A DNA stretch of 64,000 bases from Salminus brasiliensis. Its lineage: Eukaryota > Chordata > Actinopteri > Characiformes > Bryconidae. Under the pieces are notes generated by a model. The model saw nothing but the letters and a program-made list of their open reading frames with translations, was not told the origin of the DNA and did no database searches. Positions 1 to 64,000 of this stretch are shown piece by piece; the stretch's first letter is position 1, and every line of letters begins with the position of its first letter. The DNA lies in assembly GCF_030463535.1 (NCBI RefSeq), contig NC_132896.1:31976680-32040679 (forward strand). The letters run 5' to 3'. The position numbers and the translations under genes were made by a program.

Positions 1-190
1 CATCATCCTCAACTTCCCAAACTCATCCCGAAAGTATTGGATGGAGCACCATTCATTATTCCTGAGAACACAGCTCCACAGCTCAATGCTGGGGGGCTTT
101 AAACCCCTCTCTTTGCTAAATGTTGAGACAAGTTTGACTGAAAGTTCACTGCATTCATCAGAAGGGTTGTCCACAAACATCTGGACATTT
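1..190 (+). repeat. MITE family A (Tc1/mariner-like), copy 1, cut by window edge
   Basis: This is the 3' part of a short non-autonomous element that recurs at least 13 times in the window. The full element is about 500-550 bp. It begins near CACTAAATGGACAAAAGTAT, ends near TCCACAAACATTTGGACATA, and both ends are loosely inverted copies flanked by TA. Diagnostic internal pieces here are the stretch about a 'gctccacagctcaatgctgg' core and the 3' end at about 165-190. The middle is deleted compared with better copies (for example 11409-11914). No coding capacity is seen. Family assignment rests on TA flanks and end structure, so the superfamily is inference. Confidence 0.75.
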
Positions 191-645
191 AGAGCACCTT
201 GATGCCAATCAGTTCACTAATTAGAAGGGGCGTCTGGATACTTTTGGACATACTGTCTCTACTAATAAGGACACTGAATGATCCTGGCCTAGTTTGCCAT
301 TCATATATTCACTCCTATGTGACCCCTCCTCCAACACCCTCCCCCCCATACCACCCCACCCACCCCCATTACACAATAATGAGTGCTTCTATATATACAC
401 ACACACAACCCTCATATATACAGGCTCTCTTTTGAAATGTGTGCACACACACACACACACACACCTACAGAGCACTAATGTATTCCGAGGCATGTCTCCA
501 GTATTTACCGTTCATCTTTGGGGTTTGTGGGGTTTGTTAAAGGTGCACAGTTTTCAGAGACTATAGGAGGATGGAGGGAAAAGAGGTGGCTGAGCAAAAA
601 GGGCCTCGAAAAAGACAATAAACGAAGAGAAGCAGGTTGTGAATG

Positions 646-680
<35 letters not shown>

Positions 681-1659
681 TTATTGTCCTTCCACCTACA
701 GGTAGAAGCTTCACCATCAGCAGCCCAGCTCCATTTCACATTAACACACACACACACTCACTTGACTCAACATCATTATCTAAAGCAGCAAAGCCAAAGC
801 CTGATGAGCCCTCAGATAGAAGCTTCATGCGTGAGCATAATGACTCTGTCAATTATATAATCTTTGTTTGGATCCTCATTAAATCCCCCCACCGGTACGC
901 CTTTACATACTTCTCCAGTGCCGAGGTGTCCACAGATGTCACTGCCTGGGGAGGGTGGGGAGCCGAGCCGAGCCGAGCTGAGCCGTTTGAAGTGGAGTTT
1001 TATAAGGAACGCCAGCGGACAACTCGCAGCCTTGACATCATCTCCGTCAGCTACCAAAGTGTTGGAGACCGGAATGCAGATAGCATCTCAGTCTTCTCCA
1101 CCACCCCATACCATGCTTTAAAGCATTAACAATCTGACCCCCGTCCCACCACAGCCCGTGGATGATGAAGACACTGTAGAAATGTTCTAAAAGTCAGGTT
1201 CTGCTCACACCTTTTTTCATGCTGCACCCAAAAACACACATTCAGATAGCGATAAAATCCACCACGGAGAGCTGGATTAGCTTTTAAAGACAGGGGAAAA
1301 CATTACAGCTTGATTATGGGCTTCTTTATCCGCTCTTTATGGCCTTGGCAAGCTTGAGCATTGTTTCCAGGCTGTTCATTATTTTTCCACGGCAGAGTCC
1401 ACAAACATCCCACATCGGCATTCTGAGGCAAATGTAAATATGCTAGCGGTAGACAAACACAAAAATGAAAGTTGTGTGATCCAATTGGCCATCTAAATTA
1501 CAATGGTGCCTTCCCACTGGACATGTGGAGTCCTTAGGGAAAAGCCTTTCTCATTGATCAAACAAATGAAAGTGATTTGCTCTCATTGGTCACTTAGTTG
1601 GTCATAGAGCATGACACTGAGAACAACCGAGACTCAACAGGAAAAAGCACTGTGAGGGA
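191..1659. other. Intergenic, no gene recognised
   Basis: The stretch carries simple repeats: a CA run near 446-463, a CT run at 644-680, a CA run near 744-758, and a short GAGCC-rich run near 960-985. The open frames here are created by the microsatellites or are random, and none resembles a known protein. Nothing else can be supported. Confidence 0.6.
644..680. repeat. (CT)n microsatellite
   Basis: A nearly pure CT dinucleotide run. It creates Ser-Leu and Arg-Glu repeat frames on the two strands that are not genes. Confidence 0.95.
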
Positions 1660-2175
1660 TCACAACTTAAAAAAAATCATTATGAGAATGAGGAAGAACC
1701 AATAGGAACCAATTAAAAGTGAGATGAACCCAAACTCAGGAGGACAACTCTCTAAGAGAGCTGCTGAGGAACCAGGACTCAAAAGAGAGTTGAGCCTCTC
1801 AAAAACAGCCAAAAGCATGGTGAAGAACCAAGGAGAGCCCCAAATGCATGCTGAAGAAGCAATACTCAGAAAAGGATGAGGATGATGATGAACCACTAAG
1901 AGGAACCAAGACTCAAAAGGAACGTCCCTAAGAGTATGAGGGAGACTCACTGAGAAGAACCAATACTCAAAAGAAAGGAAAAGCATCAAAAAACAAGATG
2001 AAGAACCATTTAGAGGAACCAAGACTCTTTAAAAGCACGAGGAAGAACCACTGCAAGGAACCAAGACTCAAAAAATATAACTGCTTAAGAGAATGAGGAC
2101 ATAAACTGGAACCAAGAAAGAGAAAGAACCACAAACATCCCACATCAGCATTTCGAGGCAAATGTAAACACACCA
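1660..2175. repeat. Degenerate minisatellite, 'GAGGAACCAAGACTC' type, first block
   Basis: The block is built from variants of a unit containing AAGAACCACTGAGAGGAACC followed by AAGACTCAAAAG. The same words occur once inside the common interspersed repeat at 8018-8240 (GGAGGAACCAAGACTCACAA). I infer that the array grew from a copy of that transposable sequence. The units are divergent, so this is the older part of the array. Confidence 0.8.
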
Positions 2176-2430
2176 AGTTTCAATCAAGTTTACATCTAAT
2201 CCTAGGCCTCAAATGACCTCCCTCTTGACCTATAATGATGGAGCACATGGTCATTATTGTCACTGTGCTGCTGCCCACCTGCAGGCACTATGGCCACGTC
2301 ATCCTCCACCCTCCAAACATTCTCAAACACGTAAACACACCTCATAATGAGCTCAACCCTACTCGTTTAGTGGGATCAGGCCCCTAATGAGCATTGCTGA
2401 GGAACAGCAATGAGTGGCCTGAGTGGCAGG
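2176..2430. other. Unique spacer between minisatellite blocks
   Basis: No exon, RNA gene or repeat was recognised between the two blocks of the GAACCAAGACTC array. Confidence 0.4.
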
Positions 2431-3345
2431 AGAAACTCAGGAAGAAACACTGAGAAGAACTAAGACTCATAAGGGAAAACTGTCTAAAAACATGAGAAAG
2501 AACCGCTGAGAGGAAAAGTCCCCAAGAGCATGAGGACGTACCACTGATATGAACCAATGCTCATAAGACCATCCGTAAGAGCATGAGGAAGAACCACTGA
2601 GAAGAGCTAGGACTAAAAAACAGTCCCCACCACTGATAGGAATCAGTAATCAAAAGAGGACAATCTGTGCATGAGATAGAACCATTGAGTTTCCAAGACT
2701 CAAAAGAATAAAGACTCAAAATAACCAAGACTCAAAACGAAAACCTCTGAAAAGCACAAAGAGGAACGACTCAAAAGAACCAAGATTCAAAAGAACCAAG
2801 ACTCAAAAGAACCAAGATTCAAAAGTATAAACCTCTGAAGAGCATGGCAAGGAACAACTCAAAAGAACCAAGACTCAAAAGAACCAAGATTCAAAACGAA
2901 AACCTCTGAAAAGCACAAAGAGGAACGACTCAAAAGAACCAAGATTCAAAAGTATAAACCTCTGAAGAGCATGGCAAGGAACAACTCAAAAGAACCAAGA
3001 TTCAAAAGAACCAAGACTCAAAAGAACCAAGATTCAAAAGAACCAAGATTCAAAACGAAAACCTCTGAAAAGCACAAAGAGGAACGACTCAAAAGAACCA
3101 AGACTCAAAAGAACCAAGATTCAAAAGTATAAACCTCTGAAGAGCATGGCAAGGAACAACTCAAAAGAACCAAGACTCAAAAGAACCAAGATTCAAAACG
3201 AAAACCTCTGAAAAGCACAAAGAGGAACGACTCAAAAGAGCCAAGACTCAAAAGAGCCAAGACTCAAAAGAACCAAGATTCAAAAGGAAAACCTCTCTAA
3301 GAGCATAAAAAAAGAACCACTGAGAGGAACCAAGACTCAATGGGA
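2431..3345. repeat. GAACCAAGACTC minisatellite with higher-order repeat
   Basis: The basic word AACCAAGATTCAAAAG (about 16-17 bp) is repeated many times. From about 2700 it is organised into a higher-order unit that includes CGAAAACCTCTGAAAAGCAC and, in most units, a TATAAACCTCTGAAGAGCAT block. The CGAAAACC marker recurs at 2738, 2897, 3056 and 3199, so the large period is 159, 159 and 143 bp. Units in this part are nearly identical, which implies recent homogenisation. The edges at 2431-2700 are degenerate. Confidence 0.9.
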
Positions 3346-4299
3346 GAACCTCTCCACCTCCCCTCTCGCATATCTCTCAGATAAATCTCAACACAATTAC
3401 ACAACACAAAAAGTACAGATCCCACAGCGGGCCTTTTCACATGGACCAAAGCGGAATTGTTCACTATAATTTTGGTTGGATCGGAATTTTGTCAACATTT
3501 TATGAAGCTTGTAGAGATGCTTGGAGTTGCTAAAAAGAATGCGTTTGTGGGCTGACCCTGAGGAGGTCATCTACTTCACCCTGAGTTCCTCAGCAGGCCA
3601 GGGATGATTTTCTAAACAAACTAACTCACTTGTGCAGTCTGGTGACATTGAGTTTAGCGTCCACCTTTCTGGCACAGCTGGGCGACAGACGGCTTGGGTT
3701 CTAGTGCCTGACCCACACATGATTTTACGCTCGCTGGAATCACTTAAATAGAGCCCATGGTTATTGTAGGCGCTGTAAAAAGCCCACTTTTATATTTCCT
3801 GCTGGATCGGGAGGCTGTAATCCTGTGGCTGGAGGGCAGGCTTCTGAGCTCTGAGTTTCCAAGGCTTTTGGGAACCCCTTTTTTTAGCCACGTTTGGAGC
3901 ATGTGATCCTCGTTACCTCTGCCAAACCATGGACTCCCCCAACCAACTTCCCCTCTCCCAGCCATTCCAGCCCTTCACTCCAGCAACCATGAGGAGGGCT
4001 GCTAAAATGAGAAGGCCCACCAAAAATGGTCAAAACAGGCCCAACGAAGAATGACAGCGGAAGATACTTCACATGTGCCCCAAGAGAAATGCTGGGTGAT
4101 GCGCCGGTACTAGTTTTTACAAGAGAAGTAAGGGATCCAGCAGAGGGCGCTGGAGAGGCCTACATCACACTAAACTGCTCCCATCTGTGGAAACACAGTG
4201 TGAGACCTATTTATACTCCTCTCCAGAGTGAAATTCCTACCCCTTCTTACCCTAAAATACCAAACCTGTCCCAACCCCAGACTGATCAATAAGTAATTA
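3346..4299. other. Intergenic, no gene recognised
   Basis: Apparently single-copy sequence. The short open frames at 3744-4292 do not resemble a known protein and show no splice-supported extension. Confidence 0.5.
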
Positions 4300-4770
4300 G
4301 ATTATTAAAGTTTGTGGACGCCTGTTCATCCAACGTTTCTACCAAAATCAAGGCCATTAATAGGAAGTCCTTTACTTCTCCTTTATTGTAATAACTGTCT
4401 CTAGAGAAAAGGCATCTGGCTAGCATGTTGACTCACATGCTGTGAGGATTTGATTGCATTCAGCCACATGAGAACTAGTGAGGTTAGATTCCTGATGCTG
4501 GAGGATTAGTTCTACTACCAATCCAACCTATCCCAGAGGTATTGGATGGAGCTCCATCATCACTCCAGATAAACCTCCACAGCTCAAAGCTTGGTGGGCT
4601 GTATACCCCTCTAGCTGATGTTTGGCATTGGACATGGTGACCTATCCCATGGCGTCCCATCCTATTGGTCAATGCTGGAGAATGGAGATTAAACAAGCTC
4701 TGTGAGACCCAACACATGGGTCAGCAATTGGGTTGCACCCAAATGAGGCTGAACTTATTGATGAGTTCAT
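4300..4770 (+). repeat. MITE family A, copy 2, degraded
   Basis: Recognised by the ordered family blocks: GTTTGTGGACGCC at the left end, TGTGAGGATTTGATTGCATT near 4441, a GTATTGGATGGAG block near 4538, the CTCCACAGCTCAAAGCTTGG block near 4567, and a 3' part that ends before the GT microsatellite. The copy is strongly diverged. Confidence 0.7.
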
Positions 4771-4934
4771 GTAGTGTGTGTGTGTGTGTGTGTGTGTGTG
4801 TAACTGTCATAATTAGATTTATGACTGATAATTAGGCCAGATCAATAGAATGTGATGAATGTATATCACTAGTGAAATCCATCAGACTCAGACTGGAGCT
4901 CAAATAGAGGAGTAGAGGTAAAAGTGAGGGCAGC

Positions 4935-4965
<31 letters not shown>

Positions 4966-5246
4966 TCCCTCTTCTAATCCAATAATCCTTCCTTTTTATT
5001 TGTCCAGGGACTCAGGCAAGCCCAAACAGGAACCTTTAGCATATGTTGGAGATAGCCTATAAGCCAAGGAGGAAAGGATCACAGAGATGCAGAACATTTG
5101 ACTCTACAGCTGGTGGAGCTGGATGACATAAGCGATGTTATATGTCTGTAAATGTGAGAGGAGCCTTTACTAACATTTTCCACTTGGATTGAGTGGAAGC
5201 CATAGGATGATACAATAGGAAAACCATATGCCGATGGTTTTTACAA
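4771..5246. other. Intergenic with (GT)n and (CT)n runs
   Basis: Besides the GT run there is a CT run at about 4935-4961. No coding or RNA feature was recognised in the remainder. Confidence 0.5.
4773..4801. repeat. (GT)n microsatellite
   Basis: About 14 GT units directly after the degraded MITE. Confidence 0.95.
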
Positions 5247-5247
5247 A

Positions 5248-5797
5248 TACACTAAATGGACAAAAGTATTGGGACATCTGCTTATTCTTTGTTTGTTCCT
5301 GCTTTTGTTGGAGTAACTGTCTCTACTGTCCAGGATAGAAGTCTTTCTACTAGATTTTGGAGAAGCATTGACATGAGGATTTGATTGCATTTAGCAAGAC
5401 ATGAGAGTTAGGGAGGTCAGGATGTTGGATGCTCACCACCTCATCTCATCCCCAACTCCACAACTCATCCCAAAACTAAGTGAATGGAGCACCACCATCC
5501 ATCATTCCAGAGAACACTGTTCTTCCACTGCTCCACAGCTCAATCAATGCTGGGGGGCTTTATACCCCTCTAGCCAATGCCTGGCATTAGGCAGCATGGT
5601 GCCAATAGGGTCATGATGTTTATCTGCTCCAGAGAGTCCTATTCTATTGGCAGTACTTCTCTACAGGGACTAAACAAGCTGTGTATGTGTGTGTGTGTGT
5701 GTATTTGCTCATCTGCATCAGCAATGGGTGCAACTTAAAGTAGCTGAATGCATTCATTAGAAGAAGGTGTCCACAAACATTTGGACATATGGTGTAT
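5248..5797 (+). repeat. MITE family A, copy 3, near full length
   Basis: Both ends are present: CACTAAATGGACAAAAGTAT at the left and TCCACAAACATTTGGACATA at the right, with TA on each side. Internal landmarks are in the usual order, including TGTGAGGATTTGATTGCATT, the two-sided 'gctccacagctcaa' core, a GTGTGTGT patch near 5684-5702, and the GAATGCATTCATTAGAAG block. This is one of the best copies for defining the family. Confidence 0.85.
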
Positions 5798-6019
5798 TTC
5801 TTAACTGGCCACTTTATTAGAAACCCCATCAAAATCTAATGTACTTGGTTTGTTGGTACTTATGTGCTGCAGTAATTTGCATATTGATGGGTAAGGTTTT
5901 ATTAAGGGGAGAGGGAGCAAGATCTCCAAAACTGGGAAGGGGGCTTAAACACATCGGAATACGTCTGCTCTGGCCATCATCATTGGCCGGTTTCTGACCA
6001 CAGAGCCATGGCTACTGGA
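5798..6019. other. Short spacer, nothing recognised
   Basis: No feature was seen between two MITE copies. Confidence 0.4.
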
Positions 6020-6225
6020 TATTGGATACCAGAAATCGGCTGCTGGCCTATAAAGCTCCTCAGCATTGAGCTGTGGAGCAGTGGAAGAGCTGTGTTCTCT
6101 GGAATGATGGATCGTTGGTGCTCTATCCAGTACTTTTGGGATTAGTCGTGCCAGAGCCAATCATCCAACATCAGAACCTCACTGATGCTCTTATGGTTAC
6201 AATCAGATCCTCACAGCAATGTTCC
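6020..6225 (-). repeat. MITE family A, copy 4, reverse-oriented fragment
   Basis: The complement carries the core block about 'ctgctccacagctcaatgct' and the block naming 'ccaaaagtactggat', so this is an internal family A fragment in the opposite orientation. It abuts the TIR element that follows. Confidence 0.75.
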
Positions 6226-6960
6226 CATTTGGTCACTTCATGCGTCTTGTATCAGGATTGTATCTGGAACAGGCTGAGACACATAAAAATACAAGTGTGA
6301 ACACAACCAAGACTCATTTAAACTGGATCCAAATCCCATCACTTAAACCAGTTCAGGAGGCGGTCTGAGACGCATCTGAGCCACATGTTATAGCAGTGTA
6401 AGCGCATCCGCCTATCCTAAATCCACATTCAATGACCCAAACCCCTCCCAGTACAAACCAAACCCCACCCAGTACAACCCAAACCCCTCCCAGTACAACT
6501 CAAACCCCTCCCAGTACGACCCAAACCCCTCCCAGTACAACCCAAACCCCTCTCAGTACAAACCAAACCCCTCCCGGTACAACCCAAACCCCTCCCATTG
6601 CAACCCAAACCCCTCCCATTGCAACCCAAACCCCTCCCAGTACAACCCAAACCCCTCCCAGTGCAACCCAAACCCCACCCAGTACAACCCAAACCCCACC
6701 CAGTACAACCCAAACCCCTCCCAGTGCAACCCAAACCCTTCCCAGTGCAACCCAAACCCCACCCAGTACAACCCAAACCCCTCCCAGTACAACCCAAACA
6801 CCAGTAATAACTGCTGCTCAATGAGTGAATTTGCATATCCCGTCCCACACAGCGATCAGATTTCAGTCTGATTAACTGGAGAGGCGTTTGACAACCCAGT
6901 GTCAACCCATCTGGCTAAAATCGGATCAGGATACCATCCAGATACCAGTCACATGAACTG
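6226..6960 (+). mobile_element. Element family M (TIR-type, non-autonomous) with internal minisatellite
   Basis: The flanks of the internal array match the arms of the larger element at 60505-62355: GGTCACTTCATG..., ACACATAAAAAT, TCTGAGACGCATCTGAGCCA and, after the array, ACACAGCGATCAGATTTCAG. In the other locus the same words are found in the same order, and once more inverted. No transposase frame is visible. It is interpreted as a single arm of a non-autonomous DNA element; the superfamily is unknown. Confidence 0.65.
6429..6803. repeat. 21-bp minisatellite, CCCAGTACAACCCAAACCCCT type
   Basis: About 18 near-identical 21-bp units. Because the period is a multiple of three, all six frames can remain open, which produces long artificial frames rich in Thr-Gln-Pro or Gly-Leu-Gly-Cys-Thr. 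They have no start context or splice context and are not genes. Confidence 0.97.
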
Positions 6961-7259
6961 ACCAGGCGAAGTATAGAAGAATCAACTTCACTGCCATCCA
7001 GCTGATTCGGATTCCTAGCGGCCGTATGGATTGTCTCCACTCCAACTCTTGACCAGCCAGTGTTTACACCCCCCCCCCCCCAACGTATCTCTTACTCTTT
7101 TACTTTCTCTTCCACACACACACATGCATGCACTGTCTCAGATGGGTGACCTTGACGACAGAAGTTACATAACCGTTGTTATGTCAACACAAACATTCCA
7201 GACACTACAGCAGACGACTAACTACTTCAGAAGGAAACAATGTCAGCGTGTCCTCCTCC
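6961..7259. other. Spacer, nothing recognised
   Basis: Contains a poly-C run near 7070-7081 and a short CA run near 7115. No gene was recognised. Confidence 0.4.
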
Positions 7260-7570
7260 TCACATCTGTCACGTCTACTCTAGTACCATCATCCAGGATA
7301 GTGCCTCGCAGCTAAGCTTGACCAGCCGAGATCATGCTGCACAAGTTGTGTCTTGGGCAAGCTCTCTGAAAAGGAACAGGGAGGTCCTCAAACCTTTGTT
7401 GTCACTTAAGGGGTTCCTCAAGGTTCAGTCCTTGGACCTCTCTTGTTCATTGTGTACATGCTTTCCCTTGCACATATCACATCACTCCGAACTGGATTTT
7501 TATTGGTTACATAGATGACACTCAGATTTATCCTAGTTCTGCTTCTCAGAACATAAACATTGACTGCAAC
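7260..7570 (+). pseudogene. LINE reverse transcriptase fragment (L2/Rex type), broken
   Basis: Reading about 7402-7560 in two frames gives the classic reverse transcriptase motif GVPQGSVLGPLLFIVYML, followed after a frame change by YIDDTQIYPSSAS, which corresponds to the YADD catalytic box of this family (here Ala is replaced by Ile). The frame is interrupted between the two motifs, so the copy is dead. Its 3' part is cut off by the unrelated element that starts at about 7571. The family call follows from the GVPQGSVLGPLLF-YADDTQ pattern, which is typical of fish L2/Rex1-group LINEs. Confidence 0.8.
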
Positions 7571-7945
7571 ATACGCCAATTAGCCATAACATTAAAAACA
7601 CTGACAAGTGAAGTGGATGACACTGATTATTAGGCTCCAGTGGCATCTGTCAAGCGGTGGATATGTATTAGGCAGCAAGTGAACAGTCAGAGTAGGGTGT
7701 TCCCGATATGCACTGGTCAGTAAAGGACAACCGGTGAACTACTAGCGCCATGGTCATGGGTGCCCAAGCCTCTTTGATTCGATCCTTCGAAGGACTTAAA
7801 GAATCTGTTGCTAATCTCTTGGTGAAGGTACCACAGGACACCTTCAGAGGTCTTGTGGGGTCCATGCCTCGATGGGTCAGAGCTATCATGGAGTCACAAA
7901 GGGGATCTACACAATATTAGCCAGGTGATTGTAATATTATGACCG
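7571..7945. mobile_element. DNA element fragment, 'AGCCATAACAT' family
   Basis: It begins with CCAATTAGCCATAACATTAA and ends near TAATATTATGACCGG. The better preserved relative at 36853-37298 has clear inverted ends containing CAGCCATAACAT. It follows the LINE motif directly, so I infer that it inserted into the LINE. No intact transposase is seen. Confidence 0.55.
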
Positions 7946-8017
7946 GTGGAACTTTCTTTAGGAGGGCTACTCACCATTCCTACACGACTACCAACCAGCA
8001 GGGTTTGTCGATTGAGT
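7946..8017. other. Short spacer
   Basis: Nothing recognised. Confidence 0.3.
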
Positions 8018-8240
8018 CAAGTCCAGTCAAATTTATTTGTAAAGCTTTTTACAACTGTAAATGTGTCACAAAGCAGCTTTACACAATCAGTAATTAGTAA
8101 AAGACAGAAAAAAGAGAAAAAATAAAGACGTAAAAAGACCCCCAGTGAGCCCCAACGGCCACAGTGGCAAGGAAAAACTCCCTCAGAGCTGGAGGAAGAA
8201 ACCTTGGGAGGAACCAAGACTCACAAGGGGGAGCCGACCC
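8018..8240 (+). repeat. Common teleost interspersed repeat (AAACTCCCTC...GAGGAACCAAGACTC)
   Basis: Contains the familiar fish-repeat words TCAAATTTATTTGTAAAGC, CAAAGCAGCTTTACA, GGCAAGGAAAAACTCCCTCA and GGAGGAACCAAGACTCACAA in that order. A shorter relative lies at 18560-18700. Its last block appears to be the seed of the minisatellite at 1660-3345. I cannot name the class with certainty. Confidence 0.75.
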
Positions 8241-8328
8241 ATCCTCCTCTGATCAGAACTATTTATTAATTATTGATAAAAGTTACCAAACCATCTAATA
8301 ATCTAATAATCATAATATAATCATGGTT

Positions 8329-8329
<1 letters not shown>

Positions 8330-8360
<31 letters not shown>
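8330..8360. repeat. (TA)n microsatellite
   Basis: Pure TA run of roughly 30 bp. Confidence 0.95.
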
Positions 8361-8365
<5 letters not shown>

Positions 8366-10109
8366 CATCATTGAGTGTTCTCTAGGTTTGCTCCTTGACT
8401 CTGGAAATCACTCTCCAACTGTCTAACTCTCTCGAAGTCTCCTCGAGTCTTCTCTCCCAATTCTAACCCAGACTACTTCTCCACCGGGCCTTCTCTTGTA
8501 CCTTCTGTTTCCATATCACTGGTGACCTCAGTGCAAATTAAAGAAGCAAAGTTCATGCTCCAGAAATGTCACAGCTGTTCAGCTGCATCAGTGAAAGAGA
8601 GAGAGACTGTGTAAGTCTTCTGCCGAACCGGTTTTCTCCACTTTTCTTATTAACTCCATCCACAGGTTGACCCCTAACACATTTCATAACATCTCCGCTA
8701 ATGCTAAGGTGGCCGTACGGAGGTGCGATCCTAGGTCTGGCCTCTTTACTAAGAACTAATAAAGGCCTTGATTCCCTCTTTTCTGACCGATCACTCCCTC
8801 CACCCCACACCCCCAACCTCCTTCGCTCAGACCAGTGTGCTGTTGCTGAGCAACGTGTGGTCTGGTGTTGGAAAGCGCGGCTGTTTGTTCCCTTCGAGCG
8901 CTGCCGAGAAGAGGGGAAGACACAAATTGGTAAACGGCAGCCATATACCCAGGGGGCTACGGATCAATGTCTGAACAAACAAGCTCTGCCGCTCTCGCTC
9001 CTCTCACTTTCTTTCCCGCACTTTCGCTCCATGTCCCACCCTCGCTGAGCACGTCCAGCCTGCTGCGAGCGGCTTTGTTAAACTTTGTTTTAATAATTCA
9101 TCCCGGATCGATGACGCCTTCATTGTTCCGATAACTGATTTTAGTTTATTTCTGCGCCACTTGCCCCGCTGCCAATAAACCCGGACCAGAGAGGATTCTT
9201 ATTAACGTGGGCAGAGGCTTGCAGCAGAAGGGCCTAAAGCTGTTACTCCGTCTTCCAGAATCTTCAGTTTTGATTTTATGATGGACGACATTTCAGCTGG
9301 CCGACTCTCGGCCGAATATTCCTGCTCTGATTTCATGCTTCTCTGGCATGTTGCTGGCAGTCACGGGGAATGGGCATGAGTGTTGGGCACTGGGCCTTGA
9401 AGATGTGCTGACTGTTGTAGCTCTGCTAGCAACAGGTACAAAGCTGGATTATCTGATATCTGGAGCAGCTGATCTAGGCCTAGTTCCCCCAAAGCACTCA
9501 AGCATTATGATGGAGATGCAGGTTGTTGTGGTTGTGTGCCTTCTAGTCATCCAGTGTAACACCACAAACCTTCTCAACTCTTTGCTGTAGTCACTTCTGT
9601 CCACTGAACACATAAAAAAAAACAATTTTAAGTTCAAGGCAATTTTGCAGACGAACCAGACCATAATTAAAGAAAATGAGCAGTATTTGTGTGGCACTAC
9701 ATCAGCGCAGACATTCAGCGGACACCAAGTTCGGTTAGCCAGGCCAAGGCTGGACTGAAATAGAGTGCCTGGTCATAAAAACAACAACAACAAGGGAAAA
9801 AAAACTTAAATCTGGCGGGCAGGATTGGAAAATACAATTCAGCCTGCGAGCCTGTGTCCTTACGAGTTCATGAAATCGTCTGGAACACCAAAATATGATT
9901 CATTTGAACCCTTTAACAGGTACTGAAACCGCTAAGTAGACCCTTTAGATCTATGGGACCCATATATCATCAACTGCTGATGGTCTCTTAACCCAAAAGA
10001 AAGCTTGTGTGACCGCTCGGTTGAGTTGCCCTGTTAGGGTAAACAGAATTGAACACTTACAGTAGCTCAGCATAAACAGTGCACACCACCATGTCACCAA
10101 TTTCCTTGG
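8361..10109. other. Intergenic, no gene recognised; GC-richer block at about 8690-9330
   Basis: The segment 8690-9330 is less repetitive and richer in CpG than its surroundings, which would fit a conserved or regulatory element. I see no splice-framed coding sequence, and the open frames of 62-115 codons match no protein I recognise. The rest is plain intergenic DNA with an AC-rich patch near 9780. Confidence 0.45.
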
Positions 10110-10345
10110 CATATTTATTTTATATTTATCAAATCAAATTATTAATTTTATTGTCACATCACATTAACACAGATGTAAAGGTATGTGAATATAATATAAT
10201 AAAACATAAGAAATACAGACTATATACACATTTATTTACACTATACATGCACTATTCACACATTATTGCACTGTTTAAAATGTACATATTTAATATTATC
10301 ATCTGTGAAATGTTTACATTAGAATTTACATATAGACACTGACTC
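10110..10345 (+). repeat. AT-rich interspersed repeat ('TCAAATCAAATT...ATTGTCACATCACATTAACACAG' type)
   Basis: Begins with TATCAAATCAAATTATTAAT and TTTATTGTCACATCACATTA and goes on with an AT-rich CACTATACATGCAC tail. A related copy lies at 49590-49880. This layout is typical of a common teleost interspersed repeat. It creates an 87-codon frame (10079-10342) that I do not regard as a gene. Confidence 0.6.
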
Positions 10346-10917
10346 ACTGACTGAGAGATGAGCTAGTAATACTCATTATTCCTGCAATAGCCATCATTTC
10401 TGCCGTAGCCGTTTTAGTAAGCCTCATTGCAGAGCATGGTGTATTGATTAGCTATAGCTACAGCTATCTAGATAGGTGGGTAACTACAAACATTACATTC
10501 TACTCTATGTATATGTAGGTATATGAGGCTGTAATTGAAGCACAGTAACATGTATTATATTCTAGTTTAATAAGATTACATTGAGTGTTTTGTAATACTT
10601 AGTTAGAATTACCCTAACTGGGCAAGTCAACCAGCTGGTTGACTTCCATATCTGTGTCCTGATTGGGTCATTTGAAAACTGAAAAGTTGATTAAATCCAG
10701 GTACACAATTTTACAAAGTTAATTTTTTAATTTGATTTAATTAGTTAATGAAATGATCTTGTTTTTTATGTAATTTTATTTAATGTCTGTTCTGAGCATC
10801 ATTCAGCTGCCTTCTTTAATCCCTATTCTGAGAATGCTTTTATTGCCTGTTCTGGATCATTAGAAGCAACACCACCAGATGGTTCAGAGACACAAGGAGC
10901 CATAACTCAGACCCTAC

Positions 10918-10958
<41 letters not shown>

Positions 10959-11408
10959 ACTACACAGCCTTCTCCTCTGGCCCTGCCCTGCAGTTTGAGC
11001 CTCAGCGTTTGTTCTCCGCTGTCCAGGTCACATGTGCTGTAGATCATCTAGAGAGCAGTTCCATGTGTGGAGGAGTCTGCCATGGACACGGCTCCACACA
11101 AACACCGTGAGCTGGAGGGGGAGAAAGTGCAGCAGGCCTGAGGCTGCCTCGGCTGACCGAGGCAGGCATGCCGGCAGCAGCTGCAAACATCTGTGGAATG
11201 CAGAAGGCCGAGCGCTAGAATGTTCCGCACACAAACATGGTCTGGGATCCAGAGCGGAGACACGACACACGCTAGTCGTCCTCTGAAAATTCACTTCGAG
11301 CTGGGGGAGGGAGGACATGAGAGACATGTGAGATATTTCTTAAGACCCTGAAGCCTGAAGCTCCTAACCACGATAAGCACGAACGAGACCTGCCGTCAAA
11401 CATGGCGG
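10346..11408. other. Intergenic with (CT)n at 10922-10957
   Basis: Apart from the CT run there is a GC-rich block (about 10970-11310) with overlapping open frames on both strands. None has recognisable similarity or splice support. Confidence 0.5.
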
Positions 11409-11914
11409 TGGTAGAGTGACACTATATGGACCAAAGTATTGGGACACCTCATTCATTGTTTCTTCTGAACTCAAGGGTATTAAAAATACCTCTACAGTCC
11501 AGGGAAGAAGGCTTTCTACTAGATATTGGAGGAGCATTGCTGTGAGGATTTGATTGCATTCAGCGACAAGAGGGTAAATGAGGTCAGAATGTCAGATGAT
11601 GATCACCACCTCACCTCATCATCCCCATACTCCCCAACTCATCCAAAAAGTACTGGATGAGGCTCCACAATCATACCAGAGAACACGGTTCTTCCACTGC
11701 TCCACAGCTCAATGCTGGGGGGCTTTATACCCCTCTAGCTCATGCCTGGCATGATGTTTATTTATCTGCTGCAGAGAGTCCTATTCTATTGGCAGTACTT
11801 CTCTACAGAGACTAGACAAGCTGTGTGTGTACATTTGCACATGTCTATCAGCAATGGGGGCAACTCAGAAAGGGGTGGCCACAAGTATGTAGACATATAG
11901 TGTATGCAACAAAA
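11409..11914 (+). repeat. MITE family A, copy 5, near full length
   Basis: Left end CACTATATGGACCAAAGTAT, right end near GTAGACATATAGTGTA, with TA flanks. The internal order of blocks matches copies 3 and 13. With both ends and little internal loss, this copy is a good reference for the family length of about 505 bp. Confidence 0.85.
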
Positions 11915-12088
11915 ACAATCCTGTATGGCTTAACAACAGGTTGCCTGTGCATTAGGGACTAAGAACGAGACTAAGTGGACGAGACTAAGAACGGGCGCAG
12001 AATCCTTGCTTACCTAACAGCTCCCTGGCCTGTCAGCGAAAACTCAATAAACCCTCACCATGTGCTTTATGAGAAGGGGAAGAGGAGA

Positions 12089-12140
<52 letters not shown>

Positions 12141-12564
12141 AGAGTTGCAGAAGGAGTGCATGCTGGACTGCAGAATCCAGGCAGAACCTCGCTGACATTT
12201 TGATAATGAACTCATCTGAAGAGAATGAGGTGAGGAACGGCAGAGGCAAGGCTTGCGCACACACGCGCATAAATTTAATAAGCATTGTCTCCTCAAGATT
12301 ATTAGCAAAGAGAAGGCCGTCTGCATAAAAGAGACAGAGAAACCAGACTGAAGAAGACAGAAAATTAGGGTAATTGTCACATCGACATGGACTCGCATCC
12401 AATCACGTTGAGTTATGGACCAATTAAGACATAATTCTGAAGAGGGAAAAAACTATGGAAAGCATCGAGGACAGCTGTACCGATTTATATAAGCTATCTG
12501 ATGAGTTTATCTTTTTGCTGAAGGCCATTTAAAGCAACATTATGTAGCAGTTTTACCTTAAAAT
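11915..12564. other. Intergenic with (GA)n at 12092-12138
   Basis: A GA run of about 47 bp lies in the middle. The 111-121 codon frames on the minus strand are extended by this run and are not supported as genes. Confidence 0.55.
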
Positions 12565-12835
12565 AGCAGCCTTATATGCCCCGAGGAGCGCTGGTTCGAA
12601 TCCCAGGTCATGCAGCCTGCCTGCCATCAGCAGCCGGAGCCTGAGAGCGCACAACTGGCCCTGCTCTCTCTCTCCACACCACTTAGCATTAGCGGCAGTC
12701 TGAAAAGAGGCAGTGGCCAGTCATGCATGTGTCTTTCCTTACCCTCCTGGTGTCAGGAGCGTTACATGTGATGGGGGAGAGTACTAATGAGTGGGTTGGG
12801 TTATTGGCTATCTAAGATGAGTGGAGTTAAAAGTG
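12565..12835 (+). repeat. tRNA-derived SINE, copy 1
   Basis: The head carries a box B-like GGTTCGAATCCCAGG, followed by the family core CCATCAGCAGCCGGAGCCTG and a tail with TGATGGGGGAGAGTAC and GGGTTGGGTTATTGGCTA. The same order is found at 63140-63430 and, reversed, at 25560-25835 and 44600-44930; a short 5' piece lies at 16085-16200. The order of tRNA-like head, core and tail supports a SINE. Confidence 0.8.
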
Positions 12836-14469
12836 AGCTGTTGATGCTCCACTGACTGTAACAGGGAGAATGGCGTCTCTGTCATTCCCACACCGGAACC
12901 CTGCTACTGCACTGTGACATAGTCATATTAGTGTAAAATCCTGTAGTATTACTCTACCGCCTCAGTCCACATGCTGATTCTGGACCTCCCCCCAGCTAGC
13001 AGTGTACGTTATAGAAAAAATTAGCAATGTTTTTAAAAGGTTCTGGGAAGGTTAGCCTGTAACAGAGCTACTCTTCCAGGAACGTTCTGAAAAAGTGACG
13101 TAATACTGGTTCGAATACAAAAACATACAACTGATGAAATACAGTAGAATAAAAACACTGATTCATAATATTTAATGAATGTGTCATAAAACTTTTTCCA
13201 ATCATTAAAACTGGAGCTTTTATTTAAACATAACATTCTATATATTTTTCCATTTGCACTGATAATAAAAAGTTGAAATGCCTATTATATATGAAACACC
13301 CACATTCAATTGTGAGAATAAATAAATAAATAAATAAATAAATAAATGTTAAAAACACTCTAGGTACACCCAGAAACTTAGCTGAACAGACTGAACATGC
13401 TAAGAACCAAAAAAGTTGTTCACACAATGTTCTAGTTACTGAAAAAAATCTAGCTGGGTCTCTTGTCTCCACAAGGGGGTGCTCATAGCATGAACTGCAT
13501 TTATGGCAGTGGTGTAAAAGTGAATTACACTCCAGAACTGTAGGGGGAGTACAGCTATTGTTTGTGTTTGTGGGGGGGGGTGTTTCTTTCTGTCTAGAAC
13601 TCCAGCCGTAAAGTCCTCCGAGTTCGCCTCCCTGTTTCAGCCTTCCAGGCTGTGGCCCGTACTAGCAAAGCATCTTTTTTGGAAGGAAGTGAAGGTCTTG
13701 GAGGTTTACATGTTCATGAATGTGTTCTGAATTCCAAACTAACTTTGATGAAATGATGAAATTTGGCACTCTGTCTTTTCCCGAAGGTCTTGGGTCAGGT
13801 GGAATTGCTGTGGTCAGAGATCTCCAGTTCTAAAACAATGTGGATGAATTAGAAAACAGCGACCTGGTGCTTGTTTTGAAATGTGGGAGGAATTAAGTGT
13901 TTCTGAGTGCTGGATTAACACTGTGTTTGTACTGCCGTCTGTGTGAGGGAGCCAAACACATGGTCATCACACACACACACACAGACACACACACATTGCA
14001 TGCAGTACACAGATGTCATCAGGCTTCAGTGAGGGAAAGATTTTTGTGGAGTACGCACCTACAGGCATGGAAATGTTAGTTTGTTCATTTGAACATTTAA
14101 TTGAACCAGTTCAGCCTCATTTAGATGAAACCTTCTTCTTTCTGAGTGAACTCTGGCCAGAGATGAAACAAAAAACAAACAATAAAATAACCTTTTAAAA
14201 TATCGCAAATAATACAATTATAAACTTATAAAAATGTAATTAAAAAATATTTAAAACATATAAAATCAATCAACCTTTATTTAAATTCGGTATACATTGA
14301 GAGTGACCCTCATTTACAATGTAGCTGAGTTTCATATAGAAGGGACTAAAATGATACGTTTTTACAGTTATGATGAAAAGATGGAGCTGATGGTGTAGAG
14401 TGGTGAACCTGCCTGGCTGAGGAATTAAAGCCCGGTCAAATGACACAAATATCGTATAAAATAAAATCA
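12836..14469. other. Intergenic, with (AAAT)n at 13316-13347
   Basis: Contains an AAAT tetranucleotide run and a CA run near 13970-13994. No exon or RNA gene was recognised. Confidence 0.5.
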
Positions 14470-14727
14470 TATAATTGACGTATTTGTCACTGCACTATAT
14501 ACAGCGAAATGTGCCCTCTGCATTTAACCCATCTGTGGTAGTGAACACACACACACCCTAGTGAACTAGGGGCAGTGAGTGCACACACACCCAGAGCGGT
14601 GGGCAGCCAACTCCAGCACCCAGGGAGCAGAGAGGGTGAAGGGCCTTGCTCAAGGGCCCAACAGTGGCAGCGAACCCACAACCCTGTCATTAATAGCACG
14701 GAGCTGTAACCGCTGATCCACCACTGC
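14470..14727 (+). repeat. Interspersed repeat family D, copy 1
   Basis: Shares long blocks with 43232-43525: GCATTTAACCCATCTGTGGT (one base differs between copies), CTAGTGAACTAG, the block with CCAACTCCAGCACCCAGGGA, AGAGAGGGTGAAGGGCCTTG, CCCAACAGTGGCAGC, and ACCGCTGATCCACCACTGCC. Both copies are in the same orientation and about equal in length. This is a common non-coding fish repeat; class not assigned. Confidence 0.8.
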
Positions 14728-14792
14728 CCAGTTAACGTCCAGTTAACGTCCAGTAATTTCCAGTTAACGTCCAGTTAACGTCCAGTTAACTA
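14728..14792. repeat. Short tandem repeat CAGTTAACGTC
   Basis: Five to six copies of the 11-bp word CAGTTAACGTC (with one variant) lie directly at the end of repeat D copy 1. GTTAAC is itself palindromic. Confidence 0.85.
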
Positions 14793-14923
14793 GGTAAAGA
14801 AACCCAACTGTTGACGCTGCGCTTCTCACTGTGGACACTGGAGAAGTACAAAGAGATCGTTCAGGTATCTCAGCACCGTTGACCTGACCTTGATTAAAAT
14901 GAACACTTTGCTTTGGTTGGTTG

Positions 14924-14925
<2 letters not shown>

Positions 14926-14967
<42 letters not shown>
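14926..14967. repeat. (GT)n microsatellite
   Basis: About 20 GT units. A second interrupted GT run follows at about 15090-15127. Confidence 0.95.
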
Positions 14968-14968
<1 letters not shown>

Positions 14969-16084
14969 TGCATGTACACAAAAGTGACCCGATGTTCCAG
15001 TTTACAAACACGCCTGTCCTTGAATCTTCCTCACTTCCCTCAGGCGTTTCCATAGAAACCTGGAGAGTATGCTGGGGTGGGTGGGTAGGTGTGTGTGTGT
15101 GTGCGTGCGTGTGTGTGTGTGTGTGTGCTGCAGGTAAGAAATCTTTGTCACCTAAGCGAGGATGAGGATTTCAGTAAGACACCATTGAAATAAACTTTGA
15201 GATCCTGCTTTCTTCAGCATACTTTACAACCCTGTTACATAGCACCGACATAAGCCTGCCATAGACACCATGTCATGCTGAATATCGCACGGCCATGAGC
15301 TGTAATGACCGATAATATCCTATAACAGTAGGGTGATCAGATTTTGGTCAAGAGACTCGGCCAAAGCATTGTTGAGTGGTTAGGATGTCATGGCTGTGAG
15401 GCTTTGAGTCGTCTGTAGGGCCATGGCGCCATGTAGGACCTAAAACACCCAGCAGTGGAAGCTCTCTCTCTCTCTTGCGCTCTCTCTCTCCTTACACCAG
15501 CCTGGCTGAAGATCTTTACAGAGAAATTAAACCTCAAATCATGTGGAGTAATCTCTGCGGTGCTGCACGCTGATACACTCCCAGGTCAAGCTGACAGGTA
15601 TTACAATGTTCACTGACATTTCCTCAACTGACGCCAATCTGCGAGGCCTGGCGATGCTCAAATACGGGTTCAAGCCGTTCGCCAAACTCTCTCTGCACAG
15701 CCAGAGTTAATTGAACACGTTCGCTCTGTGACCTCAGGTTTGGTTCTTTATAGAAGAACGGCTGGAGCAGAACCTGAGGACTGCAAAGTGACCGATTCTG
15801 TAGCACATGGGGAGTCCAGGCTCTGGAAGTCACAGTTGTCGCTTGGTGATGGCTAAAGCATGGTCTGGTTTTATAGGCCTTACATCCCACTCACAGCTCA
15901 TTGAACCATGTGGGGAAATCATGTGGAAAGTGCAGATTCCTCTTTCAATTTGTACCATATTTGTGTTTGTAAGCAGTAGATCAAATGACTCAGTCGAGAA
16001 GTAGTAAACACAACCTCTGTAGATAACCAACACAATATGTTCAGCAGATCCCAACGCACAGTCAATCCGACTTTCATCCGGGCT
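14968..16084. other. Intergenic, no gene recognised
   Basis: Contains the second GT run and CT patches near 15463-15491. The frames at 15624-16107 have no recognised similarity. Confidence 0.5.
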
Positions 16085-16200
16085 CCGAGTGATCCAGTGG
16101 CTGCCACTGTGACCTAAAGGAATGCTGGCTTAAACCCCGGGTCACGCTGCCTGCCATCAGCAGCCGGAGCCTGGAAGAGCACAACTGTCCTTGTACTTGG
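16085..16200 (+). repeat. tRNA-derived SINE, 5' fragment
   Basis: Carries the SINE core CCATCAGCAGCCGGAGCCTG preceded by a decayed tRNA-like head (TTAAACCCCGGGTCACGC). The tail is missing. Confidence 0.7.
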
Positions 16201-16439
16201 TCAGCACAGGCGTCTTCTAGCTGTTCAACCGGAGCTAAGGAAAGCCACGCTTTCCTTCAAGCATGATGGAGGAGACATGCACAAGTTCTTATACCCCTCT
16301 AGTTCTTTTATACAGCGCTCCCCTGGTGGGCAATCTTGGAGGTGCACCAACAGAGACAACTGTGACCCCAAAAAAACTGCGTTGACCTGGGTTGTAACAG
16401 GAAGCCATTCCAAAAGTTTGGGTTCCATGGTGTTCCATG

Positions 16440-16690
<251 letters not shown>

Positions 16691-16749
16691 CTAGACGTTC
16701 TGTAGCATCCTTAAATGGTGAGTTTTGTGATCAGGTCATCAGTGGATCT

Positions 16750-17375
16750 CACTTCTGGCTGGTCTCCCTCTGCGCACCATCAGGCCCCTGCAGCTTATCC
16801 AGAATGCAGCGGCATGGGTCGTCTTCAACATTCCTAAATTCAGCCAGTCACTCCACTGCTGCGTTCTCTCTTCACTGGCTTCCTGTAGCTGCTTTCCACA
16901 ACAGATTCAAAACCCTGACTCTGGTCTACAAAGCCAAGATTGGACCAGAAAGGCCCTCCGTACTTGATGGCAATGGTCAAAAGCCGATCCGCACCAAGAG
17001 CCCTTCGAGCTTCAAATACGGCTCGGCTCGACCCGCCATCCCTCAAAATCCACGGAAGACAAGCGTCCAGACTTTTTACTGTCCTGCACCGAAGTGGTGG
17101 AACGAGCTTCCCCTGGGTGTCCGAACAGCAGAGTCCAACGCTCGCTGTCTTCAAACCCAGACTGAAGACCCTCCTCTTCTGAAAGGACTTGGGCGAATAG
17201 CAGAGTGGTCTTCTTACTGACTTGTGTTTAGTAGAGTCTAAACCTAGAGGTATCTTTGAATTATTAGTCTATTTAAACTAGCTAAGGTTTTTCTTGGGAA
17301 AAAAGCAAAGCACTTTTGTAAGACGCTCTGGAGAAGAGCATCTGCTAAATGCCTTCAATGTAAATGTAAATATAG
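16750..17375 (+). pseudogene. L2/Rex-type LINE, 3' end of reverse transcriptase ORF and tail
   Basis: Coding words of the end of a fish L2/Rex-group LINE can be read across frames: LQLIQNAAA, LHWLPVAAFHNRFKTLTLVY, then APKWWNELPLGVRTAES. After the stop comes the typical 3' UTR, with CACTTTTGTAAGACGCTCTG, AAGAGCATCTGCTAAATGCC and a TGTAAATGTAAAT tail at about 17350-17375. The copy is 5'-truncated, as expected from target-primed reverse transcription, and frameshifted. Confidence 0.85.
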
Positions 17376-18499
17376 GTTTTCTTCATATGAATTTTCCAAT
17401 GCTGCACAGTAGAACAGCGCACCACCCTCTTCCATGCATGATGTAACGCATTATAACTACAAGATCATTATTAAGGCTTCCATTACCATCCTACAGCCTC
17501 ATTCAATATCCCCCTATACTTTCAAGGGTTAACTTACTAACAAGGTCTTGGTGTACATTCCTGGATGTTCTGAGCTGACATGAGACAGCTGTTACGATGA
17601 TCTGGAGTCAGATGCTAATTCTAACAGAATATTTCTGCTTAGCATGGAAGGGCACCTTCCAAACACGCTGAATTTCAGTCACATGTGTGCAGAGCGAGAG
17701 GAACCAAAACAATGACATCTGTCGCACAGAAGGCCCTGCAAAACAGCGACGAGTCCAGAGCAAAGCCAAGCGCCCGAACACAACAACGGCGCTGGAGCCA
17801 GACAGACACAGAGCTAATTAAACCAAGGTGGACTCTCATTCTGAAAACATATCGGGCTGTCTGCGGATACCAGGCCATCGCGCTCCTCAGTTAATGAGAT
17901 AATCTGATGAAAAATCAATCATTTCACACTTATCCCAGAGGCAGGTGATCAGCCGAGGCCAATTTGGCGTCCAAAGTTTGCTGCCTTACTTCTGCACTGG
18001 AGCTACAAGGCTGCTGTATTGCTAAGAAGGCACTAAGAACAGGCCAAGAATATCTCCTACTTGCCTCAAACATGAAGTTGTTAGGTGATCTTTAATATTT
18101 CATGAGCTTCTGAGGTTTCCGACACGGTCTGACACTGTATGTTATCCATAAACATGAATTCGCATGAATCGTAGCTAAAAACAGTAGCCATCTTGAAGGC
18201 TGAATTTAGTCGGCCTTAGTCTATTTCAGATTGCTAAGCAGCTCTACATGGTTTAAGACAAGTGTGTGAGGATTTAGGCGCTCAGTTAGCATAATGCTAA
18301 TTGCTGAGTACAGGGCGCTAAACCAGTTCAGTTTGCTAAGCTGAAGTGAATCACTGGTCAGTCGGTGTTTTACTGGGAACAAAAACCCAAGTGACAACAA
18401 GGTTATCCCGAACATTTACAACCCTAGATCAGTTACACGTTATTTACATGAGGCGCTCTCACACCCCTGCTAAAAAAAAAATAGCCTGGCTAGCTCAAG
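17376..18499. other. Intergenic, no gene recognised
   Basis: Apparently single-copy sequence. A 67-69 codon frame pair at 17675-17894 on opposite strands has no recognised relative. Confidence 0.45.
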
Positions 18500-19560
18500 C
18501 TGGTTGACCATCATAGCTCTTGACCAGCATATAGGGTATGTTTTCATTTATGTTCAATGGTCTCAATTCAGTTCAAATGTATTTATACACCGTCTGTCAC
18601 AAACAGCTTTACAGAGATCCGAGTTCAAGCCAAGCCTTGAGAAGAAGCAAGATTTAAAAGGGGAACCCATCCACCTCCAGCCTTTTGATGGTTTAGCATG
18701 ATCCAATTTGACCAGGTTAGTCAAATAGTATGACTAAGATGGTTAATCACTATGAACAGCATGACCAAGCTGGTTGACCACCATGACCAGTATGACCAAA
18801 CTTGTTGATTATCATGAACAGCAAGTCCAAGCTGGTTGACCAGCATGGCCAGTGGGACTATGTCAGTCATCCAGTATGACCAAGCTTATTGACCACCATG
18901 ACCAAGCTGGTTGACCACCATGGCCAGAATGACCAAGCTTGCTAACCAACACGAACAGCAAAACCAGGCTTAATGACCAACATGGCCAGCAGGACCAAGC
19001 TGGTTGACCAACATGGCCAGTATAACCAAGCTTATTGACCACCATGACCATCATAACCAGCATGACCAAGCTTGCTGACCAACATGAACAGCAAAACCAA
19101 GCTTATTGACCACCATGACCAGCATGATGAAGCTGTTGACCAACGTGGCCAGTATGACAAGAACTTGTTGACCACCATGAACAGCATGGCCATTGTGACT
19201 ATGCTAGTCAACCAGCATGACCAAGCTTATTGACAATCATGACCAAGCTGGTTGACCACCATCACCAACATGGCCAGTGTGACCATGCCAGTCAGCCACC
19301 AAGTTATTTGACCAGCATGACCAGGTTGACTTTCAAGACTAGCATCACTATGTCAGCTAACTAGCATGACCACGTTTTTTGAGCATGATCATGATGACCA
19401 CACTTGTTAACCAGCATTATCATCCTGACCAGGCTGGTCCACAAATGTGATGTGTTGATAGACCAGCTAAACCATGAAACTCAAATGAAAAAACACCTTA
19501 TGTTGGCCAAAAGCTAAACTGGTTGACCAGTTTAACCAGCTTACTCACCAGCATAGAGTA
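18500..19560. repeat. Degenerate minisatellite 'GACCAAGCTGGTTGACCACCATG'
   Basis: More than 20 diverged units built on GACCAAGCTGGTTGACCACC followed by ATGGCCAG or ATGAACAGC run through about 18720-19440. The outer parts include the words CTGGTTGACCA and AGGGTATGTTTTCAT, which recur at 41380-41780. A fragment of the common fish repeat (18560-18700) is embedded at the left. Confidence 0.85.
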
Positions 19561-20254
19561 TTTTTCAGAATTGTTGGAATTGAAACAGTTGTCAGTCCAG
19601 ATTTGTTTTTGGAAATTGTTGGACTTGATTAGCAACACCACCAGCAGGTCTAGTAGCTTTCCAAAGCTTATTATTTACTATATCGGGCCTAAATACAGCT
19701 TTTTGGAAAGTGACAGCAATTGGGAACATTACGTTTAGAAGACAAGAATGGGAATGTTAAAATATTGGTTAAAAAAATGTATTCTGTATGATGAGTCTTG
19801 TAGCTCCGAACATGTCTTAGCCAAGAGGGAAATTGTGTAAATTAAATCTTTCGCTAAATTGTTGTTTTTAGCATTAGGTGAGACTGACGTTTTTCGGAGT
19901 AATATACTGTATGAAACATGGAAACCCACATTCACTGAGCATACAAGCATAATATGCCTCCTACATTTCCCTGCAGATAATGCAGCATCTCCTAGCAGCC
20001 GAGACGGAGGCACGATCAGAATGCTACGCTAACCAAACCCATTGTTAAAGACACAGCAACATCCATTTAACTCCTAACATAATTACTGCCTCACCGTCCA
20101 GCTTATACAGATAGGTACGAATTACCGCTCTTGGCTTTGCAGTAAACAGACACGTCAGGACCCACTGCTGGACTTAAAAATAGCCATTAATTTCATATGG
20201 TGTGAACGAGAAAGTGTGTATGCTCAAGACAATGATGGTTTGCAGAGTCAGAGT
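19561..20254. other. Intergenic, no gene recognised
   Basis: AT-rich single-copy sequence. No supported feature. Confidence 0.4.
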
Positions 20255-20670
20255 CAGTTGAGTCTTGGGGTCTTTATACCCCTCTAGCCCACGCCTGGCA
20301 TTAGGTATGGTGCCAACGGGTTCATGTTGATCTGCTCCAGAGAAAGTCCTATTCTATTGGCAGTACTTCTCTACAAGAACTAGACAAGCTGTGTTTGTGC
20401 ATTTGCACATCTGTGCCAGCAGAGTGCAACCTAAAGTAGCTGAATGCATTCAGGAGCTGTGGAGCAGTGGAACTGTTGGATGGGGCTACATCCAATACTT
20501 TTGGGATGAGTTGGAGTGGTGATCATCATCCAACATCCTGACTTGAATGCAATCCAATCCTCACAGCAATGCTCCTTTAGAATAGTAGAGACTCTTTATT
20601 TAATACTCTTGATTTCAGTAGAAACAAGGAATAAGCAAGTGTCCCAATACTTTTGTCCATATAGTGTACA
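20255..20670. repeat. MITE family A, copy 6, internally inverted
   Basis: From about 20258 to 20455 the element reads in the plus direction (core, then CAGTACTTCTCTACAAGAAC, then GAATGCATTCAGGAGC). At about 20455 it switches to the minus direction (GGAGCTGTGGAGCAGTGGAA, TCCAATACTTTTGGGATGAG, GTGTCCCAATACTTTTGTCC, ATATAGTGTA). It is therefore two partial copies joined head to head. Confidence 0.75.
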
Positions 20671-21239
20671 TTTCTACGATCACATCTTGCACCTAACTGC
20701 CTGCACTAATCAGCACGTAGCTTACGCTAGAAAGTCTTGCTTGACCTTCGGACTGATGGGGTTCATCACCGGTGTTTGTGTGTGTTACCGTGGAAACTAA
20801 GTCATGATTTTAGAATGGGAAGTAAATACAACAGGCCATAACGGAGTCATTTTACAATGTTTGCATTGCAAAATGGTCTATAAATGAACCAGCAGTTGGC
20901 AACTATTCCAACTTAAGATACATTTGGGGCCTAAAGGTCTGTCTGTAATTCTGTACAGACTTATACATGCACCTGGGGGTGAGGTGGACCTTCAAAATAC
21001 AAACCTGGGCCTAAAAGGGGCTAAAAATACTAAAGTGACCAAAGTGGCCCAGACCCAAGACTATGTTGACATGGTCCCAAAATGGTGAAACACTAAATAC
21101 AGATTTTATGGTTAAACAAAACACAGCAAAGTATAGAAGAGACTTGAAAAGGATGCTGCAGAGTGAACAAAGGCAGAAGAAAAGCCTAATTTCAGGGTGG
21201 ATGTGAACAGCGTGTCTGTGTGGTTGAATGCACCATCCG
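20671..21239. other. Intergenic, no gene recognised
   Basis: No supported feature. The 152-codon minus frame at 21011-21469 crosses repeat sequence and matches nothing known to me. Confidence 0.4.
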
Positions 21240-21380
21240 CAATAGCGGCCCTTGTTAGGAACCTTTTCCTTCATAGAAACTGTGGAGGAACCTCCAAGAA
21301 AAGGGTTCCTTAAAGGTTCCTCAAAGCACCTTTCAACTGAAGGAACCTCCAAGAAGGTCCTCAAGGATTGTATATTTTTT
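21240..21380. repeat. GGAACC-rich fold-back repeat
   Basis: Contains several direct and inverted copies of GGAACCTCCAAGAA, AAAGGTTCCTCAAAGCACCT and related words, allowing partial hairpins. Similar words are found at 23065-23190, 31580-31686 and 35390-35470, so this is a small dispersed family. Confidence 0.65.
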
Positions 21381-22694
21381 AGCACTGCAGGAAAAGCCCC
21401 TGAACAGGGAGCCAGGCTATTGCAGGGTCCCACACAGCCGTTTCTGCTCACCTGGTGGAAGGAAACCAAAGCACCCTGAGGAAACCTGCATAGAAACAGG
21501 GAGGAAACACCGATCTCCTCCGATACTTCGGCCGCTGGAGCTAGAACAGGCTTTATTTTCTAAGAGCTAGTAAAAGTTTCTCTGCTCTTCGTGTCACGAC
21601 AAAAGGGCACCCTTGGGAGACAGTGAGTCTCCCATGGCTTATTGCTCTAGTCTGGACAACCAGGGCTTCAGTGGGGGTTCACAGGGACGCCAGGATGCAA
21701 GAAAGAGGCCGATAAACAGAAATAAGCAGAAACCCGTCTCAGGAGGTCGTGGCAGGAGTGGAAGGCTGCCTGGCTGTCACTTTCAACCAGCGGAAGTCTG
21801 GCTCACCATGGAGACGAGACATACAAGAGGCCTTGTCGCGCCAGTGGAAGCCCCTTAAGCCCCGGCTGTTGTCCGAGTTCATCACAACCGCCTCCTCAGC
21901 TCTCGTATTTCATGACTGAGCTTCACGGTTGCCGTGGAGAACGGGTCGGCTCGGATCGGCCCTTGGCGACGGCTAATCCTCGTCGCTTTCGGGTGGCACT
22001 TCTGTACCAAGACGATGGCACGCCGTGTCAGAGGCAGCGTCCCGGGCACTGCTAATTAAACAGGAGACCTTTTCATCTCCCTCAGCTTTATTACCTGCGC
22101 AGATAAATGCCATATTTGGCCCCGGAGATGTTTCTCACAGCGTTCGAGGTGCATCACATCTCGGGTTATTAGGGACTGGCCTGGAGGTAGGTCCATTCAG
22201 AGTCTTCTGCCATAAATAACACACTCCTGAGACCTCGGTGGCTTGTAAACTCTTCTCGTGCTTTGTGAAAAGATGAACGACAGTTCCAGGGCTGAGCGCT
22301 TTTCTTGGATTACTCCCGTTCCTGAAGAGAACTTTGAATCTGAGAAGGACGGGAAAGCAGATCTCCTCCAGTACTGGATTAATGTAAACCCAAACGGGCC
22401 AGTTTCCCAGATTCTTGAGTTTACATGATTTAAGCCTAGTCGTGGACTAATTTCAAATCCCACTGGGGATTTCACTCCGAAAAGTCCCTTCCAGCCTCAG
22501 CTTTTGTTTAATCTGCATGGAAGAGGAGGAAAAGCACCCTCTAGTGCAGTGTAACGACGACAGAAACATCGTCTTTGTAATTAACAATATCAATAATAAA
22601 TAATTCTCCTAATAATAATTATACTTTTTTTTTTTTGAGAAATCAAGACTCAAGTCATTTCCCCCCTCGTATGCATTCAGGCCTCCATGGGGGG
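21381..22694. other. Intergenic, GC-richer; no gene recognised
   Basis: The segment 21600-22220 is comparatively GC-rich and repeat-poor. Open frames of 64-92 codons do not resemble known proteins. A conserved non-coding element is possible but unproven. A T-run lies at 22625-22636. Confidence 0.4.
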
Positions 22695-22975
22695 GGGTTG
22701 ATCATCCACCACCCCAGCGCTAAATACGCTGAATCAAATCCTCACAGCCTGGGCTAGAGGAGTATAAAGCCCCCCAGCTTTGATGAGCATTGAATACATT
22801 GACACAAATCCTCACAGCAGTGCTCCTCCAACATCTAGTAGAGAGTCTTCTTCTCTGGACAGTAGAGACAGTTACTCCAACAGAAGCAGGATCAGCTCTT
22901 TTTAATACCCCTGATTTCAGAGGAAATGTGAATGAGCAGGTGTCCAAATACTTTTGTCCATGCAGTGTAGGTTTC
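22695..22975 (-). repeat. MITE family A, copy 7
   Basis: Minus-strand copy: AAATCCTCACAGCAGTGCTC, the AGTAGAGACAGTTACTCCAA block, and the end CCAAATACTTTTGTCCATGC. Only the left half of the family is present, with a duplicated AAATCCTCACAGC segment near its inner end. Confidence 0.75.
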
Positions 22976-25528
22976 TCTAGATTTACTTTGTTTACATCCC
23001 TATCATCTAATTGCATGTTAGAGAACGATGAGTGGAATTTCCCTTATAAAAACGGCGCCAAACCACATTTGGTTCCTCGAGGAACCTTTTAGCAGATGGT
23101 TCTTCAAAGAATCGTTTTCGTGAATCACAGTATATCTCAAAGGGTCCTTTCCCCAAGATCCATGGAGGATCCTTTGTTCTCAGAAGATTTCCAAACCATC
23201 AGATCATCAGGCCATAATTCTTGGTGTCCAACCGTTTACAGCTATGGTGAAAGGTCTAATGGCCCTGCTCCTTCTGAGGTCATGCGTGCTCTTCGTTATT
23301 ATCGTAGAAAAGAGTTGCAGCGACGGTTCGTGTCAGGAAAATCTCAGGCTGTCAGCTCTTGTGTTTGTTTCGACTGGAGGAGCGGGAGCTGATCGTGGCT
23401 TCCTGCTGCTTGGCCTAGTTTGCTTCTGTGCTCTCCTCTACGTGGAAGCGTACGAGGCGTCTCTGAGGGCCAAACTCGCCGTAAATCATCTGTGCAAGGA
23501 GACTCGGTCATGTTTTCCACGGGTCCCTGCATGAACTGCGGTCAGGTGCAACAGTAAAGGCAGCGGTAATTGGGAAGGGAGGGAAAGAGCTGGGGGGAGA
23601 GGGATAGACGGAGAGTACATCTGCTAACACTTACTGAGACTTTGAACTCTTGCTGCCACGTCAGTGCAAGAAGCACCGAGCACCAAACGCTGGACGGTCC
23701 GACCAGAGCACGCACCGCAGAGGCAAAAAAAAAAAAAAAAAGAGTGGCCTGAGGAAAAACATGGCTGCAAATCCCTGAAACAAAAACAAACACACAAGGG
23801 CTGCACATCTACAGCGTGGCCTCGCTGGCTCTCACACAGGGAAAACAAAGCCATAAATCCATTTATACACGTAGTAAAAAAGCTCTGACAAATTTGAGCT
23901 GGACTGAGTTCAGTCACGGTCATCAAAACGCTCCGATGTGAACCACCACCACCACCACCACCACACTCAAGCACATCTCCAGTAAATCCACTGTAAGACC
24001 ACATATCCTTCTCAACCCCACGCAGATTCTCCACATACCTGGCCTGAGAGCCATTATTTATGCACCCTCCAACAGTGAGTGATGTGTCTGGCCTGGCTTA
24101 CACCTGTGCAAGGTTCTGATCGCAGGCCATCGCAGCGTCTCAGGCTCGTTATCTGCAACTTCAGATGGAGAACGTTCGTCTTCTAGAGGTCAAAAAGGCA
24201 GACAGCCATCAGACAGTGGACGGGACATAATTTCAGATCTTCTCAGTCCTCAAAGTCCTCACTAGGAATGCTGTGCTTGCCTGGATGCAGTATCAGCAAT
24301 CTTTGGAGATCCTACATATTTTCTGGTCTAATAGCACCACCTTGTGGAGAAGAGGACAAAGCACACTGTCTTCTGGAAGAACATGGATATTGCGAACACT
24401 GAGGACATGTGTACAGTGTTCAATCATCTGCTAACGGAAGGGGGGGGGGGGCTATGGAGCTTGGTTGGGAATATCAGACTGCATGTCTCAAATGCAGCTC
24501 ATAGGGCGTCAACACAAGTAAACTTGACTGGTACAAAGTTAAAGCTCCTAAAAGGAATTTTACAGTAGTGATGATGATGATGATGATGATGATGGTGATC
24601 TAGTAAATGCTTTGTTGTGAAGGTAGAAATAAAGATCTGGGCCAGTTTCCCCTGAGTAATCGGACGGGGATTAAGCCAACATGGGGATTTTCCATTAAAG
24701 GGAAAACAAAGGGCTTCACAGCTAGGCCTAATCTCTGCAGTGTTAAAGGAATAGTTCCATGAAAAATCTAACAAACATGATTGACTGCATGAAGGGCAGT
24801 AATCAATCAGCCAAAACAGGTTTGGGATCAGATGTTTGAGTCTTTAGTTAACAACAGGAGCTGCTAGGCTAACATTGCTAACAAACACTGGACTTAGACT
24901 GTCACCAAAATTATCTTAAATTTAAACACACGCCAAAATTTTCATTCATTTGCTTCAGAAATCAACCAAAAAGCTACGCAAGGAAGCTAACTGAACAGAC
25001 AGACCCCATTCACACTTCTAATAAAATTGGGAGCTCGGTAGAGACGTTGATGTTTGTGCGTTTATAGACTGAAGTGTTTATAGACCATGTTCTGAACCAC
25101 ATTGGTCGGTCTGCGTCAAACAAACGAAGATCCAGGTGTTTTTTCGGGTGTGCATTTACAGAAATGAGATTAGTGAGTGTATGCCAGGACTTAGCCAGGG
25201 TTAGCCTAGCATCTCCCATCCTGAACTTGCATAAGGTATCACACATATCTTGGTTGAAGGCCTGCTGGACCGCTGGATCTAAGACTCTGGTAAGATCTAA
25301 GTACTGCTGGTACAACTGCCCAGATTGAAGCTGGACAGCAGCCGCAGTCTAAACGTTAGCAAAGCGGACTTTGGGCCAGGAGGTCATTGTCTTGATCCTC
25401 TGGTCTGGCAGCAAGGTGAGGAGCTTCCGTCTAGCCAGTGAGTGGTTTTACAGCCACGGATGGGTTACATGTAGAGGTAAATTCTGTTGTACTGCTGTGA
25501 AAAGGCTGGACAGTGTGCTCTGAATTCT

Positions 25529-25534
<6 letters not shown>
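22976..25534. other. Intergenic, no gene recognised; several simple repeats
   Basis: Includes a GGAACC-type repeat (23065-23190), an A-run at about 23726-23742, an ACC run at 23944-23964, a G-run near 24440-24450 and a GAT run at 24569-24594. The frames here either read through these runs or are short. No spliced gene was recognised. Confidence 0.45.
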
Positions 25535-25565
<31 letters not shown>

Positions 25566-25835
25566 CTTTTTTTTTTTTTTACCCAATTTGTCATAGCCAA
25601 TTACCCAACCCATGTGTTGGTACCCTCCCCCCATCACAGGTAATGCCCTGGACACCAAGTGGGTAAGCACCGATACATACACAACCGTCCACCGCCTCTT
25701 TTCCAACACATCGGCTAGCATATGCCAGCCAGCCAGGGGAGGAGAGTCATTTACCCACGCGGAGAGAGCAAGGCCGACTGTGCTTCCTCAGGCTCCGGCT
25801 GCTGATGGCAGGCAGCACGGCCCAGGATTCGAACC
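25535..25835 (-). repeat. tRNA-derived SINE, copy 2 (reverse), with A/T runs
   Basis: The complement reads CAGGCTCCGG... reversed order: head with GGATTCGAACC (plus strand 25812-25827), core CAGGCTCCGGCTGCTGATGG, and tail ACCCAATTTGTCATAGCCAA next to a T-run (25567-25580). An A-run of about 30 bp lies at 25532-25562. All parts match copy 1 in reverse. Confidence 0.8.
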
Positions 25836-25849
25836 TACAAACCTTGTTT

Positions 25850-26245
25850 GTAGAGTCTGTAAGACTGTGTTCAAATGGCAGGAAAATCAGATTTTCGCAA
25901 GTGATCAGATCGGATTTGCGTGTCCAGCCATCACAAACCTCATCTGCAGGGGTTGCTGTGGTAATGGCGTAGCCGCTAACAAGCCATTATTATACAGAAG
26001 CGGAAGCAGGAGAGAGGGCGGTTGCTCTGGATTGGGAGTGGTCGATCACACTGCAAGCGCCACAGAAGAAACTTTGAAATCTGATCTGATCTGATCACAT
26101 TTCAAACCGCCTTCAAATGTGGGTTGGGTTGGGTTTGCAAAAACGTGGTTTCTGGCGGTCCACGCTGCCCACATCTGGATACAATCTAGATACTCCACAA
26201 ACAAATCCAGATCCGAGCTGGGAGTCTGAACACAGCCCAAGACTT
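25850..26245. mobile_element. Short TIR-type DNA element
   Basis: The ends look inverted: GACTGTGTTCAAATGG at about 25864 and GTCTGAACACAGCCCAAG at about 26223. The interior has TGATCAGATCGGATT and its inverse (AATCTGATCTGATCTGATCA), and no transposase. It is interpreted as a non-autonomous DNA element related in style to element family M; the superfamily is unknown. Confidence 0.55.
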
Positions 26246-26395
26246 GTTTAAGCTGCTGAAGTTCAGAGGTGTCTCGGGAGTGATGCCCGTCACTAAGCGC
26301 GATTCATCCCAGTATTCCCACACCCATACTCCTCCCACCCGCCCCCCAGCGTGGGCAAAGAATTCAGCACAAACTGTGTGTTTTGTAGAAAGGAA

Positions 26396-29300
26396 ATATG
26401 CAATACACATTTTATTCACACTTTACAAAAAGCTACTCAAATCTACTACAATACCTTCAGCAATTCAAGGTCATCAACAGGGCAAAAGGTAAGATTTACA
26501 GAATAAGAAACAAAACAAAAGGACAAGAGAAACTGATGGTGCTGAAAAAGCTGAAAAAGCCGTCCTGAATCCTGCTTTAGCTTCACTGTTAAAAACCACT
26601 TTAAAAAATTCCTACGGCTGCATAGTGGAAAAAGGCCAATTTGAGCTAAAGGGTGAGAGCGAGTCCATTTGTGTGGGAGAGAAAGGAAGGGAATTCATGT
26701 CCTCGTTACATTAAGTGCTAACCGAAGCATTTCATCTACTTTCCATAAAATAAAAATACAAAAAACAAAAAACAAAAAAAAACACACAACAAAAATTTAA
26801 CGTCCCGCTGCAGTTTATGATCCTAACAAGTTACAGATTTACTGAATTTTGGTCCGAAAGCTCAGAGCAATATACCAAAAAAAAAAAAAAAAAAGATGCA
26901 GAGAACCCTGAAAAAATAAAATAATAAAATAACAAGAAGAAGAAAACAAGAAGAAGCGCCCTGTCCCTCTCCCACTTCAACAAAAGGAAGTATCTCAAGA
27001 GGGAAATCTAATCTAGACTGGCTTCATAGAAGAACGCACCACGTGGCACTACACAGGAAAGAGTATGGCCGTACTAGAGAGATCACAGAGAACACAACAG
27101 AAGTCTAGAAAAGGATCATTATAATTATAAAGTCAGGTTTGGTTTGAATTGTACAGAGAGGAGAAACAGGTGTCTACGAGAGCATGCTTTTAACTGAACA
27201 ACAGATTCATATGCGGAGAGCTCCAGAAGGACAGAAGCGGCGAGAGCGGCGGAAACAGCCCGACCACAGATGCATTTAGCTGCGAAAATAACCACATTTG
27301 GGTGACGTTACAGACCTGATTCCATTGCGTAGTACAGTAGTTTCAGAAAGTGTACACAACGTCAGAACAAGCAAAGGGCGTGAACGACGAAGAGAAACGA
27401 GGAGGAGAGACAACATGAAGAGCTCCAGAAATGTCAAACAGTGTTTTTTTGGAAAGGATGAGAGGTTGTGCAGGTGTTCACTGGTAGTGCAAGATAAGGG
27501 TACACACCGAGGCACAGATGCCGATTCTACACAGCGTGGCGTGGCAGGAGTGTTGGTCGATAGCTTAAGTGGGCGTGTCGAGCAGAAAAACGCCGGTGAG
27601 CGCTATCTCCGCGTCAGGTGGTGCGACAGCTCATATCTCTTTAGCTTTTCTTCCCCTATAACCTGACTGGAGCTGCATGGATGGATAGATTGACGGATTA
27701 GCTGATCGATTGACGATTGATTGATTGATTAAAGGTCTGTACAATTTCAGTACTGCAGTCACAATTAAAAAAGAAAGAGAAACCAGGACTGAATAAAACA
27801 CTGGGGAACAAAATCTGGAGAGTGCAAAAAGAGTGGCAGTGACACCTGGGAACAACCTCTTGTCCGTGTTTTTTTTTTTTAAGAAGCTGATCATTTTTGA
27901 TTTCTTTAGATAAAAATGCAGTCATACTTACAGAATACAATCTTTTTTTTCCTTTAAATTCAGATCATAATTTATCTTTAGTACAAAAACATTAAAAAAA
28001 GTTATTTGCGTGTGGCTCATATACAATCAAGTACAGGTTAAATCTGTGTATTTATATAGCTATATTTGTCTGTGTTTGTAAAAACAGTCAGGAAAAACCC
28101 CACAAGGACGACGGACAATGGGGTGGGTGGGGTGTGTGAGGGTGATTTTATGGCTGGGTGGGAAACTACTGGCCGCTATGACGGTGCTACAGACCTCCAG
28201 AGGATGAGAGTGTAGATGGTGGGGCTGAGGATTTAATATTTATATTAAAAAAAACCAAAAAGAAACAGAGCGTTAACCCCCTTTACACCCCACCTCCACC
28301 CAACACAGTGAACGGATGCTGGTTGAATACAGACTCTCTGAAGTCGTCCCCCCACTTTCCCCCATAAACCACTTCCACCCACACAACACATGCCCTGCCT
28401 CCTCCTCCTCCACCACCACCAAGTGGGAAGTCACATCCCTTGTGAGATTTTTTTATTTATTTATTTATTTTTAAACGAAACCAATCCAGGTGCATAGCTC
28501 CGTGCCCCGTCACACCGAAAAGGAAAGGTGGTGGTGGTGATGGTGGTTTTGGGGGGGGGCATGTGGAGTCAATGCATTAAAAACACGAACGTGCAGAAAG
28601 GAGTGCTGCTGGATTCGCCCAAATCTAGTTTACATTAACGCGAATAAGCCACCGGCGCTCGCTCCCAGGAGGGCGAGCTCATGTAAGGATGAGTGCGTCG
28701 GAGCATTTGAAGTATTTAAGCTAGTTTAAAAGCTATTTGCCACAGTGTTCTCGCTTCAGATGTCTTGCAGAAACACGCCGTCGAATTTCAACACAGATCA
28801 GATAGATAAAATAATTATCAACACAATAAGCGCAGCACCACTCTCTGCACGCCACACACCCACAGCTGCCAGGGCTGGAGAACATCTGAAGACTGGCACC
28901 CATAAAAAGCATGCATGTGTGTGTTTGTGTGTGTGTGAGAGAGAGAGAGTCTTATAGGGTCGGAATGAGCAGAGTTTCACTAAAATAATACACGTGCAAT
29001 ACATGTGCGAAAAGCTAAATCCAGGATGTTGACGGCGAGCTATTGCTTGTCAAATACTTGGGATACGTATTTGAACGGCCTCCGAACTCAGGGCTTCCAG
29101 ACAAGAAAGAGGAGGTTCAAATGCACTTGAGGTTGAGGAATCATTGCTGGTTTTAGGTTATTAAGAGAAACTACCAACGGCATTAAACCTCCGCTTCCTT
29201 CAGCTCGAACTGCCTTTATGTGGAATATGTAGCCATTCGCTGTTTCACTACACCACAAAGCCCGAGACATGCGCGAGTTAACGGTACGCACAGGCCACTG

Positions 29301-29645
29301 TCACAAATATGGGACCCACTAACTACTTGGGCCTTCAGGACAGACGTACTGAGAGCACTGAGTGAAGTTGTGCAGATTCAGCAGAACTCCACGCAGTCTG
29401 CAACTATTAAAACCAGGCATTACAGCGCCCTTAGCAAATTTGGATCCATCAGGACTAAAGACAGGAAGTTAAAAAAGAAACGAAAACAAAACAAAAGCAC
29501 GGGAAAGAAGAAGTGACCAAAAAAGGAAAGTGTGTAGTTTAGAGGTTCTATCGTTTTCAGTAAGTTTCCAGAAAAAATTAATAATAAAAAATAATCATCG
29601 TGTCAGAAGTGGGCCTCTGCTGCGCCCGGTGGCCAGAAGGTCTCA
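26396..29645 (-). other. cnot6: Probable 3' UTR of cnot6
   Basis: The sequence downstream of the cnot6 stop codon is largely repeat-poor. Candidate poly(A) signals on the minus strand are overlapping AATAAA words in the tract at about 28449-28471, giving a UTR of about 1.2 kb, and an AATAAA at 26411-26416, giving about 3.2 kb. Mammalian CNOT6 has a long 3' UTR, which favours the distal site. The open frames in this part (for example 27298-27666) are not taken as genes. Confidence 0.5.
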
Positions 29646-29858
29646 CTACCTGCGACCAGGTAGGTGCACTCCGTTGATTTGGGGGAGGTGAGGCAGGGCC
29701 AGCTCGAGTTGTGCAAACAGGGAGAAGTGATCAGAGGGGATATTGGGGTGTGGACAGCCAGTGATACTGTTCTCCAGGAGCCAGTCAGGGTCCAGAGGTC
29801 CCAGGACCCCCAACACGTTGAGCTGTGGCTCAGAGAAGAAGATGTAGTCGATGATACC
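29646..29858 (-). CDS. cnot6: cnot6 exon 12 (terminal, catalytic His532)
   Basis: 213 bp from GIIDYIFFSEPQLNVLGVLG through GCPHPNIPSDHFSLFAQLEL to the conserved end NGVHLPGRR and a TAG stop. Acceptor TCTGTAG. Confidence 0.96.
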   Translation of the reverse strand, partial: GIIDYIFFSEPQLNVLGVLGPLDPDWLLENSITGCPHPNIPSDHFSLFAQLELALPHLPQINGVHLPGRR

Positions 29859-32800
29859 CTACAGAGGGAGGGGGGGTGGGGTGGGGGAGAGATTCTCCAT
29901 GAATAACAACATAGCTGCCAGTTTTAAACATACACTACATAGACAAATGTATTGGGACACCTGATGAGTTTCTCCTGCAATTGTTGAAGTAATTGTCTCT
30001 ACTGTGATTATGATTTTAGAGGAGCATTGCTGTGAGGATTTGATTCACTAACAAGAGCGTTAGTGAGGTCAGGACGTTGGATGAACTGCTCCACAGCTCA
30101 ATGCTGGGGGCTTTATACCCCTCTAGCCCACGCTTGGCATTAGGCAGCATGGTGCCAGTAGGTGCCTGTTGATTTGCTCCAGAGAGTCTAATTCAATTGG
30201 CAGTACTTCTCTACATGGACTATACAAGCTGTGTGTGTGCGCGTGCATTTGCACATCTGTGTCAGCAATTGGTGCAACTTAGCAAAGCAGCCGAATGCAT
30301 TCATTAGAAGGGGTGTCCACAAACGTACCTTGAAATCAAAGGTATAGTTGGTGTAAGGCATGAGCCCGTTCTCGTAGGTACTCTTGAGCTTGAACCCGTG
30401 CGTTATCCTGCTGTTCGATGAGCCGTTCTTGCCGTTGCAGTTGAAGTTGGTTAAACTGTCGCTGTAGCGCAGCTCTTTGAAGTCTTTGTGCGTGCAATCC
30501 ACACCACCTGTGCTCAGGAATTCCACCACACCTGCACAAAGACGCAACTTATAAAAACACAAGCAGGCAAGCAAACGTGCCTTTAAAGCAAACACAAGTG
30601 CACCTGCACAGGGAGGAACACCGGCAAACCGCATTCCTTAAATTGATAGGGACATCAAAGCGGCTCATTCCTCAACTGAAGGAGGATCTCTGAACTGTGT
30701 GATCACAGAGCTACAGTTCTCGCTTGTGAGAAATGCAGAAAACTCAGGTTTTACTCTCCTGCTAGTCGGTCTTCTTACCGACTGACCAAGAAACAGGACC
30801 TGCTCTTCAACTCCTCTACAGCACTTCACGTTCCTTCTTGGGGGGGAAAAATGGCTTCTGAGGAATGCATCTAAAATTAGTCCCATTAGGAAGTTGCTGA
30901 AAACCCTGATGGTTGGCTGTCATTCTGCTTGGGATCCTCTATTTCAGTCTGCCTATCAAAGTGCTAATTACGTTCTGAGCACAAGCTGTTAACACGATGA
31001 TCTCAACAGGCCCTGCTATAATGGTCTTCTTGACAAAGTGCTAAAATTCACAACAGTCTTTAAAAACCTCTCGCCACATGAGGGCACTGCTTAAAACTGC
31101 TACATTTACAGCTAAAACCACTTTACAAGAACGAGCATGGCAACAGAGTTACCAGAGAACAAAAGCTACCAGCATGACTGGTGCCCGTAATGGTCCCGTA
31201 ATGGTCCCGTAATGGTCCCCACCATCCTCAAATGTCTGTTGACTGCAGCATTAGCATGTGAGGACCAACCTGAGTCAGGCAGCGAGTTGAGATCAGCACA
31301 AAGCACCAGAGGAACGGCATTGGTTTCCCCAGACACCGAGGAGAGCTTGAGGCTGCGCGTGGCTTTGTCCACGATGTTCTTCACCTCCGAGAGGAACATC
31401 ATGGTCTGCACCAGCTTTACGTCCGAATACTCCGGGTCCCAATGCATGTGGGCGTTGGCCACCAGGAGGAGCTGTTTCTCCATGCCGTGAAGAGACTTGC
31501 CGGCTATACACAAAAGGAGATAAGGCCACAATTAACTTAAAGTTCCTTGAGGACGTTTTAGAAGTTTGAAATGGTGGAGAAACCTCTTAAGGTGCTTTGA
31601 GGAACCTTTTTCTACTAAAAAAAAAAAAAAACAAAAAAAAAAAAAAACCTTCTCTTGAAGGTTCCTCAAAGCACCTTAAGAGATTACACAGACCCACACG
31701 TCAGGTATTCACCTTCAAAACTACATTAACATCAGTTTCATAGGCCCTAAAATAGAACCTTGTGGGACTACACAGAATATGCTGAATGTTCTGAATTATT
31801 TTTTACATTGTAATTTCAGAAACCTAAGATTCAAGGGTTTACGAGAGCACTAGAATTAAGTAGGACATGTTTACTGACGCACAGTCCAACAACATTAAGA
31901 TGATGTACTGCATGTCTGTATAGAAGATATACAGTAAATTTTATTATACAACATGCATTACAAAAAAAAGGTGTTGCACGTTTTGTATGCAAGTGTACAA
32001 GTGTGTCTGTGTGTATAGGCAGAGTGTATTCCACAAAATAACCCCCATTTCCAAATATTCCACATTTAGGTTCTCCTAATGTACATACAGCACTGTGGCA
32101 AAGTATGAGCCCCCTGTAAAAAAAATGAATGAAAAGCTATATATACGGGCAGTACAATAAAACAGCACACAGAAAGTCATGGTTCTCCATCACTGTGTTC
32201 TTTAAAACATCTCCAAAGTAAAAATCTAGAAATCTACCAGTGATAAGTTTTGCTTAAAAGTGCGGAGCAGATCTTTTTGGGCACCTCATCACAGTTCCCT
32301 CTAAACTGATTCTGGAGTGCCTAAGGTCTAGGAATGCACCGATCCATCTTTTTTTATCCGATACAGATACCAATACATGAACTTTTCGTATAGGCCGATA
32401 GCCGATATCAGTCCAATACCATTGGACCACCGTTCAATTATTAAACCATAAACCTGACCCTCTGGGAGAGACTTAAGGCATCAGGATTGACGTAATCATT
32501 ACTTTACTATCTTGTAAAACAAACTATAACAAATGAACACAATTTTTGTTCACTTGTCACTAAAATTAATAAAATGTGCTGGACCTCAGCAACATGCTGT
32601 CTGGGCACAGGACTGCAGCTCCTCCCTTCTCGGTTCTTCTTATATGGCAGACAAGCTGGATTACTCACTGATAGCTGATAACAGGCAAAGGGCACCATGC
32701 TGGTTACATAGGGGGAGTTTGCTGTTTGCTATGGTTGTGAAGCCTAGAATACCGGTGGTGCAAGAACTGAGTTCTGTGAACAGACCGGCCCTTTGGGTCA

Positions 32801-35800
32801 GATTAATTATTCGATACCTGATCCAGCCAATTTTGTTAGTATCAGGACCGATATCCGATCCTACTATGCGATCAGTGCATCTCTACCAAGGTCTTGCACA
32901 TTTTGCTTCCAACACACCTGATTCTACTATTGGCCTAATTCACAAGACCCTCTGAGAGCAGGGAAAGGGCAGCAGTACTCCGGCAACTAGCACATACTGT
33001 ACTACTTTGTGAAGGAGAAATAAACCTCAGTGAGAGCAATCTAAAGTGTTGCACCACACAGTCCTGTGTCCACCCTCTGATTCAACTACCCACCCTCTTT
33101 CATTCTGACTGGTGACCTTGTGCCCTGTTACCACGTCCTGCTACAGGATATGATGAAGGGTCCCCTGAATGCAGCCTAACTGATCAGTTTATGACTCACA
33201 TGTCATCTCCATCATTTCTCTGCGCAGCTCCAGCAACACTGCCACTCCGATGTTGTCCTTGGTCATAACCCGATTCAGCATGGCTTCTGAGCCCTCAGAG
33301 TTGGCCATGGCTATCTGGTTGAACTCCACCGTGTGCTTCTGCACCACGCTAAACCTGAAGGATAGACGGAGACAGCCCGCATTCAAGTCCTGTGAGGTTA
33401 CAATACTAATAGAAGTTTAGCACAGCTTCACCATTAACAGCACAGCCTGCAACATAATTACATACAGCACTGTGCAAAAGTGTTAGCCCCCTTTAAAAAA
33501 TAAAATAATGAAAAGCACAACAGCATATAGAAAGTCATGATGGTTCCTAATAACTTAGTACATTAAAACTTCTCCAAAGTTCTTCTCGTGGAGTCTAGCA
33601 TTATTTAGAGGTCTCCTCCAATACCTGAATTGGTAAATCAGTGCTTAATGATGGTAAATCAGGTGAGCTGCTGATGGAATTGAACACATCCACACACTGA
33701 TCTCTATTACTTTCCTCAAAGAAAGAGAAATTCTTGTTAACAGTTACTGGATTTGTGTTTAGCTGCATTTGTTCTAATGTGATCTTATTGCTGATATAAA
33801 TGCTTTTATAGTGAAAATAATTAGTAAATAATTCACGCACCACTAAATTTCATTCTGCACTTTGCTTAACAGTATTATGGTATGTAAGAAACGAAGACCG
33901 TAGGGTGGATTTTAAGTGGTATATCAAATGGACCCCCATATAGCCCAGCTCTAGGTTACCTTTCTTTGTTTTTGACTGAATTACTGTTGCGCGAGAGCCC
34001 CCTAAACAGGTCTTATTATTTAAACTTGAGGTGCAACAGTAAAAAAGGATGTACTTACTTTTCTGTCTTGTAGAATATTGCACACCCATCCACATGTTTC
34101 CTGTCCGATTCTGACATGGTTCTAGCTCGGGACTTTGGGCTGAAGAATCCCTCGTATCCCTGCCCTTTCAGCTCCACCAAGAAGTAGTTAAAATACTGCT
34201 CCGTCTCCACTTCCTGTAGAGTATAAATCAACAGGGTCTTCAAAAGCACTGGGGAACAGGGCACCTAAGATTTTGGCCCACACTACTCTTAATGATGGAG
34301 TCTCCTGATCATATAGCTTTAAAATGAGCTACTTTGCTTAATTTGCACACTACTTAAGCAGGCTATAACAGGCTATAGGCTCCGACTCCTTTCCTTAGTT
34401 CTTCCACTGCTCCACAGCTCAATGCTGGGGGGCTTTATACCCCTCTATAACCCATGCCTGGCATTAGGTGCATATTTATCTGCTCCAGAGTCTCCCATTC
34501 TCTTGGCAGTCCTCCCCTACAGGGACTAGACAAGCTGTGTATGTGTGCATTTGCACATCTCTGTCAGCAATGGGTGCTTCAACTTCAAGTAGCTGAACAC
34601 AAACGTAGTGTCCACAAACATCTGGACATGATTCAGCTCCAAATGCTGTTTGTATGAGGTACAATGCAGAATTGCCTTAAAGCAACATTATGCAAGAATT
34701 GCCGTATCTTGCTCATGGCTCCCCCTACAGTCAGGAAGTGAAAGTCACTCTTTGGACTGAGGCGGTAGACTGATAATCCAGGATTCTTTATGGTCCCTTT
34801 AAAGTGCTTATAGTACACTTATTATAGTGGATGGCTCCTTTAATATTCACACAAACCTCAATTTTCTACATCCACACAACCAAAATCTCCTGGTACCTGT
34901 AGGCTGATGACGTCAGCATTGCAGCTTAGGATCTCCTGCATAATGGCCTTCTTCCTGTACTCCCAGTTGAGCGCCCAGGGTGGGCAGTAGCCATAGAGCT
35001 GGCGTGTGGCGTACTTATCACACAGCACATTGTAGCACATAACTGAGAACAGGGCTGTGTGGAGGCGGAAGAGATAAAGCAGGGTAAACAACAGGGCCTT
35101 TCTTTAAACGTGCAGTAACCTCCCGCTAGATCCCAGACATGCAAATGTGTGGAGAGTGTAAATGGTGAGTAGATTAAGGAGCAAATCAGTGTGTGTAACT
35201 GTAGAGACTTCTGAGAAACAATTACCTGCAGGCCTGGTTCTGTCAGGCTCCTGCAGTACAATCCATGACCTGGGCGGTGGTTGCTCTGTTGGGACTGAAG
35301 GGACAGACACACATTACACCACAAAGTACGCTTTCCCCAAGCTAAAACATACACTCTCCCAAGCTTATTCAGGTGCAGGCATGTTCTTCTAAAGGTGCTT
35401 CAAATTGGTGCTTTGAGTGATTCTATTAAAGAACCGCTTGAAGTTCCATAAGGAAATATATTCAAAACGTTCTGCTAAGCTTACATGGTCACTTGAGTGA
35501 AATTGTGCTTGCTATGGCGTTGCTAGGTGGGCGCTACAGTGTTCCAAATCGGATAAGATGGTTCTTAGTGGTTGTAAGATTGTTGCTTTGGTATCCTTGG
35601 TGGTTTTTACGGTGTCTCAGGTGGTTGCATGATGGGTGCAATATAGTTACTCGAATGCGGCTATGTTTTTGTTCCTGTAGCTATAGTGGTTGCTAGTTGC
35701 TTTGCTATCCAAGCGGTTGTTATGGCATCCCAAGAGGTTTCTATGGTGTTGCTAAGAGGTAGCTAGATCACTGCGATTGAGATGCTTGAGGGTGCTGCTT

Positions 35801-38800
35801 AGTGGTTGCTAAGGTGTCACTAGTTTATTTGTATCATCATGACATAAGAGAGGTGCACAAACATTTGCACCCTATTCTTTTCATTTCTGTGGAACAAGCC
35901 CGAATCACACAATCAGACCAGACCTCCAACAATCTGGAGCTGCAATGTGCAACCAGACCGGAAATGTGTGAAGAACCCTTAAACTGCTAAAGAACCTTTA
36001 AAATCAAGTGAAACTTAGTGGAGGTTCTTCATTCCCACTTTATCATATATTACAAACAGTCTCTATGAACCAAAAAGTGGTTCTATGGCATCGCTCAAAT
36101 AACAGGGTGCACCAGCCTGCACCAGATGGATTTGCATACTTGCAAGATAAGACACCCTACAACATGCAGCATCCTCAATGCTCATGGCTGAGGAAGCCTT
36201 TGAAACCTACTGCGTTTAATAGCACCGGCAAGATTGTCCAAAAGGTAGTTCAGCAGTCGGCGGGTGCCATCTGGTTCCTGGTACAGACTCATGAGATCTT
36301 GTGCAAGTGGATTTCCTGTGGGGATACGAATCAGAGTTATGCTACCATCCAGCCTCTTCAACATGGTGGGGTCCTCAGGATGGAGAGGTTACCACATCAA
36401 TGGTCACACTCACCTTTTAACCCCAGTGTTTGTAACTGAAACAGTTTCCCCAATTCGAAAGGCAGAACCCGCAACTGGTTGTTATTTAAAAGCAGTTCCC
36501 TGTGGAGGACACAGGGAAATGCACACTTTAGGACAAGCTCTCCAGTCACAGAACTTACTGCAGGGCCTAGCTTGCTTATTACACTTCATAAGAAAGACTG
36601 GTACAAATAACAGATGCTGGCAGTCAATGTGCACAACCTGTATATTCACCTACCAATGATCTTGCCTCATTCTTGGGTGGGCGAATAAATATAAAGGCCT
36701 TTTGGATTTAGAAATGAATGATTGTTAATCATTAATGTATTTAATTTCCCTTGATCTCTCAGAGCAGTGCTCCCTAACCCTAGCCATGCAGACTCACAGT
36801 CTGGCCATGGGCCTCCAGGATAAGGGTTTGAGACAACGACCATAGAGTTATCTACACCGATCAGCCATAACATCCGCACCACCAGCCTAATATTAAGTAG
36901 GTCGCCCTTGTACTACCACAACAGGTCTGACATTCTAGGCATGGACTACACAACACCTCTGAAGGCATCCTGTGGTGTCTGGCGCCAAGACATGAGCAGC
37001 AGAGCCTGTAAGTCCTGCAAGTTGTGAGGGGGAGACCTCCATGAACATTGCAGGCTCACATGTGGTCCTTTCTTGGAGCACTTTTGGTAGGTACTGACCA
37101 CTGCACACCGGGAACACCCTACACGACCTGCCTGATGTTTGAGATGTTCTGACCCAGTCGTCGAGTCATCACAGTTTGGTTGGCTTCTCAAAGTGGCTCA
37201 GATTCTTACGTTTGTCTATTTTTCCTGCTTTTAAGAACAGTTTAATCATTCAGTCACTTCAGACGTCAGAGATGCTAAGGTCATGGCTGATCGGTGTATG
37301 TAAATTACCTCAGTTTTGATTGGCTGCTTAGTATTATTTCCCAAAAAAATGAAGAACAGTTTTCCATGACCTGAGTCCTGATCCCTTTAATTAAACAAGA
37401 TAAAATAAGTGTTTCTACTCTCTAATGCTGGAGTTCAGCAAAACTCATATCAGCACTAGGACAGGCTAGTAGGACCCGTTCATCATCTTCATTTGCACTG
37501 CAACACCACACTCACCTGAGAGACACCATAGTGCCAAGCTCTGCTGGCAGGCTCCTGATCTTATTGGACGACAGGTCCAGGTACACAAGGTTGTGTAGCT
37601 TGGCAATGTCAGGTGGGATACGTGACAGCGAGTTGTCACTGAGGTGCAAAGCGGTGAGGTGAGTGAGCGACCACAGGCCTGAGCTTAGACTCCGTACTTT
37701 ACCTGATAGACAAAAGAAAAAAAATGCAAAGCAGAGGTGAGAATCTCCAGCTAATCAAAATCGGATTGGAGTTTAAATTAAATATGCAGTTTAACCATTT
37801 AATAGGCATTAAAATAAAAAAAGATATACATTTTGTTTTTTTACTAGATTCTCTGGCCCACATTTCACACAGGATTGCTATGGCTTCTTTTTCAACTTTA
37901 TAAGAAACCCTTTTATATACGTATAAAAACAAAAACAGCACAATTTACAGGCACTACAGGGATACTATAGGGATTACAGAGATTTCCGATTAGCTCAGTC
38001 GGTTAGGGCCTGGTGCTAATAACAACATGCTCCCCATACAGGCTACAAATGTCTATGTGCAGTGGTGGTGGTTAGAGCACTAAGCTAATGAAGACTATTG
38101 ATACTCGGTTTCGCGTTTGCTCAATAGTGTGAAAGTGTGTTTACTGCATTGGTAGGGTAAGTAGACTTCCATCCATGTCCACAAATAGTGATTATCTTTG
38201 ATACCTGGATACTACGGGCACTTACACCTCCTGCACACTGTGTCCAATACTCACCACTTATTTCAAGCTCAGCCCAGTAGGATTTTTTCCCACTTGCTGC
38301 TTCTTCACTGGACATAATTGTATACATCCGCCTGGGATCCGGCGGCTCATACTTCTCCTTGGGCATTCCTGGACCACTGCGCAAGGGGAAAAAAAAGAAA
38401 TCATCAAAATCACAAATACAAACTGTTCATTCTTTAGGATGTGAACTTTCCATAGTCACCACCTATAAAGTAGATCCACATTTTCTTTAGATCCAGTTTT
38501 TCTTCTTGGGATTAGGTTATTTACACCATCAAGAAATATTTCTGCTGATATTACGGTTCTAACAGTACCATCAACACCTCGTAGCTAATCACCGTTCACT
38601 GTTGAACCAGACAGTCTGGGGCTTGACCTCAAGCCTAACCACAACGTCTGAACCGTCTCAAAAGCCCATGCTGATCGCTCAGTCACTCGAGGACTGTATC
38701 AGTGTTTAGCACAAAGACCCTAAGAAACCGAGCTCCAACCATGAGAGCTACCTGGAATACCAACAGGGTGGACCACAGACCAGTCTTCTTACACAGAGCT

Positions 38801-40133
38801 GGAAGAAAACGGTCCAAGTGCAACTCCTCGGCATGCATCCTGCATTAACATGAGCTATTAATATGCCAATAAACTTTGAATAAATCTGCTCTGAACTTTG
38901 CAAGGTCTTAACAAGTACTGCCACCTCACCATAACATAGCTGCACTTTGTGAGTCGCTGATTTTCCAGGTTGGTAAAGGAGAAAAAAAGAGACCCTAGAG
39001 AAGCAAGGTATAAAAAGAAGATTTCGGATACGTAAACCGTTTCCTCAGTTTAACAAATCCATCCATTTATTTATCCAACTTCTTATCTTCTACCTTCTGG
39101 TCTGGGTCACTCTGGGCCAGGAGCCCTGTTGGAATCACTGAGCACAGGGCAGGAATACCCACCAGGACAGGGTGCCAGCCAAACACAGGGGATAACACAC
39201 ACCCATGTAGTCAATTTAATAAATAGTTCATTTAGATTAATAAAATATTCATTCAATTTAATAAATAGTTCATTTAGATTAATAAAATATTCCCTTAATT
39301 TAATAAATAGTTAATTTAATTTAGTCCACACTTCCTCAATTGAACAAAACAGTTCCTCAGTTTGGAGAGCCCTTTTATAAATATTAATTTTTTTAACTTT
39401 GATACTTCAGGACCTCTCTAAAAACACCACTAGTGCTAATAAGCTACATTTAATCAATATATTGGATGACTGGCCTGTAAACAGTTAGTTAGCTCGCTAG
39501 CTGGCTGCATGTGTACTAAACTCTGTATACTTTATTAATATTAGCTATCTAGCTATATTCCTTAGCAAATTGCTTAATTTAACTGTTGGAGGTGTCGTGT
39601 TTAACACGATTACCTAATATATACTTCTGTAATTGTGCTGGTGCGGTTGTTTAGTAGTTGTTTACTTTAGCCAGACAAGCTAAGCTAAGCTAAGCTAAGC
39701 TAGGCTACGCTAACACGGCCAGGCTGCGGAAGCAGGCTATCTAGCAGGCTAAAAACATAAATAAAATTTATTTTATTATTAATAAAAAGGGCTTAAATTA
39801 AATTAAGTGGCTTGGATTTATGGTAATTAAACGATAAATTAATTGTTTTAATTTTATTTTTAGTACCTAAGGCACATTTGGTAGCTGTGGCAAATCCAGG
39901 TCCGGAAACTCCAAATCCGCTCCATGGTTTTGCTCCAACTGCCTGGGCGGCTCTGCTGCAGCAGAGCCGCCCAGGCAGTTGGAGCAAAACCATGGAGCGG
40001 ATTTGGAGTTTCCGGACCTGGATTTGCCACCGTAGTATCTCAGCAATAAAAACACCACAACATTCACGGCCTGTGAGAGCTAGGCTAACGTGCTTTCGTT
40101 AAGGACGTACCTGAAGTCTCGGTTATGAACCAT
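29646..40133 (-). CDS. cnot6: cnot6, CCR4-NOT complex subunit 6 (deadenylase), 12 exons, complete
   Basis: Ccr4-type deadenylase: removes mRNA poly(A) tails as a catalytic subunit of the cytoplasmic CCR4-NOT complex. Joined coding parts: 40133-40111, 38376-38255, 37702-37516, 36499-36414, 36315-36211, 35294-35226, 35054-34897, 34213-34059, 33354-33200, 31503-31270, 30531-30329, 29858-29646. All junctions are GT-AG and the phases close. From the usual MPKEKYEPPDP start the protein has 558 residues, close to human CNOT6 (557). An N-terminal leucine-rich repeat segment lies at about 45-150 (LYLDLSSNK-like words) and binds the NOT scaffold. The exonuclease-endonuclease-phosphatase domain covers about 185-540. 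Expected catalytic residues are present: Glu240 (LQEVETEQ), Asp413 and Asn415 (CADLNSLPDSG) and His532 (PSDHFSLF). The words KRIPTEQPPPRSW and PLAQDLMSLYQEPDGTRRLL match CNOT6 rather than CNOT6L. Which teleost paralogue (a or b) cannot be told. Confidence 0.96.
29930..30325 (+). repeat. MITE family A, copy 8, inside cnot6 intron 11
   Basis: The left end is CACTACATAGACAAATGTAT, and the right end runs to GTGTCCACAAAC and stops at the splice donor. The middle is shortened. The intron (29859-30328) is 470 bp, so the element makes up about 85 percent of it. The terminal dozen bases of a normal right end are missing and replaced by the donor. Confidence 0.85.
30329..30531 (-). CDS. cnot6: cnot6 exon 11
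   Basis: 203 bp encoding VVEFLSTGGVDCTHKDFKEL, then HGFKLKSTYENGLMPYTNYT and FDFK. The donor GTACGT directly joins the end of a MITE that fills the following intron. Confidence 0.95.
31270..31503 (-). CDS. cnot6: cnot6 exon 10 (catalytic Asp413)
   Basis: 234 bp encoding ANAHMHWDPEYSDVKLVQTM, then the catalytic LVLCADLNSLPDSG. Acceptor GTGTATAG. The donor is GTTGGT, an unusual +3 to +6 sequence, but the frame and protein homology leave no other choice. Confidence 0.94.
31580..31686. repeat. Hairpin-forming repeat with A-rich loop in cnot6 intron 9
   Basis: The left arm (31580-31611) reads AACCTCTTAAGGTGCTTTGA then GGAACCTT, and the right arm (31657-31686) is its near-perfect inverse, AAGGTTCCTCAAAGCACCTT then AAGAGATT. 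The loop is almost pure A. It belongs to the GGAACC dispersed family. Confidence 0.85.
32060..32300. repeat. MITE family B, copy 1, in cnot6 intron 9
   Basis: Begins ACATACAGCACTGTGGCAAA and shares CACAGAAAGTCATGGTTCTC-like and ACATCTCCAAAGT blocks with 33455-33840. The TACAGCACTGTGCAAAAGT start resembles ends of fish Tc1-like elements. Confidence 0.65.
32330..32887. mobile_element. Non-autonomous hAT-like element in cnot6 intron 9
   Basis: Terminal words are inverted: AGGAATGCACCGATCC at the left and GATCAGTGCATCTCTACC at the right. Both sides are flanked by AAGGTCT (32323-32329 and 32888-32894), a 7-bp match of an expected 8-bp target duplication. Interior has TATCGG-type words inverted around the middle. 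No transposase is present. Confidence 0.75.
33200..33354 (-). CDS. cnot6: cnot6 exon 9
   Basis: 155 bp encoding FSVVQKHTVEFNQIAMANSE, then AMLNRVMTKDNIGVAVLLEL and RREMMEMT. Donor GTGAGT. Confidence 0.95.
33455..33840. repeat. MITE family B, copy 2, in cnot6 intron 8
   Basis: Begins ACATACAGCACTGTGCAAAA, with AAGTCATGATGGTTCCTAAT and CTTCTCCAAAGTTCTTCTCG blocks. It aligns in order with 32060-32300 and extends further right. Confidence 0.65.
34059..34213 (-). CDS. cnot6: cnot6 exon 8 (catalytic Glu240)
   Basis: 155 bp beginning EVETEQYFNYFLVELKGQGY, with the metal-binding Glu240 as first residue, then GFFSPKSRARTMSESDRKHV and DGCAIFYKTEK. Acceptor TCTACAG, donor GTAAGT. Confidence 0.95.
34395..34632 (+). 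repeat. MITE family A, copy 9, 3' half, in cnot6 intron 7
   Basis: Carries the core CTGCTCCACAGCTCAATGCT, the TTGGCAGTCCTCCCCTACAG block and the right end TCCACAAACATCTGGACATG. Confidence 0.8.
34897..35054 (-). CDS. cnot6: cnot6 exon 7 (start of nuclease domain)
   Basis: 158 bp encoding ALFSVMCYNVLCDKYATRQL, then NWEYRKKAIMQEILSCNADV and ISLQ. The MCYNVLCDKYA word opens the exonuclease-endonuclease-phosphatase domain. Donor GTACCA. Confidence 0.95.
35226..35294 (-). CDS. cnot6: cnot6 exon 6
   Basis: 69 bp encoding PTEQPPPRSWIVLQEPDRTR and PA, the linker between the repeats and the nuclease domain. Acceptor CCTTCAG, donor GTAATT. Confidence 0.93.
35495..35830. repeat. Degenerate minisatellite in cnot6 intron 5
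   Basis: Repeated variants of TGCTATGGCGTTGCTAGGTG and TAGTGGTTGCTAAGGTGTCA, about 20-30 bp per unit and strongly diverged. Confidence 0.7.
36211..36315 (-). CDS. cnot6: cnot6 exon 5
   Basis: 105 bp encoding NPLAQDLMSLYQEPDGTRRL through NLAGAIKR. The donor is GTAGGT. Placing the junction there yields KRI-PTEQPPP, as in vertebrate CNOT6, which fixes the boundary. Confidence 0.93.
36414..36499 (-). CDS. cnot6: cnot6 exon 4 (leucine-rich repeats)
   Basis: 86 bp encoding ELLLNNNQLRVLPFELGKLF and then QLQTLGLKG. Acceptor TCCACAG, donor GTGAGT. Confidence 0.95.
36853..37298. mobile_element. Tc1/mariner-type non-autonomous element in cnot6 intron 3
   Basis: A perfect 16-bp inverted end pair, TACACCGATCAGCCAT at 36853-36868 and its inverse at 37283-37298, with the outermost TA as likely target site. 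The remaining 446 bp have no intact frame. The element at 7571-7945 shares the AGCCATAACAT end. Confidence 0.85.
37516..37702 (-). CDS. cnot6: cnot6 exon 3 (leucine-rich repeats)
   Basis: 187 bp encoding LWSLTHLTALHLSDNSLSRI and DIAKLHNLVYLDLSSNKI, two and a half leucine-rich repeats. Acceptor TATCAG, donor GTGAGT. Confidence 0.95.
38255..38376 (-). CDS. cnot6: cnot6 exon 2 (conserved start)
   Basis: The acceptor is TTGCGCAG. The conserved start ATG is at 38366-38364, giving MPKEKYEPPDPRRMYTIMSS and further to AELEISG. The donor is GTGAGT. Of the 122 bases, 112 code from this start. The start context has G at -3 and C at +4, weaker than the upstream ATG in exon 1. Confidence 0.95.
39209..39325. 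repeat. AT-rich tandem repeat in cnot6 intron 1
   Basis: Two and a half copies of a roughly 45-bp unit with AATTTAATAAATAGTTCATT and AGATTAATAAAATATTC. Confidence 0.85.
39887..40030. repeat. Perfect 144-bp palindrome, zero spacer, in cnot6 intron 1
   Basis: The 72 bases 39887-39958 are exactly complementary, in reverse, to 39959-40030. I compared all 72 pairs and found no mismatch. Complementarity stops outside (T/C at 39886/40031). The centre is CTGCTGCAGCAG. The arms are GC-rich and otherwise single-copy. It lies 75 bases inside intron 1 from the exon 1 donor, so the pre-mRNA would carry a 72-bp perfect hairpin. It may be real or an assembly fold-back artefact. Confidence 0.95.
40111..40133 (-). 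CDS. cnot6: cnot6 exon 1, possible alternative start
   Basis: A canonical donor (TTCAG followed by GTACGT) ends this exon at 40111; its transcribed part extends upstream as 5' UTR. An ATG at 40133-40131 is in frame with the known start in exon 2 and would add the 11 residues MVHNRDFSGPG. Its context is strong (A at -3, G at +4). An in-frame TGA lies 27 bases upstream. Whether it is used as start is inference. Confidence 0.6.
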
Positions 40134-40620
40134 GCTGACAAATAGGACTGAAATCGATCACTTAGAGCCTATTTATCGTGTTAATTGATCGTCCACAAGC
40201 AGATCGTCGTTAATGATGCCTATTCCCAGCAGCAGCAGCAGCAGCACAAGCAGGCTAGACAATAACCCAGAGCATCCAGCTAACGCGCCAGTCTTAAACC
40301 CATAGATACGTTTTAAAGCCTTTTTTTGGGGGGATTTACCTTTAAGAGCATACCAACCGCCCGATGTGAGCGTCGTGTCCTGCTGTGGGCTTGGGCTTGG
40401 GCTTCACTCGGGTTTGCGCTGGTGGATTGATTAGTGTCACGGTAAGCAGACGGACATGCTGGCTGGGTTCAGTCAGTCCGTCAGTCCTGCTGCTCATGAA
40501 GGAAGCGACACTTCAACTGAGCTTCAGCTCTGAGCCACGCTGGACCAAAATAACCCTCAGTGATCCCAATGTGGGGAGATGTCCAACGATTTCACATAAA
40601 TAAAGAGGTATCTAGCTCTA
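40134..40620 (-). promoter_or_regulatory. cnot6: cnot6 5' UTR and promoter region
   Basis: Upstream of the exon 1 donor the sequence is repeat-poor and GC-richer than the intron, with a GCA trinucleotide run at 40228-40247. The transcription start cannot be placed from the sequence. No TATA box at a convincing distance was seen, which is usual for a housekeeping gene. Confidence 0.4.
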
Positions 40621-40879
40621 ACAAGTGCCCATGTGCGCGTTCTGGGACTAACACGTGACTACGAGCTGCTACTCAGGTACAGGTATTCAGGTAAGAAGGT
40701 ATTCAGGTGATTTGTACTTAATCCAAGATGATCCTGAAACCTATGTGGATGCTCAGGACATATTTCCAGATCTGGAGTATTATTATCAACTCAGTTTACA
40801 CACCATGGATCCCAGGCAGAGGATTAGGCCTAACCCCATGACCACAGGTTTGTCGTGCACACCCCTTTAAATGAAGGCA

Positions 40880-41345
40880 TCCAGCTATTTTTGTACTTAT
40901 GTTGCACACATTGCTGACACAGATGTGCAAATGCATGCACACACAGACAAACATCATGAACCTATTGACATCCTGCCTAATAAAGCCAGGCGTGGGCTTA
41001 TGGAGTGGGGGTGTAAAGCCCCCCGGCATTGAGCTGTGGAGCAGGGGAAGAGCTGTTGTGTCCAACAACATCCAATCTCATACTTTTGAGGTGAGGTGAG
41101 GTGAGGTGAGGTGAGGTGAGGTGAGGTGAGGTGGGGTAGGGTGGGGATCATCATCCAACATCCTGACCACACTAATGCTATTGTTGCTGAATGCAATCAA
41201 ATTCTCACAGCAATGCTCCTCCAAAATCTAGTAGGTTGGATAGTCGAGACAGCTACTCTATCAAGGATGCAGGGTGAACTCTTTTAATACCTTTGATTTT
41301 AGAAAAAGACAAAGCATGAGCAGGTGTCCCAATACTTTTGGCATG
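40880..41345 (-). repeat. MITE family A, copy 10, with (GGTGA)n expansion
   Basis: Minus-strand copy between cnot6 and simc1: GATGTGCAAATGCATGCAC block, AGCCCCCCGGCATTGAGCTG core, and the left end TCCCAATACTTTTGGCATG. A GGTGA pentamer (about eight units, 41092-41133) has grown inside the position normally reading CACCTCATC. Confidence 0.85.
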
Positions 41346-41379
41346 TTTATAATGTTATATATAGCATTTCACTGTTACA

Positions 41380-41780
41380 CCATACTGTGTCTGGCCAAGC
41401 TGGTCTGGCTGGTTGACCAGTATAGGGTACGTTTTCTGCCTGGCTCATCAACAGGTATGACCAGCTCAAGCAAACTAGGTTGATGGCCAACTTGGTGAAG
41501 TTGGACATACTGGTTGACCAGCTAAACCAACAAACTCTAATGAAAACATACTCTGGTTGACCAGCTTGGCTCTAGACCAGCAGAGTATATTTTTGTTTGG
41601 GTTTGTGGTGAAGCTGGTTTACCAGTATGACCATCCTGACCAAGCTCAACCACACTAGACTCAGTTTCATGCTGATAAAACCACCAAAACCATCAAGCCC
41701 AAGCTCAAAACATACGCTATGATGGTTAAGACCTAGGGCTAACCAGCTTGCTTTCCAGCATAGGGTGTTTTCCCCCTGGA
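41380..41780. repeat. Degenerate CTGGTTGACCAG repeat
   Basis: Shares GGCTGGTTGACCAG, AGGGTACGTTTTC and TGACCAGCTCAAGC words with the array at 18500-19560. Fewer and more diverged units. Confidence 0.7.
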
Positions 41781-42115
41781 TGACCAACTTTTCTGGTGCT
41801 ACCATCATGAGTTACATCATCAGTAAAAATCAGTGAGTCTATTCCACGAGCAGCCATGCAAGCTCTAGCCACCACACTACCTCCACCATGCTTGACTGAT
41901 GATGAGCTTGTTTGTTTTGGATCATGAGCAGATCCTTTCTTTCTCCTCACGTTGGCCTTACCATCACTTTGGTAGGGGGTAATACCAATCTGTGGTTCTT
42001 ACTGCTGATGAGCGTTTTGCAGCTTGTGGTATGACCTACATTTCTGGTCTCGGCCTACTTTGATTGGTGGATTGGGATATCTCCACCCCTGACTTGCTTC
42101 ACCCATGAACTATGG
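41781..42115 (-). pseudogene. Tc1-like transposase fragment, second locus
   Basis: The minus-strand frame at about 41800-41950 reads SSSVKHGGGSVVARACMAAR, then DSLIFTDDVTHD. These are Tc1 transposase words, with the Trp of the WACMAA motif lost. Upstream and downstream parts are degraded. It lies between cnot6 and the simc1 3' end. Confidence 0.75.
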
Positions 42116-42190
42116 ATATTATTGGTGGTGCTGTATAGGAATGTCATTGCAGTTTTAGTGTACTGTATTCTGAATAGATGTGAATAGATG

Positions 42191-42713
42191 TTTATTCTCA
42201 AATAATAATAATAATCATAATATTTCAACTATATATTTTCCCAAGGACTCGCATAATTTTGTTGTAAAGTTGTGTGTTTTCTAAGCATGATTTCAGGCGA
42301 TTCTACCCTCATCTGCTTACTCATTTCTGACAGAATAAAAGCTGTCAATTTCAGGAAAAAAGTTGTCAAAATTGACAGTTTGCAGCATCTGCTGTGAAGC
42401 CCTGACTCACAATATTGCTGTGGCCTCATGCCAGGAATGGGTGCGGCTAGGCTACAGCTTCAAGCAACGTAGCCAGTAACAGATATGACCCAAGAACCCG
42501 TCAACATTGCTGGTAAAGTTCTTACATTTAAGTATTAAAACAACTTGCTTATGTTGCATCTGTTCCCACCAACATTATTAAGCATCTCTGCTGCCACAGG
42601 AAAAGAGAGGACAAGCAAAAACACAAACAGCACAGACACAAGGAAATCTATATAAAACTATACATGTATTCAACAATTAAAAGAAAGCTCAAAGCTTTCA
42701 AAACATTTGTTCG
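42191..42713 (-). other. simc1: Probable 3' UTR of simc1
   Basis: Begins after the simc1 stop. The first AATAAA on the minus strand that I can see is at 42196-42191, which would give a UTR of about 520 bases. The end is not fixed. Confidence 0.4.
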
Positions 42714-42925
42714 TTACTGGAAACGGATCCCCAGTAAATGGTGCTGTAGTTGGGATAATGACTCTTGTGTTTGCGAGGGCAGGGCATGGCCGATGTCCTT
42801 CACCGCGCGAGATAAGAAAGCGTCCGCTGCCTCTTGGACTGCTGCTCGGGTGACCCGGTCATTCTGGGTCCACATGGGAGGGCGGGTCAAAGTGAACCGC
42901 TCGGTAATGGAATAGCGGAGGTGAC
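42714..42925 (-). CDS. simc1: simc1 exon 10 (terminal)
   Basis: 212 bp encoding HLRYSITERFTLTRPPMWTQ, then AAVQEAADAFLSRAVKDIGH and the end LQHHLLGIRFQ before TAA. Acceptor CCCACCAG. Confidence 0.92.
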
Positions 42926-45900
42926 CTGGTGGGCACAAGACAAGGATTATAGAAACCATGTAAATGTCTAAAATTAAAAAAATTAAATACATACATTTTA
43001 GAGCAGAATTCTTTATATATTATAAATATATATATATCTTTTAATTAAAGGTTAAATCTAAACATCTGTCTGTCTGAATATCACTGTGCATCTCTAGCTC
43101 TAGCATGAACAATATAGAACTATATAGAGCAACTCATGAAAAAATCAAGTAAAAGCTTAAGAGGTTTTTTGCCTTGTTGAAAAAAAAAATCTTTGGATTG
43201 GTGGTAAACCTTTTGTAGATGCTTCTAAAGGTAAAAGGTAAAGGTGCACATATTCGTCACTGCACTATGTACAGCTAAATGTGTCCTCTGCATTTTACCC
43301 ATCTGTGGTAGTGAACACACATACACACACACTAGTGAACTAGAGGCAGTGAGCACACACACACACACACCCAGAGCGGTGTGCAACCAACTCCAGCACC
43401 CAGGGAGCAGAGAGGGTGAAGGGCCTTGCTCACGGGCCCAACAGTGGCAGCTTGCCGAGCCCGGGTATCGTACCCACAACCCTGTCATCAACAGCTCTAA
43501 CCGCTGAGCCACCACTGCCCCTACAACCTGCAACCTACAACACCAAAAAAGGGTTTTGCTATCATCAAAGAACCCTTACTGCTTCACGGGTATGACCTCA
43601 AGTGTGTCTAAGCATGCATTGTGATAGAAAAACGGCTTTAGACCTTGTTAAAACATGACGGGCGGTCTCCCTAACCTAGATTAGCTTAAGCTAAGACTAA
43701 AAAAAGCTCCTCAGTTGTCTATAGACCAGGACACGTCCACGTCAGTCTTTAAAAATAAATAAATAAATAAATAAAATAACCACAGTGTCCAGTATTCACC
43801 TGTCATCACTTCTTCATAACTGAGCATCAGCATCCACAGAAGCTGCAGCAGCTCATCCCACCGCTTCCATCTCTCTGTGCCATCCTGCAACACAGCGAGT
43901 CCGGACGAAGAGCTTCAAACATACAGTCAGACATTGCTTCACAACAGCCACTAGACACGTCAGGATGGTGAGAAATACACTGAACAAAGCAAAGGGTGAT
44001 GTTTGCGCCATGACGTTTAGCAAAGTGCTGGCTGAAGGTTAGTGCTGTCTTACTGATGGATCTGGAGCCAGTGTGGAGGTCTGCAGAAAGTGAAGCAACA
44101 GTTTGAAGGACATGGGCAGAGGTCTCTTCTGAGAGCAGGCCTGGTCCAGCAGCAGTTCCAGCAGCTTGCATCTCAGCAGGTTGCTCTCCAGGGTGCTCAA
44201 CAACAGCAGTCTAATAGCACACAAAAGATTTTTAATAGACACTTAAATAGTAAAAGAAAAAAAGCCAGGTGCAAACATCCCAATACGCATTGTGATCGGA
44301 TTACGATCGGATCACTCAAACCACATTCTGAGGTGGTCAGAGACGGACCTCATCCACATTTAACTGAATGTAAACTGAATGCATTTTCTGTGATCAGATT
44401 CCTTTAGGCAAGAGGAAGTGTGTGTGTGTGCGCTCATGCTCATGCTCATTTATCGGTAAATTAGAAGTATTACAGAGTGTATTCTTTTGCACTGACAATC
44501 TAATATTATCTGTCCAATTTTTTAAAAATGTGGGTCAGGAAATTAATTTATTATTAATTTCTTTAATTTATTAATTTTTAACAAAAAAAAATATTTTTTT
44601 CCTCCTAATTTTTTATTTGGTGCTGCCAATTAACCCACCCCTTCATAGCTCCCCCTAGCACTAGCAATGCTCCTGACATCAGGAAGGTAAGGACATAAGG
44701 ACAAGCCAGTCATAGCCTGTTTTCGATCTGCCGCTGACATGGCATTTCTAGGAAGCCGACGTGCTCAGAGGAAATCGCCAGCTCCCCAGCTCCACCACAC
44801 CAGCTAACAGACGCCTGTGCCGGCCAACATCGCTTTCTGAGTAATAAGGGAAGAAGTCACGTCCAATTGTGCTCCCTCACTCTCCTGCTGGTGATGGCAA
44901 AGCGGCATGACTCATCATTCATGAATAATGATGTTTCAATGTCTATAATTTCATATAGCCTTAACACAGACTGATTTTACCTACAAGGATGTATTAATAT
45001 GCTTATTTATTCCATTACAGGTTAGTACTACAATGCCAAATCCTCAATAAAAGCAATTCTTCTCTGCACAACAATCAGTGAACACCCGTGCGTGAAAGAA
45101 TCTGTATAATGCAAGGTTTTTCCCCACTGCTTCTCCAGATCACAGTGTCTCACCTAAGCTGTCTGCATGGGGCAGTGCTGTTGAGGCTGTTGCACAGCTC
45201 CTGAGAGAGCTTGTTGGAGGTGCAGGTGGGTGTGCGGTCCACTTCCATGGCTAATAACAGCATCCTCTGCAGAATGAGCAACATCCTATTAACAAAAAAA
45301 TAACAAGGTGGTTTTTTAAAAGCGTATAATCATCCGTTCAATCTACATCAGTTCATCCCTGCCTATTTGAGATGCGTTAAAAGGAGTGTTTCAACCTGGA
45401 CTGCTTTTTTAATGAGGCACAAACACAGGCCAGCCAGTTAGAACAGAGATAATTTGCACAGATTAGCCATAAAAGACAATAACAAACATAAAAAAATCAG
45501 AAGTTTACTTATTGAATTGACTGTTTTTCAGATCAAAAATATGTAAAAAATGTAGAAAACAGATTTTTTTCTCAAGAAACTTACTTAAGATTGCAGCTTT
45601 GTTCCCTGTTTTGCATCATGCCATCCTCTGAATTGCAGAACGACCGTTTAGCGGCGTCTAATAGCCAATTCATGACATCCCTAGGAGGGAGAGAGGGCAC
45701 TAATGTGAGTACTTACAGTGATACTGTGATATACTGCTGGTTGAAGAAAGTAATATCTAAACACATCATTCTGCATTCAGACTGTGACTCACCTGACCTG
45801 CCTGAACTTCTGATCGCACGAGAGCACGGTCTTAGCAATAGAAAGGTGAAGGCGAAGGATGGGGAGCTTAAAATGGAAGTCATCTTCCAGCACCTGCAGC

Positions 45901-48900
45901 ACGTACTGGAACAGCATACAGCGGGACTCACTCCGGAGCCTCCTTGCTTCATCCTTACAAACAACAAACAGGAGTGATTCCCAGCAGAGGTCAGATCTCT
46001 CCTACAGACACAGCTGGATGTTGTTCTGTGTTGTTTCACAGTGTTTTAATGATGCCCACCTGTTCAGACATCACTGATGTTAACAAATCCCAGTCCCATG
46101 GAACTGTTGATACATCTGCAGGGTGGTATCTGGATTGACAAAGGAACACTACTCTTTACCAGAGCTCACGATCACCATGCATTAATTTAACCATCACCAT
46201 CATTACAAATATCACATTTTATGTATTGTGGTTGATGATGAGCTGGTTTGGGCAGACTTTTGTTGGGTTTGGGTCAGTTTCTGGCAATGTTTTAGGCTTG
46301 GGTCCGTTTAGGATAGAACTTTGTTGGGTCTGCATCAGTTTTGAGCAGAATTTTGTTGGGTTTGGGTCCATTTCTGATCATTTTTGGGCTTGGGTCAGTT
46401 TAGGACAGAGGTTTATTGCTGTATTTGGGTCCATTTCTAGAAATATTTTAGGCTTGGTCAGTTTGGGACAAAACTTTGTTGGGTCTGTGCCAGTTTTTAG
46501 CAGAATTCTGCTGGGTTTGGGTCCGTTTGACAATTTTATGGGATTGGGTCAGTTTTTAACAGAGGTTTATTGAGCTGGAATCAGCTTCTGACAAAATTTT
46601 GCTGCGCTTGGGTCAGTTTTGGACAGACTTGTAGCTGTGTTTGGGTCGGTTTCTGACAATATTTTAGGCTTAGGTTAGTTAGAGAGGTTTGTTGGGCTTG
46701 GGTCAGTTTGGGACAGAGGTTTGTTGGGCTTGGGTCCATTTTTGGCCACAATTTTGCTGGCCTTGGGTGAGTACTCATCCAAGACTTGATGTGATTCAAG
46801 CCGGACCCTGACAAAATTCTGACAGGCTTGATTAAATTTTCAGAACAGAATATCCAGGTTTAGAACAGGTTTAAAACTCAAAACTTGATGCTGTGGGTTC
46901 GGTCAGGCTCAGACAGAAAGTTCTCAGGCTGAACTCAGGTGTGGACCAATTTTCTGACCAAATGAAAGCTCTACTGTAGATCGTATCTAGACCTTACATA
47001 CAAGCAATGGCAAGGCGATGATCACCATGAAGCAGAGTTCTCACTCACTTCTGTGTCCTCATCAGCAGATTGTAGGCCTCCAAGGCCAAAACTTCAGCAG
47101 AGTGCGGGTCCAGGAGGATTCCTCTCAGAAGGTGAACGGTGATGTCCGCAGGGGGGTAGTAACGAGGCTGTATTAAATCAGAGAGCAGCTGCAAAGTGCC
47201 CTCTGGGTAGCTCTCTTCTATTGTGCTATAGACCAGGCTTAGGCTCTGTCTGCACAGTGGCTCAGCTTGACCAAAGTCTTCATCGTCTTCTTCCTTATCA
47301 TCTTCAGGCTGTTGAAGGAAAGAGCTGGGTTAGTTAAAGGTGGAGAGGGACAACATATATGCTATATGGCTAAATAAGGAATAAGCTATGTTTACTGGCA
47401 ATCTTTAAAGGAACAGCCCAGCCGAAAGTTTATACAGCTGTTCTCTATCCAAATTGGAGCCAAGATGTGTGGTGTCAGAAGTCAGAAGTCAGAAGAAGAG
47501 CACATTACTGTCATAAAGAGAACTAGCAGGAGAAATCTTTACCATATTCTGAACTCCACCTCCAATGATGTGTTTCAGCTTTTTGAACTGCACCAGGGAA
47601 ATGTGCTGCCTGTCTTGAATTTGGGATTCTGAGTGATTGTCATCATCCGTATCCTGATCACCCAGGCCATGTCTTACCCACTGACTTGGGGGAGAGCTTT
47701 CTGGCGACACTAGACCTTTAGACTCTTTCCAACTGAACAACATTTTCTCTGTAATGGAAGGCAAAGGTGATGTACTGGGTAAAAAAGGGCTACCGAGTGG
47801 ACTCTCCATGGCAAGAGAAGGTGAGCTGGCAAGTGTGTCTGGAGAGTCACCAGCGAGGATCTCTGTGGATGTAGGGCTGCAAGACTGTGCACAGGGCAGG
47901 CTGGAGGTGGGAGATGCCCCACCTGAGGTAGATAGCATTTTACAGGGGAACTGTGATTGAGCTTGAGGGGTATTTGACTTGTGTGTGTGTTTATTTTCAT
48001 GCAAATCTGCAGTTTCCTTCAGGAATTCAGCTTGAGGAGCACTGGAGAAGCTGCACGTTGTGGATACATGTCCTTTGTTATCTCCAACATTGGATTCTTC
48101 AGAGAAAAAAAAATCGTCTATTTCACTCGGGCAGTAGTAAGGACTGTCCAGGCTAAACAGTGAAGGTGCCGTGTCGAACCAGCTTTGAGGAGAGCTTATC
48201 GCTTCGTCATGTTCCTTGGGTGATTCGGTGCTGTGGTCAGCTGCTGGTGAGAACTTGAGCTGGGAGTGTTTAGTGTTCTGTAGTCCCTCTTGAACATCAT
48301 GGTCCTCGAGGATCTTTGGGGGTAAGCTTCGGAGTCTATTTGAACGTTCTGGTGCTTTGATTTCAGACTGGTCTGGAGCGCATGTGCGGTTCTCATTATG
48401 AGAAATGTGTCCTGGCTTCTGGATTCTCATTTTCTCTGAACACTTCTCCTGATCAGAGGATACAGAGACCGAAGACTGGCGTTCATCGCTGTCGAACGAA
48501 TCCAAATAAATGACATCTTTATCAAGATTTGCAGTACATGAAGACGGCGGGACGTGTTCACGGGGTTTGCTTACAGCACTGATGGATGAATCCACGCAGT
48601 AGTTTTCTGCTTGCGTTGACGTGCGAGCCACTGCTTTTCTCTGCGGCCGTCTGCCAGAATCGAAGACGTCGCTGGGAAAATGGTAATTATTTAGGTCTAT
48701 GACTTCAACCGTGGGGCTCTGAACTCTACTTGATCTCCGTCTGAGCTTCGGTCTCGCGTGGGGAAACTGGTGTCCTGTTATGTCGATTAGAACCTGAGAG
48801 AAACATGAACACAAGGGTGAGGCTCAGGACAACTCTCACAGTAAATCTCACAGTAAAGCTGGCTAACAACAACTTACTGGACTGACATTACTTAAAAAAT

Positions 48901-50403
48901 TAAGACTATATATTTTCAGACTATATGTGCAACGTCAGACATATTTGACCAGTTTGACCATTTCAGACTCAACATGATTTTTGACAATATGTAAACAATG
49001 TCAGTTTTATTGGCCTGACAAAGTTCCCTGATCCACAATACAGCTCACAATGAACTGGGTAATGCAAGGACACCTGCTCAGTCATCTTCTGAAATCAAGG
49101 CTTTTAAAAAAAAATTCATCCTGCTTTTATTGGAGTAACTCTACTCTCTCCTGTCCAGGGAAGAAGTAGAGCTTTCTACTAGATTTGGAGAAGCATTGCT
49201 GTGAGAATTTGATTGATGTCGCATGCAGCGACAAGAGCGTCAGGTAGGTCAGGATGTTGGAAGATCACCATCCCACCTCATCATCCCTAACTGCTTAAAT
49301 TTGATGTGAATAAACGTATTACGTTTCAACGGTTCCCTGCTGCACAATACAGCTCACAATGAACATTAACAGTAATGCCAGTAACGTTGACAAATGGAGG
49401 TCGATACACACATCAGCACACATCAGCACATATCAGCACATATCAGCACACATCAGCTTGTAAAATTGGACACATTTAGATGATCACCATCATCATCTAA
49501 TAATCTTTATAGAAAATTATAGATAATAAGAGATATAAACACAAACAAAACACCTGGATTCAATTATATTATTATAGTTTTGACTGAATATCCAGTACTT
49601 GATCAAATCAAATCAAATCAAATCAAATTTTATTTGTCACATAAATAGTCATACACAGTATAACTTGCAGTGAAATGCTTTTATGACAGTCTGCCCACAT
49701 CAAGCTATACAATAAAAATCTACATTTAAACTTAACTAAACCTTAACTTAATGAAGTAAAGTGCAAAAGTGCAAAAGTGCAAAAGAAAAATAAAATTAAA
49801 ATTAAAAAATAAAAATAGAATAAGTTACATTTAAGTTAAAGAATAAAATATAAAAATATGAAAATATAGAACAAAAAAAGCACAAAAAAAATAAAAATAC
49901 AAAATACAAATATATATACAGAGATGAAATAGTGCGTGTCTGTGTGTGTGTATATATATATATATGTATACATATGTACATATTTATCATGTACTAATCT
50001 TAAGAATGGTGATTTAAATATCTCCAAAGTTATAAGTTATCTAAATATTTGTTTAATAAAAAAAACCACTGTGATGTTAATATTTATTAGTGCAGTCCCC
50101 TTACTAAAATACAGTGTGTAAATTCAGGGTCACTGGACTGACCCCTGTGAGATGCTCATGCTGTGCGTTGCAGTGTGGACCTGCTCAGCACAGTTAGCCA
50201 GTCGTTATACTGTGATTATATATAAAAACAAACACCTTAACTAGTTTAGTTCAGCAGTGCAGACTTACAGGAGTCACAGCGAGGAGTTTGGCTCTGGTGA
50301 ACGGGACCGAGTCCTCTCGCTCGTTACTGTAACTGCCAACAAACTCGATGTCAGAGTCCTGCTCACTGCCGGAGTCCGAGCTGAGTGAAATCACACCGTC
50401 CAT
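42714..50403 (-). CDS. simc1: simc1, SUMO-interacting motifs containing 1, 10 coding exons, complete
   Basis: SUMO-binding nuclear protein; in mammals it pairs with SLF2 to direct the SMC5/6 complex. Coding parts: 50403-50269, 48793-47543, 47308-47049, 46129-46060, 45953-45793, 45680-45585, 45285-45154, 44210-44054, 43884-43800, 42925-42714. All junctions are GT-AG and the phases close to 852 residues (human about 872). The N-terminal half is low-complexity and acidic, with SUMO-interacting motifs: VISL at 4-7 before SSDSGSEQDSD, IEFV at 19-22, VLIDI at 46-50, VIDL at 76-79 and VIYL at 139-142 before DSFDSDE. From about 463 on, the protein is a helical domain with words typical of SIMC1: YPEGTLQLLSDLIQPRYYPP, EAYNLLMRTQKYHPAD, WDWDLLTSVMSEQ. 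The half-and-half layout and synteny with cnot6 support SIMC1 over SLF1, which shares part of the C-terminal fold. Confidence 0.93.
43232..43525 (+). repeat. Interspersed repeat family D, copy 2, in simc1 intron 9
   Basis: Same block order as 14470-14727, including AGAGAGGGTGAAGGGCCTTG and ACCGCTGAGCCACCACTGCC. It has a longer CA stretch and an added GCCGAGCCCGGGTATCGTAC segment. Confidence 0.8.
43800..43884 (-). CDS. simc1: simc1 exon 9
   Basis: 85 bp encoding DGTERWKRWDELLQLLWMLM and LSYEEVMT. Acceptor TGTTGCAG, donor GTGAAT. Confidence 0.92.
44054..44210 (-). CDS. simc1: simc1 exon 8
   Basis: 157 bp encoding LLLLSTLESNLLRCKLLELL, then MSFKLLLHFLQTSTLAPDPS. Leucine-rich helices. Acceptor GCTATTAG, donor GTAAGA. 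Confidence 0.92.
44262..44410. repeat. Element family M fragment in simc1 intron 7
   Basis: Nearly the same sequence as 61872-61985: CGCATTGTGATCGGATTACG, ATCGGATCACTCAAACCACA and GGTGGTCAGAGACGGACCTC. It is one arm end of the fold-back element of mmp25 intron 2. Confidence 0.75.
44600..44930 (-). repeat. tRNA-derived SINE, copy 3 (reverse), in simc1 intron 7
   Basis: Tail words (TGCTGCCAATTAACCCACCC, CCCCCTAGCACTAGCAATGC) come first and head words (CTGGTGATGGCAAAGCGGCA) last, as in the reversed copy at 25560-25835. More diverged. Confidence 0.65.
45154..45285 (-). CDS. simc1: simc1 exon 7
   Basis: 132 bp encoding MLLILQRMLLLAMEVDRTPT, then NKLSQELCNSLNSTAPCRQL. Acceptor TTAATAG, donor GTGAGA. 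Confidence 0.92.
   Translation of the reverse strand, partial: DVAHSAEDAVISHGSGPHTHLHLQQALSGAVQQPQQHCPMQTA
45585..45680 (-). CDS. simc1: simc1 exon 6
   Basis: 96 bp encoding RDVMNWLLDAAKRSFCNSED and MMQNREQSCNL. Acceptor CTCCTAG, donor GTAAGT. Confidence 0.92.
45793..45953 (-). CDS. simc1: simc1 exon 5
   Basis: 161 bp encoding DEARRLRSESRCMLFQYVLQ, then FKLPILRLHLSIAKTVLSCD and QKFRQV. Acceptor TTTGTAAG (a poor polypyrimidine tract), donor GTGAGT. Confidence 0.92.
46060..46129 (-). CDS. simc1: simc1 exon 4 (short)
   Basis: 70 bp encoding YHPADVSTVPWDWDLLTSVM and SEQ. No long frame exists here; the exon was found because phases of exons 3 and 5 do not fit directly. Acceptor AATCCAG, donor GTGGGC. 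Confidence 0.9.
46210..46810. repeat. Degenerate minisatellite in simc1 intron 3
   Basis: About 15 diverged units around TTTGTTGGGTTTGGGTCAGT, TTCTGACAATATTTTAGGCT and TTGGGACAGAGGTTTGTTGG, roughly 40 bp each. The frames at 46226-46573 and 46581-46814 derive from it and are not genes. Confidence 0.85.
47049..47308 (-). CDS. simc1: simc1 exon 3
   Basis: 260 bp starting with the acidic PEDDKEEDDEDFGQAEPLCR and continuing YPEGTLQLLSDLIQPRYYPP, VHLLRGILLDPHSAEVLALE and AYNLLMRTQ. It opens the conserved helical domain. Acceptor TCAACAG, donor GTGAGT. Confidence 0.93.
47543..48793 (-). CDS. simc1: simc1 exon 2 (long, low-complexity, SUMO-interacting motifs)
   Basis: 1251 bp, residues 46-462, one open frame in phase 0. 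Begins VLIDITGHQFPHARPKLRRR, has VEVIDLNNYHFP and KDVIYLDSFDSDE, and is then rich in Ser, Pro and charged residues to HIIGGGVQNM. A long, fast-evolving second exon is what is expected for this family. Acceptor TCTCTCAG, donor GTAAAG. Confidence 0.95.
49066..49290 (+). repeat. MITE family A, copy 11, internal fragment in simc1 intron 1
   Basis: Contains GACACCTGCTCAGTCATCTT, TGCTTTTATTGGAGTAACTC, the AGAGCTTTCTACTAGATTTG block and GTCAGGATGTTGGAAGATCA. Neither end is complete. Confidence 0.7.
49590..49880 (+). repeat. AT-rich interspersed repeat with (ATCAA)n start, in simc1 intron 1
   Basis: Starts with five AATCA pentamers and then TTTTATTTGTCACATAAATA, GTATAACTTGCAGTGAAATG and a GTGCAAAA triplication. 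A relative is at 10110-10345. Confidence 0.7.
50269..50403 (-). CDS. simc1: simc1 exon 1 (first SUMO-interacting motifs)
   Basis: 135 bp starting MDGVISLSSDSGSEQDSDIE and ending LLAVTP. The start has a good context (G at -3, G at +4). The hydrophobic VISL core followed by acidic and serine residues is a textbook SUMO-interacting motif. Donor GTAAGT. Confidence 0.9.
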
Positions 50404-51014
50404 CCCCGCTGTTAACAACTAAACACACGTAAACAGCTGCTCAATTAGCAGATCATGTCTTCGACAGGAGAGTCATGAGCTCTATATTAACTATATTAAC
50501 GCTGATCATTCTCCGGCCAGGTTAGCCAGCGTTAGCTAACTTGCTAAAAACAACCGGCTAGCGCATACAGCGCAGCATCACTTAGCTAGCTAGCTAGCGC
50601 TAACGTCGCTCATTTAGCTGGCTGTTTGATGAAGTAGCCGAGACTGTTGCTCGAAGGCAGCTGAAATAACATTAAAAGCATGGTATTAGTGAATTTCACG
50701 GGAGGAGAGGCGCTGGTTGGGTTAGCGAGAGAGAGAGAGCTAGCTAGCTAACAGCAGCCGAGCCCATACGCGCACACAGGCGGGTGGCACCGCTCTGGAA
50801 AGTGAAATTGAAAGTGACTCTTAACCCCCAACAAACCTCCGATAGTTTTATTTATATATAGGGTTTGTGTGGAAGCTGGAAAGGAGTTAGATATGTAACT
50901 AGAGGACGTTTGTGAAAGTCGTGGATGTGTTTAATAGGGTAAAATGTCTTATAAGCGAGGAGCCGGCATCGTGCTGCAGCTTTATAGGGCACGTAGTCCG
51001 CAGCGCGAGTGGGC
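50404..51014 (-). promoter_or_regulatory. simc1: simc1 5' UTR and promoter region
   Basis: The stretch upstream of the simc1 start has GCTAGCTAGC-type short repeats near 50585-50600 and 50735-50752 and is GC-richer up to about 50810. No TATA box in a supportable place. The transcription start is not known. Confidence 0.4.
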
Positions 51015-51086
51015 GGGGATGTAGCTCAGTGGTAGAGCGCATGCTTTGCATGTATGAGGCCCCGGGTTCAATCCCCGGCATCTCCA
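51015..51086 (+). tRNA. tRNA-Ala-TGC: tRNA-Ala (anticodon TGC)
   Basis: 72 nt. The acceptor stem GGGGATG pairs with CATCTCC (one G-U pair) and is followed by discriminator A. Box A TAGCTCAGTGG and box B GGTTCAATCCC are intact, and the T stem CCCGG/CCGGG pairs. The anticodon loop CTTTGCATG places TGC at 34-36. A T-run (51089-51093) follows at once as RNA polymerase III terminator. It differs at few positions from the human tRNA-Ala(TGC) consensus, so it is probably functional. It lies about 610 bp upstream of the simc1 start codon, on the opposite strand. Confidence 0.97.
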
Positions 51087-51939
51087 GATTTTTATATTTT
51101 TATTTTTTTTTTATTTAATATTTTTTTGCAGGATTTAAAACGTGGATCTATAATATTTAAAGACTTAAAACATTCCCTGGATTGAATGTTGAATGCTCCC
51201 ACAATGACTGAATTACTAAACTATTAACTAAAGCTTCCCGTCTAAATGTAGGGAGTTATTTATTTAAGCCAGGGAACAGATTGTTAAACTGAGGGAAGGG
51301 GTTTATTAAAATGGTTCATTTGAATGAACAATTTATTATCTGATCAAATGGTTTATGTCTCTATCTTGATATGTAAGGGGCTCGGTATGTTATATGTAAG
51401 GGTCCAGTATGGCAGGTTTCAGTCATTCAGGTCAGTCAATGGTTTTATAGTAAATCAAGGCGGGTTCTGCGGACGTCCTTAGATTAGACGGGTGAAGGTC
51501 ATAGTAATCCCAGAATCCAGGCCTCTCCTTACCAAAAACACGTGCACACCTGAGTTCAGCTAGAATTTTCAGGTGCCCATTGCTGACACAGGTGAGAAAA
51601 CAGGTCCAGTGCTGCAGTTGTTCTGGGAGAGCTGGGCTTGGGTAAGGTATCTTCAACCATTAGCTCCATAATAAATGTATAGAAGCTAATATAAAAAGAC
51701 ATTAATTTAAAATTAAGATAATTAAAGTATATCTTGCATGATGCTGTTGTAGCTGTCAATTGGTCAATTTACAATTTCATGATGTATGGACCCCACAATG
51801 GCTGGGACCATCATTTTTAACTTTGACTGACATTAAATGTTAAAAAATGTAAATATTTTTTCCTGTAAAGTTTTGCATTACGGAGATATGGACCGTGGCT
51901 GGCTGGCTGGCTTTAGAGAGCGGGCCTGTGAGTGTGGGT
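51087..51939. other. Spacer between the two tRNA-Ala copies
   Basis: Starts with T-rich sequence including the terminator. No gene recognised. A minus-strand family A-like fragment may lie near 51560-51620 (CCCATTGCTGACACAGGTG), but it is too short to call. Confidence 0.4.
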
Positions 51940-52011
51940 GGGGATGTAGCTCAACTGTAGAGGGAATGCTTTGCATGTATGTGACCCTGGGGTCAAACTT
52001 TGGCATCTCTA
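51940..52011 (+). pseudogene. Decayed tRNA-Ala copy
   Basis: Same length and same 5' part as the intact gene (GGGGATGTAGCTCAAC), with the anticodon region ATGCTTTGCATGTATG unchanged. Box A has lost the GTGG (AACTG), box B is broken (GGGGTCAAACTTTGG), and the T stem no longer pairs. It is predicted inactive. Confidence 0.9.
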
Positions 52012-52492
52012 AATATGTCTGTTTATTTATTATTCTTTAGGTTGGAAAACTGGATTCAGTTATCTCCATCTTTTTTTATGTGACATTGCAACACAAAACG
52101 TGAATTTTTAACCTAGGCAGGAATCTCTGATACGTCCTCTGAGCTGAATGGAGGACCACCACCACCCCCACCACCACGCTTCACAATTTTTTAAATGCTG
52201 TGAGTACATAATATCTCATCCAGCTTAGAGACAATGGCTTTGGCAGATGTTGTGGACGCAATCTCCGACTCAGGGAACCTGCTTTTCAGCTGACAGGGTC
52301 TTCCTCAGCAACGTACCACATTCCTGGTATCTCCTGACCCTGTTCTTATTTCAATCAGCAACAGAGCAAATTCATGGCCTATGGGGTTTGCAATGACTTC
52401 TTCAAATAAAGGGTGAATCTCGAGAAATATCTCTTTAAAAAGTGAATAAGAGAAGCAGAGCGTTAGTGAGGTCTGCTTGGATCTTTTGTATA
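52012..52492. other. Spacer, nothing recognised
   Basis: Contains an ACC-rich patch near 52155-52175. No gene. Confidence 0.4.
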
Positions 52493-52860
52493 CACTAAAT
52501 GGACAAAAGTATTGGGACACCTGCTTAATTATTGTTTCTTCCGAAATCAAGGCTATTAAAAAGAGCTAATTCTGCTTTTGTTGGAGTAGCTGTTTCTACT
52601 GTCCAGGGAAGACAGCTTTCTACTAGATTTTGGAGGAGCATCGCTGTGAGGATTTGATTGCATTCACCACCCCACCTCATCTCCAACTCCCCAACTCGTC
52701 TCAAAAGTATTGGGCAGAGAATACAGGTCTACTGCTCCACAGCTCCCCCTCTAGCCAATGCCTGGTATTAGGCAGCATGGTGCCAATAGGTTCATGATGT
52801 GTATCTGCTTCAGAGAGTCCTATTCTATTGGCAGTACTTCTCTACAGGGACTATGAATGA
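52493..52860 (+). repeat. MITE family A, copy 12
   Basis: Intact left end CACTAAATGGACAAAAGTAT and GGGACACCTGC with TA before it. The right third is missing after CAGTACTTCTCTACAGGGAC. Confidence 0.85.
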
Positions 52861-53970
52861 AGCTTTAGCAGTAATGAAGTGCTATCACCGTCATGATTTC
52901 GGGGGCATAACCCATGTTGGGGGTGCAGTTCAGGTTGGTGGTATCCTTCCATGAGGTCATTACTGAAGAAACTACACTGCTGTCGTTGTTAGTAAGCGTG
53001 AGGCCTAATAGCTTCGCTGGTCAATCGAACAAAACACAGCTTGATTTTATCTGGTGGGTCGGACGGACTTGTGGTCTACAACTTCAGCAATCTCCAATCC
53101 GACCACATGTACATACTGAGTCTACTGCTGGGTCATGCAGCTGTGGCTTCATGACTCACTCCTGCAGTTCACTGTTCCTCACTGCCGTATTGTCCCAAAC
53201 ATGCTCCTGTGAGCCAAACAATGGGCATCTATATGACTGCAGAGTTCCTCAAAGGCGGATCTCAGTTGTTAAGGAGACCAGACTTCACTTGGCTCTTTGT
53301 GGCTCTCCATCATTCTGTCTCTAAACACACAACCCTATTCACACCCAGGCATCCTGCTTTTTTTCAGACCGCCTTAAAATACAGTGCCCGCCGCCCTTCC
53401 AGCCCTCTAGCCGGCAGCGACCTTCTGACCTCTGTCTTCCACAGCATGTATGAGGGTCAGTCTCATCACCAGGACAACACAACAGAGGAAGCAGTGAGGA
53501 AGGTTTGTTGGTACGTTATTCTCTCTCGGTTCTTCTCTCTCGGTTCCGTGGTGGTCAACGGGTAGGACTTTGGCTGGCCAGTACGCCAGGACCAGGACCA
53601 GGACCAGAAAGTTCTTGGTTTTGGTGCTGTCAGCACCCTAACGTTGGCTAACTCCACAACCATGAGACTGGCGAAAGCACAGTGCTGCACACCTAGTTAC
53701 AAACCACTAGCAATTAGCAGGCTGGCTAACTAGCGTAGCTAGCATAAACCGTAAAAGCACAAAAGTGAACCTATAGTTACACCATGTCATTCAATGCTGT
53801 CTACAGTATGGTATTGCCTACTGAGTTAAAAAATAAAATAAGGTAAGTCAGCCAACCAAGGAGCAAGCTAAATGATTAGCATGCTAGCTAACTACTAAAA
53901 ACATTCCGTGAATTAAATGTATAATTGAGCTTAATTAGGCCAGATAATTACATACTCGCTACAGTACAGT
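52861..53970. other. Intergenic, no gene recognised
   Basis: Frames of 136 codons (52914-53324) and 118 codons (53209-53565) overlap in different phases; neither resembles a known protein. A CCAGGA short repeat lies at 53584-53608. Confidence 0.45.
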
Positions 53971-53983
53971 GCAGCACATTGAG

Positions 53984-54028
<45 letters not shown>
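53984..54028. repeat. (TA)n microsatellite
   Basis: Pure TA run of about 44 bp next to a MITE fragment. Confidence 0.95.
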
Positions 54029-54032
<4 letters not shown>

Positions 54033-54035
54033 CAT

Positions 54036-54200
54036 ACATGCACCAAATAGACAAAAAGTATTTGGACACCTGCTCATTCATTGTTTCTTCCAAAATCAGG
54101 GGTATCAAAAGTCTATCCTGCATTTGTTGTAGTAACTGTCTAAACTGTCCAGGAGTCTATTGCAGTGAGAATTTGATTGCATTTGATTGCACTCGCTTAA
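54036..54200 (+). repeat. MITE family A, left-end fragment
   Basis: CACCAAATAGACAAAAAGTA, GGACACCTGCTCATTCATTG and GTGAGAATTTGATTGCATTT. The rest is lost. The TA microsatellite at its left may have grown from its TA target site. Confidence 0.75.
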
Positions 54201-55385
54201 TGTAAACAGTGCAATCCCTGAAAACCGATAATCCAGTCTTCTCACTGAGGCATTTCCTCTTTCTTTGGTCTTTAGGGCTCGGTGCCAGACGCTGCCAAGG
54301 TGAAAGCACTGATCGCTTGGAATCGGTCATTTACTTGGTGTGGTTGCTAATCTGATCGACCTTAAAATCATTAATAACCAGTTATTGCACATATATATAA
54401 CAAACAAACAGTGACCCACATTCATCCATACTGTTAAAGCTCAGCTGTTACTGGTTCCTATTCTTACTGTGTGTGTGTTTTCCATCAGTTGGTGTTCTAC
54501 GTGCCAGTATCTACAGAACACCTACACATACGGTACGAATAAAGTGTCACCAAATATGAAATGATGGTCTGTTGTAACGCAAATCCGTACAGTTTCACCT
54601 TCACCTTCAGGCCTTGGTTATTAGGCTGTATAGTTCAGTGTTGATGTTTTTGTGATCTCCTCTGGTCCCATCGGACCTACCCAAAGACGTTTAGCAGATA
54701 ACGGAGGTCAAGTTGCTTCGTAAACATTGGCCACCCGGCCCGGCCGGCGGTAGTGTGCTTTTCTGATCAAGCTGTTCTCCTGGGACTCTGAGCAGAGTAC
54801 AGGCCGAGAGAGAGACACTGACAGCACATCTGGTATTCCTCTCTTTCTCTTATTCTCTGAGTCCCTCTGTTTCTCTATCTCTCTCTGTTATAATCCTAAA
54901 TTCTTCCAAGACAGTATGTAAGGCTCCCACATGCCTAAATGCACTTATCTCCAAATCCCTCGGCACTCCACTGCAGTTTTCCGTCATCACCGCCCCCCTT
55001 CGCAGATTCACTGTCTTATCTGTCAGGGCCCTGCCATGAGTTCGGGATATTCAGCCGGCTATAAATACAATAAATACAATGTAACATCAACACATTGTGT
55101 TCCAAACCAAGGACTGCAGTTGTGCTCTTATAGTTTTTATTCATGTGCAACCACAAAAAACATCTAAATTATGTAAATTAAAATGCTATTTATTCAAGTG
55201 TAAACTAAGAAGAAAGTATGTTAAATGTTAGTATTTTAGTATGTATTTCTAATATCACATAATTAATGTATTACATAATACAACTTCTCTATTAAATAAA
55301 GTCTTTAAAATTACACTCAAGCATGTTTATTAAATATTTAAAATTCAGTGTGTTGAGTGTGTACACCTGATACTGAAGCTGGGTA
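54201..55385. other. Intergenic, no gene recognised
   Basis: Single-copy sequence with CT patches near 54840-54900. No supported feature. Confidence 0.4.
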
Positions 55386-55390
55386 ACTCC

Positions 55391-55918
55391 TAAAGACTGA
55401 GTAGACTGATAAATCACTGTGCTGATCAGTTATTTAGTATCTCAGTGTTACTGAGCTCTACTAAAGACTGAGTAGACTGATAAATCACTGTGCTGATCAG
55501 TTATTTATCTCAGTGTTACTGAGCTCTACTAAAGCCTGAGTAGACTGATAAATCACTGTGCTGATCAGTTATTTATCTCAGTGTTACTGAGCTCTACTAA
55601 AGCCTGAGTAGACTGATAAATCACTGTGCTGATCAGTTATTTATCTCAGTGTTACTGAGCTCTACTAAAGCCTGAGTAGACTGATAAATCACTGTGCTGA
55701 TCAGTTATTTATCTCAGTGTTACTGAGCTCTACTAAAGCCTGAGTAGACTGATAAATCACTGTGCTGATCAGTTATTTATCTCAGTGTTACTGAGCTCTA
55801 CTAAAGCCTGAGTAGACTGATAAATCACTGTGCTGATCAGTTATTTATCTCAGTGTTACTGAGCTCTACTAAAGCCTGAGTAGACTGATAAATCACTGTG
55901 CTGATCAGTTATTGATCT
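55391..55918. repeat. 68-bp tandem satellite, about 8 copies
   Basis: The word TAAAGCCTGAGTAGACTGAT recurs at 55530, 55598, 55666, 55734, 55802 and 55870; the first two copies (55391, 55462) read TAAAGACTG. The period is exactly 68 bp except for the first (71 bp, extra GTA). Each unit has CTGTGCTGATCAGTTATTTA and CAGTGTTACTGAGCTCTA. Copies are almost identical. Confidence 0.97.
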
Positions 55919-56796
55919 AAAGCATGAGTAGTAGTAGCTTTTGTTATATAACTCATTCATGTGTCAGTGATGTACACATTTCCAGCCTTTTTAATGTGTT
56001 TACCTTTCCCAATATAACAAGCAGCAGGTTCCTAATATACAGTGATCAAGCAGAAAACTAACATGAGCCTTTCTGACCTGGCTTTTCTGACCACAACAAT
56101 GTCCTTTAGAGAGGAAGATCTGTTTAAATCTATGTGTTTAATTTTTTTAATCCTTCCGTTAAGAGGATTTGGGCCCAAAGTAACCACCCGCCATATCACG
56201 CACTTCAAACAAGCCCATGAGAGATAAAGAGGAACGCGGTAATCCCACAGTAGGCTTTAGTTTCACCCCAAAGAGATGTCTTCTTTTGCCTCTCCTGCTC
56301 TTGACACGGTGCTTCCAGTACTAATGCCCCAGTATGAACTCTATGTTAAATGTATGTTGAGCTGTATTCGGGACAAGACCCTGATGTACACAAAACCAGA
56401 TGTTTTGATCGAGAAAGGAAAGAGTGGACATGTGTGCCAGTAAGTCGCAGCTTTAAATCTCCTCACTGGACACAACGAGGGCTTTAAAGTGATATCTTCC
56501 TCTACAAGCACACACATACACCGAGTGACCGACTGCCCAGTGGGGGGTGGATATTTAAGAGGCCATTGTGTTAGCAGGGAGGCATGAAGGGAGGGGTGTG
56601 TATGTGTGTGTGTGTGTGTGTGTGGGGGGGGGGGGGGGTTGTAGAGGAGAGAGAGGGGGAGTGGACGAGAAATGAGAGGCACACATCTGTTGAGAGAGCG
56701 ATTGAGAGAGAAGGACTGTAAGGCAGAAACGAAAAGAGACAGAAGTCCCAGGTCAAGGTAAGCTCACTTCTCCTTTATCTGGGGGATATGCATTCA
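55919..56796. other. Region upstream of mmp25, with (GT)n(G)n at 56599-56638
   Basis: A GT run passes into a G run (56624-56638). A possible non-coding first exon of mmp25 ends near 56757 at CAAG|GTAAGC, a good donor, but nothing confirms it. The proline-rich minus frame here comes from the GT/G run. Confidence 0.4.
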
Positions 56797-57670
56797 GGTT
56801 CCTCACTCTGAGAACTCCAGAACTTCCACTCTAGCTTTGCTGTGTTTACCGAATCGTTCCCCAGTAGCTGCTGAAGGCTCAAGATCAATGACAGGTCAAT
56901 ATTAATATCAATATCAGTAGTGATGATATAAGCAGAGGTGTACAGTACTTGAGTAACCAACACTCCTTCAGTGAGTTCAAGTTCACGCTTACAGTAGAGA
57001 GGTTTCTGAATGGTGCTTGGCTTGGATGCATGGTTCTAGGAACAACTCTTGATTGGTTTGCATTATGTGGAGGTTCCTTGGACTTTCTTTGGTGGTTCTG
57101 CACACTTTTATCCACATCTTGTGTAGAACTATGGTTCTTCAGTATTATCCAGCTGTAGTCAAGATCTTACTCCACAAACTGTAACCATGTAGGTTCCTCA
57201 CTCTGAGATACCTCTACAGACCTTCCACACTAGCTTGGCTGCAATTACTGAATGAAGTGTAGAGTAGCCAGATACTCAAGTACTGTAAAAGTGATTCAGT
57301 TACTTGAATGATTCAGTGATTCAAAAACAATGGTTCCTGAATGGTTCTTGGCTTGGATGTATGATTCTAGGGAAAGCTTGTAGTTGTTGTAGAACATCAA
57401 CATTATTTTGGACTTTCTTTGGAGGTTCTGCACACTCACATATCTTGTTTAATACTATGGTTCTTCAACTTTGAGGTGTGTAGAGTAGCCCAAAACTCAA
57501 GCAGCGTAGACACTGACTACATTACGTGGATGTTGTTTGGGCTTTCTTTGATGGTTCTGCACACTCACACACCTCATTTACAACAATGGCTCTTTAAGAA
57601 CCATCCACTGAGGGTTTTTCTAAGGGTCTAAGGGTTCTACCATGGCATCACTCCAAACAACCCTTTTTGA
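56797..57670. repeat. Diverged duplication of a roughly 390-bp unit
   Basis: Words such as TTCCTCACTCTGAGA (56800, 57193), TGGTGCTTGGCTTGGATGCA and TGGTTCTTGGCTTGGATGTA (57012, 57340), GGACTTTCTTTGG (57079, 57411) and GGTTCTGCACAC (57094, 57424, 57554) recur in order. Two units and a third partial one are present. Confidence 0.75.
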
Positions 57671-59318
57671 AGGTAGCGAAAGTTCCATAAAGTACTAAAG
57701 TGCTGATTTTCGTTAGAGCTGTAGTAGAACGTCTTTGTAACATCTATCAGCACAGGAGCCAAAGTGCGTTAAGCCCCGCTCTTCTCTTTTTTGGATGCAG
57801 TGATAAAATTAAATTAAATTCAGTGCAACTTTCTGAATCTCTAAGATCATACTCTGTTTCTCTTGTGTCCTTCTAACACTCGTCCTCTCCCGCCGCCCCC
57901 CCCTGAGATTACACGCTTTTCCCTTTAATTCCATTATTCGATAACTCTGCTGCGGACCCCCGTCTTCCCTCCTCCTTTTTCATCATCCCCGTCTTTCATC
58001 CCTCCCTCTCTGCCTTAATGAAATGGCACCTACTAATTGAATTAAATTCTTACATCCTACAGGCCTCAGTGATGCCCCCCACCCACACCCCACACCCCCA
58101 CCCACACTACACTTTCTCTCCTGAATTAAATGCCCCCTTCATCTCCTCTCCTCCCCTTTTCAATTATGCAAATCCCCCTGTTTCTCCTTAATACTGTCCG
58201 GCTGCCGCACTCCCATTCATCTTTACAGGCAAACTTACCGGCACCATTAAAGCTGCTCATCAAAGAGGCCTTTTTTATTTGATAGGTTGATTGCTGACGT
58301 GCAAGTGTGTGAGTGTGTTTTAAGAACAAAAGCTCTCGAGTGAAGAATGTCTTTCAATGCTACACACTGCAGGCCAAAACGTATGTGGGGGCAAACCCGT
58401 GATTTTTCAAGTTTCTAAGGCTGATTTTCAGCCAGTTGCCCAATATGCTGACATCTAGTTTAACACTTTAACAGCCGGTGGTTCACCGGTGGGCCGCAAG
58501 TGTTATTACAAACTTCCATTACCGGAGAATGGCCCCGCCAGTTTGTACAGAAGTCCCTGTAGTTACTGAGTAATACACCTTAGTGTGTGATAAGTCTTAG
58601 AGTGTTAAAGGGGAAGTTACCTCAATTTCCAAAAATTTTCTCATAATTCAGTGGTTGAGAGCTAAACAGTCAGTCGATGCGACATCAGATACGAAATTAC
58701 GAGAAATACGAACACGAAGGCGAACATTTTTTAAAGTGGGCGTGGCCAAATAAGGTGGACAGGCAAGTCTGAGATCATTAAGAGGCTGCTGGACAGTTAT
58801 TTCAGGGGGTTTTCAACCTGCTCTGGTTACCGCGTTGAATTTCACCACTAGCCTGTCGCCCGTCCTCCTGTCCTCCCGTCCTCCACTCACAGCGTTCCCT
58901 GAACTTGACACTTGGACAATTCTCCAGCTCTATCTGTACCACAGAGGATGAGCCTTATAGTATCAACAGTTAACTTGGACTGAGTACAGGGCTCACAGGT
59001 ACCTTAGCGCACCTCCACTTAGTCTGTCCCGGTGTTTTGGAGTTAGCGGTAACTCGTATGTTGTGGAACTACTTTGCGGCGGAAGGATTTGGCAGTATTA
59101 AAGCGTATGAGTATGAAATTCAGGGCTTTGTTAATTATCTTAATTATGTCTGTTAAAACTGTTTGTATAAAAGCAACAGAACACTCAAGGTCTCAAGATC
59201 ACACACTGCTTCTTGTGTTTTGATAAAAACATTCACATGTTCACTGTCTCTGCGATCCGTAGGTTCTCCAGCTGTGCTGCCGCTAATCCAGTGAAGATGA
59301 AAATCGCTGGCTCATCAA
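57671..59318. other. Region upstream of the mmp25 coding start, no feature recognised
   Basis: Pyrimidine-rich from 57880 to 58170. A possible acceptor GATCCGTAG lies at 59263, after which exon sequence with the mmp25 start would begin. An out-of-frame ATG at 59296 would form a short upstream ORF. Confidence 0.4.
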
Positions 59319-59319
59319 T

Positions 59320-59535
59320 ATGGTGGCCCTCATCAGTAGGCCATTCCTGATTCTTGGCGTTGCGGAAGCTCTCAGGATGAAGGTGACGTTGTGGAGCGTG
59401 GTGTTGGTGGTATCCAGTCTGTGTGGACAGGAGGGGGCAAGGTCCGCACCCCTAGACTCAGCACCCACCCGCTCAGTGGTCTCTACAGCCCCTCCTTCTG
59501 CCACTCCCACGGAAGACGAGAGTGTCCGACTGGTG
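59320..59535 (+). CDS. mmp25: mmp25 exon with start and signal peptide
   Basis: 216 bp, 72 codons from the first Met. A start at 59377 gives a typical signal peptide (basic Lys, hydrophobic VTLWSVVLVVSSLCG); the first Met at 59320 also leads into a hydrophobic stretch. Then a Ser/Pro/Thr-rich stretch to ESVRLV. Donor GTAAGA. Confidence 0.85.
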
Positions 59536-60415
59536 GTAAGACACACTGCTCTCTTTGTTGTAGCACTGAATCTCTCGAATAGAAGCTCCTAAATTATTCT
59601 CTGTGCTCTAAAAACACACTTTGCTATACACTAAATGGACAAAAGTATTGGGACACATGCTCATTCATTGTTCCCTCTGGAATCAAGGGTAATAAAAAGA
59701 GTTTATCTTGCTTTTGTTGGAGTAACTGTCTCTACTATCTAGAGAAGAAGGCTTTCTACTAGATTTTGGAGAAGAATTGCTGTGAGGATTTGATTGCATT
59801 TATCCCCAACTCCCCAACCCATCCCAAAAGTAGTAAATGGAGCACCACCGTCCATCATTCCAGAGAACACAGTTCTTCCACTGCTCCACAGCTCAATGCT
59901 GGGGGCTTTATACCCCTCTATAAGCCTACGTCTGGCATTATTAGGCAGCATGGTGCCAATAGGTTTGTGCGTATCTGCTCCAGACAGTCCTATTCTATTG
60001 ACAGCTCTGCTCTACAGTAGTAGAGGTGTGTGTGTGCATTTGCACATTTCTGTCAGTAATTGGTGCATCTTAAAGTATAGCTGAATGCATTCATAAGAAG
60101 AAGTGTCCACAAACCTTTGGGCATGTAGTGTAGGTTGTTCTCTGAAGGGGTAAATGTAAAGATTGTAGGCTGGAATTAGTCACCTTTAGTGGAAACCACT
60201 GGTGTGATGCAGAGCCACCGTCAGTGATGCAACATCTCACAAGCTTCTGGTTTCCCTTTGACAGGACTGGCTCACAAAGTATGGCTACCTGCCCCCACCA
60301 GATCCCTCCACTGGTCAGCTCCAGGCCTGGTCAGCTGTGACACAAGCTGTGAAGGCCATGCAGAATTTTGCGGGGTTGAACGATTCAGGAGCCTTAGGTA
60401 AGAGAGCAGGTCAGG

Positions 60416-60459
<44 letters not shown>

Positions 60460-63400
60460 GCTCTCTCTCTTTTGCTCTGTCTTACTTTATTTTTTTTTCT
60501 GACCCTGTTTACACCTGGTCACTTCATGAATCTTGAGTATCAGGATCTATCTCTAAGGCCGAACCACATAAAAATGCTCTCATCACTCCAATACTAATCC
60601 CATCTCGCAAACCACTTTAGAAGGAGGTCTGAGACGCATTTGAGCCACATGTTATAACAGTGTAAACCCAACCAAACCCTTCCCAGTACAACCAAAACCC
60701 TCCCAATACAACCAAAACCCTCCCAGTACAACCAACCCCCTCCCATTACAACCAAAACCCTCCCAGTACATCCAAAACCCTCCCAGTACAACCAACCCCC
60801 TCCCAGTACAACCAAAACCCTCCCAGTACAACCAACTCCCTCCCAGTACAACCAAAACCCTCCCAGTACAACCAAAACCCTCCCAGTACAACCAACCCCC
60901 TCCCAGTACAACCAAAACCCTCCCAGTACAACCAAAACCCTCCCAGTACAACCAACCCCCTCCTAGTACAACCAAAACCCTCCCAGTACAACCAACCCCC
61001 TCCCAGTACAACCAAAACCCTCCCAGTACATCCAAAACCCTCCCGGTACAACCAACCCCCTCCCAGTACAACCAAACCCCTCCCAGTACAACCAAAACCC
61101 TCCCAGTACAACCAAACCCCTCCTAGTACAACCAAAACCCTCCCACTACAACCAACCCCCTCCCAGTACAACCTAAACCCTCCCAGTACAACCCAAACAC
61201 CAGTGCATCAAGCTTATTTCCATATTCCATCCAACACAGCGATTAGATTTCAGTCTGACGAACAGGAGATGCTTTTGACCACCAAATAAGACCCCGTTTA
61301 TACCGGGACACCTTATGTGACTGGTATCTGGATTGGATTCGGATCAGATTTTAGCCACATGCGTTTACACTGGGTAGTCAAACGTGTCTTCGGGTTAGTC
61401 AGACTGAAATCTGATTGCTAAGTGGAATGGAATATGCAAATTTGCTCTTTGTGCTGCAACTTTTACTGGTGTTTGGGTTGAGCTGGGAGGGATTTGGATT
61501 GTACTGGGAGGGGTTTGGGTTGTACTGGGAGGGGTTTTGTTGTACTGAGAGGGGTTTAGGTTGTACTGGGAGGGGTTTAGGTTGCACTAGGAGTGTTGGG
61601 TTGTACTAGGAGGGGTTTAGGTTGCACTGGGAGGGGTTTGGGTTGTACTACGAGGGGTTTGGGTTGTACTGGGAGGGGTTTAGGTTGTACTGGGAGGGGT
61701 TTTGTTGTACTGGGAGGGGGTTGGGTTGTACTGGGAGGGGTTTAGATTGCACTAGGAGGGGTTTGGGTTTGAGTGATGGGATCTGTATCTGGTTTAAATG
61801 CATTCTGGGTGTGTTTACACTGGCGGTTTTATGTGGCTTGGCCTTATCCTTGTCCACAGGAAAATCCAGGTGTAAACATCCCCAAAGCGCATTGTGATCG
61901 GATTACTATCGGATCACTCAAACCACATGTGGAGGTGGACAGAGACGGATCTTTCCCACATTTAATACAAGTGTAAACACGTTCATTTCAATAATAATTA
62001 CTGTGGATCTTGGCTTCTATGTCCCTCGCTGCCCTTGCAGATTAAGTAGTCCATCCCATTTTCTAATAGAACCATAATGGGAATGTGAGAACCACCTTAT
62101 TCCACCACTTTGTAGAAGAACCACCATGTTTCCTCCCGGAGCTAAACGGTTCGGATGAGAATCTGTTGTTTACAGGAAGTAAAAGGAAAGGAGGTAAGCG
62201 TTGGTGTGTTTTTTATGCGGGGAAGTAAAATCAGAGCCCATCTGGTCACACTGGAGATGCATTTTAATGCCAGGTGTAAACAGAATTTGGTCAAAACGGA
62301 TCCAGATATTATCCAGATACAGACCGAATATTAATGGAAGATGTAAACAGGCCCTAAATGTATGTGTGGCTAAAATCCTATCAGGAGACAGTCCAGATAC
62401 TAGTCACATGAGGTGACCTGGCATAAATGAGGTCTCTGTCTCTCTCTCTCACCCACTCTCTTTCTCTCTCTCACTTTGTCTCTCTGTCACTCTCCCTCCT
62501 TTTTTGTCTCTCTCTCTCTCTCTCTCTCTCTTTTAGATGAGGAGACCCTGAGGCTGATGCAGACTCCGCGCTGTTCGCTTCCAGACGATGCAGGTGGTCA
62601 GACTGGTCCTCCCTCAGCGCCACACTCCGAGCCTCGAGGCCAAAGGATGAAGAGAGCCGTGTCGACCTGGAGCCGGAGAAACATCAACTGGAGGTTCGAG
62701 TGGTTCTGCTCCACCGTCCTCTTTCAAATCCATCCTTCAAACCCTTACAGCTGCAGCAACTGCTTCATCGGCCTGTTCATCCTCTAATCTTCTCACTAAT
62801 CTTCTCACACACAGTGTCGGAGCAGTGTGGAGACGTGGTGTTTAGGGTTAATCTGCAGACAGTGTCAGTTCTGCTGTAGCAGAATCCACTACAGGCTAAA
62901 TCAGGATACTGAAGCATGTATAAGGCTGATATCCAGGAAACATCTCACCCATTCATAGTCTCTCTCTCTCTCTCTCTCACTCAGGTTGCGCTCTTACCCC
63001 ACCTCCTCCATGCTGCCCCGTGAGACGATTCGCTCGTTGGTGTTCTACGCACTCAGGGTGTGGGCGGAGCCAACACCTCTTGAGTTTCATGAGGTTAGAC
63101 ATTAGTTTAGAATGTAGCATGTTGTGGCTCAGGCCGCCTCGGCGATCTAATGCACTACCTCTATGGCATGGAGGTCATGAGGTCGAATCCCGAGCCATGC
63201 CACTTTGCCATCAGCAGCCGGTGTCTGAGAGAGCACAATAGGCCGTGGGTCTCTGGGTGGGTAGATGGTGCTCTCTCCCCTTATTACTCTAAAAGAGATG
63301 CAATGGCATAGATGTCAGTTAGCCAATGCAGTGAAGCTGGGGTCCTGGGGGTTCCTCCGAGCGTGTCGGCGGCCCAGCGATGCCATATTGGTGGCAGTAT

Positions 63401-63946
63401 TAAAAAATTATAAATTAAATAAAATTATATTTGTAAAATTTAAATAAATAATAAAGGTGCTTCAGTTGGTTCTTGGTAGAAGAACCACTGTTGGGTCCAT
63501 GAAGAACCGTGTTATGGAACCAACAGTGATTCTTCTACTAAGAACCAACTGAAGCATCATCAGTCAAAGAACCATTTAAAGCATCTTCATTTTTCTTCTG
63601 ATTTGACTCATTAGAAAGTTACCTCAACCCCACCCTCGACTCCCTTGAGTATCATGTGGGTGGTGTCATCATTAAGGGCAGGTCCAGACATTCAACCAGA
63701 TTTGGGTTTTAGACCATTCAGTCCAAAACTACTGGTCTGACATCGTACTCTGCTCTGAAACCTAATAGGTTGGAGGCCCAGAGGGTGCAGATCTCCAAAT
63801 TGATTTCTTACATGGTTCCCATGGTGATGGATATCCCTTTGATGGGGTGGGTGGAGCTGTTGGCCACGCCTTTTTCCCCTCTGACCCTGACAGGGCTGGC
63901 GGAGTTCACCTGGACGCAGAGGAGGAGTGGGCATTCAGACAGCCAG
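59320..63946 (+). CDS. mmp25: mmp25-like membrane-type matrix metalloproteinase, 5' half (5 exons), continues beyond window
   Basis: Secreted zinc endopeptidase, in mammals GPI-anchored at the cell surface. Coding parts seen: 59320-59535, 60265-60397, 62537-62693, 62985-63093, 63769-63946; phases close to 264 codons. In order: signal peptide, most likely from the second Met (59377, MKVTLWSVVLVVSSLCG); propeptide (DWLTKYGYLPPPDPSTGQLQ, then AMQNFAGL); cysteine switch PRCSLPD with Cys129; furin site R153-M-K-R156; catalytic domain from about 157, with HGDGYPFDG (223-231) and GHAFFP (237-242). PRCSLPD and the furin site together mark the MMP17/MMP25 pair. YGYLPPP and the FAGL word favour MMP25; MMP17 is the alternative. 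The HExxH exon, hemopexin repeats and GPI signal are outside. It runs head to head with simc1. Confidence 0.88.
59628..60135 (+). repeat. MITE family A, copy 13, full length, in mmp25 intron 1
   Basis: Left end CACTAAATGGACAAAAGTAT, right end TCCACAAACCTTTGGGCATG and GTAGTGTA, TA on both sides, all internal blocks in order. Confidence 0.88.
60265..60397 (+). CDS. mmp25: mmp25 propeptide exon
   Basis: 133 bp encoding DWLTKYGYLPPPDPSTGQLQ, then AVTQAVKAMQNFAGLNDSGA. This is the peptidoglycan-binding-like prodomain. Acceptor TTTGACAG, donor GTAAGA followed by a CT microsatellite (60419-60457). Confidence 0.95.
60663..61196. repeat. 21-bp minisatellite (CCCAGTACAACCAAAACCCT), left arm
   Basis: About 25 units of 20-21 bp on the plus strand. 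Produces the artificial repeat frames at 60594-61171. Closely related to the array at 6429-6803. Confidence 0.97.
61470..61770. repeat. 21-bp minisatellite, right arm, inverted
   Basis: About 14 units of the complement, TTGGGTTGTACTGGGAGGGG and variants. Units here are more varied than in the left arm. Confidence 0.97.
62420..62536. repeat. (CT)n tract leading into an mmp25 acceptor
   Basis: Interrupted CT runs (62433-62452, 62460-62476, 62506-62530) directly precede TTTTAG and so serve as the polypyrimidine tract. Confidence 0.85.
62537..62693 (+). CDS. mmp25: mmp25 cysteine switch and furin site exon
   Basis: 157 bp encoding EETLRLMQTPRCSLPDDAGG and, after a Pro/Gly-rich linker, RGQRMKRAVSTWSRRNINW. 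The acceptor tract is a CT microsatellite ending TTTTAG. The donor is GTTCGA, weak but phase-correct. Confidence 0.93.
62985..63093 (+). CDS. mmp25: mmp25 catalytic domain exon 1
   Basis: 109 bp encoding LRSYPTSSMLPRETIRSLVF and YALRVWAEPTPLEFHE. Acceptor CTCACTCAG after a CT run, donor GTTAGA. Confidence 0.93.
63140..63430 (+). repeat. tRNA-derived SINE, copy 4, in mmp25 intron 4
   Basis: Head GCCTCGGCGATCTAATGCAC with box B-like GAGGTCGAATCCCGAG, core CCATCAGCAGCCGGTGTCTG, then a body to GTTCCTCCGAGCGTGTCGGC and an AT-rich tail. The head is better preserved than in the other copies. Confidence 0.8.
63456..63557. repeat. Hairpin repeat in mmp25 intron 4
   Basis: GGTGCTTCAGTTGGTTCTTG, GTAGAAGAACCACTGTTGG and their inverses ACCAACAGTGATTCTTCTAC, AAGAACCAACTGAAGCATC flank a loop of about 20 bases. 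Only a few mismatches. Angel-like MITE structure. Confidence 0.85.
63769..63946 (+). CDS. mmp25: mmp25 catalytic domain exon 2 (structural zinc and calcium sites)
   Basis: 178 bp encoding VGGPEGADLQIDFLHGSHGD, then GYPFDGVGGAVGHAFFPSDP and DRAGGVHLDAEEEWAFRQP. His223, Asp225, His238 and His252 match the structural zinc ligands. The usual GD before the last His is GG here. Acceptor CCTAATAG, donor GTGAGA. Confidence 0.93.
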
Positions 63947-64000
63947 GTGAGACGCCTTTAAACCTGAGGCTTAATCAGTTTAATTAGTACTGAATAATAA

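Follow-up and report, generated by a model that had tools for sequence, protein, structure and literature searches.

The perfect palindrome at 39887..40030 of the window (the whole stretch of 64,000 nucleotides that was analysed) is, to judge from its sequence and that of its relatives, almost certainly the insertion of a non-autonomous MITE, putatively of hAT type, about 154 bp long and consisting nearly entirely of inverted repeat. The family is dispersed in the genome, carries 8-bp target-site duplications in some copies, and has arms that are alike within copies and unlike between copies. This mirrored evolution of the family is a real finding. It is probable that the palindrome is a hAT-type MITE copy whose arms are homogenised after insertion by hairpin-templated copying or repair, and correction in place after insertion is, with moderate confidence, the most likely process behind the mirrored evolution.

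Results

The two arms of the palindrome, 39887-39958 and 39959-40030 (no strand is assigned to the element or its parts), are 72 nt each, 100% complementary and 0 nt apart, giving 144 bp in all; the original prediction of a perfect spacerless palindrome of this length was therefore right. It is the longest perfect palindrome of the window, its arm being more than three times as long as that of the runner-up (53987-54028, 21-nt arms). In 20 single-base shuffles of the window the maximum arms were 0-10 nt (arms below 9 nt were scored as 0), which rules out a chance origin. As single-stranded DNA the palindrome is predicted to fold into one stem with a 4-nt loop (TGCA, 39957..39960) at -100.8 kcal/mol, and the matching apex positions carry arm mismatches in matched-arm copies of the family. 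Together with its flank, folded as RNA, it gives z = -21.5, and its transcript could possibly serve as a substrate for Dicer or ADAR. In 39000-41000 no microRNA family of Rfam came up to its gathering score, the best being mir-4773 with 62.7 bits versus 100, and the palindrome core sequence had 0 matches in viral contigs. Other repeats of the window include an A/T-rich repeat with 21-nt spacing near the palindrome (39211-39336), a second hairpin-like inverted repeat with 43-nt arms, 93% complementary, around a 13-nt spacer (63458-63556), 51-nt inverted repeats, 94% complementary and with 520 nt between them, that may be the ends of another DNA transposon (5494-6115), and tandem repeats of about 20 bp around CCCAGTACAACC in both orientations (about 60650-61724).

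The open reading frames place cnot6 on the minus strand, and the best solved-structure match is CNOT6 (7ax1). The stop-to-stop frame at 38121..38426 of the minus strand, which starts MPKEKYEPPDPRRMYTIMSSEEAA, presumably holds the first coding exon; no Pfam family matched it, and the remaining exons are backed by Pfam and solved-structure searches. A donor-like site CAG/GTACGT, cut after CAG and with its GT at 40109..40110 of the minus strand, is the probable start of intron 1. The palindrome thus lies close to the likely exon 1, as had been proposed, and would be inside intron 1 if the donor is at 40110, at an offset of about 79 bp and not the 75 bp first given. The element is probably a passive intron insertion; an influence on cnot6 is possible but has no support here. 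At 31581-31685 the cnot6 region also holds 28-nt inverted repeats, 96% complementary, with 49 nt between them.

When the window's own genome (1.07 Gb, 103 contigs) was searched with the palindrome, the best 40 of 338 candidates were scored. Besides the window copy they comprise 39 copies elsewhere, matched on both strands, and the 40 places lie on 20 contigs. These 39 copies are 77-90% identical to the window copy, and all were taken with their flanks for comparison. Because sampling took the 40 candidates most similar to a single perfect palindrome, copies in advanced decay are under-represented; the ranking as such should favour neither mirrored nor one-arm changes. That the arm belongs to no repeat family is correct within the window and fails in the genome. 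The 39 copies found elsewhere, many with an equally perfect stem, contradict a recent fold-back duplication at this site and make an assembly artefact very unlikely.

Comparison of the flanks at offsets 0-12, in shifts of one, revealed direct 8-bp duplications in the set of 40 copies, set off outwards from the GTGGC...GCCAC ends by exactly 5 bp. The mean match was 3.98/8 versus 2.12 in flanks paired between different copies. Duplications matching 7 or 8 of 8 bases were present in 10/40 copies (control fraction 0.0), and the match was below 5/8 in 23/40. A target-site duplication of 8 bp is defining for the hAT superfamily, whose terminal repeats begin CAG/TAG-like; these ten copies carry such a duplication and the window copy has none that is recognisable, the sequences expected on the left (ACATTTGG, 39874..39881) and right (TATCTCAG, 40036..40043) agreeing at 2/8 positions. 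With its ends set by the family-wide offset, the whole copy would span 39882..40035, about 154 bp. Its outermost 5 bp are degenerate, TAGCT on the left and CGTAG on the right; the family ends variously in CAGAG, CGATG or TAGAG, the outer 5 bp being degenerate, against TAGCT and, from the other side, CTACG in the window copy. The family membership of the window copy therefore rests on sequence similarity. The small size, the 40 places on 20 contigs, the inverted arms, the duplications in some copies and a non-coding nature (judged by length) are those of a MITE.

Between copies, about 20% of sites differ. Across the 48 inner arm positions, arms taken from separate copies show a median of 10 differences, while in 26/40 copies the two arms are identical, and in 32/40 each arm is nearer to its partner than to any arm from the remaining 39 copies. 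Over a 51-site stem, in which insertion columns are left out, own-arm mismatches number 0 in 27/40 copies, 1 in 5, 4-5 in 3 and 11-18 in 5; among 1560 arm pairs from different copies the median is 11 and the minimum 2, never 0. When indels are included in a letter-by-letter comparison, the arms remain identical in 25 of the 27 perfect-stem copies. The two arms form a pair for 33/40 copies in a tree of the 80 arms, a tree built on few columns and with open forks. The matched-arm set was defined as the 32 of the 40 sampled copies with no more than 4 arm differences over 53 sites (arm positions 16-68). Relative to the family consensus, changes found in both arms number 221 in these copies, versus 6 confined to a single arm; in the other 8 copies the figures are 30 and 89. 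Three copies (L024, L044, L046) carry the same insertion in both arms, and in five others the arms are of unequal length, partly from truncated ends. Over roughly 300 bp to either side, the flanks of the 40 copies revealed no shared duplicated segments by which the homogenisation could be dated; matches there extended over only 25-41 bp.

The position of the remaining arm mismatches follows the geometry of a hairpin. Among the 26 matched-arm copies of full length, the flanks mismatch at a near-random rate; within the arms, mismatch falls from 18/52 at the first two positions to 9/78 at the next three, 5/130 at positions 5-9, 8/156 at 10-15 and 1/260 at 16-25, reaching 0/1092 at stem positions 26-67 (five rows summed). 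At the four apex positions it is 10/104, and 9 of these 10 fall on the two arm positions from which the predicted 4-nt loop is made; the between-copy difference rate at the apex is 0.108. Since the copies were picked by stem identity, part of this pattern is circular; when one stem half was used to pick the copies and the other half to score them, which picked 33/40 copies either way, mismatches were 6/858 and 8/825 versus 15/132 at the apex. Some of the apex differences arise from loops of differing length or from longer spacers. Five copies (L021, L038, L039, L040, L045) have a centre 11 nt longer between the arms, and their 48-nt inner arms have 0, 3, 2, 4 and 1 mismatches respectively. A protected stem, an exempt loop and a frayed base are what hairpin-dependent correction predicts, and the removal of stem differences with variation kept in loop or spacer, characteristic of an inverted repeat homogenised by template switching, is found in this family.

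If the arms matched only because the copies are young, their duplications should be intact. Seven matched-arm copies have a duplication that matches at 7/8 or better; their mismatches were 4/56 in the duplication versus 1/357 in the stem (p = 0.0014), a strict test that comprises 5 mismatches in total; with looser duplication calls, which possibly include chance matches, the gap was wider. Perfectly matched inner arms were found in 16 of the 23 copies with a duplication below 5/8, and insertion without duplication is also possible for these. The view that perfect palindromes are short-lived does not describe this family. In three less-matched copies (L025, L040, L041) the duplications are nearly intact (1/24) and the stems diverged (30/153), so part of the arm divergence is probably older than the insertion. 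There was no correlation between the integrity of the duplication and the identity of the arms (Spearman 0.12, p = 0.47). A rough steady-state estimate from 34 copies with up to 4 stem mismatches puts the correction rate at about 270 times the per-site mutation rate.

These data bear on a different possibility, that there have been many source elements, each a perfect palindrome of its own sequence, and that the copies are young offspring of different sources. Diverged arms in some copies with intact duplications would fit such an origin; so would several positions at which about 30-60% of copies share one alternative base, resembling old source variation, and close siblings may be unseen among copies that are the best 40 of 338 candidates. 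However, no subfamily structure was detected, the nearest-neighbour distance and the pairwise-distance variance being those of column shuffles (p 0.53 and 0.48), and young copies would not be expected to mismatch at the loop and base yet not in the stem. Duplications more decayed than stems, and perfect inner arms where the duplication is gone, also speak against youth, and we regard this origin as unlikely, if still worth serious attention.

Alternatively, the arms may have been made identical once, during amplification, by a hairpin intermediate like that of Angel, with insertions lacking duplications produced by a route without transposase. The large share of copies below 5/8 agrees with this, and the Angel model, as described in PMC12628747, invokes a folded-back strand. 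Yet a quarter of the copies (the 10/40 above) do have duplications, and in the matched-arm ones these are more decayed than the stem, for which correction after insertion is needed. A single event of this kind thus appears distinctly improbable.

It is very hard to believe that assembly or polishing turned imperfect palindromes into perfect ones: the copies are known here from assembled sequence, but the same 40 include five with 11-18 stem mismatches and three with 4-5, and reads spanning 144 bp should mostly be anchored in the flanks. Weakest of all is the idea that the arms are kept paired by selection because their RNA hairpin yields, for instance, a microRNA or dsRNA. In its favour, the predicted hairpin is very stable and the Made1 palindromic MITEs gave rise to the miR-548 family (as outlined in PMC1784062). 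Against it, RNA tolerates G-U pairs and no mismatch of any kind occurs at stem positions 26-67 in the 26 matched-arm copies, selection would need to act at dozens of unrelated loci, and the Rfam search brought no family to the gathering score.

Certain observations also count against homogenisation in place, namely the window copy without duplication and the five copies with unequal arms. Among common variable sites all four combinations occur in 127/136 pairs, and only 7 pairs are associated at p < 0.05. At arm positions 16-68 of the 32 matched-arm copies, 24/53 positions hardly vary and one varies in 20/32 copies; of three CpG sites, two change on one side only. In-place correction leaves the free combination of variants unexplained. 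Near-free combination, uneven variability and one-sided CpG change suggest either old source variation shuffled by recombination or conversion, or strong hot spots. GC-biased repair was considered and rejected, as it showed a trend only: AT-to-GC versus GC-to-AT was 121 versus 74 among mirrored changes and 38 versus 32 among the one-arm changes of the 8 less-matched copies (p = 0.26), and a test on rare variants gave p = 0.09.

Discussion

Taken together, we think it fairly likely that the arms evolve in place as a single unit, and that hairpin-templated correction, roughly a few hundred times faster than point mutation, preserves long perfect palindromes well beyond insertion and turns private mutations into mirrored pairs. 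After insertion, a strand would repeatedly fold into a hairpin or cruciform, for example as the lagging-strand template, and a mutation in one arm would be copied into the other arm, or corrected against it, via template switching or mismatch repair, so that each stem would change as a whole. Correction would not reach the loop or the fraying stem base, and a copy with too many mismatches would leave correction and then decay.

Long perfect palindromes are considered unstable, yet those of this family seem to persist and even to be renewed. Should their arms be homogenised in place, the many copies would serve as natural reporters, all of the same design, of hairpin folding in the germ line; they would give the folding frequency of chromosomal DNA, the stem length involved and the way in which mismatches are resolved. 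In that case, identical arms would be no proof that an element is young.

Palindromic MITEs, such as Angel and Made1, and the homogenisation of short inverted repeats by template switching are already described. In the titles and abstract openings retrieved from an open-access library, no description was found of arm homogenisation across a MITE family in most of its sampled copies. Angel of zebrafish (Izsvak et al. 1999, as described in PMC12628747) is likewise a fish MITE with a self-folding single strand, and a fold-back step is invoked for its amplification; that model, with which the comparison is by description, deals with amplification, whereas the present data favour correction once the copy has inserted. 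Made1 (PMC1784062) is also a short, near-perfectly palindromic MITE that forms a hairpin if transcribed; it is 80 bp long and mariner-derived, in contrast to the family here, which is about 154 bp with 8-bp duplications and is known here from DNA sequence. A parallel in process comes from work on template switching, which homogenises short inverted repeats (PMC8604942) and maintains hairpins (PMC8794818). There, as proposed here, one arm templates the other and differences between arms vanish; the passages concerned describe this for yeast genes and RNA hairpins (PMC8604942, PMC8794818), whereas here it would extend to 32 of the 40 sampled copies of one dispersed transposon family.
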